Assembly: GCA_900314765.1 (NCBI GenBank)
Contig: OMWN01000037.1
Location: 1 to 64,000, forward strand
Reading direction: 5' to 3'
Source: an uncultured Selenomonadales bacterium
GTDB lineage: Bacteria > Bacillota > Negativicutes > Selenomonadales > Selenomonadaceae
Length of the DNA stretch: 64,000 bases
Shown here: positions 1 through 64,000 of the stretch, piece after piece
Position numbering within the stretch: position 1 is the first letter of the stretch
Layout: every line of letters starts with the position of its first letter
Translations under genes and position numbers: made by a program
The notes under the pieces: generated by a model
What the model was told of the DNA's origin: nothing
Database searches by the model: none
What the model saw: only the letters and a program-made list of their open reading frames with translations

Positions 1-6
1 AACCGT

Positions 7-35
7 CCTCAATCCGCGAATATTGCGGCTTGAGG
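7..35. other. Hairpin at the window start
   Basis: An inverted repeat (CCTCAA plus CCGC on the left, GCGG plus TTGAGG on the right, one T/C mismatch) can form a stem of about 10 bp. There is no T-run on either side, so it does not look like an ordinary intrinsic terminator. It may belong to a gene outside the window. Confidence 0.3.
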
Positions 36-103
36 AACTGTAGATGTTAAATTGTTACCCACACTTATGGGTGAAGAGCCATTTTTATTCAAAATTTGCA
101 TAC

Positions 104-140
104 AAAAATAGGGACGAGCAGCTTTGCGCTCCCGTCCCTA
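104..140 (-). terminator. Intrinsic terminator after the GerM gene
   Basis: Read on the minus strand, an AGGGACG/CGTCCCT stem is followed by a run of five T. It lies about 40 bases beyond the stop of the GerM lipoprotein gene and closes that minus-strand transcript. Confidence 0.7.
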
Positions 141-176
141 CATTCTAACGCTTAAGTTAAATTATTACAATACATC

Positions 177-770
177 TCACAATACATCCTTGATGCGCTC
201 AAACGGCTCGCTCGTGTCAAGGTGTCCGGAGATTGTCTCTATGCGCTCGCCACCCACAGTGATGAGCACTTTTTTGACTTCATCGAAATCTGTCAACGTA
301 TCGACAAGCGACGCAACCATCATTTCCTCGCCCGTCGAACCGCCGACAAATCGGTCGAATGAACCCTTCTTGAAGTTCACCGTCGCGAGTCCATCCTTGA
401 CCGTCACTTTGTCAAGCTTCGCCGTGCTCGGGAAAATCGAAATGAGATGCGCTTCCTCCGTCCCTTTGATGAGGAGCTTCACGGCCTCGTTGTATTTATC
501 AGCCGCCTTGACAGTCGCCTTGACGGTGCCGAGACGCGTGGCCTCCGTATTTGGGAAATAGAGCGTTATCTCGACGTTTTCATTCTTCGCCTCGTTCTTC
601 GGCTTATCTGCAGGCTTGCTCGTGGGCTTGTTTTCTTTCGATTGCTCTGCCTGCGCCGCGGGCTTCGTTTCTGCGGTCTTTCCCGCGTCCGTGCAGCCCG
701 CCGCCACCGCGAGTGCGCATATCATGAGGACAGCTACGACCGCCCTCATTGCCTTTTTCATTTTATTCAT
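177..770 (-). CDS. GerM-domain (GerMN) lipoprotein
   Basis: Predicted lipoprotein of about 197 residues carrying one GerMN domain, named after the Bacillus GerM protein, which acts in sporulation and germination. An N-terminal hydrophobic segment ends in AVAAGC, giving a lipidated Cys near residue 26. A Lys/Glu/Pro-rich linker follows, then the GerMN domain from about residue 70 to the end, with the family-typical pattern around ITLYFPN and VKLLIKG. The ATG at 770 is preferred because an AAAGG lies upstream; a GTG at 779 is too close to it. It follows the amidase gene by 21 bp on the same strand, which suggests a cell-wall role. Whether this organism sporulates cannot be told from the window. 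Confidence 0.8.
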   Translation of the reverse strand: MNKMKKAMRAVVAVLMICALAVAAGCTDAGKTAETKPAAQAEQSKENKPTSKPADKPKNEAKNENVEITLYFPNTEATRLGTVKATVKAADKYNEAVKLLIKGTEEAHLISIFPSTAKLDKVTVKDGLATVNFKKGSFDRFVGGSTGEEMMVASLVDTLTDFDEVKKVLITVGGERIETISGHLDTSEPFERIKDVL

Positions 771-791
771 TTCATACACTGCCTTTCATCC

Positions 792-1880
792 TCAATATCC
801 CGTGGCCGCGAAAAAATTCGCGATGCCCTCGCATATTCCCATGGCCATCTCCCGCTGAAAGCCTTCGTCAGAGAGAAGCTGCTCCTCCTCGGGATTGGTG
901 ATGAAAGCGAGCTCGCAGAGCGCCGCCGGCATCGACGAATGGCGGCAGACGTAGAACCTCGCCTCATGTATGCCGCGGTCGCGCCGCCCGCCCCTGTCAA
1001 TCATGCCGTCCTGTATCGACTGCGCCAGCGCCTCGTCGAGATCAGATTTATAGTAATAGTACGTCGCCGTACCATTCGCGTCGCTCGACCAGAACGCATT
1101 GCAATGGATGCTCACGAAAATATCCGTGCCCGGCGTCTCATCGCCGTAATCGACGCGCGCCTGCAGCTCCTCCGTGTCCGTCGCGCTTGGGCCGTAAACA
1201 TCGCGGTCATCCTCACGCGTCATCACGACCGTTGCACCGGAGTTCGTGAGGATTTTCTTCACATCCTCGGAGACCATGAGCGTGATGTCCTTCTCGAGGC
1301 TACCCTCGTAGCCGCGCGCACCCGTGTCCGTGCCGCCGTGGCCCGGGTCAATGACGATGGTGCGCCCATCGACGCCCTTGACTCTGCCGTACGCGTTCGT
1401 CTCGCCGTCGTAGAGGTCAATAACAATGCGAAACGGCTTCTTCGCTTTTTTGTCCTTCGGCAGCGTGTAGACCTTGTAATTACCCTCCTCGGCCATCGCC
1501 GTCATCGCAACCGTCAGCAGCAGCGTGTCATCATCCTTCTGAAGAAATCTCAGACCGCGCGCGTACGATTTCTCATCGCTGCCGAATGAAATGGCGTCCT
1601 GCACATCGTCGCCGCTTCGCTTCGCGTTCTTTATATTGATTTTCAGCCGCTTCGGGCGAATGATGCCGCCGCCCGTGACATCGATGTCGCTTTCGTCGAT
1701 GGGGCGATTGAGCCCAAGCTCAATGCGCATGAGCGACACGCCGCCGTCCTCCGTCACGAAAGAGTTAACCGACGTGACCTTCACCGCGCCGCGCGCCATC
1801 GCCTCAGGGCTCAGCGCCACAAGTGAAAAAAGCGCCACCATCATGATGAGCATGGCGCGGACAACACGCGCCCCCCTCAT
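792..1880 (-). CDS. N-acetylmuramoyl-L-alanine amidase (AMIN + Amidase_3)
   Basis: Zinc amidase cutting the bond between MurNAc and L-Ala in peptidoglycan. A signal peptide covers about residues 1-29. An AMIN-like domain (about 32-160) is expected to target the enzyme to septal or envelope sites. The Amidase_3 domain starts at VIDPGHGG (zinc His), then EKD (zinc Glu), SIHCN (zinc His) and CELAFITN (catalytic Glu), so all usual ligands are present. Its ATG overlaps the stop of the DUF3006 gene as ATGA, so the two are translationally coupled, and AAGGAG inside DUF3006 serves as its ribosome site. The fold and reaction class are sure; the exact cellular role (cell separation or remodelling) is inferred from AmiC-type homologues. 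Confidence 0.92.
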   Translation of the reverse strand: MRGARVVRAMLIMMVALFSLVALSPEAMARGAVKVTSVNSFVTEDGGVSLMRIELGLNRPIDESDIDVTGGGIIRPKRLKINIKNAKRSGDDVQDAISFGSDEKSYARGLRFLQKDDDTLLLTVAMTAMAEEGNYKVYTLPKDKKAKKPFRIVIDLYDGETNAYGRVKGVDGRTIVIDPGHGGTDTGARGYEGSLEKDITLMVSEDVKKILTNSGATVVMTREDDRDVYGPSATDTEELQARVDYGDETPGTDIFVSIHCNAFWSSDANGTATYYYYKSDLDEALAQSIQDGMIDRGGRRDRGIHEARFYVCRHSSMPAALCELAFITNPEEEQLLSDEGFQREMAMGICEGIANFFAATGY

Positions 1881-2095
1881 GAGTTCTGCTCCTTCAAGTC
1901 CGCGAGCAGCGCCTCGGCCTCTGCCGCCGCTGCCTTCGTCGCTTCCTCGTCGTACGCTATGTCGATGCTGATGTAGTCGCCCTCATTGAGTCCGTCCGGC
2001 AGCTCATCCGCTGGGAACACGACTTCCTTCTCGTCGTCACCGACGAGAAGCACAGCCTTCTTGCCTTCAAACCTGTCAATCACTGCTTTTATCAT
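1877..2095 (-). CDS. DUF3006 domain protein
   Basis: A 72-residue acidic protein matching the DUF3006 family: MIKAVIDRFEG at the start, then a short beta-rich core with the VVFPADELP stretch. Function is unknown. The ribosome site AAGGAAG lies five bases before the ATG. It is the first gene of the coupled DUF3006-amidase-GerM run. From family knowledge, DUF3006 proteins are often found beside secreted ComEC-like metallo-hydrolases; here such a gene lies on the same strand about 490 bp upstream, separated by the palindromic element. The C-terminal third is Ala/Glu-rich and probably helical. Confidence 0.8.
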   Translation of the reverse strand: MIKAVIDRFEGKKAVLLVGDDEKEVVFPADELPDGLNEGDYISIDIAYDEEATKAAAAEAEALLADLKEQNS

Positions 2096-2136
2096 CTAAT
2101 CTTCCTTTCAATGTTGTTTAAATATAAGTTTATACG

Positions 2137-2180
2137 ACCCTCTCCGCCCCTGCGGGGCACCTCCCCCAGAGTGGGAGGCA
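2137..2180. repeat. Intergenic CTCTCCGCC...GGGAGGC repeat
   Basis: A GC-rich block opens with ACCCTCTCCGCC, contains a GCCCC/GGGGC inverted pair and ends in GGGAGGC. A second copy with the same first 12 bases and the same closing GGGAGGC is at 50724-50790. It resembles short intergenic repeats common in Firmicutes genomes. No protein is encoded. Confidence 0.5.
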
Positions 2181-2239
2181 TAGGATGATATGCACTAGTC
2201 AACAAAAAATCGACACAAATTTTGCTAAATCATGATTTT

Positions 2240-2560
2240 GCGACTTTACTCGAGGCAATGCCAGTCCAAAGTAACTTAGCAATTTCTTACAGGCTCCTAG
2301 GAAACACTGATTATCTCAGCAGTCGTCTTGACGGATCTTTTTCCGTCTAGCGGCGTCGATGCTCATCAGCGTAGCACCACTACGCTTCTTCGCATCTCCT
2401 TGCTATACAAAAAAATCTCTCGTCAATACTCCTACTTCGATTAATCAGTGTTTCCTTCGCTAGCTCCGGAGCGGCGTGTTTTCGACTTTGCCGCGAGGAG
2501 CTGGCGTTAGAGCCTGTCGAAATTGCGCAGTGGATGAGGACTGGCATCGCCGAGTCATTT
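2240..2560. mobile_element. Palindromic MITE-like element
   Basis: The 480-bp gap between DUF3006 and the metallo-hydrolase gene is mostly filled by two long imperfect inverted arms. Exact parts are ATGCCAGTCC (2258-2267) against GGACTGGCAT (2538-2547), GCAATTTC..ACAGGCT against its near complement around 2511-2530, and a perfect 15-bp pair at 2299-2313 and 2442-2456. The core holds smaller hairpins at 2330-2347 and 2368-2386 and no credible reading frame. This is what a non-autonomous, transposase-free element or decayed insertion sequence would look like. No target-site duplication was identified and the exact ends are uncertain. Confidence 0.5.
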
Positions 2561-2582
2561 TCGTGCTATTTTCTTTATAATT

Positions 2583-3551
2583 TCAGTTTCCCTTGTCGCT
2601 GTTCTTGTCACCACGCTCTGCTGACACATTATAGCCATTGCCATCGCTCGTAATGACGATTCTGCCGTTCACGTCCGTGCGGTAAAAATCAATCTTGTCC
2701 TGCTTGTAGCGCGTGCGAATGGACGGGTGCGGATGGTGATAGTCATTGTCCACGCCGCACGAGATGACCGCAATGTCAGGGTCCACAGCCTTGAGGAATT
2801 TCTGACTCGATGCCGTATTGCTGCCGTGATGCGGGGACTTCAGCACTTGGCTCTTGAGCGCGTCGGCGCCGTGACGCTGAATGATGCCCTGTTCCGTCGG
2901 CTTCTCGGCATCGCCCGTGAACAGCATCGCAAAATCTTTATACGTAAGTCTGCCGACGATGGAGTTCAAGTTGAGATTGATTTTCTCCTTGCCATCCTTG
3001 CCCTTCTCGTGGCCGCCTTCCTTTACCATGTCCTCTGTCGGCGAGAGCACCGTGAACTTCACGCCGTCACCGAAATCGAGCACATCGCCGTCGCGCAGCG
3101 TCTTGTACGGGATGTTTTTGCTCTTGATGGCCTTCAGATAATCACGATACATCTTCGTCGTGGTCGTCTGCCCGTTGTCGTAGACGGCCTTCACGTCGTA
3201 GCCGCCCTTCATGAGCACCTGCACGCCGCCGATGTGATCGGCATGCGGATGCGTGAGTATGAGCTTGTCAATCGTCTTGACGCCCTCGCGGTCGAGCGCC
3301 TTTTTGAACTTGTCATTCTCGTCCCTGTCGCTCGTGTCGATGAGTATCGTCTGCGACGGCGTGCGAACGAGTATCGCGTCGCCCTGCCCGACGTCGAGCA
3401 TCGTCACCGTGAGCGGCATGCCGCCCTTCGCATCGCCTGCGCCCGACGACGCACCCGTCTTTTTGCCACCGCACCCCGCGCTCATGAGCACGAGCATCAT
3501 CGTCATGAGCACCGCAATGATGGCGAAAGCGCTCTTTTCCCTGTGATTCAT
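2583..3551 (-). CDS. ComEC-like metallo-beta-lactamase-fold lipoprotein
   Basis: Secreted metallo-hydrolase of about 322 residues resembling the C-terminal beta-lactamase-like domain of ComEC/Rec2. It begins with a hydrophobic segment ending MSAGCGG, so it is probably a lipoprotein. The core starts at MLDVGQGDAIL, a pattern typical of this subgroup, followed by the metal motif THPHADHIGG (HxHxDH), FTGDAE and SPHHGS. The substrate is unknown; related soluble proteins have been suggested to act on nucleic acids or phosphoesters. The ATG at 3551 is chosen because AAGGGGG sits seven bases before it; the ATG at 3557 is too close. It is separated from the small membrane-protein gene upstream by about 40 bp. 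Confidence 0.85.
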   Translation of the reverse strand: MNHREKSAFAIIAVLMTMMLVLMSAGCGGKKTGASSGAGDAKGGMPLTVTMLDVGQGDAILVRTPSQTILIDTSDRDENDKFKKALDREGVKTIDKLILTHPHADHIGGVQVLMKGGYDVKAVYDNGQTTTTKMYRDYLKAIKSKNIPYKTLRDGDVLDFGDGVKFTVLSPTEDMVKEGGHEKGKDGKEKINLNLNSIVGRLTYKDFAMLFTGDAEKPTEQGIIQRHGADALKSQVLKSPHHGSNTASSQKFLKAVDPDIAVISCGVDNDYHHPHPSIRTRYKQDKIDFYRTDVNGRIVITSDGNGYNVSAERGDKNSDKGN

Positions 3552-3589
3552 TTCCATTCCCCCTTAATATATGAAAAATTTAAAACTTC

Positions 3590-3796
3590 TTAACTTCGCG
3601 CGTACGTCAAAAACATGCGCACAGCGAAATTCACGACCCACATGATGAGCGCTGTGAGATAAAACACATCGATTATCGAAATATTGCTGGAGTCGAAATG
3701 GACAATGAACACCACCGCCAGCACCATGAGTATCCAATCTATGATTTTCACCTTTTTTATGAGGTCCACTGCCGTCATTTTATGCTTCAAAAGCAA
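3590..3796 (-). CDS. Small two-helix membrane protein, unknown
   Basis: A protein of up to 68 residues with two hydrophobic segments (about 20-36 and 41-62) separated by a short polar turn and basic residues at both ends. No family recognised. The start is unsure: TTG at 3796, TTG at 3790 (AGGTG seven bases upstream, best spacing) or ATG at 3778. It lies 38 bp upstream of the metallo-hydrolase gene on the same strand and may be its operon leader. Confidence 0.5.
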   Translation of the reverse strand: MLLKHKMTAVDLIKKVKIIDWILMVLAVVFIVHFDSSNISIIDVFYLTALIMWVVNFAVRMFLTYARS

Positions 3797-3902
3797 TCAC
3801 CTGCCTAACTTTAAAACGTCATATATCTTTATATCATGTACGAGCGTGATGAATTTTTTCTGTAACGATATCGTGCGTAGCTCCAATGAATGAATCGCAT
3901 CC

Positions 3903-6053
3903 TCATTTGACCGCAATCATCGCAATCGGGAGCGACGCGTCACGCGTGTCCGTCTCCATCGCAAGCACCTCATTCATCTGCTCGCGCGTGGAGAGACCCG
4001 AGAGGTCGACTTGCCGCTCGGCGAAATACGCGAATACGCTCGGCAGCGTCCCGCCAACTGTGCCATATATCGTCGTCTCCGTGAGCAGCACGTCAAGCAA
4101 TTCCTCTGCCTCGCCAATCGCACCGAACGTCACGCCGAGTCCATCGCGCTGCAGCCTGATGACGCCGTCTTTGTCAATGACGCGTATCATGTGACGACGT
4201 TCCTTGAAAATGGTGAAATGCCTCTTCTCAACGACGCCATCAAAAATCGTGTACATGCCATTCGACCATATCTTGTCAACTCGCTTTACGCCATCACGCG
4301 AAACATTCATAGACGCCTTCGCGATGCGCATGAGCTCTTCATCGCTCAGCTCGCGGCGAACGCCATTCACTCGCCTGAGCTCGGTCGCTCCCATCGCCAC
4401 GGCGCGCAGGATATTCGCCTTCGTATCGACTTCGACTGTCGTCTCTATCGTGCCCTCTGCCGCGCCCGATGCCATTGCCCGCGCCTCGGCCTCGCGCCGT
4501 ATGCGCTTCACGTCGTCACCCGTCGGATTTGCGACCGTTCGCTCGACAGACTCTCGCACCATCGCCATCGCGACACCGATTGTCGATATGACGGGCGCAT
4601 GCTTCACGATGCGCCACGGCACGCCCATGCTTTCTCCCATGTACGGCGTCACGACGCCCGCGCTGCCGCCTCCGCCCGCGAGCGTCACCATCTCTGGCGC
4701 GAGCTCATAGTCCCGCGCCAGCGCATCCACGACCGCGCGCAGCTTCGCCACCGCCATATCCATCGCCGCCTGCGCGGCCGCCTCCGCCGTCATGCTGACG
4801 GCGTCGCCGAGCGCTTGCCACGCGACGCGCGCCGCACGAGCGTCGCCTGCCGCATAGTCGCCGTCTGGCACCGTGCCCAGCACATTCGCCGCGCCCGCGA
4901 GCGTCAGCGCGACGCGCCTGCCGCTCGCGTCCTCCACGGCCGCGTATACAGCCTCATCGTCCGCGCACGGCGCCACGAGCTTCAGACTTGCGCTCACATC
5001 AAGTGGCTGCGAAAATGTCTCATACGATAGCCCCGCTATGTGCGCGCTCCTTGGACCCACGCCCGTGATTTTCCCATGCTCGACGCGTATCATGCTGCCG
5101 CCCGCGATGCCGACCGTGCGCACATCGAGAGAGCGAAGATACAGCTTTCGCCCGCCGAGCTCCGCATATCGCACCATGACGCGGCCATCGCGCACGCACG
5201 ATATATCCGTCGACGTGCCGCCCGACTCCATGAATATGCCATTCGACAGCCGCTCATACATGAGCGCGCCCGCAACGCCCGCCGCGAGCCCAGAGAGCAT
5301 CGTGAGCATGGGCCGCCTGCGCACCTCGTCCGTCGTCATGACGCCGCCGTCGCAGCGCATGATCATGAGCGGCGACGATATGCCCGAGCGCTTGACGCAC
5401 GACGACGTCATGTCCGCCGTTTCCATCATCTTCGGGATGAGACTGCCATTGACGACGGCTGTCCGCGTCCTCACCGCGAGACCATAAAGATGTGACACAT
5501 CGTGGCCGCACGTCGCAGGGACGCCCATCGCGCGCGCCGCGTCCATCACCATCGCCTCATGCGTCTCGTCGTCCACGCCGAATGGCTCGCTCGCGATGAT
5601 GACAGCCGCGCCCCTGCGCCTCAGCGCGTCTATCGCGCGTCGAATACTCTCACGAATATCAGCCGTCCCGCCCGTGTCGATGAATTCCGTGTACGTCCGC
5701 AAAAACTTGTGTGGTGCAAGCTCTATGTCGCCAATCGTCGTGTCGGCATGCGCGCGCCCCGCGAACAGCCCGTGCCCCATGCCGACAATGCCCGCCGCCG
5801 CGACATCGCCCTCCAAAAGCGCATTCGTCGCCTGCGTCGTGCCATGCGCGATGAAAACGACATCATCGGGCGCGATGTCGTTTTTCCTCATGATGCTTTC
5901 GATAATCTCGATGATGCTCGCCGCCACACCCTCGGCCGCATCGTGCGTCGTTGGAATTTTCTCTACGGCAATGAGCTCATGCGTCGCGTCATCTATGGCG
6001 ACCGCGTCCGTGAACGTGCCGCCCACATCTATGCCAATTCGCACACGCCTCAT
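3903..6053 (-). CDS. Hydantoinase/oxoprolinase family protein (HyuA-like)
   Basis: ATP-dependent ring-opening amidohydrolase family (hydantoinase A / 5-oxoprolinase / acetone carboxylase beta), 716 residues. The N-terminal IGIDVGGTFTDAV and the later ESGGTSTDIS are ASKHA-type phosphate-binding motifs; a Gly-rich AGGGGSAGVV lies in the C-terminal half. The start at 6053 is chosen because GAGGGGG lies eight bases upstream. It lies 30 bp after the permease gene on the same strand, suggesting uptake and breakdown of one compound. No HyuB partner is in the window, although many members work as A/B pairs. The true substrate (hydantoin, oxoproline or other cyclic amide) cannot be read from sequence. 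Confidence 0.85.
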   Translation of the reverse strand: MRRVRIGIDVGGTFTDAVAIDDATHELIAVEKIPTTHDAAEGVAASIIEIIESIMRKNDIAPDDVVFIAHGTTQATNALLEGDVAAAGIVGMGHGLFAGRAHADTTIGDIELAPHKFLRTYTEFIDTGGTADIRESIRRAIDALRRRGAAVIIASEPFGVDDETHEAMVMDAARAMGVPATCGHDVSHLYGLAVRTRTAVVNGSLIPKMMETADMTSSCVKRSGISSPLMIMRCDGGVMTTDEVRRRPMLTMLSGLAAGVAGALMYERLSNGIFMESGGTSTDISCVRDGRVMVRYAELGGRKLYLRSLDVRTVGIAGGSMIRVEHGKITGVGPRSAHIAGLSYETFSQPLDVSASLKLVAPCADDEAVYAAVEDASGRRVALTLAGAANVLGTVPDGDYAAGDARAARVAWQALGDAVSMTAEAAAQAAMDMAVAKLRAVVDALARDYELAPEMVTLAGGGGSAGVVTPYMGESMGVPWRIVKHAPVISTIGVAMAMVRESVERTVANPTGDDVKRIRREAEARAMASGAAEGTIETTVEVDTKANILRAVAMGATELRRVNGVRRELSDEELMRIAKASMNVSRDGVKRVDKIWSNGMYTIFDGVVEKRHFTIFKERRHMIRVIDKDGVIRLQRDGLGVTFGAIGEAEELLDVLLTETTIYGTVGGTLPSVFAYFAERQVDLSGLSTREQMNEVLAMETDTRDASLPIAMIAVK

Positions 6054-6083
6054 CGCTTCATCCCCCTCATTTTCATCATACAC

Positions 6084-7484
6084 TCACGCGAACATCATCA
6101 CATACGCAAGCATCGCTACGCACATGCCCCACGAAAATGGCAACATGCGCTTAAGCACGTCGCTCGTCTCCGCTCCGACAAATCCTGCCGTCCACACATT
6201 CTGCGAATTCGTCGGGTCGGCCTCCTGCACATAGCTCGTCGCGCGAAAAATGCCCGCGAGCAGCACGGGTGCATACGTGTCGAGCGACATGAGCAGCACG
6301 GCAATGCCCGCGCCCATGCCATACATATTGAGCGGCCCGCGATAGAGCGCGAGTGGCGCAAATACCGCGAAAAACACGAGCAGCATCATGCGCGACGACG
6401 GCAGAGCAAATCTGATGACAGGGTCGAGCACCACCGCGACCTCGGGATGCATGACAGCCGTCACGACCATGCCGATGCCCATGAAAAGAAAAATCACGCC
6501 TGCGACGTCCTTTATGCCGTCAACGATGGCACCCGTCATCACCTGCACGAGCTGACGCGGCCGCGTCATGAGCGACGCATAAAGCGACGCGATGACGAAG
6601 CCCACGATTGCGGCGGCGAGCGCATCGATTTTCCCATCGGCCGCCTTGCCAAAGCCGATTGCGTATGACGTACCGAACACCACAGCTATTGGTATGAGCG
6701 GCGCGAGATATGCCGCCGTGTTCACCGCGCGACGCTCCTTCACGATGCTGTCATCATCGTGGAGCGCCGAGGCGATTGCGCGACATATATCCATCGGCAA
6801 ATGAACGATGCCCTGCATTATCGACGCGAAAAGTTTCCCATAGCCACCATGCGCGCCGTCGGACGGCTTAATGTGGATTGCGATGTAAACCAAAATGGCG
6901 ACGAGCTCGATGACGAATGCGGGGAGATAATACGGCAGTATCGCCTCACCGCCGAATATGCCGATGAACACGCCGTAGCTCGCCGTGTTCGCCGTAAGAC
7001 CGAGTCCGAGCGCGAAAAGCATCAGCGCCGCCGCATCGACAGGCTTTATGCCCGCGCCCGTCATGATGGGAAGCGCGATCGAGCCGACCATGATGACTGC
7101 GCCGAGCCCCGACACGCCGAGGAACACAAAAGCCGTCGCGAAGACCATGAGCAGCGCTATCATGCGCGGCCTGTCACCCGCAAACTCTGCCGCGACGCGA
7201 ATAATGCCATCCGCGATGCCCGTCCGCATAATGACGCGCGCAAACATCGCGCCAAATATGACGACCGCCATCGCACCCGAGAGCTTCATCGAGCCCATGA
7301 GCACCACATCGCCAAGATAAACAAGCGCCGACATCCCCGAGACAAGCGCAATGTACGCCGCCATCAGCGGCAACGCGAGCAGCGCAGGCAGCCGCCCCGT
7401 CGCCATGAGCCCCGCAAACACCAGAAATCCAAAAATTATCAAAAATCCCATCATAAATATACCAGCCCATTTCATGTCTTTCAT
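6084..7484 (-). CDS. Multi-spanning permease paired with the hydantoinase
   Basis: An integral inner-membrane protein of 466 residues with roughly ten or more hydrophobic segments and Gly-rich turns (LGVSGLGAVI, LGLTANTASYG). The general look is that of the ion-transporter superfamily (GntP/CitMHS/NhaC-like secondary carriers); the exact family was not recognised. It ends 30 bp before the hydantoinase gene, so it probably imports that enzyme's substrate. Both the start (ATG at 7484, weak ribosome site) and the substrate are uncertain. Confidence 0.65.
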   Translation of the reverse strand: MKDMKWAGIFMMGFLIIFGFLVFAGLMATGRLPALLALPLMAAYIALVSGMSALVYLGDVVLMGSMKLSGAMAVVIFGAMFARVIMRTGIADGIIRVAAEFAGDRPRMIALLMVFATAFVFLGVSGLGAVIMVGSIALPIMTGAGIKPVDAAALMLFALGLGLTANTASYGVFIGIFGGEAILPYYLPAFVIELVAILVYIAIHIKPSDGAHGGYGKLFASIMQGIVHLPMDICRAIASALHDDDSIVKERRAVNTAAYLAPLIPIAVVFGTSYAIGFGKAADGKIDALAAAIVGFVIASLYASLMTRPRQLVQVMTGAIVDGIKDVAGVIFLFMGIGMVVTAVMHPEVAVVLDPVIRFALPSSRMMLLVFFAVFAPLALYRGPLNMYGMGAGIAVLLMSLDTYAPVLLAGIFRATSYVQEADPTNSQNVWTAGFVGAETSDVLKRMLPFSWGMCVAMLAYVMMFA

Positions 7485-7545
7485 TTTTTATCATTCTAGC
7501 AGATTTCATCACGCTTTCATAGAATCACATGGAAAATGATACGCA

Positions 7546-7594
7546 AAAAGCCCATCCGCCATAGCTATTGTTATTGCTATGACGAATGGGCTTT
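7546..7594 (-). terminator. Terminator after the HD-domain gene
   Basis: A long stem (GCCCAT.. with CCATAGC / GCTATG..ATGGGC) is followed on the minus strand by TTTTT. It closes the HD gene and separates it from the permease-hydantoinase pair. It could also act weakly on the plus strand. Confidence 0.8.
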
Positions 7595-7604
7595 CATTTT
7601 CGTT

Positions 7605-8105
7605 TTATTTCATTTTCTCGGGGTACATGCTCGCGAGGAGTCTCTTGCCCGTCGCCGTCTTGAACACTTTCTCGCGAAAGCCGTCGAAGCCTTTCATATA
7701 TTTCTCGCTTTCGTCGGCGTTCACGAGGTAGTCGGCCTCTAGGAGTATCTGCCAGTCGCGCCCCTCGACGTTCACGTATGTATGGTGATGCGTCACGATG
7801 AATATGACGCGCTCTTCCATTTCCTTTGGCAGATTGAATTCCTCGAGAAACGGACAAAGCAGCGCCTCACTCTCGGCCTCTTGATGGTCGCCATTCGTAT
7901 CGCCATATTTCTCGCGGCAGATGGGGCAAGCGATGTCGTGAACGATGGCCGCGACCTCGAGCGTGTCCTGTGTGCGCTTGTCGAGTCGCTCAGCCATGCC
8001 AATCGTCCGCGCGAATGCGTGCACTTTGATAAAGTGGCGTATGTCTTCGCGGTTGCCCTTGTAGAAATCAACCATTTTCAGCGTAATAGCGGATAAATTC
8101 ATCAT
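7605..8105 (-). CDS. HD-domain phosphohydrolase
   Basis: A 166-residue single-domain HD-superfamily protein. The metal motif is visible as KVHAFAR (first His), AAIVHDIA (HD pair) and the later VTHHHTY. Members hydrolyse nucleotides or other phosphoesters; the substrate is not predictable here. GGAGG stands five bases before the ATG at 8105, with a second ATG at 8102. It lies about 30 bp after the TRAP permease gene and is followed by a strong terminator, so it is the last gene of the TRAP transcript. Confidence 0.8.
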   Translation of the reverse strand: MMNLSAITLKMVDFYKGNREDIRHFIKVHAFARTIGMAERLDKRTQDTLEVAAIVHDIACPICREKYGDTNGDHQEAESEALLCPFLEEFNLPKEMEERVIFIVTHHHTYVNVEGRDWQILLEADYLVNADESEKYMKGFDGFREKVFKTATGKRLLASMYPEKMK

Positions 8106-8134
8106 GAGCACCTCCAAATATCAAATCATTTGAA

Positions 8135-10468
8135 TCACTTCGTGAAAAGCTCCACGAGCTCTCTCGCCTCTGCGGGGTCAACGCCATCGCGCGTGACGAG
8201 CTGCTCCTCATACCACTTCGCGACGTCGGCGGATGCCTTTTTGAAGCCCTCCGTGTCGATGTCCTCCGTGTCGGTCACGGTGATTTTGCCCGCTTCCTTC
8301 CACTGCTTGAGTATCTCTTCGCACTCGTAGCGGTTGATTGCGCGCTCATACTCGACGGCCTTCTTCGCGTTCGCGTCGACGACGGCCTTCTGCTCTTCCG
8401 TGAGGCTATTGTAAATGTCGCCATTCATGCAGAAGAACAGGCAATCATAGTATGCGTTCCAGAGCGAAATATGCGCCTGCACGTCCTGCACGGAGCCCGA
8501 TGCAATCGACGGCAACGGGTTTTCCTGACCCTCGACCGTGTTCTGCTGAAGAGCCGTGTACGTCTCAGACCAATTCAAATTCGTGGCGTTCGCGCCCCAT
8601 GACGCATACGACTTCATGAGAAGGTTCGAGCCAGCGACGCGAATTTTGAGGCCTTTTATGTCGTCGACATTTCTTATCGCGCGACGCGAATTCGTTATCT
8701 GGCGGAATCCATTTTCGGCGATGCCCATGCAATGAAGGCCCATGCCCTCGAGAATGTCCTTTAGCTTCTGACCTGCCGCGCCATCAAATTTCGCGTCAGC
8801 GTCGGCGTAATCTTTGAATGCGTACGGCAGCGAGACCGCGTTGAATCTGTCATCGAGCGCCGAGTAAATCAGATTAGAGTGCATGGAAACCTGTATCGGA
8901 TCGCCCTGCTTCAGCGCGGCGATGCCGTCTGGCTGACTGCCGTTCGTGAGCTGGTCGGAGAAGCCATCGACGACGACCTTCACCTTGCCGTCCGTCGATG
9001 CCGCCATGAGCGCGCTGAAATATCGTCCTGCCTTCGCCCACGTACACGTCTTGCCCGGCGAGCAAGCGAAGTGCCACGTCATCTCTGGCCACTCGACATT
9101 GCTTTTCACGGCGTCGAGCTTCGCGTCGTACTGCTCATTGTCGTACATCGCTATCTTCGACGTGCTGCCTGCGCCGAGCGCCATTGCGCCAGTGTGCACA
9201 TCCGCACGCGGGAAATACGTGTAAGCGAGCAGCACTACGAGCGACGAGGCGATGAGCGGCACGACAGCCTGCGAAATCTCGTCGAGCGTGACCGCTTTCT
9301 TGAGCTTGTCGATTTTGAGACTGATAGCCACGAAAAGATTGACACCGACAGGCGGCGTGACTTGGCCGATGGCGAGGTTCACCGTCGTGATGACGCCAAA
9401 AACGACAGGGTCGATGCCAAGCTGCTGCGCGACAGGGAACATGATTGGCACGAAAATATACATTGCGGAATTCGCATCGATGAAGCAGCCCGCGATGAGG
9501 AATATGATATTCACGACGAGCAGGAACACATATTTATTTGCCGAAACGCTCGCGAGGAGTCCCTCAGCCGCAGACGAAATGCCGAAAAGTGTGCAAACAT
9601 ACGAGAAAAGCGTCGCCGAGGCGATGATGAACATGATGCCGCCCGTCGTCTTCGCTGAGTCGACGAATATGGCGCCGAGGTCCGCGACACTGACATCACG
9701 ATAAATGAAAAGGCCAACGATGAGACCGTAGACAGCCGCGACAGCCGCCGCCTCAGTCGGCGTAAATATGCCGCCGTAGATGCCGCCGAGAATGATGACC
9801 GGCATCAAAAACGCCCAGAACGCTTCTTTGAATGACGCCAAGCACTCCGACATCGTGTGCGGCGCGTGTGATGGCTGTATGTTGCGCTTTTTGACTTCCC
9901 ACATGACGATGGCGATGAGTCCGAGGCCGACGAGCACGCCCGGGACGATGCCCGCGACGAACAGTTTGCCGACATTGTCGCCCGTGATGGATGCATAGAC
10001 GACATACGCGATGCTCGGCGGTATGATGATGGCAATGGAGCTCGATGCCGCCATGAGCGCCGTCGAAAATGCAGGCGTGAAGCCGCTCTCAATCATCGCA
10101 GGAATGAGTATTGCGCCGAGCGCTGCAACGGTCGCAGGGCCCGAGCCCGATATCGCACCGAATATGCACGACACGATGACGCAGACGATGGCCATGCCGC
10201 CACGATAATGGCCGATGCAATCATCGACGAATTTTATGAGGCGCGTCGATATGCCCGCCTTCGCCATGATATTGCCGGCGAGGATGAAGAACGGTATCGC
10301 GAGGAGCAATGTCTTCGATATGCCCGAGTACGTATTCGTCACGACGACCGCGAGACTCTGACCCGACACGAGTATAGCCGCGGCACTCGACGCGCCGAGG
10401 CAGATCGCTATTGGCACATCCAGCACCAAAAGCACGAAGAATACTAAGAAAAGGACACCTGTCACCAT
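8135..10468 (-). CDS. TRAP transporter: DctM permease fused to DctP binding protein
   Basis: 777 residues. About residues 1-420 form the DctM large permease of a TRAP transporter: many membrane spans, GAISGSGPATVAALG, TPTEAAAVAAVYG and NLAIGQVTPPVG. After the last span (LVVLLAYTYFPRAD) the chain continues into a complete-looking DctP-type solute-binding domain, with GLKIRVAG (the family's substrate-carboxylate Arg) and VEGQENP. No stop or start separates them. The start ATG overlaps the DctQ stop as TAATG. The C-terminal domain must lie outside the cytoplasm to work, which is plausible if the last helix exits there. The substrate is probably an organic acid but is unknown. Confidence 0.85.
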   Translation of the reverse strand: MVTGVLFLVFFVLLVLDVPIAICLGASSAAAILVSGQSLAVVVTNTYSGISKTLLLAIPFFILAGNIMAKAGISTRLIKFVDDCIGHYRGGMAIVCVIVSCIFGAISGSGPATVAALGAILIPAMIESGFTPAFSTALMAASSSIAIIIPPSIAYVVYASITGDNVGKLFVAGIVPGVLVGLGLIAIVMWEVKKRNIQPSHAPHTMSECLASFKEAFWAFLMPVIILGGIYGGIFTPTEAAAVAAVYGLIVGLFIYRDVSVADLGAIFVDSAKTTGGIMFIIASATLFSYVCTLFGISSAAEGLLASVSANKYVFLLVVNIIFLIAGCFIDANSAMYIFVPIMFPVAQQLGIDPVVFGVITTVNLAIGQVTPPVGVNLFVAISLKIDKLKKAVTLDEISQAVVPLIASSLVVLLAYTYFPRADVHTGAMALGAGSTSKIAMYDNEQYDAKLDAVKSNVEWPEMTWHFACSPGKTCTWAKAGRYFSALMAASTDGKVKVVVDGFSDQLTNGSQPDGIAALKQGDPIQVSMHSNLIYSALDDRFNAVSLPYAFKDYADADAKFDGAAGQKLKDILEGMGLHCMGIAENGFRQITNSRRAIRNVDDIKGLKIRVAGSNLLMKSYASWGANATNLNWSETYTALQQNTVEGQENPLPSIASGSVQDVQAHISLWNAYYDCLFFCMNGDIYNSLTEEQKAVVDANAKKAVEYERAINRYECEEILKQWKEAGKITVTDTEDIDTEGFKKASADVAKWYEEQLVTRDGVDPAEARELVELFTK

Positions 10469-10975
10469 TATGCGTTCACCTCATTCTGATTTTTTGAGCC
10501 CTGCTCTGCGAGAAAATCCTTTGTGTTCTCGATAAAATGAAGAATGAGGCAAATGCCGCATATAGGAATGAACGCCCAGAAAATCCAACGCGCAGCGTGC
10601 ATTACGAATGTATGCTCACCTTGAGCGTAACTCGTGAGCACACGCAGAAATCCCATGTACGTCAGCACAGCACAATAAACGATACTAAAAAAATTTGCGA
10701 TGAGCTTCTGCTTCGTCCTCGTTCCGCCCGTCAGGCGCGACGAGAAAATCGCAAGTCCGATGAGGCCCTCATCCTCTCGCGCGCAGAGAGCTGCTCCCAA
10801 GAGAGATACGAGCACGAAAATCGCTACAACCAGCTCATCCGCGAATGCGAGGGAATGATTGAAAACAAACCTCCCGACGACATTGGCAAACGTGAGGAGA
10901 AGAATAATCGCCATCGAAATAATCAAAATGGCATCCTCCACCTTCGCCAGTCGCTTCATGAATACTTTATACATT
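10468..10975 (-). CDS. TRAP transporter small permease DctQ
   Basis: A 168-residue membrane protein with four predicted spans and the DctQ pattern of NVVGRFVFNHSLAFADEL in the second span. It is the small membrane subunit that pairs with DctM in TRAP carriers, driven by a sodium or proton gradient. The ATG at 10975 is preferred because GGAGGGG lies six bases before it; a TTG at 10989 overlaps that site. Its stop overlaps the next gene's start by one base (TAATG), which implies coupled translation with the DctM-DctP fusion. Confidence 0.9.
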
Positions 10976-11087
10976 TCAATCCCCTCCAAGTAGATAGACT
11001 TTCACTATTTTAACGCAGCGCCTTTATTTTTGCAAGAGAATAAGTGTAAAAATGTAAACTTCTTATAAAAAAATTAGAGACCGCCTT

Positions 11088-11123
11088 AGGAAACGCTGAT
11101 TATTTTGGCTCATCAGCGTCTCC
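11088..11123. repeat. Hairpin made of AGGAAACGCTGAT and its inverted copy
   Basis: The 258-bp gap between IMP dehydrogenase and DctQ holds AGGAAACGCTGAT and, 11 bases later, ATCAGCGTCTCC, its inverted copy with one mismatch. The same terminal sequence bounds the core of the palindromic element at 2299-2456 and appears once at 58203. It may be a relic of the same repeat family. Nothing else was recognised in this gap. Confidence 0.4.
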
Positions 11124-11234
11124 AAAAAGACAGTCTCCAATAGCGTTCATCATGAACGATAATTTGTCAGAAAGAATCTATCAATTTATTTAATCAATCG
11201 AAAGTAACGCCATCACGCATTCACTCGCGCGAAA

Positions 11235-12737
11235 TCAGCGCGACGAAAGCGAGTCGCGTGGGATGACATCGTGCGAGCCACCCTCGACGATGCTGACAGA
11301 CGACACGAGCGTGAGCTTTGCTTTCTCCTGCAGCTCCTTTATCGAGAGCGCGCCGCAGTTGCACATCGTCGAGCGCACCTTCGACAACGTGATGCCGACA
11401 TTGTCATGAAGCGGGCCAGCATACGGCACATACGAGTCAACGCCCTCCTCGAATGACAGCTTCCTGTCGCCGCCGAGGTCGTAGCGCTGCCAGTTGCGAG
11501 CGCGGTTCGAGCCCTCGCCCCAGTACTCCTTGTAGAACGTGCCATTGATCTTAACCTTGTCCGTCGGGCTCTCGTCGAAGCGCGCGAAATAGCGGCCGAG
11601 CATCAAGAAATCCGCGCCCATTGCAAGCGCAAGCGTCACATGATAGTCGTGCACGATGCCGCCGTCCGAGCAGACCGGCACGTAGATGCCCGTCTCCTTG
11701 TAGTACTCGTCGCGCGCATTGCAAACGTCGATGAGCGCCGTTGCTTGGCCGCGGCCAATACCCTTCGTCTCGCGCGTGATGCAGATGGAGCCGCCGCCGA
11801 TACCGACCTTCACGAAATCAGCACCTGCCTTTGCGAGGAACAAGAAGCCATCGCGGTCAACGACATTGCCCGCACCGACCTTCACCTCTGGTCCGAACTT
11901 CTTATGAATATAATCAAGCGTGATGCGTTGCCACTCAGAGTAGCCCTCAGACGAATCGATGCAGAGCGCGTCAACGCCCGCATCCAAGAGTGCCGGCACA
12001 CGCTCAGCATAATCGCGCGTGTTGATGCCCGCGCCGACGAGATAGCGCTTGTCGGCGTCCATCAGCTGATTTTCGTTTTCCTTGTCATCCGTGTAGTCTT
12101 TGCGGAACACCATATATTTGAGGCGCTGATTTTTGTCAATTAGCGGGAGCATGTTGAGCTTGCTCTCCCATATAATGTCGTTTGCCTCAGAGAGCGTCGT
12201 CGTCTCATCCGCATAGACGAGCTTTTCAAAAGGAGTCATGAACTCACTCACAGGCTTATCGAGCGACATGCGCGATATGCGATAGTCACGGCTCGTCACG
12301 ATGCCGAGGAGCTTGCCCGTCGGCGTGCCGTCCTCCGTCACCGCCATCGTCGAGTGTCCCGTCTTCTCCTTGAGCGCGAGTATCTCACCGAGCGTCGTCG
12401 TCGGCTTTATGTTCGAGTCGCTCGAGACGAAGCCCGACTTGTAACTTTTGACGCGACGCACCATCGCCGCCTCCTCCTCAGGAGTCTGCGAACCATAGAT
12501 GAAAGACATGCCGCCCTCCTTCGCGAGCGCGACAGCCATAGTGTCATTCGACACGGCCTGCATGATAGCCGAAATCATCGGGATATTCAGCGAAATGGCA
12601 GGCTCCTCACCCTTTTTGAACTTCACGAGCGGCGTCTTGAGCGAGACATTCGCGGGGATGCATTTGTCCGACGAATACCCTGGCACCAGAAGATACTCTC
12701 CAAAAGTGTGTGATGGTTCCTCATAATAAAATGCCAC
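11235..12737 (-). CDS. guaB: Inosine-5'-monophosphate dehydrogenase
   Basis: IMP dehydrogenase, converting IMP to XMP with NAD+, the committed step of guanine nucleotide synthesis. 500 residues. The start is a GTG at 12737 with GAGAGGAG seven bases upstream; the protein then opens [16 protein letters not shown]. Paired CBS domains occupy roughly residues 95-220. The catalytic loop [10 protein letters not shown] holds the active Cys, and [11 protein letters not shown] and CSDGGI are barrel motifs. It stands alone on the minus strand, with the DctQ gene 260 bp downstream. A 180-nt possible structured leader with a terminator lies upstream, so it may be controlled by attenuation. Confidence 0.92.
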
Positions 12738-12892
12738 TATAAAACTCCTCTCTTCATAAATAACTGTTTCCATAAATGTATTTGGGCTATTTTACATCTT
12801 TTGCATATAAAAATCAAATAAAATTACCCCACGCCCCGCGCCAATCGCATACAACTAAAAATACCTCGCATTGCCTCTATTTTCATAGAATC

Positions 12893-12943
12893 AAAAAACC
12901 ATCAAAGCAAAAATCGCTGACCTTTTGCTCTGATGGCTTTTTA
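12893..12943. terminator. Bidirectional intrinsic terminator between divergent genes
   Basis: CCATCAAAGCAAAA pairs with TTTTGCTCTGATGG; six T follow on the minus side and five on the plus side. Both neighbouring genes, guaB and ilvA, point away from this gap. A terminator here therefore must end something transcribed inside the gap, most simply the candidate RNA on the minus strand. Confidence 0.7.
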
Positions 12944-13071
12944 GATGTGTCATGGAAAATCCCACTGCGTAGATTCCATTAAAAAATATACTCACCCACC
13001 TCAATGCCGCAAGCGGCACGACCGATGCATCAGCTTATTTTACATCATATATTTTTCGCAAGTGTTTTACT
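12893..13071 (-). ncRNA. Candidate structured leader or small RNA upstream of guaB
   Basis: On the minus strand a promoter-like TTGAAT, 17 bases, TAAAGT (13078-13106) precedes about 180 bases with several stems: TGCCG/CGGCA near 13008-13021, TGGAATC against GGATTTTCCA around 12953-12981, and a final terminator hairpin. It ends about 155 bases before the guaB GTG start. It could be an unassigned riboswitch or attenuator acting on guaB, or an independent small RNA. It matched no purine, T-box, c-di-GMP, SAM or SRP pattern I know. Confidence 0.35.
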
Positions 13072-13163
13072 ATCATCACTTTATCCATAAAACGCAAAAA
13101 ATTCAACAAACATTTGATGCGTATTGCACATTTTCATCGTCAACAGCCACAAAGATATCCACG

Positions 13164-13192
13164 TTGACACCATCGTGTCATGATGATAAAAT
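13164..13192 (+). promoter_or_regulatory. Sigma-A-type promoter of the threonine ammonia-lyase gene
   Basis: A perfect TTGACA (13164-13169), a 17-bp spacer and TAAAAT (13187-13192). Predicted transcription starts about 47 bases before the ATG. A GACAC-CATC-GTGTC inverted repeat overlaps the -35 box and could be an operator for an unknown regulator. Confidence 0.75.
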
Positions 13193-13245
13193 TCTATTCA
13201 TCGCAAAAAAGAAAAATACTGTATATTTGTAAAGGGGTAATACGC

Positions 13246-14508
13246 ATGCCAGAAAAGACAAAGAAGGAAACCGCAGAGGCAGAGTCGCCGGAGGCCGTGC
13301 TCGCACGCACGAATGCCGCCGACCTTTTTCATGCCGCACAGCAGCTCGACAACGTCGCCATCAAAACGCAGCTCATCGAGAGCCCATATTTCTCGGAAAT
13401 CAGCGGCAACACTGTCTACTTGAAGCCTGAGAATCTTCAGAAGACGGGCTCGTTCAAGCTCCGCGGCGCGTATAACAAAATCAGTCAGCTCTCGGAGGAG
13501 GAGCGCAAGAAAGGTGTCATCACCGCTTCGGCTGGCAATCACGCGCAGGGCGTCGCGTTCGCCGCGAAAAGGCTCGGCATACACGCTGTCATCTGCATGC
13601 CGGCCACGACGCCAATCCTCAAAGTCGAAGCCACGCGCGCATATGGCGCTGAGGTCGTGCTTGCAGGCGATACGTTCGACGACGCATCGGCGAAATCCGT
13701 CGAACTTCAGAAGGAAAAAGGCTATGTGTATATTCACCCATTCAATGACATCGGCGTCATCCTCGGGCAAGGCACCGTCGCAAAAGAAATCATCGACGAT
13801 TGCAAGGACATCGACGCCATCCTCGTGCCGATTGGCGGCGGCGGATTTGCTTCGGGCGTCGGCTTCGCGACGAAGCTCCTCAATCCGCACGTCAAAGTCA
13901 TCGGCGTCGAGCCTGCGGGCGCGGCATGCATGACGGAGGCATTCAACAAGCACAAAATCGTCACGCTCCCCTCTGTCGACACAGTCGCCGATGGCTGCGC
14001 TGTCAAGACAGCGGGCACGCTCACGTATGCTTTCTGCCAGAAATATCTCGACGAGATCGTCACGGTCTCCGAAATGGAAATCATGTCGGCGCTCCTCTCG
14101 CTCATCGAAAAACACAAACTCGTTGCTGAAGGCGCGGGCGTGCTCTCGCTCGCGGCGCTGCCAAAGCTCAAGATGAAGGGCAAAAAAGTCGCGGCCATAC
14201 TCTCGGGCGGCAACATCGACATATCAACTATCTCTGCACTCATCGACAAAGCACTCGTCGCGCGCGGCCGCGTGTTCTGCTTCGCCGTGCAGCTTCCGGA
14301 CAAGCCGGGCCAGCTCCTGCACGTTTCTCAGATACTCGCCGACGAGAACGCGAACGTCATAAAGCTCGACCACGATCAGACAATGGTGACAGACAGCTTC
14401 AAAAAGGTGCGCCTGACCGTCACATGCGAGACGCACGACGAAACGCACATACAGAAAATCATCGCCGCTCTGACGAAGGGCGGCTTCACCGTGGAGAGAG
14501 TGTACTGA
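13246..14508 (+). CDS. ilvA: Threonine ammonia-lyase (threonine dehydratase) with ACT domain
   Basis: A PLP enzyme deaminating L-threonine to 2-oxobutanoate, 420 residues. The PLP lysine is in GSFKLRGAYNK (about residue 71); the Gly-rich phosphate loop is GGGGFASG. The C-terminal 80 residues, from FCFAVQLPDKPGQL, form an ACT regulatory domain of the kind that binds amino acids. It could serve isoleucine synthesis or threonine breakdown (tdcB-like); one ACT domain and this length fit either. The start at 13246 has AGGGG eight bases upstream and a strong promoter before it. A single-gene unit followed by a terminator. Confidence 0.92.
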   Translation: MPEKTKKETAEAESPEAVLARTNAADLFHAAQQLDNVAIKTQLIESPYFSEISGNTVYLKPENLQKTGSFKLRGAYNKISQLSEEERKKGVITASAGNHAQGVAFAAKRLGIHAVICMPATTPILKVEATRAYGAEVVLAGDTFDDASAKSVELQKEKGYVYIHPFNDIGVILGQGTVAKEIIDDCKDIDAILVPIGGGGFASGVGFATKLLNPHVKVIGVEPAGAACMTEAFNKHKIVTLPSVDTVADGCAVKTAGTLTYAFCQKYLDEIVTVSEMEIMSALLSLIEKHKLVAEGAGVLSLAALPKLKMKGKKVAAILSGGNIDISTISALIDKALVARGRVFCFAVQLPDKPGQLLHVSQILADENANVIKLDHDQTMVTDSFKKVRLTVTCETHDETHIQKIIAALTKGGFTVERVY

Positions 14509-14545
14509 TAAATAGGGGCAAACTTCACAATCGAATCTCAATAGC

Positions 14546-14583
14546 AAAAGCCAGCGAACGCATCGTGCTCGCTGGCTTTTTTA
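14546..14583 (+). terminator. Terminator after ilvA
   Basis: GCCAGCGA pairs with TCGCTGGC, followed by seven T, about 40 bases after the ilvA stop. A-rich flanking on the left means it may also work on the minus strand for clpX. Confidence 0.85.
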
Positions 14584-14693
14584 ATGTCTGTAATTGTTGA
14601 CAACTATGTGCAAAAACGCTCGTCCGCCATACGTAAACATCGACGCAAAACCTTGTCACGCATGGCGCACAGCACTTTCTCCACTATTTTACT

Positions 14694-14714
14694 TTATCCA
14701 CAACTCTATCCACA
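14694..14714 (+). promoter_or_regulatory. Pair of DnaA-box-like sites
   Basis: TTATCCACA (14694-14702) matches the DnaA-box consensus exactly; CTATCCACA (14706-14714) differs at one base. They are direct, 12 bp apart, in an AT-rich gap between ilvA and clpX. No dnaA, dnaN or other origin gene is nearby, so this is more likely a DnaA-binding or titration site than an origin; chance is possible. Confidence 0.4.
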
Positions 14715-14780
14715 GCGTATAAAATAAACACGCTTTATTTTGCCCTAAATCTTAAAAATCACCTAATTTCATAAAACGTC

Positions 14781-16160
14781 TCAAACGCCGTACGCTTCAT
14801 CGATGTCGAAATCCGTGTCGAATTCGCCCACCTTTTTGCCGTTCGCCTTTTCGTCGTACTCTATGACCGTGCCCTGTGGCAGTAGCTCCACATCGGGACG
14901 CGCGCCCTCCGTGATGCACTTCTTCGTCACCGTCACGCGGCGTGGCTCGTCCGACTTCGGTATCTCAAACATCACATCAAGCATGACGTCCTCTATGATG
15001 CCGCGAAGACTACGCGCGCCTGTCTTTCTCTCTATCGCTTTTTTCGCGACGGCGTCAAGCGCCGCGTTGTCGAACGCGAGCTCGACGTTGTCCATCGCGA
15101 GGAGCTTTTGATATTGGCGCACGGGCGCATTGACGGGCTCCGTGAGTATGCGCCGCAGTGCCTCGACGTCGAGCGTCTCAAACGTGCAAATAATTGGCAG
15201 CCTGCCGATGATTTCTGGGATGATGCCATACTTCATGAGATCCTCTGGGCTCACGTGATGAATGAGTTCATCGTACTGCTTCTTGTCGTGCTCGCCCTCG
15301 ACCTTCGCTCCAAAGCCGATGCTAGCGTCCGAGCTCTGGAGTCTTTTCTCTATTATTTTCTCTATGCCGACGAATGCGCCGCCGACGATGAAAAGAATAT
15401 TTCTCGTGTCCACTTTTATCGTCGGTGCCTCTGGATGTTTCCGCTGGCCGCGCGCCGTGAACTCGACGACATTGCCTTCTATCATTTTGAGGAGCGCCTG
15501 CTGGACGCCCTCATGGCCCGGGTCTGCCGTTATCGAATTATTCTCGCCCGATTTCCTTGCTATCTTGTCAAACTCATCGAGATAAATGATGCCGTGCTCC
15601 GTCTTCTCGATGTCCTTGTCGGCCGCGTAGTAAAGATTTCTCACGGCGACCTCCACGTCCGCGCCGACGAAGCCCGCCTCCGTGAGACTCGACGCATCCG
15701 TCACAGCGAACGGTATGTCAAGGAGCTGCGCGAGATGCTGCAAAAGCGCCGTCTTTCCGCAGCCCGATGGGCCGAGCATGATGACGTTCGACTTCTCTAT
15801 CTCCGTGCCGTCCTTATGCTCATAGCCGTACTTCATGCGCTTGTAGTGATTGTACACGGCGACAGACAGCACCTTTTTCGCATGATCCTGATTTATGATG
15901 TAGCGGTCGAGATATTTCTTGATGAGATGCGGCTTGTTCCTTACGATTTTGTCATCGAGCGAGTCCGCGAAGTCCTGCTGCTTTTTCTGCTCGTTTGCTT
16001 CCTCGTGCGCCTCTATGAAATGGTATATGTTCTTCACGCAGTCCTTGCAAATGCCAAAGCCCGTCTGTGGGTCCATGATGGGCATGTCGTATTGGTCATT
16101 TACCGTGATGAGCTTCTTGCAAAAGCTGCAAACCTGCTGCATTGGTACTCTTCTTGACAT
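14781..16160 (-). CDS. clpX: ClpX-type AAA+ unfoldase (divergent)
   Basis: 459 residues. A zinc-binding N-domain has Cys pairs at 11/14 and 38/41, with a longer spacing and different sequence from usual ClpX. The AAA+ core has Walker A GPSGCGKT (130-137), Walker B IIYLDEFDK, pore loop GFVG, the RKH pore motif, and the IGF loop ASIGFGAKV that docks on ClpP. It should unfold substrates for ClpP. It starts at 16160 with AAAGGGA upstream. It stands alone, with no clpP or lon beside it; with the unusual N-domain and Walker A this may be a ClpX paralogue with its own substrate set. Confidence 0.85.
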   Translation of the reverse strand: MSRRVPMQQVCSFCKKLITVNDQYDMPIMDPQTGFGICKDCVKNIYHFIEAHEEANEQKKQQDFADSLDDKIVRNKPHLIKKYLDRYIINQDHAKKVLSVAVYNHYKRMKYGYEHKDGTEIEKSNVIMLGPSGCGKTALLQHLAQLLDIPFAVTDASSLTEAGFVGADVEVAVRNLYYAADKDIEKTEHGIIYLDEFDKIARKSGENNSITADPGHEGVQQALLKMIEGNVVEFTARGQRKHPEAPTIKVDTRNILFIVGGAFVGIEKIIEKRLQSSDASIGFGAKVEGEHDKKQYDELIHHVSPEDLMKYGIIPEIIGRLPIICTFETLDVEALRRILTEPVNAPVRQYQKLLAMDNVELAFDNAALDAVAKKAIERKTGARSLRGIIEDVMLDVMFEIPKSDEPRRVTVTKKCITEGARPDVELLPQGTVIEYDEKANGKKVGEFDTDFDIDEAYGV

Positions 16161-16247
16161 TATATCAATCCCTTTCTTGTGTATGACTCATATTATCAAC
16201 TATTTTAAAAATTTTTTCAAGACACCCGCACAAATATCGCCGAAAAT

Positions 16248-16277
16248 TTGACAATCAATCATCGCATGATGTATAAT
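16248..16277 (+). promoter_or_regulatory. Sigma-A-type promoter of rpmE
   Basis: TTGACA (16248-16253), an 18-bp spacer and TATAAT (16272-16277), both perfect hexamers. Transcription would begin near 16284, giving a leader of about 128 bases before rpmE. Confidence 0.8.
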
Positions 16278-16283
16278 ATTTTC

Positions 16284-16411
16284 CGCAATGGACGGGCTGC
16301 CGTCTGTTCGCCATGCTGCCCGTTCCCTCAAGCGGGATACGGGAAACCAATCCGCCAAAACGTGGATTGTATCATCCCATTCTTCGAGTGAGGGAAAGAG
16401 AGGTGCTAATA
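16284..16411 (+). promoter_or_regulatory. Structured 5' leader of rpmE, possible L31 autoregulatory element
   Basis: Between the promoter and the rpmE start lies a GC-rich leader with nested stems: GGACGGGC (16290-16297) with GCCCGTTCC (16318-16326), GGGATAC (16334-16340) with GTATCATCCC (16369-16378), and inside it CCAATCC with GGATTG. Ribosomal-protein genes often carry leaders bound by their own product, and L31 leaders have been described in several phyla. Whether this belongs to one of those classes is not known. Confidence 0.45.
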
Positions 16412-16618
16412 ATGAAAGAGGGAATTCATCCAAAGTATTACCCAGAGGCAAAGGTCATCTGCGGCTGCGGCAATACTTTCACGACAGGCTCGACGAAGCC
16501 AGAGCTTCACGTCGATGTCTGCTCGAAATGCCATCCTTTTTTCACGGGCCGTACGCGCGGTGCCGCCAAAGGTGGTCGCATCGAGCGCTTCAAGCAGCGC
16601 TATGCAAAGAAGGACTAA
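16412..16618 (+). CDS. rpmE: 50S ribosomal protein bL31
   Basis: 68 residues, the normal size for bL31. It starts [10 protein letters not shown] and keeps the zinc-type Cys set (C17, C19, C37, C40), so it is the zinc-binding form. The ATG at 16412 has GAGAGG upstream. It begins the conserved run rpmE-DUF1385-prfA-prmC but has its own promoter and terminator. Confidence 0.96.
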
Positions 16619-16634
16619 TCGCCGAAATGGCGTC

Positions 16635-16664
16635 AAAGACGGGATTTTATGTCCCGTCTTTTTT
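16635..16664 (+). terminator. Terminator after rpmE
   Basis: AAGACGGGA pairs with TCCCGTCTT through a short loop, followed by six T. It separates rpmE from the DUF1385-prfA-prmC transcript. Confidence 0.85.
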
Positions 16665-16810
16665 GATTCCCCGTTTCCGTTTAAATATCATTTTTCTTCT
16701 TTATAATATTGAATAGCGAGATAAATGTGATAAACTATTGTATTGTGAATTTCTAATAACGTCATGTTTCTGCATACTCTCAGCTTCATCTATGATGGGA
16801 GGAATTTTCT

Positions 16811-17839
16811 TTGGAAAATAAAAATAACGAAAATAATGATAGCTGCGCGCCAAAATGCCTCATGGTCGGCGGACAGGCTGTCATCGAGGGCGTGATGATG
16901 CGCGGCAACGGCATGGTTGCGACAGCTGTGCGCGATGCGGATGGCCACATCACAGTGAACGCAAATGAATCAAAGTCCATCAGCGACCGCTACCCCATAC
17001 TCAAAAAGCCGCTTCTGCGCGGCGTAGTAGCGCTTTTCGAATCGCTCGTGCTCGGCCTGCGCTCGCTCTCCTACTCCGCTCAAATGACAGGCGAAGAAGA
17101 CGACCAGCTCTCGGACAAGGAGCTCGCGGGCACGATGGCCGTCGCGCTCGTGCTCGCGGTCGTGCTCTTTGTCGCGATACCGACAGGCGCCGCGAAGCTC
17201 TTTCACACGGTAACGGAAAATCCCGTGGTTTTAAACTTCATCGAAGGCCTTCTGCGCCTCGCGATTTTCCTTGGCTATCTTTTCGCCATCTCGCGCATGC
17301 ACGACATCTACCGCGTGTTCCAGTTCCACGGCGCCGAGCACAAGACGATACACGCATACGAGCACGGAGGCCCGCTCACGGTCGAGAATGTGCAGCGTTT
17401 CTCACGTTTTCACCCTCGCTGCGGCACGGCGTTCCTGCTCATCGTCATGATCGTGAGCATTTTCGTATTCGCATTTCTCGGATGGCCAGACATCATCACA
17501 CGCATACTGAGCCGCGTGCTGCTGCTGCCCGTCGTCGCGGGCATATCTTACGAGATTATTCGCATCGCGGGCACATCGAAAAACAGCATCGTGCATCTCG
17601 CGACGCTACCTGGCCTGTGGCTCCAGAGGCTCACGACGAACGAGCCAGGCACTGAAATGGTCGAGACGGCCATCGCGTCGCTTGCGGCTGTGCTCCCCGA
17701 GCGCGAGCGCGAGCGCATGGGCATAAAGACGTTGCCCGCGAACGTGACAATCACGTCAGACGATGAAGCGTCATCGGCTGACAAAAACAAAACGACAAAC
17801 GAGAATAGCGAAACAAGCGCAATCCCAGAGGTGCAATAA
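16811..17839 (+). CDS. DUF1385 membrane protein
   Basis: 342 residues, DUF1385 family. It opens with a TTG (GGAGG eight bases upstream). The signature GGQAVIEGVMMRG lies near residue 20, followed by several membrane spans, an HGAEHKTIHAYEHG motif with conserved His and Glu that suggest metal binding, and RFHPRCGTAFL. Function is unknown. It is a conserved neighbour of rpmE and prfA in Firmicutes, as here. The last 40 residues are a polar low-complexity tail. Its stop directly abuts the prfA start, so translation is coupled. Confidence 0.88.
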   Translation: MENKNNENNDSCAPKCLMVGGQAVIEGVMMRGNGMVATAVRDADGHITVNANESKSISDRYPILKKPLLRGVVALFESLVLGLRSLSYSAQMTGEEDDQLSDKELAGTMAVALVLAVVLFVAIPTGAAKLFHTVTENPVVLNFIEGLLRLAIFLGYLFAISRMHDIYRVFQFHGAEHKTIHAYEHGGPLTVENVQRFSRFHPRCGTAFLLIVMIVSIFVFAFLGWPDIITRILSRVLLLPVVAGISYEIIRIAGTSKNSIVHLATLPGLWLQRLTTNEPGTEMVETAIASLAAVLPERERERMGIKTLPANVTITSDDEASSADKNKTTNENSETSAIPEVQ

Positions 17840-18907
17840 TTGCTTTCAAAACTACAGGCCATCGATGACAAATTTCGCGAGATAGAGTCGCTTTTGTCTG
17901 ACCCCGAGGTGCTCGCCAACATACAGAAATGGCAACGGCTCAACAAAGAGCACTCCGAGCTCGCGCCCATCGTCGAAAAATATCGCGAATACAAAAAAAT
18001 CACAGAAGAAATCGCGTCTGACACGGAAATGCTCGAGGAAAATCTCGACGCCGACATGCACGCGCTCGTCAACGAAGAGTTGGCGACGCTCAAGGAACAA
18101 AAGGCGACACTCGACGCGGAGCTACCCATTCTGCTCCTGCCGAAGGACCCAAACGATGACAAAAATGTCATCGTGGAGATAAGGGGCGGTGTCGGCGGCG
18201 ACGAGGCGGCTCTTTTCGCGGGCGACCTTTTCCGCATGTACACGCGCTACGCTGAGCGACAGGGCTGGCGCACATCGCTGATTGACGCAAATCCGACAGA
18301 GCTCGGCGGGTTTAAGGAAGTCTCATTTTCTGTCGAAGGCTATGGCGCATTCAGCCGTCTGAAATATGAGCGTGGCACGCATCGCGTTCAGCGTGTGCCG
18401 GCGACAGAGTCGCAGGGACGCATCCATACGTCAGCGGTGACCGTCGCCGTGCTGCCCGAGGCGGAGGAAGTCGATGTCGATATTCGCCCCGACGACATAC
18501 GCATCGACACGTATTGCGCGCATGGCGCGGGCGGCCAGTACGTCAACAGGACGGAGACCGCGATACGCATCACGCATTTCCCGACGGGCATCGTCGTGCA
18601 GTGCCAGGACGAAAAGTCGCAGCTCAAGAACAAAGAGAAAGCGCTGAAGGTGCTGCGCGCACGCGTCTACGAAAAGGCGCAGGAGGAGCAGGCGGCGGCT
18701 ACAGCGGCGGACAGAAAAAGCCAAGTGGGCTCGGGCGACCGCAGCGAGCGCATCAGGACGTACAATTTCCCGCAAGGGCGCGTGACGGATCATCGCATTG
18801 GCCTCACGACGCACAGGCTCCAAGAAATACTGAACGGCGACCTCGATGAGCTCATTGGCGCGCTCATCACCGCTGATCAGACGGAACGGCTCAAAAGAGT
18901 AAATTGA
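17840..18907 (+). CDS. prfA: Peptide chain release factor 1
   Basis: RF1, which terminates translation at UAA and UAG; 355 residues, full length. The GGQ catalytic motif is in [12 protein letters not shown], and the anticodon-like tripeptide is PAT within [13 protein letters not shown], marking RF1 rather than RF2. The TTG start lies immediately after the DUF1385 stop, with AGAGGTG upstream. The intact PAT motif argues that UAG is read as stop, which bears on the two in-frame TAG codons elsewhere in the window. Confidence 0.96.
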
Positions 18908-18926
18908 TGATAAAGGAAATATTTCT

Positions 18927-19805
18927 ATGCCATCAGATTTGATATGGACTATTGGGCGCATACTCAAATGGACGGAGCAGTACTTTGAAAAGCACGGCAT
19001 CGACACGCCGCGGCTCGACGCTGAGGTACTGCTCTCTCATGTGCTTGGGGTAAAGCGCATATATCTCTACGTGAATTTCGAAAAGCCGCTCGTCGCCGAT
19101 GAACTCTCGTTGTATCGTGAGTTCGTGAAGCGGCGGGCAAATCACGAGCCCGTCGCCTACATCATCGGCGAGCGAGAGTTCATGGGGCTCAAGTTCACCG
19201 TCTCAAGCGCCGTGCTCGTCCCGCAGCCCGACACAGAGACGCTCGTCGGCGCGACGATGGACAGACTAAGCGGCGGCGAAGACGAGCGCGTGCTTGACAT
19301 CGGCACGGGCAGCGGCGCCATCATACTCTCGCTGCTCCACTACATGCCCGAGCTCACCGGCGTCGCCGTCGACATATCGCCCGAGGCGCTCAAAGTGGCG
19401 CAGGCGAATGCGACGGAGCTCGGACTCGAAAGCCGCGTATCATTCGTGGAGGGTGACCTCACGTCGCCATTCGGCGGCGTCACGAACGACGACGAAAAAT
19501 TCAGCGCCATCGTTTCAAATCCACCGTATATAAAAAAAGATGAAATAAAAACACTCGCGCCCGAGGTACAAGCCGAGCCACATATCGCGCTCGACGGCGG
19601 CGCGGACGGACTCGATTTTTACAGGCGGCTCGTCGCGAATACGGCGCAGCTCATTCGAGACGGCGGATTTCTTGCTGTCGAGGTCGGCGCCGATGAGGCA
19701 AACGACGTCGTGCGCCTCGCAATGGAAAATGGCAACTGGGCGCGCACAGAGAAAGTCACCGACCTCGCAGGCATAGAGCGTGTCGTCGTCATGTGGAGAA
19801 AGTAA
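18927..19805 (+). CDS. prmC: Release factor glutamine methyltransferase
   Basis: An S-adenosylmethionine methyltransferase that methylates the Gln of the release-factor GGQ motif. 292 residues. An N-terminal helical domain is followed by a Rossmann domain with VLDIGTGSGAI (SAM loop) and the catalytic SNPPYI. It lies 20 bp after prfA, its substrate's gene, with AAAGGA before the ATG. The highly conserved pairing makes the assignment firm. Confidence 0.95.
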   Translation: MPSDLIWTIGRILKWTEQYFEKHGIDTPRLDAEVLLSHVLGVKRIYLYVNFEKPLVADELSLYREFVKRRANHEPVAYIIGEREFMGLKFTVSSAVLVPQPDTETLVGATMDRLSGGEDERVLDIGTGSGAIILSLLHYMPELTGVAVDISPEALKVAQANATELGLESRVSFVEGDLTSPFGGVTNDDEKFSAIVSNPPYIKKDEIKTLAPEVQAEPHIALDGGADGLDFYRRLVANTAQLIRDGGFLAVEVGADEANDVVRLAMENGNWARTEKVTDLAGIERVVVMWRK

Positions 19806-20003
19806 ATTTTTCGCATCCTAACAGCTTCACTTTAAACGAAATTTTTGTAACATGGCACAAGTGAAGTCACCCCACCACCAACTACACTGGATGTGGCAGA
19901 GTAAGTGCTAAAGCCCCGACTCTGCTATCACTTCAAGTGGCGGACAAAATGCAAAACTTGAAAAAAATTTATCCAATGAAATGAAATTAAAGAAACCATT
20001 AAA

Positions 20004-21089
20004 ATGAAGACAAAAATTGTAAAAGTTAGCAGCAAAACAAAAGATGCAAAAATATTTGATGAGGCAGGAAGGCTTATTCGTGCAGGCGAGCTCGTCGCGT
20101 TTCCCACGGAGACGGTCTACGGACTCGGTGCGAATGGACTCGACGCGGCCGCATGTCGCAAAATTTACGAGGCGAAGGGGCGCCCATCGGACAATCCGCT
20201 GATACTTCACGTCGCCGACCGTGCCATGATTGACATGATAGCGGCTGACGTCTCACCGCTCGCTGAGAAGCTTATCGCGTCATTTTGCCCCGGCCCCATC
20301 ACCATCATCATGCCGAAAAAACCATGTGTGCCCGACTCCGTCACGGGCGGCCTCGGCACCGTCGGCATTCGCATGCCCGACAGCGACGTCTGCCGCGCAC
20401 TCATCGCGGCGGCAGGCGTACCGATAGCCGCGCCGAGCGCCAACATATCGGGGCGCCCAAGTCCGACGACGGCAGAGATGGTCGCGCGCGACATGGATGG
20501 CCGCATCCCGCTCATACTCGACGCGGGACCATGCGAATTTGGCGTGGAGTCGACAATCGTTGCGTGCGACGCGGACGACAAAATCACGATACTGCGCCCT
20601 GGCGCCATCACGCGCGAGATGTTACTTGAAATCACCAGCGACGTCGAGCTCGACCCCGCGATAAAGGGCACGATGACGGACAGCGATGCACACCCGCGCG
20701 CGCCCGGCATGAAATATCGCCACTACGCGCCAAAGGCGCCGCTTGCGCTCATAGAACCAAAAAATTTGACGGCAAAAAATGTTGCGGCGATGCTCATTCG
20801 CGAAATATCTGCCGCAAAATCTCAAGATAAAAAAATCGGTCTCATCGTCAGCGATGAGACCACGAAAATCATTGAAGAAAAAAATATTGTGCCTAAAGAG
20901 TACATAAAGAGCTATGGTCATCAATGCGACCTCAAAGCCATCGCCGCGAACATCTATAGACTGCTCCGCTCGTTCGACGACACCGACAGGACACAGCTCT
21001 ACGCCGAAGCCACGACGCGCGACGGACTCGGCCTCGCCATCATGAACCGCCTCACAAAGTCAAGTGGTGGAAATATTATAACAGAATAG
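20004..21089 (+). CDS. tsaC: L-threonylcarbamoyladenylate synthase (Sua5 type)
   Basis: Makes threonylcarbamoyl-AMP from threonine, bicarbonate and ATP for t6A37 of tRNA. 361 residues: a YrdC domain (about 10-210, with KGRPSDNPL and SANISGRPSP) plus the C-terminal Sua5 extension, so the long form. It is separated from prmC by 198 bp, in which I see only weak inverted repeats and no gene. It is the only gene in the window ending in TAG, and a TAA follows at once. Confidence 0.93.
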   Translation: MKTKIVKVSSKTKDAKIFDEAGRLIRAGELVAFPTETVYGLGANGLDAAACRKIYEAKGRPSDNPLILHVADRAMIDMIAADVSPLAEKLIASFCPGPITIIMPKKPCVPDSVTGGLGTVGIRMPDSDVCRALIAAAGVPIAAPSANISGRPSPTTAEMVARDMDGRIPLILDAGPCEFGVESTIVACDADDKITILRPGAITREMLLEITSDVELDPAIKGTMTDSDAHPRAPGMKYRHYAPKAPLALIEPKNLTAKNVAAMLIREISAAKSQDKKIGLIVSDETTKIIEEKNIVPKEYIKSYGHQCDLKAIAANIYRLLRSFDDTDRTQLYAEATTRDGLGLAIMNRLTKSSGGNIITE

Positions 21090-21090
21090 T

Positions 21091-21128
21091 AAAAATGCCG
21101 TTGACACGCAAATGTCAGTGGCATTTTT
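21091..21128. terminator. Bidirectional terminator between tsaC and the helicase gene
   Basis: AAAAATGCCGTTGACA and TGTCAGTGGCATTTTT form a long stem with A/T runs on both sides. It lies between two convergent genes and serves both. Confidence 0.9.
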
Positions 21129-21157
21129 ATTTTACGAATTTTCCCTTCAACCGCGCC

Positions 21158-23389
21158 TCATTTGCCCCAGCCCATCACGCGCTGTTTCATGCCTTCGATG
21201 TCAAGCACGCCGCAGGCGAAGCCTTTGCGTACGAGGTGCTCGGGCAAGTACTCGTCGTATTTGTCGAAGAGCGGCACCTCTTTCGGAAAGAGGAGCGTCA
21301 TCGGTTCAATCGGCTTTTGCACTTCTTCCTTGATTTTCTCGATGAATTCATCGGGTGTTGCGTCCATCGAGAACGTCAGAAAATACGGTCTCGACGCGGA
21401 CACGCCGCGAACCTTCACGATGTCCTTCATCTTTATGCGAATGAATCGCTCGAGCGCGAGGAACGCGTAGCTACCGAGCCACGGGAACAAAGCGTACATC
21501 GAGCCACCGAGCAGCACGATTGGCGACGTCGTTATCTTCGCGATGCGCGCTGCCTCACGCGCTGTCTTGAGTCTCGCTCGCGCGTTGCTGCCGAGATAGC
21601 GATAGTCATCATCAACGCAGAGCACCGAGAGCATTTTCTCGAGAATTTTCGTATGAATGTCGCCGGGGCAATCGCCGAAATACGCAGGCACACGCCCCTT
21701 CACGGGCGCGCAGTAGACGACGTGACGCTTTCTGTCGACTTCCTCGACAATCCAGACGTGGCCCGCTATCGCGATTTTGTCGCCGACGGGCGGCGGCGCA
21801 ACAATCGTGCCAAGCTCCTCCGAGTCACAGCGAACGCTGAATTCTTCATTTTCTTGAAATACGGCGAAAAATTTGAAATTGTTCACGACGCGCTCGCCCG
21901 AAAGCCCGACGATGAGGCCATCATTTTCCGTTTTCTGTATATGGTCCTGCTCTATCAGATGAAGCAAAAGCTCGCGGAAATCATCGCGCGATATATTCTT
22001 AAAATACGACAAGCTCAGCACGCCCTTCGCGAGCTCCGCCGCCGTCATCTCGCCGCCCGAGAAAAGTGTGCTCATCGTCTGATGATAGAGCAGGCTGTAC
22101 GGCAGTCTCCCCTCGCGCGGCGGCTCGACCCAGCGCTCCTTTATGTAGAGCTCGACGAGCGCGATGCCCTGCAGCAGCGGCCACGGCACCATCTCCGGGA
22201 GCAGTGCACGCGGCTCTGGATGGTCCTCGCGCATGACGAAAATCATCTCCTCTGGGTCGCCGCGCCGCCCCGTGCGCCCCATGCGCTGCAGAAACGCTGA
22301 CACCGTGAACGGCGCGTCTATCTGAAACGCACGCTCGAGCTTGCCGATGTCGATGCCGAGCTCAAGCGTCGCCGTCGTGCACGTCGTCATGGCGAGGCTG
22401 TCATCGCGCATGGCATCCTCCGCGCTCTCGCGATACGACGTCGAGAGATTGCCGTGGTGAATGAGAAATCTGTCTGGCTCATGGCGCGCCTCGCAGTACG
22501 CGCGCAGCGTCGACGTGACGGCCTCGCACTCCTCGCGCGAATTGCTGAAAACGAGACATTTTTTCCCGCGCGTATGCTCAAAGATGAAGCCAAGCCCTGG
22601 GTCTGCGGCCACGGGCGCCGTGTCCGTCTTCTGCTCCACGCCTTGCCCCTGTCCTTTCATTGGCTCTGCCATATCCCCCGCCTGCGGCGGCGAATTGTAG
22701 AAATGCTCCATCAAAAGGTGCCATCTCATGCCCTGCTGCTTGGCGCGCGGTATGACGACGCCGCGCCCTGTGTCGCCCGCGAGAAATCTCCCCGCTGCCG
22801 TCGGGTCGCCAATCGTCGCCGAGAGCCCTATGCGCCTCGGACTGCACCCCGCGAGCCGCGTAAGCCGCTCCATGAGGCATAGCGACTGGCCACCCCTGTC
22901 GCCACGCAAAAGCGAATGTATCTCGTCGATGACGATGAAGCGAAGGTCGCCAAAAAGATGCGCAATCTCTCCGTGACGGCGCATCATCATTGCCTCGAGC
23001 GACTCAGGCGTAATCTGAAGTATGCCCGCAGGATGCTTCAAAAGTTTCCTTTTATGCGAAGCCGAGACATCGCCATGCCAGTGAAAGACAGGAATTTCCG
23101 CGCGCGCACACAAGTCATTCAAGCGGACGAACTGGTCGTTTATGAGCGCCTTGAGCGGCGCAATATAGAGACAGCCAACGGACGCAGGCGGGTCCTCTGA
23201 CAGAAGCGTCAAAATCGGGAAAAACGCCGCCTCCGTCTTGCCCGACGCCGTCGACGACGTCAAAAGCACATGATTGTCCGTGCCGAATATCGCCTCGCCC
23301 GCCGCCACCTCAATGCCACGCAGGCTGTCCCAGCCATTTTCATATACAAAGTCCTGCACGAATGGCGCGTAGCGATTGAAAACATCCAT
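21158..23389 (-). CDS. Lhr-like superfamily II DEAD/DEAH helicase (BrxHI-like)
   Basis: 743 residues. SF2 helicase with Walker A TSSTASGKTEA (Lys51), IAPLKAL (motif Ia), VIDEIHSLL (DEIH, motif II), LSATIG (motif III) and GRTGRRGDPEE (motif VI). The long C-terminal part after about residue 440 is of the Lhr / BREX-helicase kind, and the sequence recalls BrxHI of type 2 BREX. It probably translocates on DNA. It is the last gene of a three-gene unit after the TerB-N protein and BrxD-like ATPase, 24 bp behind the latter, with GAGGATG before the ATG. No nuclease or methylase domain is apparent in it. Confidence 0.85.
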   Translation of the reverse strand: MDVFNRYAPFVQDFVYENGWDSLRGIEVAAGEAIFGTDNHVLLTSSTASGKTEAAFFPILTLLSEDPPASVGCLYIAPLKALINDQFVRLNDLCARAEIPVFHWHGDVSASHKRKLLKHPAGILQITPESLEAMMMRRHGEIAHLFGDLRFIVIDEIHSLLRGDRGGQSLCLMERLTRLAGCSPRRIGLSATIGDPTAAGRFLAGDTGRGVVIPRAKQQGMRWHLLMEHFYNSPPQAGDMAEPMKGQGQGVEQKTDTAPVAADPGLGFIFEHTRGKKCLVFSNSREECEAVTSTLRAYCEARHEPDRFLIHHGNLSTSYRESAEDAMRDDSLAMTTCTTATLELGIDIGKLERAFQIDAPFTVSAFLQRMGRTGRRGDPEEMIFVMREDHPEPRALLPEMVPWPLLQGIALVELYIKERWVEPPREGRLPYSLLYHQTMSTLFSGGEMTAAELAKGVLSLSYFKNISRDDFRELLLHLIEQDHIQKTENDGLIVGLSGERVVNNFKFFAVFQENEEFSVRCDSEELGTIVAPPPVGDKIAIAGHVWIVEEVDRKRHVVYCAPVKGRVPAYFGDCPGDIHTKILEKMLSVLCVDDDYRYLGSNARARLKTAREAARIAKITTSPIVLLGGSMYALFPWLGSYAFLALERFIRIKMKDIVKVRGVSASRPYFLTFSMDATPDEFIEKIKEEVQKPIEPMTLLFPKEVPLFDKYDEYLPEHLVRKGFACGVLDIEGMKQRVMGWGK

Positions 23390-23413
23390 AATCTACATCC
23401 TCAATCTAAATTC

Positions 23414-24736
23414 TCAAAGCACAAAATCCGCGAAATCCCCGCCATCATCTTTTTCCTCGCTGACCTTGAACGCATCGGACGACAGTATGTCCGTCGCCGT
23501 CTTCTCAGGGTGCTGATAGACGATGTCGAGGAGCTCAATGAAATCGCGTATGATTTCGCGCGGCGTGATATGCCTGTCTGCACCGACGCGTGCATACTCG
23601 ATTTTGACAAAACTGCTGAGGTCGTCCTCCGTCACGCGCGTCTCGTAGCCATATAGCCCAGCGTGAATGTCGCGCAGTTTCTCCGTCAGCACCATCATTT
23701 CCTCTGGCGTCAGCGGGTCGAGGTGAATGACGGGTGCGAGCATGTCGCGCATGTTTTCGCCCGCGAATTTGCCCTCGGCGAGACGTGAGCGCAGCGCCTC
23801 ATAGCTGTACACGCCGCGCCGCCTGTCTTCGAGGCACTCGGGCGTGCCGCTCATGATCATGCCGATGTGGCGCGCCCTGCCCTGCATGGCATCGTTGTAC
23901 ATCGTGAGAATTTTCTCGTAGTTGTTGTTTCGCGTGATGGTGTTCGGTATGCGGTATATGTTCACGAGCTCATCGATGAATACGAGCATGCCGCGATACC
24001 CCGCTTGGCAGAAAAAATACGCGAACAGCTTCAAATATTCGTACCAATCATCATCCGTCACGATGGCATTGACGCCGAGCTCTTTTTTCGCCTCGGTCTT
24101 CGTCTGGTACTCGCCGCGCAACCATTTCATCACGAGGCTTTTTTTCTCGTCGTCGCCCGCCCAATACGAACGGCAATAAATCGTGAGAATGCGCGCGAAA
24201 TCAAAGCCGTGGACGAGCTCATCCATCGAGCGAATGACCGTGAATATGCGCCGCTCCACTTCATCTTGAAATCTCGCGTCCGTCACCGATACGCCGTTAC
24301 CCGCGACCGCCGCTTCGACGCCGCTGATCCATTTGTCGATGGCGAGCGTCAGCGCGCCGCCCTCGGGGCGCGTGCGCGTCGCGAGGTTCTGCACGAGCTC
24401 CCTGTACGTCGCGAGCCCCTGTCCGCGCGTACCCATGAGCCTGCGCTCGGGCGAAAGGTCCGCATCGCAGACGACGAATCCGCGCTCCATTGCGTAGTTT
24501 CGTATCGTCTGCATCAGAAAGCTTTTGCCGCTGCCGTAGCGCCCCGCAATGAAGCGAAATGACGCCCCGCCGTCGGCGATGATGTCGATGTCCCGCAGCA
24601 GCGCCTCTATCTCGTGCTTTCGCCCGACCGTGACGAACGGCAGCCCTACCCGCGGCACGACGCCGCCTTTGAGCGAGCCGATAATCGCCTGCGCAATGCG
24701 CCGCGGCACCTTTTTCTTTATATTTGCGTCAGCCAT
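23414..24736 (-). CDS. BrxD-like ATP-binding protein (DUF2791 family)
   Basis: 440 residues. P-loop ATPase of the BREX ATP-binding family (DUF2791, BrxC/BrxD-related). It opens with RRIAQAIIGSLKGGVVPRVG, typical of BrxD; Walker A is GRYGSGKSF (Lys71), Walker B MLVFIDELVN. It has no nuclease or methylase domain. In type 2 BREX brxD sits beside brxHI, as here, but the rest of BREX (pglX, pglZ, pglW, brxA) is absent from this region. It starts at 24736 with AAGGA seven bases upstream. The family assignment rests on pattern recognition, not on a search. Confidence 0.82.
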   Translation of the reverse strand: MADANIKKKVPRRIAQAIIGSLKGGVVPRVGLPFVTVGRKHEIEALLRDIDIIADGGASFRFIAGRYGSGKSFLMQTIRNYAMERGFVVCDADLSPERRLMGTRGQGLATYRELVQNLATRTRPEGGALTLAIDKWISGVEAAVAGNGVSVTDARFQDEVERRIFTVIRSMDELVHGFDFARILTIYCRSYWAGDDEKKSLVMKWLRGEYQTKTEAKKELGVNAIVTDDDWYEYLKLFAYFFCQAGYRGMLVFIDELVNIYRIPNTITRNNNYEKILTMYNDAMQGRARHIGMIMSGTPECLEDRRRGVYSYEALRSRLAEGKFAGENMRDMLAPVIHLDPLTPEEMMVLTEKLRDIHAGLYGYETRVTEDDLSSFVKIEYARVGADRHITPREIIRDFIELLDIVYQHPEKTATDILSSDAFKVSEEKDDGGDFADFVL

Positions 24737-24763
24737 AAAAATATCCTTTCACATTTCAATGTC

Positions 24764-26464
24764 TTAAATGCCAAATAGTCCCTTGACATCATCGACATAA
24801 TCCTCTACCAAAACAAACGCGCCATCGCCGTTTTCCTCTATGACCGTGTCACCGATTTCATCGATGAGCTTGCCATTGATTGCGTCGGCCATCACGGACG
24901 GAAAAATGTGATGCGACCTCATGAAATCATCATACGGCTCGTGATTTATCAGCATCGTGACAAATGATTTCTCATCAGCTGTGAGCAGTGACGCGCCATC
25001 GCTACTTATGATTTCCTCGTCATTTCCCTCTGCTGTATTTTCCGAAATCGCGCTTTCGATGTCATTCTCATTATCTTCATAATGCGCGTTCATATCAATG
25101 GCGCTTTCATTCACTAACGCACTCTCATCGATTTCATCAGATTCATTAATCGCCGCGCCATCCATCTCTATCGCCTCGACGCCGTCGAGCAATCTGTCGC
25201 GAGTCACGGCGGCGTCGCCTCGTATTCCGTCGAGCTTCGTCGTGTCTATCTCAATCTTTGGCCGTGACGCTTCCTTTTTCTCCGCAATATACGCCGCTAT
25301 TTCCTCGCTTATCGCATCGCGCTCCGCCTGTGTGACATTCTCATTCTCCGCGAGCGCATGGCCAAACCTGAACGCGCGCCTCATCTGCCTGTCGGTCTCG
25401 CGCATGATGGCACCGAGGCTTTTGCTTTTGGCGATGAGCGCTGTCGGCCCATACGCCGTGATTGTCCACTTTCCATCACGGCACGTGAGCTTTCGAATTA
25501 CGTCCACCTCGTACTCCGCATCCTCGTGAAGCGCGCCATCGTAGAAAATCGCGCCGAGAAACATCTGATAGCTCTGCGTCGTCATCGTCCCGACGCTGGA
25601 CGCCTTGAATTCTCTTGCTTTCTCCGCGTCGCTCTCATCGTAGAGACGCACCACGCGCCTATACACGCGCCCAAAGACACGCGCCGCGTCGAGCGGATAG
25701 CGTTTCACGAGCACCGAACGCTCAAGGTCATATTTCGACGTCGCTATAAGCGCGGGATATATCTCATCATCGTCGTACTCATAGGGATGAATGAGCCGAC
25801 GCCGCATCTCATCAGCAGCCCGCACACGCTCAAACGCGTCGGGCGCCTCGTCCATGCTCAGCTCATGATAAACGATGAAATCGCGCCGCCATCGCTCCAC
25901 GTGGCCACAAAACGTATCCTTATCCACACAATCACATAAATCCGATAAATCTCCACGCATATAACAATCAACATAATCAGCGTGATCACCATAATGCGTC
26001 AAAAGCGCGCTCAAATGACGCACGCCTTCCGCCGCCGTCGCAATGCCCACGCCCGCGATGATCTCATACGCGAAAAGCGTCGCAAACGAAGTCGGCGCGT
26101 CATCATATTCGCCGCGACGCGCGCGCGTACGCCACGCAAAATACGCGTGAAGCTCCTCCTCAGTCATGTCGCGATACGTTGGATAGTACCGCGAAAATCT
26201 CAAATGCTCGCGCGGCTCATCATGCACCTCGACATCGGCATAGCGCAGCAAATCATCGTGAAACGTCAAAACTTTTATATCCCAAAAATTTTTGATTTTA
26301 TGGTCGGGATGCTCCCAGCTTTTCTGATTCGCGCGCTTTAGTCGCGCCTCATCGAGCATCGGCACACGACGCGTCCCGTTCTGCTCATTCGCCACACGCT
26401 CACGCTTCGGCAGCGCCACGTCATCATACGTTTTGTTGATTGCGTCCGTCTCATGCTCTTCCAT
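24764..26464 (-). CDS. TerB-N / TerB-C domain protein
   Basis: About 566 residues from the ATG at 26464. After about 85 polar residues, the stretch FSRYYPTYRDM..ELHAYFAWR (near residues 90-111) is the signature of the TerB-N domain. The C-terminal region after about residue 430 is a long acidic linker closed by a TerB-C-like segment (residues about 490-566). No enzyme motif is seen. Such proteins are known from tellurite-resistance-linked and DNA-processing operons together with helicases and ATPases. The ATG at 26464 has no clear ribosome site and a GTG at 26488 is possible. First gene of the three-gene module. Confidence 0.78.
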   Translation of the reverse strand: MEEHETDAINKTYDDVALPKRERVANEQNGTRRVPMLDEARLKRANQKSWEHPDHKIKNFWDIKVLTFHDDLLRYADVEVHDEPREHLRFSRYYPTYRDMTEEELHAYFAWRTRARRGEYDDAPTSFATLFAYEIIAGVGIATAAEGVRHLSALLTHYGDHADYVDCYMRGDLSDLCDCVDKDTFCGHVERWRRDFIVYHELSMDEAPDAFERVRAADEMRRRLIHPYEYDDDEIYPALIATSKYDLERSVLVKRYPLDAARVFGRVYRRVVRLYDESDAEKAREFKASSVGTMTTQSYQMFLGAIFYDGALHEDAEYEVDVIRKLTCRDGKWTITAYGPTALIAKSKSLGAIMRETDRQMRRAFRFGHALAENENVTQAERDAISEEIAAYIAEKKEASRPKIEIDTTKLDGIRGDAAVTRDRLLDGVEAIEMDGAAINESDEIDESALVNESAIDMNAHYEDNENDIESAISENTAEGNDEEIISSDGASLLTADEKSFVTMLINHEPYDDFMRSHHIFPSVMADAINGKLIDEIGDTVIEENGDGAFVLVEDYVDDVKGLFGI

Positions 26465-26522
26465 ATTTATTTTGATTTCGTTCACGCCAACATCACATCG
26501 CTTATGTAAAAACTCTCTTCCT

Positions 26523-26551
26523 ATTTTAGCGTATCGACATTGAAATGAAAA
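26523..26551 (-). promoter_or_regulatory. Possible promoter of the TerB-BrxD-helicase module
   Basis: Minus strand: TTTTCA (26546-26551), 17 bases, TAAAAT (26523-26528), just upstream of the TerB-N gene. The -35 box overlaps the upstream terminator stem. It would give a 5' leader of about 50 bases before the ATG at 26464. Only the -10 box is strong. Confidence 0.4.
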
Positions 26552-26583
26552 TAGGGCCGCCAAATTGACAGCCCTATTTTCAT
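26545..26583. terminator. Terminator between the RND operon and the TerB module
   Basis: ATGAAAATAGGGC pairs exactly with GCCCTATTTTCAT. It lies just after the RND gene stop on the minus strand and isolates the TerB module as its own transcript. Confidence 0.85.
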
Positions 26584-26591
26584 TTTACAGT

Positions 26592-29500
26592 TTACGATTT
26601 TTTCGCGCTTCTTTTTTCCTTCCATTGCTCTGTCAAAATATAGATGAGCGGCACGACGACGAGCGTCAAAAGCGTCGATGTCGTGAGGCCGCCGATGAGC
26701 ACGACGCCCATGGACTGACGCAGCTCCGCGCCCGCGCCAATGCCCAGCGCGATTGGCAGCATGCCGAGGAGCGTCGAGAGCGTCGTCATGAGTATCGGAC
26801 GCAGTCTCAGCGAGCACGCCTCGAGTGTTGCCTCGACGATGGCCATGCCGCGAGCGCGCGCTTGATTCGCGTAGTCGATGAGGAGTATTGCGTTCTTCGT
26901 GACGAGACCAAGGAGCATCGTGAAGCCGATGAGCGACATCATGTTTGCCGTCTGATTCGCGACGAGGAGACCGAGCACGGCGCCGATGATGGCAAATGGC
27001 AAGCTCATCATGATGACGAACGGTTGCGAGTAGCTTTCAAATTCCGCCGCGAGCACCATGAAAATGAGCACGATGGCGAGTATGACGGCCTTCGCGATTT
27101 CCTTGAAGACACGCTGCATCATGTCGGAGTCGCCGATGAGCTTGTAGCGATAGCCGATGTCCATATTAAGCGACGGGATGAGCTCCTGCTGTATCGTTTT
27201 GAGGAGGTCGCCCGCCGATATGCCCTGCGTATTCGCGTAGACAGCAATCTGCCTCTGCCTGCCCTCGCGGTCTATGCGCGTCGGGCCCGAGCCGAGCCGC
27301 ACGTCCGCGACATCGCCGAGCCGCACGAATGAGCCCGTCGCCGTCGATACCATGAGGTCAGACACGTCCTGCATCGTGCGGCGATCCGCCTTGTCCATTT
27401 GCAGGATGATGTCGTAGTCGTTGTTTCCTATCGTGTACGAGTGACCCGTGCTCTTGCCTTGGAACGCGTACTGCACGACTTTGCCGACGCTCGTGTTGTC
27501 GAGCCCCAGCTGGCTCGCGCGCGTCTGGTCGAGCTTTATGATGATTTCTGGCTCTGGGTCTATGCCCACGACCTCGACGTCCGTAGCACCCGGCACTGCG
27601 CGAATTTTCTCCGCGAGCTCGTCGGCGTAGTGCGATAGCTTTATGATGTCACTGCCTCTGAGACCAATCTGCACGGGGCGCGGGTCGCTTCTCGCACCTT
27701 GATTCGTCACGACATTGACATTCATGACGCCGATGTCGGAGAAGTCGCGCCTGAGCTCCGCCATGATTTCGAGCATGCCGCGACTGCGCTCATCGAGGTC
27801 CTTCAGCTTCACGATGATGCCGCCCTCGTTGACTGGCGTGCGCGTGCCGCCGATGAACATGATTTCCGTCTCGACCTCAGGAATGGCCTCTATCGTCTCT
27901 TCGAGCGGCATGGACCACTCCTTGAGCTGATTGAGTCCGACGCCCGGCGGCGCCTTGAGATTCACGCGAAATTCACCCGAGTCGTATGTCGGTTGCAGCT
28001 CCGTGCCGACGAACGGCATGAGGAACAGATTGAACACAAGCGTCAAAAATGCGATGAGGACAATTTTCCGCGGATGCTTGACGCAGAACGCCATGATTTC
28101 ATCGTATATGCCGCGAAATACCTCGAACGCATCGTTAAACGCGAGCAAAATTTTCGTGATAATCTGCGGGCGCGGCGAGCCCTCCGTGCCGTGCGGCTTC
28201 AGCCAATGCGCCGAGACCATCGGCGTCAGCGTGTAGGCCTATATTGTCGAGAAAATGAGCGCGAACGCAACCGTGAGTCCGAACTGCTTGAAATACTGGC
28301 CGACCGTCTCGCCCATGCTGCCAATCGGCACAAAGACCGCGAGCAGCGACATCGACGTCGCGAGTATTGCGAGCACGAGCTCTTTTGTCGCGTCAGCCGA
28401 CGCCGTGAATGGGTCTTTGCCCATCTCCATGTGGCGGAAGATGTTTTCGACGAGCACGATGGCATCGTCTATCAGAAAGCCAACGGCGAGCGAGAGACCC
28501 ATGAGCGACATGTTGTTCAGCGTGAAGTCCATGACTTTCATGAGGAAGAATGTCGCGATGATAGACGTCGGTATCGCGAGGCCGCCGATGAGCGTCGCGC
28601 GAAGGTCGCCAAGGAACATGTACGTGATGAACAGCGCGAGGAAGCCGCCGAATATTATGGTGTTCCAGACGTCGCCGATATTCTCGCGCACATATTTCGA
28701 CTGGTCCATGCCGACGCTCATCTTTATGTCGGGCGGCAGATCGTTTTCCACGATTTCATTTATACGCGCGTTCACCGTGTCGATGACATCGACCGTGTTC
28801 GTGCGCGACTGCTTCCTCACGGCGAGCATGACGCTCGGCACGCCGTTCGTGCGCGAATACGTCTCCTCGTCCTCCCAATCATCAACGACGTCGGCGACAT
28901 CCACGAGCTTCACGGGGCGACCATCGTGATTCGCGACGATGATATTTTTGAAATCATCGACGCTGTTGAACTTTCCCACGGTGCGAACGGTGATTGTATT
29001 GTTCTCGTCGCGAATTTTGCCACCCGGCGTATTGAGATTGGCATTATTGACTTTTTCGAGTATTGTCTGAAATGATATGCCGTACGCTTTAAGCTTTTCC
29101 GATGCGACGTGCACCTTTATCGCGCGGTCTGATGCGCCGCGTATCGTGACATCGGCGACGCCATCGAGCATCTGTAGCTCATCGACGACGATGTCGTTCA
29201 GTATGCGTCGTATCTCGCCCGTGCTGCGCGCGTCGGACGCGAATGAATACGTCGCTATTGGCCGCGACGCCACATCAAATCGCGCGACGACTGGCTCGTC
29301 TATATCGTCAGGCAGGCGCTTCCTGACGCCCGCGACTTTCTCACGCACCTCGCTCGCCATCTGCCTCGGGTCGACACCCATCTCGAACTCGAGCATCGTC
29401 TGCGAATAGCCTTCGCGTATCGTCGATGTGATGGTCTTTATGCCCGACACTTGGCTCACGCGGTTTTCTATCGGCTTCGTCACGAGCGTTTCCATTTCCT

Positions 29501-29663
29501 CTGGCGCCGTGCCCTCATACGTGACCGTCACCGCGACCATCGGCAGCTCGACGTCTGGATAGAGGTCAACGCCGAGCGACGGATATGACTGTATGCCAAA
29601 GACGACGAGCACAAGAATGAACATCGTCGTGAATACTGGCCGCTTTATGAATGTCTCTATCAT
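26592..29663 (-). pseudogene. RND (HAE1/AcrB-type) efflux pump interrupted by one in-frame TAG
   Basis: The gene spans 1,023 sense-length codons, normal for an AcrB-type proton-driven drug/lipid exporter, but codon 475 is TAG (28239-28241). Before it are 474 residues, starting MIETFIKRPVFTTMF and reaching FALIFSTI in membrane helix 4-5; after it the same frame continues AYTLTPMVSAHW for 548 more codons. No frameshift or deletion is seen. Two polypeptides could only arise by restart at the ATG at 28220, which would split a membrane helix region and is unlikely to yield a pump. It is either a nonsense mutant, a sequence error or a readthrough codon. It lies 24 bp after its adaptor gene. Confidence 0.85.
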
Positions 29664-29687
29664 ACCATCAACGCCCTTCGCGTCTTA

Positions 29688-30827
29688 TTATTGATCCGCC
29701 CGCTCGCTGACCTTGACCTTCGAACCTTCACGCACTTTGTTGAGCCCGCCCGTGATGATCAAATCGTCCTCGCTGATGCCTTCGAGCACCTCGACGAGAT
29801 TTTCGCCGATGTAGCCTGTCTTGAGCACTTTCCTCACGGCCATGCCATCCTCTATCACGTAGACCGTGCGCTGATCATCGCGCATCGATATGGCCGACAT
29901 CGGCACTGTCAGCACATTTTTCTTCGGTAATGCTGTTATGGACGCTGTCGCGTACACGCCGCCTCTGAGACGACCGTCCGCATTGTCAATGGCGACCTCC
30001 GCTTCAAATGTGCGCGCTGGCAACGTTGCCACGGGACTGATGCGCGTGATGTAACCCGTCACCGTCTTGTCATTGCCCTCCATTGCGGGTATGGTGAAAT
30101 CCACCCTGCCGCCAACAGCGACGCTCGCGATATATCCCTCTGGCACATCGATTTTCGCAAGGAGCGTCGAAATGTCCGCAATGTTGAAAAGCGCCGTGCC
30201 GACCTTCGCATAGTAGCCCTCTTGATAATAGCGCTTCTGTATGATGCCCGCGCGCGGCGTCGTCACTGTCGTGCCGCCCACTTGAGAGGCCGCGGCGTCG
30301 AGGCTGCCCTCTGCGGCCGCGAGCTTGCCCTCTGCGTTTTGCAAAGCAAACTTCGCGTTGTCGAACTGCTCCACTGAGTACGCGCCCACTGTGAAAAGAT
30401 GCTCGGCTCGCTCATAGTCCGACTGCGCCTTTTGAAGTGAGGCCTCCGCGTCGCGATACGCGCCCTCGGCGTTGAGATACGCCGCGTTCGTGTCCGTGCG
30501 CTCGAGCCTAACGAGCGCCTCGCCCGCCTCGACGTACTGCCCCTCTCTCACGAGCACTTCCTCTATGCGCCCGTCCACCTTCGCGGCCACGTCCGCCTGC
30601 CACACGGGGTCGAGCGTGCCCGAGAATTTGAACTTAGGCGTGATAGTCTGCCGCACGGGATGAGCCGCCGTCACGACGGCGACCTTGTCCTTGTTCGCGT
30701 TCTTCGCCTGCTCGTTCTTCGCAATGAGATTCGCCGCGACACGATACGCCACGACAGCTACGACCAAGACGAGCACGCCAATCAATACCTTTGTCCCTTT
30801 TGATTCTTTTATGTTCATAAATTTCAT
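29688..30827 (-). CDS. RND periplasmic adaptor (AcrA/MFP family)
   Basis: 379 residues. A membrane-fusion protein bridging the RND pump to an outer-membrane channel. An N-terminal membrane anchor (about 13-33) is followed by a biotinyl-lipoyl half-motif (GRIEEVLVREGQYVEAG), a coiled-coil hairpin (about 110-180), the second lipoyl half (TTPRAGIIQKRYY) and beta-barrel domains. The start at 30827 has GGGTGA seven bases upstream. First gene of the RND operon; no channel gene is adjacent, so it may use the TolC-family protein at 56612-58177. It is intact, although the pump gene after it is interrupted. Confidence 0.9.
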   Translation of the reverse strand: MKFMNIKESKGTKVLIGVLVLVVAVVAYRVAANLIAKNEQAKNANKDKVAVVTAAHPVRQTITPKFKFSGTLDPVWQADVAAKVDGRIEEVLVREGQYVEAGEALVRLERTDTNAAYLNAEGAYRDAEASLQKAQSDYERAEHLFTVGAYSVEQFDNAKFALQNAEGKLAAAEGSLDAAASQVGGTTVTTPRAGIIQKRYYQEGYYAKVGTALFNIADISTLLAKIDVPEGYIASVAVGGRVDFTIPAMEGNDKTVTGYITRISPVATLPARTFEAEVAIDNADGRLRGGVYATASITALPKKNVLTVPMSAISMRDDQRTVYVIEDGMAVRKVLKTGYIGENLVEVLEGISEDDLIITGGLNKVREGSKVKVSERADQ

Positions 30828-30942
30828 GACACATTCACCCATAGCAGAAAATTAAAATTCTAAAAATAAGCACAAGACTTTTTTAATTATATCATGAATA
30901 CGGTTACTCGGCGCGATTCAATGAAAATTTTCCATAGCGCAC

Positions 30943-30985
30943 AAAAAAAAGACCAGCCCTGCATTTTGGACTGGTCTTTTGATTA
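30943..30985 (-). terminator. Terminator after sucD
   Basis: AAAAGACCAG pairs with CTGGTCTTTT; on the minus strand eight T follow. It closes the sucCD transcript. Confidence 0.85.
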
Positions 30986-31004
30986 CGATATTATATTCAT
31001 TTAC

Positions 31005-31910
31005 TCAGCACGTATGGCACTTCTCGTAGAGTCCCTTCTCTTTGAGCACTCTCACGGCGAGCGCGCCCATTTCTGCGACGGTCGGCGCGACTTCGATGCC
31101 TACATCGTTCAGTGCCTTTATCTTGTCAGCCGCCGTGCCCTTGCCGCCCGAAATGATGGCGCCGGCATGACCCATGCGTTTGCCCGGAGGCGCCTGCTGG
31201 CCGCTGATGAAGCCAATGACAGGCTTTTTCATATTCTCGTGTATCCACTGCGCGGCCTCTTCCTCTGCCGTTCCGCCAATCTCGCCAATCATCATGACGG
31301 CGAGCGTGTCGTCGTCCTTGTTGAACGCGTCGAGCACCTCTATGAAGTCCATGCCCTTCACTGGGTCGCCGCCGATGCCGATGCACGTCGTCTGGCCGAT
31401 ACCCGCCATCGTGAGCTGATACGTGACCTCGTACGTGAGCGTGCCAGAGCGCGAGACGACGCCGACATGCCCCTTCTTGTGAATGTACGTCGGCAAAAGT
31501 CCGAGGCGGCACTCGTCGACCGTCAATATGCCTGGGCAGTTTGGCCCTATGAGCTTCGTCTTGCGGCCTTTGAGATAGCGGCGCACCTTCACCATGTCGA
31601 GCACTGGAATATGCTCCGTGATGCAGCAAACGACATCGATGCCCGCATCGGCTGCCTCGATGATGGAGTCCGCCGCGAAGCGCGCCGGCACATAAATGAC
31701 AGACACATTCGCGCCCGTCTCCTTCACGGCGTCGCTCACCGTATTGAAAACAGGGATCGTGTCGAGCACGCGCATGCCTGCCTTGCCTGGCGTAACACCC
31801 GCAACGACGTTCGTCCCATAGTCCTGCATTATTTTTGTATGAAATGTCGCCTGCTTGCCCGTGATGCCCTGCACGACGACCCTGCTCTGCTTTCCGACAA
31901 ATATTCCCAT
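31005..31910 (-). CDS. sucD: Succinyl-CoA synthetase (ADP/GDP-forming) alpha subunit
   Basis: 301 residues. Alpha subunit of the ligase that interconverts succinate, CoA and NTP with succinyl-CoA, NDP and phosphate. A CoA-binding Rossmann domain opens [14 protein letters not shown], and the phospho-histidine loop is GHAGAI near residue 250. It lies 18 bp after sucC, the usual order. In propionate- or succinate-forming anaerobes this couples substrate-level phosphorylation to the succinate pathway; that role is inferred. Confidence 0.95.
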
Positions 31911-31928
31911 ATTGGACTGCCTCCCTCC

Positions 31929-33104
31929 TTATGCCTCGGCCTTTTTCGCGAGCTCGACGGCGAGCTTTGCGCCCTCGTCCATCTTGTCCGCCCTGTATAC
32001 GCCCGGGACATTCGCGTTGTCGAGTATCTTTCTGCCGGCTTCGACATTCGTGCCGTCAAGCCTTGCCACGACAGGCACTCTGAGCCCTGCCGTCTTCGCT
32101 GCCTCGACGATGCCGGCCGCTATGACATCGCATTTATTGATGCCGCCGAATATATTGACGAATACGCTCTTCACTTGGTCGTCGCTCTGCATAATGCGGA
32201 ACGCCTCAGCGATTTTCTCGACCGTGGAGTCGCCGCCGACATCGAGGAAATTCGCTGGCTCGCCGCCGTAATATTTTATGATGTCGACCGTCGCCATCGC
32301 GAGACCTGCGCCATTGACCATGCACGCAACGTCGCCGCCGAGGTTGACATACGAAAGCGCCGCCTTCGCCGCAGCCCTCTCCTTCGGGTCCTCTTCACTC
32401 GTATCGCGCAACGCCTCGATTTCTGGGTGACGATATAGCGCACTGTCATCGAAATTGATTTTTGCATCAAGCGCGATGACATCATTTTCCTTCGTCACGA
32501 CGAGCGGATTAGTCTCGACGAGCGAGCAATCCTTCTCGATAAACACATTGTAAAGACCCATCATGAGCTTCTGCACTTTTTTGATGACCTCGGGCTTGAA
32601 TCCCATCTTGTACGCCATGCGGTTTGTCTGGAACGGCATGAGACCCGTCACAGGGTCGATATACTCCTTGAAAATCTTCTCAGGCGTCTTCGTCGCGACT
32701 TCCTCGATCTCCATGCCGCCCTCAGCAGAGCCCATCATGACGACCTCGGCCGTCTTTCTGTCGATAGCAAACGAAAGATAATATTCCTTCTCGATGTTTG
32801 AGCCTTCCTCAATCAAAAGGCGGTTTACTTCCTTGCCTTCTGGACCCGTCTGCTTCGTGACGAGCACCTTGCCCAAAAGCTCTGACGAATACTTCTTGAC
32901 CTCGTCGATGTTCTTCGCAAGCTTCACTCCGCCCGCCTTTCCACGGCCGCCAGCATGGATCTGCGCCTTCACGACGATGACTGGTGTTGTGAGGTCCCTT
33001 GCGACTCTCGCGGCCTCCTCAGGGCTGAAAGCGGCCTTGCCGTTCGGCACCTTGACACCAAATTCGCGAAAGATTTCTTTCGCTTGATACTCATGGATAT
33101 TCAT
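31929..33104 (-). CDS. sucC: Succinyl-CoA synthetase beta subunit
   Basis: 391 residues. An ATP-grasp beta subunit opening [17 protein letters not shown], with [16 protein letters not shown] at the nucleotide site and [15 protein letters not shown] in the C-terminal domain that meets the alpha subunit. The ribosome site GGGAGG is seven bases before the ATG. First gene of the sucCD pair, starting about 45 bp after the stop of the REC-GGDEF-EAL gene on the same strand, so the three genes may share a transcript. Confidence 0.95.
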
Positions 33105-33149
33105 ACACTTGCCTCCCTATACTTTAATATCTATATGGAAAATAAACTC

Positions 33150-34859
33150 TTACTTTGCTGCCCTTTCAAGCCTGTCGAGATAATCCTCCGTGATAAGCGG
33201 CTTCGAGAAATAATAGCCCTGTATCTGGTCGCAGCCAATCTCCTCGAGGAACTCTATCTGCTCCTTCGTCTCGACTCCCTCGATGATGACGCCCATGTCG
33301 AGGTCTTTCGCGAGTTGCACGATATTCTTCATGATGGCCGCCGCGCGGAAACTCGTCGCGACATCCTGCACGAAGCGCATATCGATTTTCAGTATGTCAA
33401 CGGGAAGATTTCTCAGCATCGAAAGCGACGAATAGCCGCTGCCGAAATCATCCATGATGACCTTGAATCCCGCCTCGCGGAACCGTTCCGTCGCCTCGAC
33501 AATCTGCATCGGATTGTCCGTGTACGAGACCTCCGTGAGCTCTATCTTGAGCATCGACGGCTCGAGATCGTAGCGCTTGAGGAGCTCCTTAAAATAATCC
33601 AAAAGCGAGTCATCATAGAAATCGAGGCGCGAGAAATTGACAGAGAGCGGCACGACCTTGCCAAACTTCTTTTTCTCCTCCGCGAGAAGCTTGCAGCACT
33701 CCTCCCAGACGAAATGGTCGAGCTTCACGATGAAGCCATTGCGCTCAAACAGCGGCACGAACCGCGCCGGCGATATGAGCCCATGCTCCGGATGATACCA
33801 GCGGATGAGCGCCTCTGCGCCCGTGTCGCATTTCTCCTTTATGCCGTATATCGGCTGGACATTTATGCTGAACTGACCCTCGTCGAGCGCGTACTCCATC
33901 TCGCGAAGTATCATCTGCTCCTCGAGTATCATGTCGCGCATCTTCTCATCGTAGAACGCGTAGCGATGCTGATATTTGCCCTTCACCGTGTTGAGCGCCA
34001 TGTGCGCGCGGTCAATCATCTGATCGACAAGCAGGAACGCATTTGACACGGGATAGACGCCCGCATAGAAAAGGATGTTGTGCTGTATCGAAAGCGACTG
34101 TATCGCACTGTCGAGCGCAATGATGAGGTCGTCCATGTTCAGCGTGTCTATCGGCAGGCACAGCGCAAAATGATCGGCCTCGAGGCGACCCGCGACGCCG
34201 ATGCCCTCGACGACGTGCTTGAAATACGCCGCCGCCGTCCGCAGCACGAGATTGCCCGTCTCGATGTGGAAAAGGTCATTGACGACTTTGAACGAGCTGA
34301 TGTCGAAATAGACGATGGCGTACTGCACATCCGTATTTGACTGCATGAGCTGGCTCGCCCTGCGATAGAAATTCTCGCGGTCGTATATGCCCGTGAGCGA
34401 GTCGCGCTCTATCGTGCGGCGCATCTCCACGATTTGCTGCGACTGCGCGGCCTGCTCGACCTTGCGCCACTCATTCTCGAGACGCGCCATGACGTTTCTC
34501 ACGCGTATGCGCACGACCGTCGGGTTATACGGCTTCGTGATGAAGTCCGCCGCGCCCATCTCCATCGCGCGCACCTCGGAGTCTCCCTCGCTGCGCGCCG
34601 TCGTCGCTATGACGGGAATGTCCGAAAATCTCTCGTCATGCTTCATGCGCGACAGCACCTCAAAGCCATCCATCACAGGCATGACGATGTCGAGCATCAC
34701 GATGTCCACTTTGCGCTCGTTCAGAATTTTCAGCGCCTCTTCGCCGTTCTCCGCCTCGACGATCTCGTATTCTCCTTTGAAAAACTGCGCAAGAATGACA
34801 CGATTGATTTCGACGTCATCGACAATCAGCATGACAGATTTCTTTACTGCATTCTTCAT
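33150..34859 (-). CDS. Response regulator with degenerate GGDEF and intact EAL domain
   Basis: 569 residues from the ATG at 34859 (GAGGT upstream). A REC domain with phosphorylatable Asp57 (VMLDIVMP) and TKPY occupies residues 1-125. A GGDEF domain at about 165-320 has its active-site motif replaced by EADHF, so cyclase activity is unlikely. The EAL domain (about 330-569) has EALIRW, DDFGSGYSS, LKID and EGVET, the residues of an active c-di-GMP phosphodiesterase. It therefore probably lowers c-di-GMP on phosphorylation by an unlinked histidine kinase, with the GGDEF part perhaps binding GTP as in known allosteric cases. Confidence 0.88.
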   Translation of the reverse strand: MKNAVKKSVMLIVDDVEINRVILAQFFKGEYEIVEAENGEEALKILNERKVDIVMLDIVMPVMDGFEVLSRMKHDERFSDIPVIATTARSEGDSEVRAMEMGAADFITKPYNPTVVRIRVRNVMARLENEWRKVEQAAQSQQIVEMRRTIERDSLTGIYDRENFYRRASQLMQSNTDVQYAIVYFDISSFKVVNDLFHIETGNLVLRTAAAYFKHVVEGIGVAGRLEADHFALCLPIDTLNMDDLIIALDSAIQSLSIQHNILFYAGVYPVSNAFLLVDQMIDRAHMALNTVKGKYQHRYAFYDEKMRDMILEEQMILREMEYALDEGQFSINVQPIYGIKEKCDTGAEALIRWYHPEHGLISPARFVPLFERNGFIVKLDHFVWEECCKLLAEEKKKFGKVVPLSVNFSRLDFYDDSLLDYFKELLKRYDLEPSMLKIELTEVSYTDNPMQIVEATERFREAGFKVIMDDFGSGYSSLSMLRNLPVDILKIDMRFVQDVATSFRAAAIMKNIVQLAKDLDMGVIIEGVETKEQIEFLEEIGCDQIQGYYFSKPLITEDYLDRLERAAK

Positions 34860-35107
34860 ATAAAGTACCTCTTTCAGTCCATGGCGAAATTCGTCATCTC
34901 TACGCTCATAGGAATTTTGAAATAATTCTATTTTCAAATTATTTTATATTGTATCATAAATAAATCAACATTTCACGAAAAAACAACAAAACATACGACT
35001 ATATGTAACTATTCGCCATGCAGATGAAAAAATCCTCCTTTAAATAAAATTTTTCAAAAGAAAACTTTTACGGCACGACGACGACGCAATGTCCAAAAAT
35101 TTTTCAC
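34860..35107. other. AT-rich gap between two minus-strand units
   Basis: AT-rich intergenic DNA between the REC-GGDEF-EAL gene and the terminator of the TpsB gene. It should hold the promoter of the regulator gene, but no convincing -35/-10 pair, repeat or reading frame was picked out. Confidence 0.4.
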
Positions 35108-35146
35108 ACAAAAAAACGCGGCCACGAAAAAGTGACTGCGTTTTTT
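35108..35146 (-). terminator. Terminator after the TpsA-TpsB operon
   Basis: AAAAAACGC..GCCAC pairs with GTGAC..GCGTTTTTT; T-rich on both sides. It lies about 45 bases beyond the TpsB stop. Confidence 0.75.
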
Positions 35147-35188
35147 GATTCGCTCTTATAAAATTTCTCGACGCGAAAATTTTTGGCG

Positions 35189-36868
35189 TCAAATCTTTTG
35201 CACGGACTGAAACCAGAACATGCCGTCGAGCCTGCGTCCCTCCGTCGACGAGTATCTGTCGGAGAGCGGGAACGCATAGTCGAGCCGCGCGTACGAGCTG
35301 CCGCCATTCGTCCAAATCAGCCCGAGTCCTGCGCCCGCGAGCGTGTCAGCTCCGTCGTCGCCGAGCATGTCGCGCTTTTTGTCGCGTGCGTAGCCGACGT
35401 CATAGAAAGCCGCGAGCCTGAAATGCGGATCGCCGAGCTGATATTGAAGCTCCGTCGAGAACACGGTGCCGATGTCGCCGCCGTGCTCGCCCTGCGGAAA
35501 AGCTCTCACGGCGTTGTAGCCGCCGATATACATTTTCTCTGACGAGTCGAGCGGATGCCATGCGTACTGCGCCGAGAGCGTCGCCGTCAGCGTGAAGTGG
35601 TCGTCGAGCCGCTGCACGTGATACACGTCGAGGTTCGTCTTGTTGTACGTGCCGACCGTGTCATTCAGTGCGCCAGCGATGCGCGCCATGTCATTTTCCA
35701 TCGTCATGCGCCCGACGGTGTGCATAAGCTTGTACGTCGATGCAGAGTGCGCGTTCCTGTAGTCGCCGTCGAAGCCGAAGCGAAACGACAAGCCGTGTTT
35801 CTGCGCGTCGTAGCCGTAGTAGTCGATGCGGTCAGACACCTTCGAGTAGGCGAGCTGCGTATTGAAATAGAGACTGTTATAAAATGTTCTCTTGAGCGGC
35901 GTGCGCGAATAAACTCTGAGGTCGTTCGACGTCCCCGTCGCGTCGAGCTGCGCGTATTGGCGGCCGAGATCGTAGTCCGTGCGCGAGACGCCGACGCCCA
36001 TGAACGTGCCGTCGTTGCCGACAGGCAGCTCATACTGCGCGTCGAAATTGTGAATACGCCCGATGTTGCTCTGCAGATACGACAGCCTCAGCTGGTCGCC
36101 GACGTGCGTGAGATTGTTCCAGTGATACGTGCCGCCCATGCGAAACCGTCCCGTGTAGCGGCTGCCGTAGTTGTCGACGTAGAGCGCGCCGCCCGAGCGC
36201 TCCGTGAGGTCGAGCCTCACGACATTGTCGGCGGTGCCCGTCTCCTTGCCCGGCGAGAGATACGCGTGCGCCTCAACGCCGGGAATGTCATTCAGCACCA
36301 AAAGCGCGCGGTCGAGCTCATTCTTCATGATGAAGCGCCCCGTCACGTTGTCATTCATGAGGCCCATCGCGCGCGACGTCAAAAGCGCCGAGCGATTGCC
36401 GAATGCAATCTCGCCGTATTTGCCGAGCATGACATCGACCGTGACGACGCCGTCACGCACTTCCTGCGTCGGCAGATACGCGATGGCCGTCATGAAGCCT
36501 GTGACGTGGAGATAGTCGGACACGCTTCTCACGACGGCCGCGAGTTCGTCGAAAGTCAGCTCGCGATGTATCTGCCCATCGACAATGCCCCTCAGCGTCT
36601 CCTCGGGGATGACGTCCTGACCCGTGAAGCGTATCTCGTTCACCATGATTTTGATTTCGCTCTCGGGCACTTCCGTTTTGCCGAGGTCGACCTGTATGTC
36701 GGGCTCGTCCTTTTTCGGTATCTACGCGCGGTTCTGGTCGATATTCGCTGTGACAGAGCCCGCGTCGGGGATGGCACCTATTGACACAGGCACCGCAAGC
36801 GCACTCGTTGTCATGCCGAGCAGCACAGCTGCAAGCGTGAGGCACACGCCACATTTTTCCTTCTTCAT
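35189..36868 (-). pseudogene. TpsB outer-membrane transporter (ShlB/FhaC family) with in-frame TAG
   Basis: Outer-membrane 16-strand transporter that exports the TpsA exoprotein. From the ATG at 36868 the chain has a signal peptide (to about residue 27), then TAG at codon 49 (36722-36724), then 510 codons in the same frame: a POTRA region opening IMVNEIRFTGQDVIPEE and a ShlB-type beta-barrel ending in FQSVQKI with aromatic-rich strands. Total 559 positions, normal for the family (FhaC is 584). The TAG falls in the linker before the first POTRA domain. Without readthrough only a 48-residue secreted stub would form. Downstream restarts such as the GTG at 36670 would lack a signal peptide. It starts about 38 bp after the exoprotein gene. 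Confidence 0.82.
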
Positions 36869-36905
36869 TATGTTCATTCCACCATTGTTCATCAATATCG
36901 ATAAA

Positions 36906-39900
36906 TCACTCCTGCGCAATTTTCTCCTCTTCTGGAGCTTCTTCCTCCGCTTCATTTTCCACGTACTCCGAATACGGGAAGAAGAACGAGCCGCCGTTCG
37001 CGAAATCATATTCCGCAATGACAGCCGTGTCTGGCAGCGTGTCTATCGTCGTGCCGCGAATGATTGGCGATGTGCCCTCGACGAATATGCCGCTGCCGTC
37101 GCCGATGATGCGGAACACGCCATTGTCGCCGTCGCCGAACACGCTGTAGCCGCTGCCCGCTTCGTACGACGGATAGAAAACCGTCAGATTGTTGTTGTCG
37201 AGCGCGGCCATCTTGAGGTTGATGCCCGTGTCCTCAATCGTGATGAAGCGCAGCGTGCCGCGACCCTCGCGGTCAATCTTACCGCCCTCGTCCGCGATGT
37301 AGCGCTCCGGCTCGTACTCGCCCGAGTCCGTGATTTTCGCTGTCTCCGCGTGCGCCTTGATGCCCTCAGACACAGGAGCAGGACGATCCTTGACGTCCTT
37401 TATCGTGAGCTTGCCATTTATGATATTCACCTTGTAATTTTTCGCCGCACTGCCGAGGATATAGTTCATGGCTTCGCTTCGGCCAATCGTCTTGACAGAT
37501 GGCATCGCTGACTCGTCTCCGTCAACTGGAGCACCGCCGCCCGTGGATGAGCCATCGCCAATAGGCATCGTGTCATTCGTTGCGCGCCTCATGCTGGCCG
37601 CTCCATCGTCAGCATTGCCCGCATCGATTGGCGTCGTGCTCGCGTCTGCCGCCGATGCGCCCGGTTTATTCTCGCCCTCGCCGACGACAACATCCGTCAC
37701 AGGAATGTCCTCACGCACCTTGATGTCGTACTGTCTCGCGAGCTTCTCCTTGTCGTCCGTCGTCTTGCCCGGAATATCAAAAGCGCCGCTCCCGAGCTTG
37801 CCAACGTGCTCCTCGTCCCAGCTCATGATGCCGCCATCCATGAAATGACCCGACAGCGCTGGATCCGCCTCGTCAGACCACTTCTCCTTGTCATCGACCT
37901 TGTAAGTGATATTGCGCGGCTTGATGGTGAGTGTGCCATCCGTAATCGTCGTTATGCCATCAGTGTCATAATTTTTACCGAGAGCGCGCTTGATTTCAGC
38001 TTCCGTCGTTGTGATGGCGTAGCCATTATCTTCAACATCCGCTTGCGCGTCGCTGCCATCAGATGTGATGGCGATATTTTTGACGAGATTCTTATCCCAA
38101 TCCATGATGCTTGTGCCATCAGTGAATGTAAAGGATCCGTTGAACGGTTTGTTGTAAGTGTCGCCGTAAGTCTTTGTGGCGTTGTCAATGTTAAATTCGC
38201 CGCTCAGTTTTCTCTTTGTGATTTCGAGCGTGCCGTCTTTGATTTCGGTCACATTATAATTTTTCGCATTGCCACCAAGTGTCGCTAGCGCTTCATCCTC
38301 CGTCGTCGTTATGCTGTACTTTCCAGCGTCCGTCTTTTCGTTGATGACGTTGCCATTTGTTCCGCTGTACGTCGTGATGCCTGTCGACGTATGACCATTG
38401 ACGAGATTACCATCATCGAAGTAGCCTCCGCCGACAGTATCGAGCTTGTCGCCGTATACACGCTTGCCGCTGCCCGTGTGGTACACGACATCGCGCTTAT
38501 TGATGATAGCGTCACCATTTTCATATTTCACATCGTAGTCGTTGAGATACAAATCAGCATTCGGCTTGCCGTCCACAGTTTCAAACGACACGGCACCTGT
38601 ATACGTTCCCGCATCTGTCTTTGCATCCTTCACATTATCGGAAATTACATATTCATCGACCTTTGTCTTGTTAGCTCTCGCCGTCGTATCCTCATAGACG
38701 TTACCGATATTATCGTCAAGCGCAAAGCCAGAGAAGTTGCCCGTCGTCACATCAACCGCACCGAGCTTTATGCCGCTCGCATCGTCGCCGTACGTCTTCG
38801 TGGCGTTCGGAGCCTTATACGTGATGTCCTTCGGCGTGACCTTATACTTGAATTTGCCTATATCGATTTTGTAATTTGGATTTTTTGTGCTCAGCTCTAT
38901 GCGATTATCACTGGTATACACTTCATCAATGACGTTTAATATCTCGCCATTTTCGCCGCGCTTGACATGTGTTCTTTCGTTGATTGCACCATCCTTATCA
39001 ATGGTCTTGCGCGCTTCATCAGCGAGGTCACGTTTCGCTTCATTTATGATAACAATTTTTTGTTCTTTGTCTCTTTCCAAATCATTACCAAAGACAAAGA
39101 CATCTTCCTCTTTGTCAAACGACGCAAGTCCCGTTCCATTGTCTCGGTCAAACGTGCCTGCCTCGACCTCGTACTTCACATTCGCCGCAGGATGATTTCC
39201 AGTAGCGTCTATTACATCATCGCCGTAAACCTTCTCGCCGACGACATTGTATTTGAGAGTGCGCGGTGTGATTGTGTAGTTGCCGCTGTCGAAGACAAGG
39301 TTATAGTTCTTGTTTTGAATGGAAGTATTGTTGCTGTTGATAGCAGTACCTACGCCCAACGTATACTTTCCATCGTTACCGACCTTGACATTTGTCATCT
39401 CGTCGATGACATTATCCGCGCTCGACAGCCCCATATTTTTCAGTTCAGCCGCCGTGTATTCCTTATGCCTGACGGCCTCGGTGGCAACATACGACTTCAC
39501 CGCATCGCCGCTCAGCGTGATGGAGTAAGAGGTGATATTGCCTTTATCATCCTTGTTTGGTGTCCATCCCACCTTGCCAGCAGCATGAGAAGCATCAACG
39601 GCTTTCACGAAAGCATCTTTCGTTGCCTCATTTTTAAACGCAGCACTCGCAACCGTGAACGTAACAGAGCCGTCACTATTCGGCTGCCCATAGATTCTTT
39701 CACCATTTATGACCGTACCGATTGACGCTTTCGTGATTTCGAGCTTGCCCCCATTTATGGTCTTAATCGTATAATTTCCTCTTCTGCTCTCTTCAATCGT
39801 ATTAAGAGCATCGGCTTCCGACGCATAGACATCATACGTTCCCACGTCGGTATACTCACCTATAGCATTGCCTGCTTTATCTTTACCGCTATAATTTGTA

Positions 39901-42900
39901 TCGGTGTTGTCGACTAATTTATCACCTTCGACAAGACTGCCCTTATCAAAATGACCACCTTTAACGGTATCGAGCTTGTCGCCAAATGTGCGTGTGCCGC
40001 TGCCCGTCGTGTAGGTAATAGGCTTTTTGTTTATAGTCATCGTATTGGTCTTGATATCTACATTATCATGTACGATATAGTTATTTCCTAGGTTAGTCTG
40101 AATCTTGTCATAAGTGGTCGTAAGATTATATTCGCCAACATCAGAATTTTTTTGATCTCCGCCATTGGCGAGAACGATATTGATATTTTCCGCGCGTTTT
40201 TCGTCGCCCGCTACGATAGCGCCATCAGTAAACGTGCCAGTGAAGTGCGGGGTCTCGTCGCCATACTTTTTTTCTGCATGGTTTATCGTAAATGTGACAG
40301 TATTATCAATGACTTTCGGCGTGATTGTCACGCTGCCATTCTGATACTCAACATTGTAATCATTGAAATAGAGTAATTCCTTTGGCTTTATGGCGTTGTC
40401 ATACGCACCATATTTAGGTTTACCATCCGCATCTTTCTCATTAGTTTTTATGACATTTGCATTTGGTGTGTTAATGACTTCTGTTTTATACAAAAATTCA
40501 TCAGGTAAAAGGCTCGTCTTATTCGGCTTTGCGTCAGGGTCATTGTGCACATCACCTATGTTTTTTTCACCGTTGACAAAACCTTTAATGACTTGCCCTG
40601 TTCCCGCAATACCCGTCTGCCCATACACTTTTGTCTTGTCGTCAGCCTTGTATGTCAGCGTGGCAGGCGTGACCATGTATGTGACATTCTTTGCCTCGGT
40701 CTTGTAGTTATGATTATTGTCATTCAGCGTAACAAACTTCTTATCATTATTTTCGCCTAAATCTACTTCAACCGCATTTATGACATTGCCGTCTTTATCG
40801 CGCTTCACATGTGTTTTTTCATCAATGCCTTGATCTTTCAAGCTCTCCTTTGCCAACGTCTCATCAACGTACTTACCTTCACCATTTGCGACAAAGACGT
40901 TTTCTATTTTATCGCCATTGACGAGGCCCTCGATGTTTGCATTTGCCTTATCCACAGACGACAGGCTGATGCCATACTCCGCTTTCTCAGCTCCCTCGCC
41001 ATAAACGCTCTTGCCCTGCACATCGTAGTAAAGCGGACGCTGAGTAATCGTAAATGTACCTTTTTGGAAAACGAGCTCATAGTTATTCTCGATGGTATTC
41101 TCGCCGTCTTTATACGTTCCCAAAATAATATCATCGATTTTAGTACCATCATAGCCGCCACGGAGCATGTATGCTGCCTCCTTGCCATCACTACCCATAA
41201 TGACATCGGTCTTAGCGTTAATCTCTTGGCTGTCCGCTTGCCCTCCATTATTAGTGAGAGCAATAGTATTATCAGCTACGAGCTTTTTCATCGTTGAGCC
41301 TTTGAGCGTGATGGTGTAATCTCCGCTGTCGGTTTTCTTCCATATATTGCCATTCTCACCATCTACTGTATAATTTTTTGCTATATCCGTGACGATATGC
41401 TTCTCTAGTTCTTCCTTCGTAGCGTCATTGAGATTGGTAAACACTTCTTTAGTAATCTTGAACGTAACTGTGCCATCGGCATTTTCCTGTCCATATATCT
41501 TCTTGCCGTCTATCTCCGTATCGATTCTTGCTTTTTTGACAACAAGCTCGCCGTCGTACTTGATGATATAGTTGCCATTAGTAGCCGAAAGCATCGGTGA
41601 ACCATCTTTATTTGCGAGATTCTCGCTACCGTTTATATCATACGTATTTGCGCTGAGATTTGCGCTATCACCTTTGCCATCTACAGCCTTTCCATCTGTG
41701 CCCTTTTCCTTGACATACTGAATCTCTCCTATTGTGCCATCAAACGCACTTTTCCCCTCAGCATTCTTGCCTCTTCCATCAAGAACATTGCCGAGTTCCC
41801 CAAGCATGCCATTGAATTCTTCATTGCCAGTGTCGCCGACTTCATATCCATTTTCACCGTGTTTTACTTCTACTGTTTTTGGATTATACTTGCCGCTCTT
41901 TTCGTCAAACTCGTAATCAACATAGCTGAATGACGCCTTGTATTTATTAGCCGTATCAGTGGACGCCTCCCCCGCATCAACAACGCCTGTCACGGCACTG
42001 TCTCCATACATCTTCTCGCCATTGAGATTTATCGTGACTTCGCGCGGTGTGATGATGACCTGCGCATTCTCTTCCGTGATGTAGCCATGCTGCGGCGACC
42101 ACATATCCGCATTATCGTACCTGTACACAGAAGATTTCGTCGTATTCGCAAGGTCTGTGCCAGATTTTATCGTCCACTTGTCAGGGTCATACTTTTCGAG
42201 CGTTTTTACACCCTCAGTATAGACATTCGTGCCCTTGCCACCTGTAAAAAATGCACCGCCATAGTAATTATCGACGTCGGTCGTGACGAGGTTGTGCGTC
42301 GTGCCGTCATACTCGAACTGGCGATTGATAGTGATAGGCGTCATGAATTCTTTGAGAAGTGGTGCAGACGAATTTGAATAGACGACCCAATCTTTACTCT
42401 GATTCCTGTGCTCATTGGTTCCAGTTTTCGTGTCTGTCCAATCGATGCCGCCGTCGACTTTAACGGTCGTTGTTCCGTCTTTATCTCTTGCAATAACGGC
42501 ACCGTCTGCATTAGTGGCATGATACAAGTCTTTGCTAGAAACGCCATCATTTGCGCCTGTGCCCCATGCCTGCTCCTGCACGGTAATTGGTGTGCCATTC
42601 TGACGCGTTGTGATATAGAATCCGCCTTCGACTTTGCCGCCATTCTTCGTGCCGCCAAAGTCGCCTATTGATGCTTTGGATTCGTTATCAGCTTTGCCAT
42701 TTGTACTGACATCGTTGACACGTCCTGCATTATAGACTTGATTTATCTCGCCGCCCGCCATCGTGCCGACGACGCCGCCGACATTTGCCTCACCCGTGAC
42801 AGTCGCGTCGCGATACGCTATGCGATTGTTGTATGTGCGAACTTCCTCAGGAGCCTCTTCCAAAACTTCAGCAGTCGTCAAATAATCCTTGCCATCTTTG

Positions 42901-45900
42901 CTTTTTAAAAGATTTCCATCGCTATCGTATTTTTTCCATTGCTGTGTCGTTTGGTCAAACCCGTACGACGTTTTCCCTGTCGTCTCATCTGGTACCCATT
43001 TGTACGTTTGCTTCCCATTATCCTCTACCCATTGGTATGAGCCCGTATGCTCTACGGTAAAGCCATAATACTTTTCGCCATTGTCCGCTTTTACGACGAC
43101 AGTATTGTTGTCAGCGTTGTAGCCTTTATCTACTTTGCCGTCTTCCATCGTGCCGATGAGGCCGCCGACATTCGTCGTACCTTTGACGTTGCCTGCATTG
43201 TAAGACGTCGTGATGGTGCCGCTCTTCATTTCGCCGACGAGGCCGCCGACATTCGTATTGCCCGTGACCGCACCGTATTTGCTCGTGCCCGCGCCCGTGG
43301 CGTCTTCCGTTATCTTTGAATCAGGCGTGAGCGCATACTGCTCATTCGTGTTGTATGCGTCCTCGATTTTGCTGCCTGCATTTTCCATCGTGCCGACGAG
43401 GCCGCCAACATTTTCGCCGCCTGTGACCTCACCGCCATTATGTGAGAATCGTTTCGAATCGGACACAGAGATTATCGCTGCTTTGCCTTCGCTATTACCG
43501 AGTTTGCCAACGAGGCCGCCAACGTTCTTGCTGTTATCACCGCCCGCGACTTTGCCAAATCCATTGGCGTACGCCGTCGTTTTTTCGCCTGTCTCTATAA
43601 TATTCTCGTTTGTGTCTTTTTTATCATTGGTCATGCCGGAGAAATACGCTTCATTGACGCCGCCGACGATGGTCTCCGTACTGTTATCCCTCTTACCCTC
43701 GGCAAAACCAACGAGGCCGCCTATATTTTCAGGCGAAGACACTATCGTCCCATCATCAGCTTTCACATCAATGCCCTGCACAAACGACGCATTCGTGCCG
43801 TTCCTCATGGAGCTATTTTCCATCTTGCCGACGAGACCGCCGACATTCTTATTGCCCGACACATTAGGCGTACCTTTAGTCTGTATCAACGTTTCAGTGC
43901 CATCGTGAGCCTTAACGCGCTTTCTCACGGTATCTCCGTCAAGCCATGCGCCTCTCGCGAGACCGACAATGCCGCCGACATTCTCATTGCCGATGATGTT
44001 GCTGTCAATGACAGACGTAGACCATATCGATGCGTGGTACTTTTTGTCCACACTATCGACCACGCCAAATAGACCGACGTTATTCTCAGTCGGCCTGTTT
44101 ATCGTGATGTCATAGATGCCATACGTCGTGATGCCGCCACTGCCCGTAAAGCCGCCAGTGAATGGATTCTTATCATTTCCTACCGGCTTGAATCCTGCGC
44201 CGCCATTCCATTTAGACGTTTCGGCATCATCTATCTCTTTTCCTTTGTAAGTATACACTCCGCCATGAATCGCCGAGCCCAGCGCATACGATCCGTTGAG
44301 GTCGCCAAAATTGCTATCCTTGACTGTGTCATCCGTCGCCTTCGTGTCAGTCTCGGGCGCATTGCCACCATCGGTGCCCTGCTCTGTCACGTTTACAGGA
44401 TTTACTTCCGCCGTGTCCTGTATAGCCTCGAGCTGATACACGTTGTTTATCATTATGGCATCTGTAAGAGAGCTGCCATGATTGCTGTTGACCACTTCGT
44501 ATTTATTTGAATCGTGATAATTGTGTTTCGCTGCGTAGTCCGCCTGCGTGAATTTGTGATCTGTACCTTCGATGCCAACATTCTCTGCGTCTGTGCCATT
44601 GACGCCGTTCACGATGTCCGCCGTCTGATAGATGCTGACATCGTTGCCTTTTATCGATTTATCTTTATTTGACAAATATACCTTGGCTGATTTAAATGTC
44701 GCAGCTTTGCCGCCATTCGTCATCACGCCGTCGCTCGTGCTCGAGAAAGCGCCCTCATACGCCTTCACATAGACAGGATTTTCATTTGCATCAGTCTTTT
44801 TATTGCCATTTTCATCGAGTGCCTGCCGTGGTACTTCAACTTCCGTATAAATAAGGTTACCATCAGAGTCACGCCTCTGCTCACCATATTCATCCATTGC
44901 AGGAATTTTTTCCTTCTGCTTTATGGTAACCTCTACTTCTTTTCTCTCCGTGCGAGGAATCAAATTGCCATTTTCATCTGTTTTGAGATTGCCGCTATCA
45001 TCTTTTTCATAAACGATAAGTCCAGCCGAGTCCGTCTTAGGCACTTTAGCCATTACTTCTTTTACTTTCACTTGCTCTTGGTTGAGGCTGTTATTCGGCT
45101 TTGTATAGACGTCATAACCATTTTCGTCTTCGCGATACCCGCTCGAGGCATATTCGCGCGCCGCCTCGTCGTACGCCGCCACGTCGTCGCCATTCGCATC
45201 AGCACGCAGCACGACGGAGCCTCTGATCCATTTGCCATCCGTCGTCGTCGTGAAGTCCTCGGAGCCGACGCTCGACTTGCCGCTGAGCTCGTGCACCCTG
45301 TTCGCCACTATATTGGCATGCTCGCCCACGACGACATCGCCGTCTGCCACGAGCTTTATGGAGTTCTCGCCGACAGCAAAGCCCGTCGCGGCATTGACCG
45401 TCGCCATATTGATTGTCGGCATCTCGCCGCCAAACTGCTTTTTGAGTGCATCGCTTTGCTTCATAGCCGCATTGATTGCTGCCGCCGCGACGTCGTTGCC
45501 AAATTGCTCCGTGATAGCTTTCGTGCCCTCGTTTTGTGTCGTATTGCCATCATAATATGTGTTTGCATCCAGTTTGCCATCTGCTATAACGCTGTTGTTG
45601 TAGCCTTTATCCTGCTCGAATATGAGCTGCGCATTGTTGAAGTAACGGCTCTCATTTATGGGCGCCGTCGATGCGACGATGCCCGCCGCATTCACCTCCG
45701 AGCCATTCGCAAACAGTATGCCGTTCTGATTGACGAGCATGAATGAACCCACGGAATTTATCGTGCCGTAGATTTCCGACATGCCGCCGCTCGCGTTCAC
45801 GATGTTCAGCGTCGAGCCCGCCGTGTTGAGCACGAGCTCTTTGTCGCCGCCCTTCGACTGTATCAGATGAATGAAATTGACAACAGACTTACTGCCGACA

Positions 45901-46154
45901 TTGAACGTGTCCCAATTTATGATGGCTCTGTCCGATGTCTGAACGATATTCATGAGACCTTTATCTTTTGCGCTGTCGTCTATTAGCGCATTTCCTTCAG
46001 CAACCTTGCCGCCCGTCGGCACTTCGTTCGGTGCTGGCGTCGCATACGATGTCACCGGCACGAATCCGACCATTGCCGCCGTGATGCCCATCAAAATCCG
46101 TTTTGACAAATCATTTTTCACACTTTTCCCAAATATTCCAAATCCTTTTTTCAT
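36906..46154 (-). CDS. Giant two-partner-secretion exoprotein (TpsA/FHA-like) with GLUG and MBG repeats
   Basis: 3,082 residues. A signal peptide covers about 1-38. The TPS/haemagglutination-activity domain follows (about 40-300, with NWDTFNVG, LNTAGSTLNIV and NQNGILFANGS). Next come an acidic DENGN-rich linker (about 330-470), eight GLUG-type repeats of the NVGGLVG kind (about 680-1130), and about 12 MBG/YDG-like beta repeats marked by YG or FGD motifs (about 1300-2900). The tail is acidic. Predicted to be exported by the adjacent TpsB as a long surface fibre for adhesion or contact. Base composition is clearly AT-richer than its neighbours, which suggests transfer. One uninterrupted frame. 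Confidence 0.88.
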   Translation of the reverse strand: MKKGFGIFGKSVKNDLSKRILMGITAAMVGFVPVTSYATPAPNEVPTGGKVAEGNALIDDSAKDKGLMNIVQTSDRAIINWDTFNVGSKSVVNFIHLIQSKGGDKELVLNTAGSTLNIVNASGGMSEIYGTINSVGSFMLVNQNGILFANGSEVNAAGIVASTAPINESRYFNNAQLIFEQDKGYNNSVIADGKLDANTYYDGNTTQNEGTKAITEQFGNDVAAAAINAAMKQSDALKKQFGGEMPTINMATVNAATGFAVGENSIKLVADGDVVVGEHANIVANRVHELSGKSSVGSEDFTTTTDGKWIRGSVVLRADANGDDVAAYDEAAREYASSGYREDENGYDVYTKPNNSLNQEQVKVKEVMAKVPKTDSAGLIVYEKDDSGNLKTDENGNLIPRTERKEVEVTIKQKEKIPAMDEYGEQRRDSDGNLIYTEVEVPRQALDENGNKKTDANENPVYVKAYEGAFSSTSDGVMTNGGKAATFKSAKVYLSNKDKSIKGNDVSIYQTADIVNGVNGTDAENVGIEGTDHKFTQADYAAKHNYHDSNKYEVVNSNHGSSLTDAIMINNVYQLEAIQDTAEVNPVNVTEQGTDGGNAPETDTKATDDTVKDSNFGDLNGSYALGSAIHGGVYTYKGKEIDDAETSKWNGGAGFKPVGNDKNPFTGGFTGSGGITTYGIYDITINRPTENNVGLFGVVDSVDKKYHASIWSTSVIDSNIIGNENVGGIVGLARGAWLDGDTVRKRVKAHDGTETLIQTKGTPNVSGNKNVGGLVGKMENSSMRNGTNASFVQGIDVKADDGTIVSSPENIGGLVGFAEGKRDNSTETIVGGVNEAYFSGMTNDKKDTNENIIETGEKTTAYANGFGKVAGGDNSKNVGGLVGKLGNSEGKAAIISVSDSKRFSHNGGEVTGGENVGGLVGTMENAGSKIEDAYNTNEQYALTPDSKITEDATGAGTSKYGAVTGNTNVGGLVGEMKSGTITTSYNAGNVKGTTNVGGLIGTMEDGKVDKGYNADNNTVVVKADNGEKYYGFTVEHTGSYQWVEDNGKQTYKWVPDETTGKTSYGFDQTTQQWKKYDSDGNLLKSKDGKDYLTTAEVLEEAPEEVRTYNNRIAYRDATVTGEANVGGVVGTMAGGEINQVYNAGRVNDVSTNGKADNESKASIGDFGGTKNGGKVEGGFYITTRQNGTPITVQEQAWGTGANDGVSSKDLYHATNADGAVIARDKDGTTTVKVDGGIDWTDTKTGTNEHRNQSKDWVVYSNSSAPLLKEFMTPITINRQFEYDGTTHNLVTTDVDNYYGGAFFTGGKGTNVYTEGVKTLEKYDPDKWTIKSGTDLANTTKSSVYRYDNADMWSPQHGYITEENAQVIITPREVTINLNGEKMYGDSAVTGVVDAGEASTDTANKYKASFSYVDYEFDEKSGKYNPKTVEVKHGENGYEVGDTGNEEFNGMLGELGNVLDGRGKNAEGKSAFDGTIGEIQYVKEKGTDGKAVDGKGDSANLSANTYDINGSENLANKDGSPMLSATNGNYIIKYDGELVVKKARIDTEIDGKKIYGQENADGTVTFKITKEVFTNLNDATKEELEKHIVTDIAKNYTVDGENGNIWKKTDSGDYTITLKGSTMKKLVADNTIALTNNGGQADSQEINAKTDVIMGSDGKEAAYMLRGGYDGTKIDDIILGTYKDGENTIENNYELVFQKGTFTITQRPLYYDVQGKSVYGEGAEKAEYGISLSSVDKANANIEGLVNGDKIENVFVANGEGKYVDETLAKESLKDQGIDEKTHVKRDKDGNVINAVEVDLGENNDKKFVTLNDNNHNYKTEAKNVTYMVTPATLTYKADDKTKVYGQTGIAGTGQVIKGFVNGEKNIGDVHNDPDAKPNKTSLLPDEFLYKTEVINTPNANVIKTNEKDADGKPKYGAYDNAIKPKELLYFNDYNVEYQNGSVTITPKVIDNTVTFTINHAEKKYGDETPHFTGTFTDGAIVAGDEKRAENINIVLANGGDQKNSDVGEYNLTTTYDKIQTNLGNNYIVHDNVDIKTNTMTINKKPITYTTGSGTRTFGDKLDTVKGGHFDKGSLVEGDKLVDNTDTNYSGKDKAGNAIGEYTDVGTYDVYASEADALNTIEESRRGNYTIKTINGGKLEITKASIGTVINGERIYGQPNSDGSVTFTVASAAFKNEATKDAFVKAVDASHAAGKVGWTPNKDDKGNITSYSITLSGDAVKSYVATEAVRHKEYTAAELKNMGLSSADNVIDEMTNVKVGNDGKYTLGVGTAINSNNTSIQNKNYNLVFDSGNYTITPRTLKYNVVGEKVYGDDVIDATGNHPAANVKYEVEAGTFDRDNGTGLASFDKEEDVFVFGNDLERDKEQKIVIINEAKRDLADEARKTIDKDGAINERTHVKRGENGEILNVIDEVYTSDNRIELSTKNPNYKIDIGKFKYKVTPKDITYKAPNATKTYGDDASGIKLGAVDVTTGNFSGFALDDNIGNVYEDTTARANKTKVDEYVISDNVKDAKTDAGTYTGAVSFETVDGKPNADLYLNDYDVKYENGDAIINKRDVVYHTGSGKRVYGDKLDTVGGGYFDDGNLVNGHTSTGITTYSGTNGNVINEKTDAGKYSITTTEDEALATLGGNAKNYNVTEIKDGTLEITKRKLSGEFNIDNATKTYGDTYNKPFNGSFTFTDGTSIMDWDKNLVKNIAITSDGSDAQADVEDNGYAITTTEAEIKRALGKNYDTDGITTITDGTLTIKPRNITYKVDDKEKWSDEADPALSGHFMDGGIMSWDEEHVGKLGSGAFDIPGKTTDDKEKLARQYDIKVREDIPVTDVVVGEGENKPGASAADASTTPIDAGNADDGAASMRRATNDTMPIGDGSSTGGGAPVDGDESAMPSVKTIGRSEAMNYILGSAAKNYKVNIINGKLTIKDVKDRPAPVSEGIKAHAETAKITDSGEYEPERYIADEGGKIDREGRGTLRFITIEDTGINLKMAALDNNNLTVFYPSYEAGSGYSVFGDGDNGVFRIIGDGSGIFVEGTSPIIRGTTIDTLPDTAVIAEYDFANGGSFFFPYSEYVENEAEEEAPEEEKIAQE

Positions 46155-46314
46155 CGTGACTCAGCATCCCTTCCGACCACCTCATTAAAGTTCTCTTAAC
46201 TTGCGCTAACTTTCGCCAAGTAGGTCTAATGAACTATTTCATTCATCACATCAAAATAACTTTATTCGGTGCAAACCCTTGATATGTATAGGTCTCCCAT
46301 AGTATACAAACGAT
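46155..46314 (-). promoter_or_regulatory. Long 5' leader of the exoprotein gene
   Basis: AT-rich DNA between the predicted promoter and the ATG, about 150 bases. The best ribosome-site match, GGAAGGG, lies 13 bases before the ATG, a longer gap than usual. No further structure or reading frame recognised. Confidence 0.3.
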
Positions 46315-46340
46315 ATTATAACATAAATGAATCGCGTCAA
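46315..46340 (-). promoter_or_regulatory. Candidate promoter of the TpsA-TpsB operon
   Basis: Minus strand: TTGACG (46335-46340), then TATAAT (46315-46320) after 14 bases; an overlapping TAATAT gives a 16-base spacer. Strong hexamers but short spacing. Confidence 0.45.
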
Positions 46341-46422
46341 ATATAGGACCAATTATATGTAAATTTCATACGAAATCATGTGATTCTTATCGTTCCATAA
46401 AAGTTAATTAGCATTTTCTGCA

Positions 46423-46460
46423 CAAAAAAAACGGCTCGAGCGCATCGAGTCGTTTTTTTA
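46423..46460 (-). terminator. Terminator after the secreted protein gene
   Basis: ACGGCTCGA pairs with TCGAGTCGT, with A and T runs outside. It closes the transcript ending at 46484 before the exoprotein promoter. Confidence 0.8.
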
Positions 46461-46483
46461 TTTTGTGAAAATTTTTGAGATTG

Positions 46484-47161
46484 TCAGAGATGATCGTTGA
46501 GCGGCGTCCATTTGAAGCCGTGGCTTTTCGTCTCGTAGTCGTCGTATGAGCCATCATTCGAGAGCTCGAACACGAGCGGCGTGCCGCCGTCGCCCGTAAT
46601 CATGACATGCACTTTCTCGCCGACGGTGACTTCATCAGCGGGGAAGTCGAGCACGAGACCGATTTTCTCGAGCGGCTTTGTCGGGAGAATATCATAGTCA
46701 TTTCCTTTTTGCTGCGGGGCGTAGCGCACCTTCGACGGCGTGAGCACCTTGCCGACCTGCATGACCTTGACCTCGGCATTCAGGAACGCATCCTTCTGAA
46801 AATTTCTGATGGCAAAGAGCACGCGCAGCTGATACGTCTCGCCCGCCTCGTCGAGCGCCGCGAACGACTTATGCTTCGAGTCGCGACCTTGATTGATTTG
46901 CTCACTCACGACATGAGCGTACGGCGTGAGCCAAAACGCGGTCGCCTCCGTGCGCTCGTCGCCGACGAGGAAATGGCCATCAGGTTTGACGCTCGCCGAC
47001 GAGAAGAAAGCAAATTTCACTTTCTTGTTTTTGACGAGGTGATTGCCCTCGACCTTCGCCTCGCTGATTTGCTCAGAGGTGAGCACAGGCGCCGCATACG
47101 ACGGCGCCGTCAGTATCATCATCGAGGCAATCGCGCCGCATACGATTTTTGATATTTTCAT
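46484..47161 (-). CDS. Secreted protein of unknown function
   Basis: 225 residues with a clear signal peptide (MKISKIVCGA... to SYAAP, about 1-24). The mature part is beta-rich with no recognised motif: FAFFSSASVKPDG, QLRVLFAIRNFQ and VHVMITGDGGTPLVFEL stand out. No Cys in the mature part. The ATG at 47161 has GGGA ten bases upstream; a GTG at 47170 is too close. It lies about 40 bp after hemW on the same strand and about 330 bp before the exoprotein gene, from which a terminator separates it. It may be periplasmic or surface-bound. Confidence 0.7.
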   Translation of the reverse strand: MKISKIVCGAIASMMILTAPSYAAPVLTSEQISEAKVEGNHLVKNKKVKFAFFSSASVKPDGHFLVGDERTEATAFWLTPYAHVVSEQINQGRDSKHKSFAALDEAGETYQLRVLFAIRNFQKDAFLNAEVKVMQVGKVLTPSKVRYAPQQKGNDYDILPTKPLEKIGLVLDFPADEVTVGEKVHVMITGDGGTPLVFELSNDGSYDDYETKSHGFKWTPLNDHL

Positions 47162-47200
47162 CGAAATCACATCCCATCTTTTATTATCAAATGAAAAGCG

Positions 47201-48337
47201 TCACAGCATGAACGCTCTGAACGCCACATTGCCGAGCTTCATGCCGCGCTTTGTGAGCCGCAGAAACCCATCTTCTTCGACAAGGAGTTCCTTCGCCTTG
47301 AGGTCTTCTATCTCATTGCCGTAGATTGACTCTATCGTCGTGTCGAATTTCTTTTCAAATTGCGCTTTGTCGAGGCCGCGCGTCATGCGCAGCGAGAGAA
47401 AGCAAAATTCCTCGAGCGCGTTTTTCCGCGTCGGCTGCTCAGAGAGCCGCGCGGGTGACTCGCCACGCTCGACCATCTCTATGTACTGCTCGACGTCAGC
47501 CACATTCGTATAGCGCCGACCATCCCAATACGAGCTCGCGGCGGCGCCGAGGCCGACATACGGCACGTCCGTCCAATAGCCGATATTATGACGGCTCTCA
47601 AATCCCTCGCGCGCAAAGTTCGCGATTTCATATCGCAAAAATCCATACGGCGGCAGATTTTCCGTGAGGTAATCATACATCGCGTCCGTCTCGTCCTCGC
47701 TCGGGAGCGTGAGCTCGCCGTTTTTCATGCGCACGGCGAACGGCGTGCCGTCCTCTATCGTGAGCCCATAGATGGAGATATGCGTCGCGGCAAGGTCCAT
47801 CGCCGAGCCAACGCTCCATACGACGTCGTCCATCGTCTGCCCCGGCAGGCCATACATGATGTCAATGCTCACATCGACGATGCCCGCCGCCCGCGCCCAC
47901 CTTACGGCGTCGCGAATGTCCTGTGTCGTATGGATGCGGCCGATGTCCTTGAGGATTTTGTCATTAAATACCTGCGCGCCCATCGAGAGACGCGTCACGC
48001 CGAGCGTCTCGAGCGCCGTCATGTACTCGAGATTGACGGTGCCTGGATTGGCCTCGACCGTGATCTCCGCGTTGTCCGTGAATGGGAACGACGCGCAAGT
48101 CATCTGTATGATTTGCGACAAATACGCGACGGGAAGCGCCGTCGGTGTGCCACCGCCGATGTATAGCGTCGCGGCTTTGCCAGCGCGTGACGCCATTGTC
48201 CCCTGTATCGCGATTTCCTTCAAAAGCGCCTCCGTGTATGGGCGCATGAGTTCATCGCGGCCCGCGAGCGAGTAGAAATCGCAGTAGCCGCATTTTTTCA
48301 CGCAGAATGGTATGTGGATGTAGACGCCATAATTCAT
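47201..48337 (-). CDS. hemW: Radical SAM haem chaperone HemW
   Basis: 378 residues. A radical S-adenosylmethionine protein of the HemW group, once annotated as oxygen-independent coproporphyrinogen III oxidase-like. The start MNYGVYIHIPFCVKKCGYCDF holds the CxxxCxxC iron-sulfur motif; YIGGGTPT follows, and a HemW-type C-terminal domain closes the protein. HemW members are thought to insert haem into respiratory enzymes. The ATG at 48337 has GAGG eight bases upstream. It lies 17 bp after lepA, the common Firmicutes order. Confidence 0.92.
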   Translation of the reverse strand: MNYGVYIHIPFCVKKCGYCDFYSLAGRDELMRPYTEALLKEIAIQGTMASRAGKAATLYIGGGTPTALPVAYLSQIIQMTCASFPFTDNAEITVEANPGTVNLEYMTALETLGVTRLSMGAQVFNDKILKDIGRIHTTQDIRDAVRWARAAGIVDVSIDIMYGLPGQTMDDVVWSVGSAMDLAATHISIYGLTIEDGTPFAVRMKNGELTLPSEDETDAMYDYLTENLPPYGFLRYEIANFAREGFESRHNIGYWTDVPYVGLGAAASSYWDGRRYTNVADVEQYIEMVERGESPARLSEQPTRKNALEEFCFLSLRMTRGLDKAQFEKKFDTTIESIYGNEIEDLKAKELLVEEDGFLRLTKRGMKLGNVAFRAFML

Positions 48338-48354
48338 TGTCATCGCCTCGGTGC

Positions 48355-50151
48355 TTAATGTATTTTCAGCACGGCCATGAAAGCCTCCTGCGGGATTTCG
48401 ACGCTGCCGACGGCCTTCATGCGCTTCTTGCCTTCCTTCTGCTTCTCGAGGAGCTTCCTCTTTCGCGTGATGTCGCCGCCGTAGCATTTTGCGATGACGT
48501 CTTTCCTGTACGCCCTGACATTCTCGCGCGCGACGATTTTGCTGCCGACAGCCGCTTGTATCGGTATCTCGAACATCTGACGCGGTATGAGCTCACGAAG
48601 CTTCGCCGCAAGCTCCCTGCCGCGCCTCGGCGCATGCTCTGCGAATACGATTGTCGATAGCGCATCGACGGGCTCGCCGTTCAGCAGAATGTCGAGCTTC
48701 ACGAGCTTCGCGGGCTGATAGTCGGAGAGCTCGTAGTCGAGCGAGGCATAGCCGCGCGTCTTTGATTTGAGCTCGTCGAAATAGTCGTATATGATTTCCG
48801 ACAGTGGTATGTGGTAGACAATCATGACGCGATTGACATCGAGGTAATCCATGCTCTTGTATTCGCCGCGCTTGTCCTGCGAGACCTGCATGACCGCGCC
48901 GACGAAATCGTTTGGCACGATGATGGTCGCCTTGACATACGGCTCCTCGATAAAATCGATTTTCTGCGTCGGCGGGAGCTTTGCGGGATTGTCGACGGGC
49001 ACCATCGTGCCGTCCGTCTTGTGCACGTGATAGATGACGCTCGGCGCCGTCGTGATGAGCTGCAAGTGGTACTCGCGCTCGAGGCGCTCCTGCACGACAT
49101 CCATGTGAAGAAGTCCGAGAAAGCCGCAGCGAAATCCGAAGCCGAGCGCGACAGACGTCTCTGGCTCGAACACGAGTGCCGCATCATTGAGCTGGAGCTT
49201 TTCAAGTGCCTCTTTGAGCGCGTCGTAGTCGCCGCTGTCGACGGGATAAAGCCCGCAATAGACCATCGGCGTCACGCCGCGATAGCCGGGCAAAGCCTCG
49301 GGTGCAGGATTGTCCGCGTTCGTGATGGTATCGCCGACGCGCACGTCGCGCACATTTTTCAGACTGCCCGCGACGAATCCGACGTCGCCCGCTGAGAGCT
49401 TGCCGATGTCAACAGGCGCAGGACGGAAGCAGCCGACATCCGTCACCTCGAACACTTTGCCCGTCGCCATCATTTTGAGCTGATCGCCCGTCTTTATCTT
49501 GCCGTCCATGAGCCGCACGTGCGCGATGACGCCTTTGTACGAGTCGAAGTACGAGTCGAAAATCAGCGCGCGCAGTGGCTTCGTGACGTCGCCCGACGGC
49601 GCCGGTATGCGCGTGATGATGGCCTCGAGTATGTCGTCAACGCCTATGCCCGTCTTCGCGGAGCAAAGTATCGCGTTCGATGCATCGAGCCCGATGACGT
49701 CCTCTATCTCGCGCTTCACGCTCTCAGGATCCGCGCTCGGCAAATCGATTTTATTGATGACGGGCACAATCTCGAGGTCATGCTCGAGCGCGAGGTACAC
49801 ATTCGCGAGCGTCTGCGCCTCAACGCCCTGCGTCGCATCGACGACGAGCAGCGCGCCCTCGCACGCGGCGAGACTCCGTGACACTTCGTAGTTGAAATCG
49901 ACGTGGCCCGGCGTGTCGATGAGATTGAGCTCATACTGCTCGCCGTCATTCGCATCATAGACGAGCCTCACCGTCTGCGCCTTTATCGTGATGCCGCGCT
50001 CGCGCTCGAGGTCCATGTTGTCGAGCACCTGGTCAGACATCTCGCGCTCCGAGAGCGTGCCCGTGCGCTCGATGAGCCTGTCGGCGAGCGTCGATTTGCC
50101 GTGGTCTATATGAGCGATGATAGAAAAATTTCTGATATGAGATTGGTCCAT
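48355..50151 (-). CDS. lepA: Elongation factor 4 (LepA)
   Basis: 598 residues. A translational GTPase that binds ribosomes and affects initiation and back-translocation. G-domain motifs: HIDHGKSTL (G1), RERGITI (G2), DTPGH (G3), NKID (G4). The C-terminal LepA-specific domain with QDKRGEY and [10 protein letters not shown] is present. Starts [11 protein letters not shown] with GGAGG upstream. First gene of a lepA-hemW unit. Confidence 0.96.
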
Positions 50152-50342
50152 CTAAAAAATTTCCTCCAAGTTAAAGTTCTCAAAAAATAAATTTATCTAA
50201 TAAAGTATATCATCCACATATATAAAAAGCCAAATGATTCTTTTGCGAGTGAAGCAAATTTGAAATTACTTCGTGAAAATATGCTGAAATTTTCTGTATA
50301 CTGTGATAAAATAAGGATAACTTTTTAAGGAGGCGGCAAATC

Positions 50343-50573
50343 ATGCCAAGGAAAATTTTTTATGTCAAGTCAACAGCAGAGTGCCCGACATTCAAATGTA
50401 AGAAGGAAGCTACCTGCAAGTATGACGAAATCAAAAGAGTAGGCTCACAGTGCCTGTGCCAAAGGAAGCAGATTCTATCCATGAGCTGCGATTTTGACAA
50501 GAAATGCAGCATCAAGCGCAAGGGCAAATGCCCTATCGTGAATTCCTTCGATCAGCTGAAGTATCTCCCCTGA
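50343..50573 (+). CDS. Small cysteine-rich protein, unknown
   Basis: 76 residues, basic, with nine Cys in several pairs: CPTFKCKKEATCKY, QCLCQRK, SCDFDKKC and KRKGKC. No signal peptide, so probably cytoplasmic with a metal-binding (zinc-ribbon-like) fold; this is inference. A perfect AAGGAGG lies nine bases before the ATG, and a TATACT box stands about 40 bases before the start, so it looks like a real single-gene unit, closed by a terminator. I know no family for it. Confidence 0.65.
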   Translation: MPRKIFYVKSTAECPTFKCKKEATCKYDEIKRVGSQCLCQRKQILSMSCDFDKKCSIKRKGKCPIVNSFDQLKYLP

Positions 50574-50597
50574 TTGGAGTCGGTACTGGAGAAACGC

Positions 50598-50639
50598 AAA
50601 GGCCCTGCGACGAGCTACTCGCGCAGGGTCTTTATTTTT
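50598..50639 (+). terminator. Terminator after the Cys-rich gene
   Basis: GGCCCTGCG pairs with CGCAGGGTC (one G-T pair), followed by TTTATTTTT. It lies about 25 bases after the stop. Confidence 0.8.
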
Positions 50640-50723
50640 CGCTTTATGCGCTACGATTATTTTTGCAATGCTTATCCAATTTTTGTTTCTTCGCTATGAA
50701 AATTTCATATATGCTACTGTGCT

Positions 50724-50790
50724 ACCCTCTCCGCCTCACATTCGCCCGCGCAAACATGCCACTGGCATGTTTGCCCCCCATTAGGGAGGC
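50724..50790. repeat. Second copy of the CTCTCCGCC...GGGAGGC repeat
   Basis: It shares ACCCTCTCCGCC and the closing GGGAGGC with 2137-2180, but the middle differs: here it holds a perfect 11-bp palindromic arm pair (GCAAACATGCC / GGCATGTTTGC, 50750-50774). It lies in the 370-bp gap before rpsT; apart from this and the terminator nothing else was seen there. Confidence 0.5.
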
Positions 50791-50942
50791 TGTCGTTACA
50801 AATGCTGTGATTATTTACATTAGCTGAATCGATTCATACATTACTCCCACAATTCTTTTCAGCCGCCAAAAAATTTTCTATTGCTTTTTGATATGCCACG
50901 TGATAGAATATATCGGTAACAAACGAGAGGGGGGTGAAGCAT

Positions 50943-51209
50943 TTGCCAAATATCAGAGCATCCATCAAGAGCGTTCGTAAAGATGAGAAGCGCCACGCGA
51001 AGAACGTAGCTGAGAAGACCGCTGTCAAGAAGGCTACCCGCAAGGTGACCGACGCCGTCGCTGAGGGCAACGTGGACGAGGCGAAGTCCCTCCTCGACGC
51101 TGCATACAAGACCATCGACAAGGCCGCAGCAAACAACGTCTTCCACAAGAACAACGCAGCACGCAAGAAGTCAAAGCTCGCGCAGAAAGTTAATTCGCTG
51201 GCGAAATAA
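50943..51209 (+). CDS. rpsT: 30S ribosomal protein bS20
   Basis: 88 residues, basic, helical. Starts at a TTG (50943) with GAGGGGGG eight bases upstream and opens PNIRASIKSVRKDEKR, the bS20 pattern. An in-frame ATG at 50934 falls next to the ribosome site and is rejected as start. rpsT using TTG is common and linked to its autoregulation. Single-gene unit with a terminator; the gene next to lepA in many Firmicutes. Confidence 0.95.
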   Translation: MPNIRASIKSVRKDEKRHAKNVAEKTAVKKATRKVTDAVAEGNVDEAKSLLDAAYKTIDKAAANNVFHKNNAARKKSKLAQKVNSLAK

Positions 51210-51226
51210 TAGATCAGCGTACCACA

Positions 51227-51260
51227 AGCACTCAAAGTCATCGGCTTTGGGTGCTTTTTT
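51227..51260 (+). terminator. Terminator after rpsT
   Basis: AGCACTCAAAG pairs with CTTTGGGTGCT followed by six T, 17 bases after the stop. Confidence 0.9.
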
Positions 51261-51294
51261 GTTGCTCAAATTAAAATGAGCTCGCCACATAAAC

Positions 51295-51340
51295 GCAAAA
51301 AATCCATCACGCACCAAGAAGTGCATGATGGATTTTTGTT
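51295..51340 (-). terminator. Terminator after the LPP20-like gene
   Basis: AATCCATCACGCAC pairs with GTGCATGATGGATT with one mismatch, followed on the minus strand by six T. It closes the operon that ends at 51361. Confidence 0.85.
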
Positions 51341-51360
51341 AGCTTTTATTTCGTACCAAC

Positions 51361-52260
51361 TCAAAGAACGAATACGACATTCGTGTCGTCGAGGAAATGT
51401 GTGCGGTCATTTTCCTTGAGGATGATCTGCGCGTCGCCGACGGAGACGACAGGATTGAAGTAATGGTCGACGCCGATGGCTCTGATGACGAGCGGTTTGC
51501 TGCCGGCGCGCGTCGTCTTTTGATTGATGTCGTGCGTATAGCCGGCCATACCGTTTTTGATGACTTTGCTCGAGTCGAGGTTCTTGTAGCCGTAGATGGG
51601 CTCGCCCGCCGTCGTCTTGATGACAGGCGACATGGCCGTGCGGAGGCCAAGGCCGCTCGCGTCTATGATGAGTCCCGTATAGTTGCCCATGATTTCATGG
51701 TGCTTTGTAGTCGTTGTCGTGGTCGTCGTAGTAGTCGTGGTGCTCGTCTCTGGGACGCTGTATGTGCCATAGTCCGTCGACGTGGATGTCGAGTATGGAT
51801 TGTATTCTGGCTCAGGCGAGAGCGTCGTTGGGAATGATGTCGTCGTGCTCGTGCGCGGCAATACACTCGACGCGAGCGAGCCCGTCTCGCCGAAAAGCGG
51901 TATCGCCATCACGATGTGGAACTCGCCGTCTTTGTACTCTTCCGACACGGGGCGCGCGCCTTTCACGAGCGCGGCGACCTTCGTCTTCACGACATCGTTT
52001 TGAAGCTGCATGTTCTGCACGGTGGTCTCGGAGTCAACCTGCACGCCCGCGACCTGCTCGGCCAACGCTCGATACGCGTCGAGCATGGCCGCACGTCTCG
52101 CCATCGCCCGCGCATGTGCCTCGCTCATCGCCGTGGCCGGCGCAAATCCGTAGCCATCAGCCTCGACGCGGTTCGTGTCGTAGTTCGCGCCCGCCGCCAT
52201 TGCCACGCTGCAGAATGCGAGCAAGCAGGCCATCAGCGTTAATGAAATAAATTTTTTCAT
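51361..52260 (-). CDS. LPP20-like secreted protein with Thr-rich linker
   Basis: 299 residues. A signal peptide (about 1-22) is followed by an LPP20-like domain (about 30-130) with DGYGFAPATAMSEAHARAMARRAAM and a helix-rich pattern, and then a Ser/Thr/Pro linker holding at least 12 consecutive Thr encoded by ACN triplets. A C-terminal domain of unknown kind follows (about 195-299). GGGGAGG precedes the ATG. It lies 19 bp after the FlgT-like gene. LPP20-family proteins are envelope proteins; the exact role is unknown. Confidence 0.7.
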   Translation of the reverse strand: MKKFISLTLMACLLAFCSVAMAAGANYDTNRVEADGYGFAPATAMSEAHARAMARRAAMLDAYRALAEQVAGVQVDSETTVQNMQLQNDVVKTKVAALVKGARPVSEEYKDGEFHIVMAIPLFGETGSLASSVLPRTSTTTSFPTTLSPEPEYNPYSTSTSTDYGTYSVPETSTTTTTTTTTTTTKHHEIMGNYTGLIIDASGLGLRTAMSPVIKTTAGEPIYGYKNLDSSKVIKNGMAGYTHDINQKTTRAGSKPLVIRAIGVDHYFNPVVSVGDAQIILKENDRTHFLDDTNVVFVL

Positions 52261-52279
52261 GATACTGCCTCCCCTAAAC

Positions 52280-53392
52280 TTAAATCTTAATATACTCAGA
52301 ATTCATCTCAGATATTTCTATGCCGTTCCTCTCGAGCGCCTGCGCGAGGTCATGCGCCGTGCCATGATAATCGACATCTATCTGCATGTTGCTCCCTTGC
52401 ACGACGCGCGTGTAAACACCCGACACGCCTGGTATGCTCGAGATTGTGCCGTACGCCTCCGACATCGAGCCAAGCTTGCCGTTCGTCACAAGAATCGTGA
52501 CGTGCTGCTCGGGGTTCGCTGCCTTTTTGAACGCCTCGCGCGCGAGCTCCTGCGCTATGCCTTTTGACGCCTCGCTGAGCGCCTTGGCCTCTGCCTTGCC
52601 GCTCATGCCCTGCGCGTCGCCTTCAAACGAATTTGCGTATACGATTTCGCCCGTGTTGACGTTGACCATGCGCACATCTATCGTCACGACGACGTCGCGC
52701 CAGCCGATTGTGCCGAGCATCGGTATGTCGTCCAGCGGAATATCGACGCCGCTCGCCGTGCCGCTCACGAGCCCCGTCACGATGTAGTCGGCGTTAAATT
52801 GATTTCTCAGCATGCTCGCGAGGTCATCGTCGCCTTCGTAGACAGCATTCGCGATGCGATTTTTGACAGATGCGTCTATCTGGTGCATGTCGATGAGGCG
52901 CGAGAAGCCGTTGTTTCTGAGGCCATTGATGATTTTATTCTCAATGGTCCCGTTCTCCGTGCCGTCATCCTCGAAAATCATCACGCCAATGCGCGGGTCT
53001 TCCATGTTTGCCGCAATGACGGCATGCTTCTGAAGCTTCGTCATGAGGTCGTCCCTGAGTATCTGATCCGTGACGTCGGCGCGAATGGTGACAACGTACA
53101 CGCCGCCCTCCTTGCCGCGGCTCAGCACGTCGTAGCTCTGCACGTAGCCCTCGGAGCGCGCATATATCTCATCATTGATAACGCGGTAGTTGCTCACATA
53201 CGTCTGGCTGTCGATGTAGACGCCTACCTCTTCCTCAATGGCGGCGCGCATCGCGTCATGCACGGCGTCTCGCTCCGTCGCACCGTGCCCCGTGGCCGTG
53301 ACCGACTTCGCCATGCACATCGTCGTCATGGCGAATAGACACACGAGCGCGAGCAAAAGAAGCCTCACAGGCTTTATTTTTTTATTTCTCAT
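52280..53392 (-). CDS. FlgT/CsgG-like secreted protein
   Basis: 370 residues. A signal peptide (about 1-28) is followed by an N-terminal domain with ATERDAVHDAMRAAIEEEVGVYIDS, which fits the FlgT N-terminal (LPP20-like) fold, a middle region with IGVMIFEDD and ADYIVTGLVSG of the CsgG/TolB-like kind, and a C-terminal domain. FlgT helps form the flagellar outer-membrane ring in some diderms; no flagellar gene is in the window, so an envelope role is all that can be inferred. Ribosome site AGGGGGGG. Between the MacB permease and the LPP20-like gene. Confidence 0.65.
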   Translation of the reverse strand: MRNKKIKPVRLLLLALVCLFAMTTMCMAKSVTATGHGATERDAVHDAMRAAIEEEVGVYIDSQTYVSNYRVINDEIYARSEGYVQSYDVLSRGKEGGVYVVTIRADVTDQILRDDLMTKLQKHAVIAANMEDPRIGVMIFEDDGTENGTIENKIINGLRNNGFSRLIDMHQIDASVKNRIANAVYEGDDDLASMLRNQFNADYIVTGLVSGTASGVDIPLDDIPMLGTIGWRDVVVTIDVRMVNVNTGEIVYANSFEGDAQGMSGKAEAKALSEASKGIAQELAREAFKKAANPEQHVTILVTNGKLGSMSEAYGTISSIPGVSGVYTRVVQGSNMQIDVDYHGTAHDLAQALERNGIEISEMNSEYIKI

Positions 53393-53490
53393 GGGCGTCC
53401 CCCCCTGATTTTCTTCCTTGAAATTAAATCATCGCCAATGCCTTAATGCATTGAAGCGTATCATGAATTCACCCTCATAATACACCATTT

Positions 53491-54711
53491 TTATTCGTAT
53501 CTCAATGCCTCAATCGGGTCGAGCAGTGCGGCCTTCCTCGCGGGATATATGCCAAAGAAAAGTCCGATGCCGACGGAGAACGAGAACGAGAGTATAATCG
53601 GCGCGGGCGTGATGACCGTCGTGAACGTGCCGATGCTCGAGATTGCGAAGGCAACGGCGACACCGAACGCGATGCCGATGAGACCGCCAATGACACCGAT
53701 GACGACGGACTCTATCAAAAACTGCGTCATGATGTTCTTGAATGTCGCGCCGAGTGCCTTTCTGATGCCAATCTCGCGCGTGCGCTCCGTGACGGACACC
53801 ATCATGATATTCATGATGCCGATGCCGCCGACGAGCAGCGAAATCGCCGCAATGCTGCCGAGGAAAAGCGTGAGCATCGACGTTGTCTCATTGAGCGTCG
53901 TCATGAGGCTCGTGAGGTTCTGCACCTCGAAATCATCGTCTTTCTTGCCGACGATGTGATGGCGCTGACGCAAAAGCACCTCTATATTTTCTTGCACCTC
54001 GTCCATCTTGTCAGCCGATGAGACCTGCACGTTTATCATTTTGACGTAATTGATGCCGAGCAGTCTGTCCATCGCCGTCGTGATCGGCACAATGACGACA
54101 TCGTCCTGGTCTTGGCCGACAGAGGACTGACCTTTGCTCTCGAGCACGCCGACGACTCTGTACGGCTGATTTTTGACTCTTATCACTTTGCCGACAGGAT
54201 TTTCCTCGCCGAAAAGATTGCTCGACACCGTCGTGCCGATGACGCAGACGCGCTCACGCGTTGCGAGGTCATTCGTCGTGATGAAAGAGCCGTTTGACAC
54301 GGTGAGGTCACGAATCGACATGTACTCAGGCGTCACGCCCTGCACGCTCGTGTTCCAGTTCTGATTGCCGTAGACGACCTGAAACGCGCTCGATGCCGTC
54401 GGCGAGACGTACTCCGCATCCTTTATCTTTTTCTTTATGGCCTCGGCGTCCGCGAGCTTCAGCGTCGTGCGCGAGCCCGCCGAGCCTCTGAGACCGCCCG
54501 ACATCGATGCGCCTGGGCGAATGATCAGCATATTCGAGCCGAGGCTCGCGATGGAGTTCGTGACGTTCTGTGTGACACCCATGCCGACAGAGACCATTGC
54601 GATGACGGCGCCGACGCCGATGATGATTCCGAGCATCGTGAGTATGGAGCGAAGCTTGTTCGACAGCAGCGCATTGAGCGCGATGCTGACGCTCTCATAA
54701 AACATGCCCAT
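53491..54711 (-). CDS. MacB-type ABC transporter permease
   Basis: 406 residues. A FtsX/MacB-family permease: one N-terminal span with MLGIIIGVGAVIAMVS, a large periplasmic domain (about 40-280) and three C-terminal spans ending in YPARKAALLDPIEALRYE, the family signature. In the split MacB architecture the ATPase is a separate protein, as here. Mechanotransmission-type transport of toxins, peptides or lipoprotein-like substrates. It starts at 54711 with GGAGG seven bases upstream, 12 bp after the ATPase gene. Confidence 0.92.
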   Translation of the reverse strand: MGMFYESVSIALNALLSNKLRSILTMLGIIIGVGAVIAMVSVGMGVTQNVTNSIASLGSNMLIIRPGASMSGGLRGSAGSRTTLKLADAEAIKKKIKDAEYVSPTASSAFQVVYGNQNWNTSVQGVTPEYMSIRDLTVSNGSFITTNDLATRERVCVIGTTVSSNLFGEENPVGKVIRVKNQPYRVVGVLESKGQSSVGQDQDDVVIVPITTAMDRLLGINYVKMINVQVSSADKMDEVQENIEVLLRQRHHIVGKKDDDFEVQNLTSLMTTLNETTSMLTLFLGSIAAISLLVGGIGIMNIMMVSVTERTREIGIRKALGATFKNIMTQFLIESVVIGVIGGLIGIAFGVAVAFAISSIGTFTTVITPAPIILSFSFSVGIGLFFGIYPARKAALLDPIEALRYE

Positions 54712-54723
54712 TGTCTCGCCTCC

Positions 54724-55443
54724 TCATACGACGTCCATCTTGACGCCTTTGCCTGCGTCTCGTGTGACGCGCCCGTCGCGCACCAAAAGCTGACGGCTCG
54801 CGCAGGCCGCTATCTCTGGCTCATGCGTGACGAGGATGATGGTGCGCCCCGACTCATGCAGCCCCTCAAATATTTCCATGATTTCTTTCGTCGACTTCGT
54901 GTCGAGATTGCCCGTCGGCTCGTCCGCCATGATGATGTGCGGGTCATTGACGAGCGCTCGCGCTATGGCGACACGCTGCCGCTGGCCGCCCGATAGCTCA
55001 TTTGGCTGATGATCCGCCCTCGATGCGAGCCCCACGGACTCGAGCACCTTGCGCGCCTTCTCCTCACGCTCATGGCGCGACACCCCTGCATAGACGAGCG
55101 GCAATGCGACATTTTCCGCCGCCGATATGCGCGACAGGAGATTGAAGTTCTGAAATACGAAGCCAATGCGCCTGTTGCGCGTGAGCGCGAGCTCATCGTC
55201 CGAAAGCGTCGCCACCTCGTCGCCGTCGAGCTTGTAGGAGCCCGACGTTGGCCTGTCGAGGCAGCCGAGGATATTCATCAGCGTCGATTTGCCAGAGCCT
55301 GACGGACCCATAAGCGCCGCGAATTCGCCTTTTTCGATGTTCAGCGTGATGCCCGCGAGCGCCGCGACTTCTTGATCGCCTACCTGATATATTTTCTTTA
55401 TGTCATTCAGTTCTATGATGTGTTCTGCCTTCATATTCGGCAT
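54724..55443 (-). CDS. MacB-type ABC transporter ATP-binding protein
   Basis: About 239 residues from the ATG at 55443 (GGCGG upstream). A LolD/MacB-family ATPase with Walker [10 protein letters not shown], signature LSGGQRQRV, Walker [16 protein letters not shown] and H-loop LVTHEPEIA. It energises the adjacent permease. The more distant in-frame start at 55500 would overlap the adaptor gene and has no good ribosome site. Part of the operon TolC, MacA-like, ATPase, permease. Confidence 0.92.
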
Positions 55444-55496
55444 AACATCACCGCCTATCAAATGCAAAATTAATGCTTTCTCTTGGTTTCGCGTTA

Positions 55497-56615
55497 TCAC
55501 ATACGCGGTGGACCACCAGGACCTCGTCTGCTCGACGACGATGTCTTTGCCTTGGCCTTGTACGTGTTCGCGATGACATCGCCTTCGCTGAGGCCGTCCG
55601 TGATTTCCACGTAGTCATCGCTGTATATGCCCGTCGCGACAGGCTGCTCGACCATCGTGCCGTCATCTTTCATGAGCATCACATATGTGCCGCCCGAGTT
55701 CGTCTTGAGCGCAGCGATTGGTATGGCGATGACGCCGTTCTTGTCGCTCGTCGTGACCTCGACCTCCGCCGTCATGCCCGGGAGCAGGAGATTATCTGGG
55801 TCATCGACGTCCAGAGTCACGTAGTAGTAGATGACGCTCACGGACGACGATGACGAGGACGATGACGACGAATCATCCCAGCTGCTCGTCACATCTGTCT
55901 GCGAGATTTTCGTAACGTGCGCCGTGAATGTCTTCGATGGATAAGCGTCAACCGTGAATGTCGCCTGCTGGCCGACCTTCACGCTGCCTATATCCGTCTC
56001 ATCGACCTTTGCCTTTATCTGCTTCGTCGAGAGGTCCGCTATGCGCATGATGACGGTCGGATTCGATGTGCCCTGCACGGCCATCGTGCCCGGCGTCTGC
56101 GGCTCGCCGACGACATAGCCGTCCATCGGCGATGTGATGACCGTCTCCGAGAGGTCACTCTGCGCGACCTCGAGTGTTGACTGCGCCGTATCATACTGAT
56201 ACACGGCATCCTCGAACTCTTCCTTTGTCGCCGCGCCAATACTGTAGAGATACGCTTCGCGGTCATATTTTGATTTCGTGTTTATGACCTTGTACTGCGC
56301 TTGCTCGACCTTCGCCTCGTAGTCCTTGCCGTCGAGCGTCGCGACCGTCTGGCCGCTCGTCACGTGCTCATTTTCCTTCACGAGCACTTCCTTTATGCGC
56401 GCCGTGATTTTCGAGCTGACCTCGACGGAATTCACCGGCTTTATCGTGCCCGTCGCCGAAACGGTGGACTTCATGTCCATCTTCACCACATCGACCGTCT
56501 GCACATCGGCGGCCGCCTTTGCCTCCTGCTGAGACTTGTAGTATTTGTAGCCGCCAAATGCGCCGAGCGCGATGACGACGATTATGATGACGACCTTTAC
56601 TATTTTGTTGTTCAT
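55497..56615 (-). CDS. MacA-like periplasmic adaptor
   Basis: 372 residues. An HlyD/MacA-type membrane-fusion protein: membrane anchor (about 7-25), a lipoyl domain split by a coiled-coil hairpin (SSKITARIKEVLVKEN and TSPMDGYVVGEP), a beta-barrel, and a C-terminal Ser/Gly/Pro-rich tail. A run of about ten Ser encoded by TCN triplets (near 55838-55874) interrupts the beta-barrel region, an unusual insertion in a MacA protein. It starts inside the TolC stop as ATGA, so it is translationally coupled. Confidence 0.9.
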   Translation of the reverse strand: MNNKIVKVVIIIVVIALGAFGGYKYYKSQQEAKAAADVQTVDVVKMDMKSTVSATGTIKPVNSVEVSSKITARIKEVLVKENEHVTSGQTVATLDGKDYEAKVEQAQYKVINTKSKYDREAYLYSIGAATKEEFEDAVYQYDTAQSTLEVAQSDLSETVITSPMDGYVVGEPQTPGTMAVQGTSNPTVIMRIADLSTKQIKAKVDETDIGSVKVGQQATFTVDAYPSKTFTAHVTKISQTDVTSSWDDSSSSSSSSSSVSVIYYYVTLDVDDPDNLLLPGMTAEVEVTTSDKNGVIAIPIAALKTNSGGTYVMLMKDDGTMVEQPVATGIYSDDYVEITDGLSEGDVIANTYKAKAKTSSSSRRGPGGPPRM

Positions 56616-58177
56616 GGTGTCACCTCATTTTTACTATTATTGTCTTCCTCGCCATTTTCATTGGCGCCACTTTCCGCAGCATTTTCGGCCTCGCTCGACG
56701 CCTCTTTCGCCGCCTCAGTCTCTGACTCTTTTGGCCGCCTGTCTTCATCGGGCTCTCTGTCGCCGACGATGACCTCGGCATTTCTGTAGTCACGCGCTGG
56801 CGGTGCGTCCTCCGGCAAGCCGCCGTGCGCCGCGATGCGGCTCTCCATCTCAGCTGCGTGTTCCTCATCAGCGACATTCGGCGACTCGCCGAGCGAAAGC
56901 CCCATCTCGTTCTCGACCGTGGCCATGTAGCGCGCGTAGTCATACTCTGCGCTGATGTAGTTGAGCTGAGCCGTCGAGAGTGCGAGCTGAGCGTCGATGA
57001 TGTCGAGCATGATGCCCTGCCCCGCGCGGTATTTCTCGCGCGTTATGAAGTAATCCTCCTCAGCCTCGCGCACCGCCGCCTGCGTCGTCATGAGACGCCT
57101 CTGCGCCTCGCGCATATTATAGTACGCCTGGCGCACGCCGAGGTCTATGTCCTCCTTGTCCTTGTCGAGCGTGAGCTGCGCGACATCACGCGCCGTCTTC
57201 GCCCTGTCGACAGCCGCATCCGTCACGCCGCTGTCGAAAATGCTCCACGAGAGCTTCGCGCCCACTGAGTAGTTATGCGAATTGTCCTCGTGCGGATAAA
57301 AATCCTGCGATGTGCCAGCGCTTGCCGATATGCTGATGGACGGCAGATAGCCCGCCTTCGCCATATCGATGGCGAGCTCCTTTTGCCTGAGCGTGTATTG
57401 GTCGACAATAAGGTCCTTGCGATTGATGAAAGCGTATCCGAGGCATGCCTCCATGCGCGGATGAAACGGCGTGAATTTGAAATCCTCCGTGAGTGTCAGC
57501 GGCTCGTTTTGATCCATGCGCAGAAGATTTTTCAGCGTCACGACATTGACATTGTAATCGCTCTGCGCCTTGATGAGCGTCTGACGCGCATTCGCGAGCT
57601 CGACCGATGACCTAAGCACGTCGAGCTTCGCCTTGCTGCCCGCGCGATAGAGCTGCTCGACATTGTCGAGATGCGCCTGATAGTTGTCGACCGACTCCTG
57701 GTCGATGTCGACTGTGCGCTTCGACTCGAGCACGTCATAGTACGCCTTGACGACAGAGAGCCTGAGGTTTTCCCTCGCGCGTTCCGTCGTGAGCCTCGCC
57801 GCATCGACGCCGATCTCCGCGCTCTTGATGTTCGCCTCGTTCTTGCCGCCCGTGTAGACGGGGAGCCCGACGGAGAGCGACGCGCCGCCCGAGCCCGTGT
57901 TGCGGTTGTCGTTGACCTTGCTGTCCGTCACGTTGCCGCTGCCCGTCACCTCGAAGCTGTTCTGCCCTCGCGCTGACTTGAGCTCTGCGCGCGCTGTCTC
58001 CTCGCCCTTCTCCGTGATGCGAAGCGACGTGTTCTGCGCGATGGCGAGATCGACGGCCTCCTGTATCGACAGCTCAGCCGCCGAGGCCATGTCCATCGGC
58101 TGCATCACGAGCGCCGCTGCCGCGATCATTGCCGCGCCCGCGAGCCTTTTATATCTCATCCATTTTGAAATCATCAT
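56612..58177 (-). CDS. TolC-family outer-membrane efflux protein
   Basis: 521 residues. A signal peptide (about 1-34) is followed by two OEP repeats with the alpha-helical hairpins of a TolC trimer (about 38-440) and an acidic Glu/Ala-rich tail of about 75 residues. It forms the channel through the outer membrane for the MacA-MacB complex encoded next and perhaps for the RND adaptor. GAAGGGGA stands nine bases before the ATG at 58177. First gene of the operon. Confidence 0.92.
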   Translation of the reverse strand: MMISKWMRYKRLAGAAMIAAAALVMQPMDMASAAELSIQEAVDLAIAQNTSLRITEKGEETARAELKSARGQNSFEVTGSGNVTDSKVNDNRNTGSGGASLSVGLPVYTGGKNEANIKSAEIGVDAARLTTERARENLRLSVVKAYYDVLESKRTVDIDQESVDNYQAHLDNVEQLYRAGSKAKLDVLRSSVELANARQTLIKAQSDYNVNVVTLKNLLRMDQNEPLTLTEDFKFTPFHPRMEACLGYAFINRKDLIVDQYTLRQKELAIDMAKAGYLPSISISASAGTSQDFYPHEDNSHNYSVGAKLSWSIFDSGVTDAAVDRAKTARDVAQLTLDKDKEDIDLGVRQAYYNMREAQRRLMTTQAAVREAEEDYFITREKYRAGQGIMLDIIDAQLALSTAQLNYISAEYDYARYMATVENEMGLSLGESPNVADEEHAAEMESRIAAHGGLPEDAPPARDYRNAEVIVGDREPDEDRRPKESETEAAKEASSEAENAAESGANENGEEDNNSKNEVTP

Positions 58178-58202
58178 ATCAATTCATCCCCTTCGAAATG
58201 TT

Positions 58203-58215
58203 AAGGAAACGCTGA
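58203..58215. repeat. Solitary AGGAAACGCTGA motif
   Basis: A copy of the 12-base end sequence of the palindromic element (2299-2313) and of the 11088 hairpin, just upstream of the TolC gene. Only one arm is clear, although TGACTTAATG and CATAAGTCA nearby form a weak inverted pair. No gene or promoter was recognised in the remaining gap to 58409. Confidence 0.35.
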
Positions 58216-58409
58216 CTTAATGTGAGCATCTTTCGCCATCGTTCCCTGAAGGAATCATAAGTCATTATATACTATTATGGTTATTTGTGAATACGCTTAA
58301 TTTAATTTTTTCGGGACTTCTTTTCAGCATGTCAGCTTCTATTAGCTTTATATTACGAGCAATGATTTACGATTTTATAAGAGAATTATTAGATATGCAT
58401 TAAGAATCA

Positions 58410-58444
58410 AAAAAGGTCGTCACTCAAATTGAGCAACGACCTTC
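58410..58444 (-). terminator. Terminator after the AAA/PD-(D/E)XK gene
   Basis: AAGGTCGT with CTCAA pairs with TTGAG..ACGACCTT; on the minus strand a T-run follows. It lies just beyond the gene's stop at 58456. Confidence 0.85.
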
Positions 58445-58455
58445 GATGTCAGACT

Positions 58456-60075
58456 TTAAACTATTTTCTCTTTCCAGTCGGTGATGTTCCTCTCGCCGTC
58501 AGCATACGAGAAATTTACGCCCAGGGCATGAACTGTTTTTCCCTTTTCATGCGCGGCGACAATAAACTGCTCGGCGTACCCACGTTCATCAATCTGAGCA
58601 AGCGCAGCTTCAGCCGATTTGTTCAACTTGAACTCCATGACATAGAGATGTCTGCCTGCGTCAAGGACACCATCGATGCGGCCAATGTTCGTCGCCATCT
58701 CCATTTTTATATCAAACCCGCACATGCGAAACACCGTAAACGCTATAGACTGATAATATTTTTCCGTTTTCACCTGTATGTCGTAAGGCAGCGACGCAAA
58801 GAAGCCTTTGAGGCTTTCCATCATGCGGCTCGTATCGCCGTTCATGGCGGCAATTCTGACGCGGGTGCTGTCATCCGAAGCCGACGCGTCCGGCGCGTAC
58901 GCCATGAAAAGATTTCGCGCAAAAGAATATGAGACCTCATGATTTGGAAAACGGAGGAGATAGACTTTCTCGGGGTCACTCCAAAGGAGCCTGTCCATGG
59001 TCAGATAGCCAGTCTGCAATAAAAGCTGCGTCACACGCTCATCGCCCGATGAAAATCCCCCCAGCTCTGCGAGGCTGAATGTCTCAAACGAACTCTCCGA
59101 TACAGTCCTTTCAATGAGGTCCGATAAAACGATATGATTTTTTCGCAAAAGCTTCATCAGAAAAGTTGGCGTACCCGTAGCAAACCAATAATTGACAAAA
59201 TCATAGCCATGCAAAAAGAATTGGCCGACCGAAACGGGATTATATACTGATGGCTCGCCGACGACAAAGCAAAACCCATCATACCATTTTTTTATCTTTG
59301 ACAAAAAATCATCGCGATTAATCTTTGTCCCATCGCTTTCCTTGACTCCGCACGAGACAGCATCATCAATGTACTCTCCGAAGCTCGTCTCAAGCTCTTT
59401 TTGCGTGTACCCCATCATTGTCGCATAGCGACTGTCCATTGATATATCGTCGAGGTTATTCAGTTTGCTGAAAATTGACACCTTTGCAAACCGAGTGACC
59501 CCTGTTATAAAAACGAATCTAAGGTATCGCTCAGTGCCCTTTATTATCTGATAAAACCCTGCCAGATAATCACGATACGCTCCAGCATCCCGCGCATTTT
59601 CCAAATGCTCAAAAATTGGCTTGTCATATTCATCAACGAGGATTACGACTTTCTTTAAAGTGTTCTGATAAAGGCGCGTGACAAGAGACTCAAACATGTT
59701 TGCCGGCGTGTCATCATCAATAGTCACATCATACTTCTCTGCCGTCCTTCTGATGAAATTTTTCAAAGAAGATTCCATCGCACTTATCGTTCGCAAATCT
59801 GACCTTGCGAAGTCTATATGAATTATTGGACACGTTTCCCAGTCGTAGTCAGTGCCATCGATATAGAGACCCTTGAAAAGCTCGCGCTTTCCCTCAAATA
59901 TAGCCTCAAGCGTGGATATGGTCAGGCTTTTGCCAAACCGCCTCGGACGCGCACAAAAAAACTGATTTTTGCCATTCCGTATCATCTCATATAAATATTT
60001 TGTTTTGTCAACATAGACATAATGCAAATTTATTAGCTCTTCAAATGTATAGATGGACGTCGAAATGGGCTTCAT
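58456..60075 (-). CDS. AAA-ATPase-like / PD-(D/E)XK nuclease-fold protein (DUF1703 type)
   Basis: 539 residues. An N-terminal AAA-ATPase-like domain starts with FEELINLHYVYVDKTKYLYE, then ARPRRFGKSL (Walker A, Lys49) and VVILVDEYDKPI (Walker B). The C-terminal PD-(D/E)XK-fold domain has GRIDGVLDAG and YVMEFKLNK (D and E-x-K). These proteins are widespread in anaerobes, often in many copies; a nuclease or defence role is proposed but unproven. The start at 60075 fits the family start MKPISTSIYTFEEL. It lies about 110 bp after the specificity gene on the same strand. Confidence 0.85.
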   Translation of the reverse strand: MKPISTSIYTFEELINLHYVYVDKTKYLYEMIRNGKNQFFCARPRRFGKSLTISTLEAIFEGKRELFKGLYIDGTDYDWETCPIIHIDFARSDLRTISAMESSLKNFIRRTAEKYDVTIDDDTPANMFESLVTRLYQNTLKKVVILVDEYDKPIFEHLENARDAGAYRDYLAGFYQIIKGTERYLRFVFITGVTRFAKVSIFSKLNNLDDISMDSRYATMMGYTQKELETSFGEYIDDAVSCGVKESDGTKINRDDFLSKIKKWYDGFCFVVGEPSVYNPVSVGQFFLHGYDFVNYWFATGTPTFLMKLLRKNHIVLSDLIERTVSESSFETFSLAELGGFSSGDERVTQLLLQTGYLTMDRLLWSDPEKVYLLRFPNHEVSYSFARNLFMAYAPDASASDDSTRVRIAAMNGDTSRMMESLKGFFASLPYDIQVKTEKYYQSIAFTVFRMCGFDIKMEMATNIGRIDGVLDAGRHLYVMEFKLNKSAEAALAQIDERGYAEQFIVAAHEKGKTVHALGVNFSYADGERNITDWKEKIV

Positions 60076-60186
60076 TCGATTCTCCTCCTCCTTATATATA
60101 CTTCAGTTTTCTCGCTCATACTCCGTTTTTCGCAGTTTTTCAAAAGAACAGGATTGCTCCCTTTCACTTAAAGCGTCGCTCTGCCA

Positions 60187-61605
60187 TCACTTCTCTCCGT
60201 GCTCGATAGCCTCCTCGACTCTTCTCTTTGCCTCGTCAAGCAAAGCACGGCTCTCAGCGCGAAGGGCGAAGGACGCACGAATCTTTTTGGCTACTTTGTT
60301 TTGCGTATCCGTGTCAATCTTCGGAATTGGCAACGTGTCAAGGTCGCTACGTGAAAACCCTGTCAATATTGTTCCACGACAACGCTTTTTCATCATGGAC
60401 TGCATAAAGGCAGATTTCATCAAAACAAGCAAAGTTTCTGAATTTATCTTATCAGATTTGACAACATAAAATCCATTTGAACACAAAGCACCATCATATT
60501 CGTCTGTTATAAGAGCACAACTTTGTAATGACCCCTCGATAGATGATAATATGACATCGCCTATATGGACAATGCGTCTGGCCCTAGTTGGAAGTTCCCT
60601 ACCAATACTTCGTGTGCATCCCGTTATCTCACCCGAAGTGCCAATATCCGAAAGCTCAATATAATCATACTCTGTCTCATCTTTTGGCATAAAGTTTTTA
60701 TCATTGATAAAGCAAAGCGTTTTCAACATCTGTGCTGCATGCTCATTTATTTTTGCTTCTATCTCATCATACTTTGGCTGGTAGTACTCCGCATCAAGCC
60801 GCCCGCTCGCCGTGAAGTCACTGAACCGCCTTATACTGACAGCCTCGTTTTTCGGCTCCCATCCCAAAAGCCCGAGCGAATCGAGCAGCAGCCTTTCGGC
60901 GTCGGCATAGAGACGTTTCGCGTCAGCGAGCTTCTTGTGCGCTGATTTGACTTGACGCTCTACCGACGACTGAAAGTCATCAGAAAAAAGTGGTATTGCA
61001 AAATTCTCCATTTGGGACAAAAAAACATGCTGTTGAACACTGCCCCTTGCCTCTCTTATCAAGTAATTATGCCCATACTTTGAAACCAAAAAGGCATACA
61101 CATAATACGGATTATATTCATGCTTTAAATGGATTTTTGCAATATCTTGATTTGAATTCATCGGATAATGATAGTTAGGCATAGCAATAGCTACATCGCC
61201 AATCGTGCCCGACATAGACAAAAGTATATCTTCTTTGTGAACCTCTGATTTCCACAACAAGCGGTTAGCGTCCTCTGAAATATAAAGCATATCATTAAAA
61301 TCCAAAAGCCCATTCTTCATATTGACTCCACGAATGAAAGGTATACCCGATGGCACATAGTCAAAAAAATTGTTTAACGAATATGCCCCAAAACTTTTCA
61401 ATGATGTTGTCATATCTTTCAATGGCTTGCGGCGGATTTTTGAAATTTTATTTTCTGCAGATATGAATCTCTTCGAGTAGAAGAAACTGTCTAAACGGAA
61501 AATATCAGATACTTCACGTAAATATGATAGCATCACTATGCTGATTTCAAGTTGCCCCAGCAAAGCCTCGTACTTTGCCTTGTCAAACTCACTGGGGCTG
61601 CTCAA
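60187..61605 (-). CDS. Type I-like restriction-modification specificity subunit (HsdS)
   Basis: 472 residues, with two target-recognition halves and two conserved helical spacers: first half about 25-210, spacer SVERQVKSAHKKLADAKRL, second half about 260-420, spacer NKVAKKIRASFALRAESRAL. This is the standard HsdS layout, recognising a split DNA site. Base use is AT-rich compared with most of the window, as usual for restriction genes. Its ATG overlaps the methylase stop as ATGA, so the two are coupled. Confidence 0.9.
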   Translation of the reverse strand: MSSPSEFDKAKYEALLGQLEISIVMLSYLREVSDIFRLDSFFYSKRFISAENKISKIRRKPLKDMTTSLKSFGAYSLNNFFDYVPSGIPFIRGVNMKNGLLDFNDMLYISEDANRLLWKSEVHKEDILLSMSGTIGDVAIAMPNYHYPMNSNQDIAKIHLKHEYNPYYVYAFLVSKYGHNYLIREARGSVQQHVFLSQMENFAIPLFSDDFQSSVERQVKSAHKKLADAKRLYADAERLLLDSLGLLGWEPKNEAVSIRRFSDFTASGRLDAEYYQPKYDEIEAKINEHAAQMLKTLCFINDKNFMPKDETEYDYIELSDIGTSGEITGCTRSIGRELPTRARRIVHIGDVILSSIEGSLQSCALITDEYDGALCSNGFYVVKSDKINSETLLVLMKSAFMQSMMKKRCRGTILTGFSRSDLDTLPIPKIDTDTQNKVAKKIRASFALRAESRALLDEAKRRVEEAIEHGEK

Positions 61606-64000
61606 AAAAAACTCAGTTTTTCCTTTTTCGCGAACTCAGCGAAAGCCTCGGCTATGCCGTCGTGCGAGTAGCGGTGCGCGAGCCTCTTGTCGTACGCTGT
61701 CATCTTCGCGTCGAGCTCTGGGTCGTGATTGAAGAGATCATGCTTCACAAAAATATGGCCGTGCGTGTCAGTGACATGCTCCGTTGTCTCCGTGATTTCC
61801 TCGGATACGAGATAATACTTTTTCTCATCGTCCTTCAGCGAACGATACTCAGCCAAGCCTATCTCCTTGTTTTCATTTTTGCCGACGATTGGGGTTTCCT
61901 TATAGTTCTTGCGATTTTCTGCCGAGAGCGCAAGGTACTCGTCGACGGACAGCGTGCTTTTCGCGCCAGTGCCCTCTTTGTTTGATTTGAGCGTGAAGAC
62001 TACGTTTTTCTTTATCCACTTCCTGTGGCTGTCAAGCGAACCATAATCCTCCACAAAAAGGTCCTTTATGATGCGCGTGTCGCCATGCTCATTTTTGATG
62101 CCCTCGGCACGAATGACCGTCTGCATCGTTACCTTGTATGATTTCCTTGCAACCTTGTCAAGCGCGCTGTACTCCTCTGCGCTTATTGTTGTGCCGTCAC
62201 TCTTTTTTGTGATGGTCTCGATTGTCTCGTATGATTTCCTTGTGCATACGACGTATGTCTCATCAACATATATTTTTTCTTTTTGATTGCTGACCGTCGG
62301 CTCCTGGGCCGTCGCGAAAAATATGGGATAATCGATATCCCCGTCCTTGTTGGGCTCTGGGCGCGGGCAGATATTTGGATAGTCGCAGTCCTCGTCTGTC
62401 CATTTCTGCACGAAAAGGACACTCGTCTTCGTCCCCGTGTGCTCGAGAAACGTATTTGGGTGGAGTCCCACCACCGCGAGGATACGACAGTTCCTCGCGA
62501 TGAAGTCTCTTATATACTTGTCGCTCGCATTGTTGAACCTGCCCTGTGGCAGCACGACCGCCATGCGTCCGCCAGGCTTCAGAAATGATATGTTGCGCTC
62601 TATGAACAGGACATCGCGCCCGACATTGTCACGCAGCTTGCCCTTGTCATTGTGCCCGAGCTCATAAAGCGAGATAATCTGACTGTCGCTCCTGTCGCCG
62701 GCAAACGGAGGGTTCGCGAGCAGGACGTCGAATTTGAAATCTTTATATGTGTCCGTATCCTCGCATAGTCCCTCGAGCCGTCTGAAGCCATCATTGTACA
62801 CCGTGAGCCAGTCTCTTCTTGCTGTCGTCTCTTTCCATTTTGTATAGTCGAGCGTGTTGAGGTTCATCACGTTGCTATGGCCGTCGCCTGCGATGATGTT
62901 CAGCGTCTTGCCCACGCGCACGCAGAGGTCATCAAAGTCGATGGCGAAGACATGCTCTTTCACGTAGTCTATCTCTTCATTCGAGCGTTTCGTCAAAAAA
63001 TAGTTTTGCGCCGATGGGTTCATCTGCTTCCACACGTAGAGTATGGTGTGCATTGGAAACCCGCAGCTGCCAGATGCCGTGTCAATCATGTTTTCGTCTT
63101 TTTTAGGGTTCATCATTCTGACGCACATGTCGATGACAATGCGCGGAGTGAAGTACTGGCCTTTCTGTCCCTTCTGCTCCTGATTGACAAGGTACTCGAA
63201 TGCGTCGTCGACCACTTCAAGATTCGTATTAAGGATTTTGACATTTTGCAAATGATTAACGCACATTTTGAGGTCGGCGTCATTCAAGCTGAACGTGGCA
63301 TCCTTTTTGAATATACCCTGCCATTCCTTTTTGGCGTCATCGAAAAGTTTTTTTACTCTCCGCGCGACCTCCGACGGCGTTCCAACATCGCGGAACTCGA
63401 GCAAACGGAAATTATCGTCCTTTACCTCGGATATGTCCTTAAGATACCCGTCGGACAGCAACATATTTATTTTCTCCGCGTCATCTGCGGACTTTTTCTC
63501 ATCATACAATTTCGTGAAGATGAGCATGAATATTTCCTCGAAGCTGTTCACGCCGTTATTCGCCATGATTTTATCTTCGAGGTCAAGTATTATTTTCTTA
63601 AGCGTTGTCCTTTTCAGTTCGTCGTTTATGATGAGGTCTTTTATCGTGAAGCGGCTGTCGATTATCTGACTCAGCGTCTCCGTCGCCTTCGGTATGCATG
63701 CTATTGGCTCGAGGTGACGATTTTTATTATTTATGCTCTCGCAGTTCAAAAAATATTTTTCGAGATTGCCGCCATCAATGATAACGCCTATGGATGCGCC
63801 AAGCACTTGGCAATAGCTCGAGAGCTGGTTCTTTACTTCCTTTTCTCCTATTTTCTTGCATTCGACCACTATATACGGGCGATATTTGTTTTTATCCTCG
63901 TAAATGACGATGTCTGCCCGCTTTGAGTCGTCACGCCCCATATTGACGACAACTTCAAATGCAATCTGTTCCTTTTTGTATTCATAAGTGTTTATCAACT
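61602..64000 (-). CDS. N-6 adenine DNA methylase with N-terminal nuclease-like domain (partial)
   Basis: At least 799 residues; the 5' end runs off the window. Near the start, RADIVIYED and YIVVECKK give the D..E-x-K set of a restriction R-subunit N-terminal (HSDR_N, PD-(D/E)XK) domain. A helical HsdM N-domain follows (about 125-280), then the methylase: the SAM motif appears as IDTASGSCGFP instead of the usual DPACGSGG, and the catalytic motif is LLANPPFAG. The C-terminal 200 residues are of unclear kind. With HsdS coupled behind it, this could be a BcgI-like (type IIB/IIG) fusion or a type I methylase whose separate R subunit lies outside the window. Confidence 0.85.
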   Translation of the reverse strand, partial: LINTYEYKKEQIAFEVVVNMGRDDSKRADIVIYEDKNKYRPYIVVECKKIGEKEVKNQLSSYCQVLGASIGVIIDGGNLEKYFLNCESINNKNRHLEPIACIPKATETLSQIIDSRFTIKDLIINDELKRTTLKKIILDLEDKIMANNGVNSFEEIFMLIFTKLYDEKKSADDAEKINMLLSDGYLKDISEVKDDNFRLLEFRDVGTPSEVARRVKKLFDDAKKEWQGIFKKDATFSLNDADLKMCVNHLQNVKILNTNLEVVDDAFEYLVNQEQKGQKGQYFTPRIVIDMCVRMMNPKKDENMIDTASGSCGFPMHTILYVWKQMNPSAQNYFLTKRSNEEIDYVKEHVFAIDFDDLCVRVGKTLNIIAGDGHSNVMNLNTLDYTKWKETTARRDWLTVYNDGFRRLEGLCEDTDTYKDFKFDVLLANPPFAGDRSDSQIISLYELGHNDKGKLRDNVGRDVLFIERNISFLKPGGRMAVVLPQGRFNNASDKYIRDFIARNCRILAVVGLHPNTFLEHTGTKTSVLFVQKWTDEDCDYPNICPRPEPNKDGDIDYPIFFATAQEPTVSNQKEKIYVDETYVVCTRKSYETIETITKKSDGTTISAEEYSALDKVARKSYKVTMQTVIRAEGIKNEHGDTRIIKDLFVEDYGSLDSHRKWIKKNVVFTLKSNKEGTGAKSTLSVDEYLALSAENRKNYKETPIVGKNENKEIGLAEYRSLKDDEKKYYLVSEEITETTEHVTDTHGHIFVKHDLFNHDPELDAKMTAYDKRLAHRYSHDGIAEAFAEFAKKEKLSFF

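Follow-up and report, generated by a model that had tools for sequence, protein, structure and literature searches.

The window, i.e. the whole stretch of DNA that was analysed, is 64,000 nucleotides from an uncultured Selenomonadales bacterium. On its minus strand is a gene in which the large permease subunit of a TRAP transporter, DctM (hereafter M), runs on into a solute-binding domain, DctP (P), in one uninterrupted frame of 777 amino acids from ATG to stop (Table 1). The small permease subunit, DctQ (Q), is encoded by an adjoining gene upstream, whose TAA stop shares bases with the ATG of the fusion in the sequence TAATG. In these respects a sequence-only reading of the same DNA was accurate: it had described a single frame passing from DctM to a DctP domain with GLKIRVAG (fusion residues 606-613, window 8630-8653) and VEGQENP (residues 645-651, window 8516-8536), and a separate DctQ, and both Pfam domains are indeed found in the one protein.

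Table 1. Coordinates of the features at the locus and of selected features in relatives (window positions unless a locus is named)
Feature	Coordinates	Strand	Basis
M-P fusion gene (TRAP large permease with C-terminal solute-binding domain)	8135..10468	-	Single ORF, Pfam/NCBIfam, full-length homologues
DctM domain, residues 7-421	9206..10450	-	Pfam PF06808, E 3e-111
HP1 tip SGSGPATV in DctM	10127-10150	-	Motif position
HP2 motif GQVTPPVG in DctM	9344-9367	-	Motif position
Linker, residues 422-462, hydrophilic	9083..9205	-	Hydropathy, model pLDDT, linker comparison
DctP solute-binding domain, residues 475-755 (fold ~461-777)	8204..9046	-	Pfam PF03480, E 2e-60
DctQ small permease subunit, own gene	10468..10989	-	Pfam PF04290, E 6e-22
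HD-domain protein, 17 bases downstream of the fusion	7605..8117	-	Pfam HD, E 1e-5
M-P-P-P permease, three tandem DctP, 1465 aa	L057:4001-8395	+	Locus mapping, Pfam
M-P-P-P permease, three tandem DctP, 1519 aa	L061:4001-8557	+	Locus mapping, Pfam
LysE/EamB-like exporter near the transporter	L047, L049, L053, L059, L060, L085, L132, L139, L140, L143, L149, L150

In profile searches the fusion scores 372 bits with PF06808 (cut-off 23.8) and 205 bits with PF03480 (cut-off 23.4), TIGR00786 and NF037995 also being above their cut-offs, and DctQ scores 78.5 bits with PF04290 (cut-off 28.3). All three domains that characterize a DctP-type TRAP transporter (TC 2.A.56) are accordingly present. The usual TRAP form, in which P is separate and either secreted or lipid-anchored, is not what is found, P being in the DctM chain and having no signal peptide, but that form is customary rather than a strict requirement. 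The combination of DctM and DctP in one frame is conserved in relatives. The domain search gave no ABC transmembrane or nucleotide-binding domain, the chain being covered by no above-cut-off domains other than DctM and DctP.

The predicted structure of the full fusion has a mean pLDDT of 78.6 and a pTM of 0.56, with the placement of P on M, i.e. the docking geometry, of low confidence. Within this model the DctM part matches Photobacterium profundum SiaM (7qha_B) with Z 39.3 and 3.1 A over 417 residues and also IseQM, an isethionate transporter (9pym_A), with Z 36.0 and 41% identity, and the DctP part matches TRAP binding proteins, best with 4pf8_B (Z 36.6 over 299 residues). Between them pLDDT falls to 32-50 around residues 421-440, and linker residues 422-435 are of low confidence and flexible; the M-P linker is ~41 residues here and up to ~60 in relatives. 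The final hydrophobic segment of the fusion is at residues 401-419 with the charged KIDKLKK before it, and hydropathy analysis reveals no stretch fit for a signal peptide or anchor beyond residue 425 (maximum 0.76). In-frame starts at residues 403-463 were considered as an internal source of separate P and rejected, none supplying a proper signal peptide; inspection of the sequence ahead of them showed no convincing Shine-Dalgarno.

Since the N-terminus of a TRAP M subunit is periplasmic (PMC5812351) and the subunit crosses the membrane with 10 helices, its two hairpins not crossing it (PMC9352664), the C-terminus of M is expected on the outer side. The KIDKLKK charges ahead of the last helix agree with this by the positive-inside rule. 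With the C-terminus so placed, the permease itself can export the P domain, which would then be outside the membrane.

Recurrence of the fusion and selection on its parts

A search for the DctM-DctP architecture across genomes, which the sequence-only reading had suggested, finds it recurring in Treponema, Lachnospiraceae and other Selenomonadaceae. When 84,980 collected species genomes were scanned for homologues, 39 loci were obtained, and those long enough to judge have a full M-P chain through the join, barring a few that are unfused; in their best segment the fused ones share ~59-75% identity with the window protein. The fusion homologues, in Bacillota and Spirochaetota, are 52-75% identical to the window protein. 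The distribution is patchy. In the class to which the window belongs, only three of 380 sampled genomes carry the family: that of the window itself and a pair from a single different genus, one of the pair being apparently the Schwartzia MAG of locus L052. One further genome of the window's own genus (82% complete) was searched and lacks it. The Blautia family has it in 19 of 397 sampled genomes and the Treponema family in 17 of 274, a few of them being unfused or cut by contig ends. Long frames in G081:C43, G019, G015 and G047 were entertained as M-P fusions and discarded, translation yielding separate M and P, or M alone; where both frames are present TAA or TAG stops part M from P.

Low dN/dS in related pairs (0.013-0.065 for M and 0.013-0.08 for P) means that selection preserves both, with the linker the least constrained (0.04-0.24 where estimable). 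Between the window and its Treponema relative L036, pN is 0.16 and pS ~0.8 in both M and P, with synonymous sites saturated. The fusion is genuine, and the parts before and after the join are each under purifying selection. The genome is a draft of 103 contigs, which would be in keeping with a sequencing or assembly error having fused two ordinary genes, and the earlier reading had named a missed stop and start or a one-base deletion as what would refute it. Neither survives the full-length homologues that span the join in many genomes of both phyla. One M-P-P chain (see below) sits on a single contig of 3.59 Mb, the purifying selection runs through the join, and the ordinary outgroups have the order P-Q-M, from which no point error makes M-P. 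The probability of such an error is negligible.

Architectures were read by locating the M, P and Q parts at each locus, unfused Q-M-P loci being read as M-P where a contig is cut. The nearest outgroups checked (L158-L161 and L071) are P-Q-M with P free. In Oscillibacter-type genomes and three Blautia-family genomes the order is Q-M-P, P having its own gene directly behind M. Most unfused P proteins of close relatives have a lipobox (LxxC) and so are lipoproteins. An unfused P of the family at L134:2323-3459 (+), from the Blautia-family sample, has an ordinary-looking signal sequence and no lipobox, and may have been split from a fused form recently. The likely path began with relocation of P to a position behind M; the start and signal peptide of P then disappeared, and some lineages went on to duplicate it. 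In the M tree unfused members are scattered among fused ones and well supported branches force at least two changes, so fusion or fission has occurred more than once inside the window's family; the trees are from quick searches and have moderate support. In both the M and P trees the window copy groups with its relatives in Treponema and not with copies of the Schwartzia type, which together with its rarity in the class suggests that it was acquired by horizontal transfer.

A second group of M-P proteins (L154-L157), in genus g61 of the window's class, has frames of 782-788 amino acids, one of them on a single contig of 2.33 Mb, and its M is 41-43% identical to that of the window. An AU test rejected a single clade made up of the two fused groups and the unfused proteins belonging to the window's family (p-AU 0.0052). 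The M-P architecture therefore most likely arose at least twice, the fusion state being convergent. Genus g61 may be Acidaminococcus. A natural M-P fusion has been noted once, in passing, in Acidaminococcus intestini (UniProt G4Q5D7; Peter et al. 2022, PMC9352664), and the architecture is thereby already accepted in the TRAP family as a rare form, which bears out the earlier reading's view of M-P fusions as unusual.

Tandem binding domains in relatives

Chains with a single P are those of Treponema, Selenomonadaceae and several Lachnospiraceae. M-P-P chains of 1108-1140 amino acids occur in Blautia, Hespellia stercorisuis DSM 15480 and other Blautia-family genomes, and also in one Treponema from horse faeces; two loci encode M-P-P-P (Table 1). 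Pfam recovers two DctP domains in the former and three in the latter. (The predicted M-P-P model, with a pLDDT of 42, is unusable, probably because of too few sequences.) Tandem copies within a chain are 75-93% identical and dN/dS between them is 0.065-0.19, so that all are apparently functional, most likely with the same ligand.

In most proteins the copies of one chain cluster together in the P tree. In L055 and L066, and less cleanly in L037 and L046, the first copies instead group with each other across proteins, as do the second copies. The mixed pattern argues for repeated in-frame duplication, or homogenization, atop a few shared events. In a Treponema-like group a motif of the M-P linker recurs in the P-P linkers (e.g. 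YDxExYDAxxDA), from which the duplicated unit there seems to be linker plus P. Many of the loci are from MAGs, and since short-read assembly can collapse near-identical tandem copies, chains scored as having one P, that of the window among them, may in fact have more. Any benefit of tandem copies is putative because a single-P fusion suffices in many species.

In the literature searched, mainly open-licence papers, no report of tandem P domains on TRAP permeases was found. The breadth of the M-P fusion and its repeated origin were likewise not found reported there, which is not proof of novelty. On balance we lean towards this being an undescribed TRAP family in which the fused P has repeatedly been amplified to two or three near-identical copies, raising capture at one elevator.

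Proposed working, alternatives and known counterparts

Judged from its sequence, the locus very probably encodes a working DctP-type TRAP importer whose large permease subunit and binding protein form one covalent chain. The membrane elevator would consist of the separate DctQ and the M part of the fusion. The last M helix would bring the chain to the outer face, with P being exported without a signal peptide, and P on its linker would capture substrate and dock on its own transporter. The tether would fix the ratio at 1:1, keep P locally concentrated and tie it to one partner only, and in relatives in-frame duplication of the linker and P unit has provided two or three binding domains per permease. 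A simple Gaussian estimate for a chain of ~45-50 residues puts the local concentration of P at millimolar order. The affinity of free SiaP for SiaQM is micromolar (PMC10942642), and with P:QM affinity only at that level a tether can matter. Transport activity and a kinetic benefit may be expected of the fusion: docking would no longer be encounter-limited, and competition from other P proteins would be disfavoured.

This presupposes that P stays attached. If the chain were a precursor cut behind the last permease helix, an ordinary free binding protein would be released, and an AxA motif of the signal peptidase I type is present in 20 of 47 linkers, the window's among them. Shuffling the linkers, however, still yields 16.6 of 47, which amounts to no enrichment of the motif, and it is missing from most Treponema relatives. 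Signal peptidase I sites are usually closer to the helix than is the AxA of the window. A released P would be lost to monoderm Lachnospiraceae, and the linkers separating tandem P domains would also need cutting. Cleavage is thus improbable.

Still less probable, indeed hardly credible, is that the fused P serves to sense or to regulate the permease, or acts as a decoy, instead of delivering substrate. DctP domains do apparently have a sensory role in chemotaxis-receptor fusions of the same class. However, no other free P is found beside the Q and M-P genes, and the sole other DctP domain of the genome belongs to another complete P-Q-M system. Moreover, P is constrained as strongly as M and aligns lengthwise with known delivery proteins. 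The receptor-like proteins, at L081:975-3248 (+) and L082:1876-4047 (-), have HAMP and MCP signalling domains and a C-terminal DctP, which would be cytoplasmic. Similar-looking P matches, as matches only, are in frames of 722-723 amino acids at G313:C1:553220-554029 and G164:C73:21194-21922.

Delivery by a tethered P being the preferred reading, its consequences for range deserve comment. The sequence-only reading had proposed that tethering could change transport kinetics or restrict scavenging distance. Tethering follows naturally from the conserved fusion, while the notion of a new restriction is weakened by unfused P being mostly lipoprotein. As unfused sisters mostly hold P by lipid, fusion would alter stoichiometry and partner fixation more than retention or range. 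Treponema and Selenomonadaceae have outer membranes. For TAXI-GltS fusions, tethering has been proposed to suit bacteria without a periplasm (PMC12344293); the idea fits Lachnospiraceae but not Treponema or Selenomonadaceae, and the presence of the M-P fusion in both monoderm and diderm bacteria of gut and rumen speaks against compensation for a missing outer membrane being its sole role.

With respect to substrate, the solved binding proteins closest in sequence to P are 4p8b and the sugar-acid binder 7bbr, a likeness that makes an organic acid likely. Clustering of neighbours revealed no gene common to most loci. A LysE/EamB-like exporter is near the transporter, on either strand, in 12 loci of Lachnospiraceae, Treponema and Selenomonadaceae (Table 1), and is a possible functional partner. 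ThrH neighbours the transporter in three loci, and in L063, L065, L067 and L069 (Oscillibacter-type) pyruvate-dehydrogenase-like E1 alpha, E1 beta and E2 are beside unfused Q-M-P. The neighbours in some genomes may point to 2-oxo or amino-acid chemistry. In the window, the HD-domain gene downstream is not conserved beside the fusion in relatives and so is probably outside the system. Also on the minus strand, positions 6084-7484 encode an apparently hydrophobic protein of 466 amino acids with no match in Pfam, NCBIfam or PHROGs, adjoined by a hydantoinase/oxoprolinase-family gene at 3903-6083.

TRAP transporters strictly need their binding protein, and weak transient docking keeps the tripartite complex hard to trap. 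From a practical perspective the fused chain is a natural construct for structure determination of that complex, and the 1:1, 2:1 and 3:1 chains together with unfused sisters are a series for measuring the effects of the tether and of copy number on uptake.

Among known systems, the sialic acid transporters HiSiaPQM and PpSiaPQM (7qe5, 8thi, 7qha) share the M and P folds with the window protein, but their P is free and periplasmic and fusion, if any, is of Q with M. Q-P fusions, mentioned as rarer than Q-M (PMC8276074), also join the binding protein to a TRAP membrane subunit, though a different one. A. intestini G4Q5D7 has, like the window, DctM and DctP in one chain, a fusion cited as grounds for treating the tripartite complex as a single chain in modelling (PMC9352664); unlike the window's family it is one case, and tandem P domains are not reported there. 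TAXI-GltS of Lachnospiraceae (PMC12344293), in an overlapping family of bacteria, likewise combines in one chain a binding protein and a secondary transporter of elevator type, but both partners are of other families and the binding protein is N-terminal. Closest to the tandem relatives in plan are GlnPQ-type ABC importers, which have more than one binding domain tethered to the transmembrane subunit (PMC8025302). They are ATP-driven and of unrelated fold, and the tandem domains of GlnPQ are described as differing in ligand specificity, whereas the copies here are near-identical. By analogy, the tandem-P TRAP family may be viewed as the secondary-transport counterpart of tandem-domain ABC importers.
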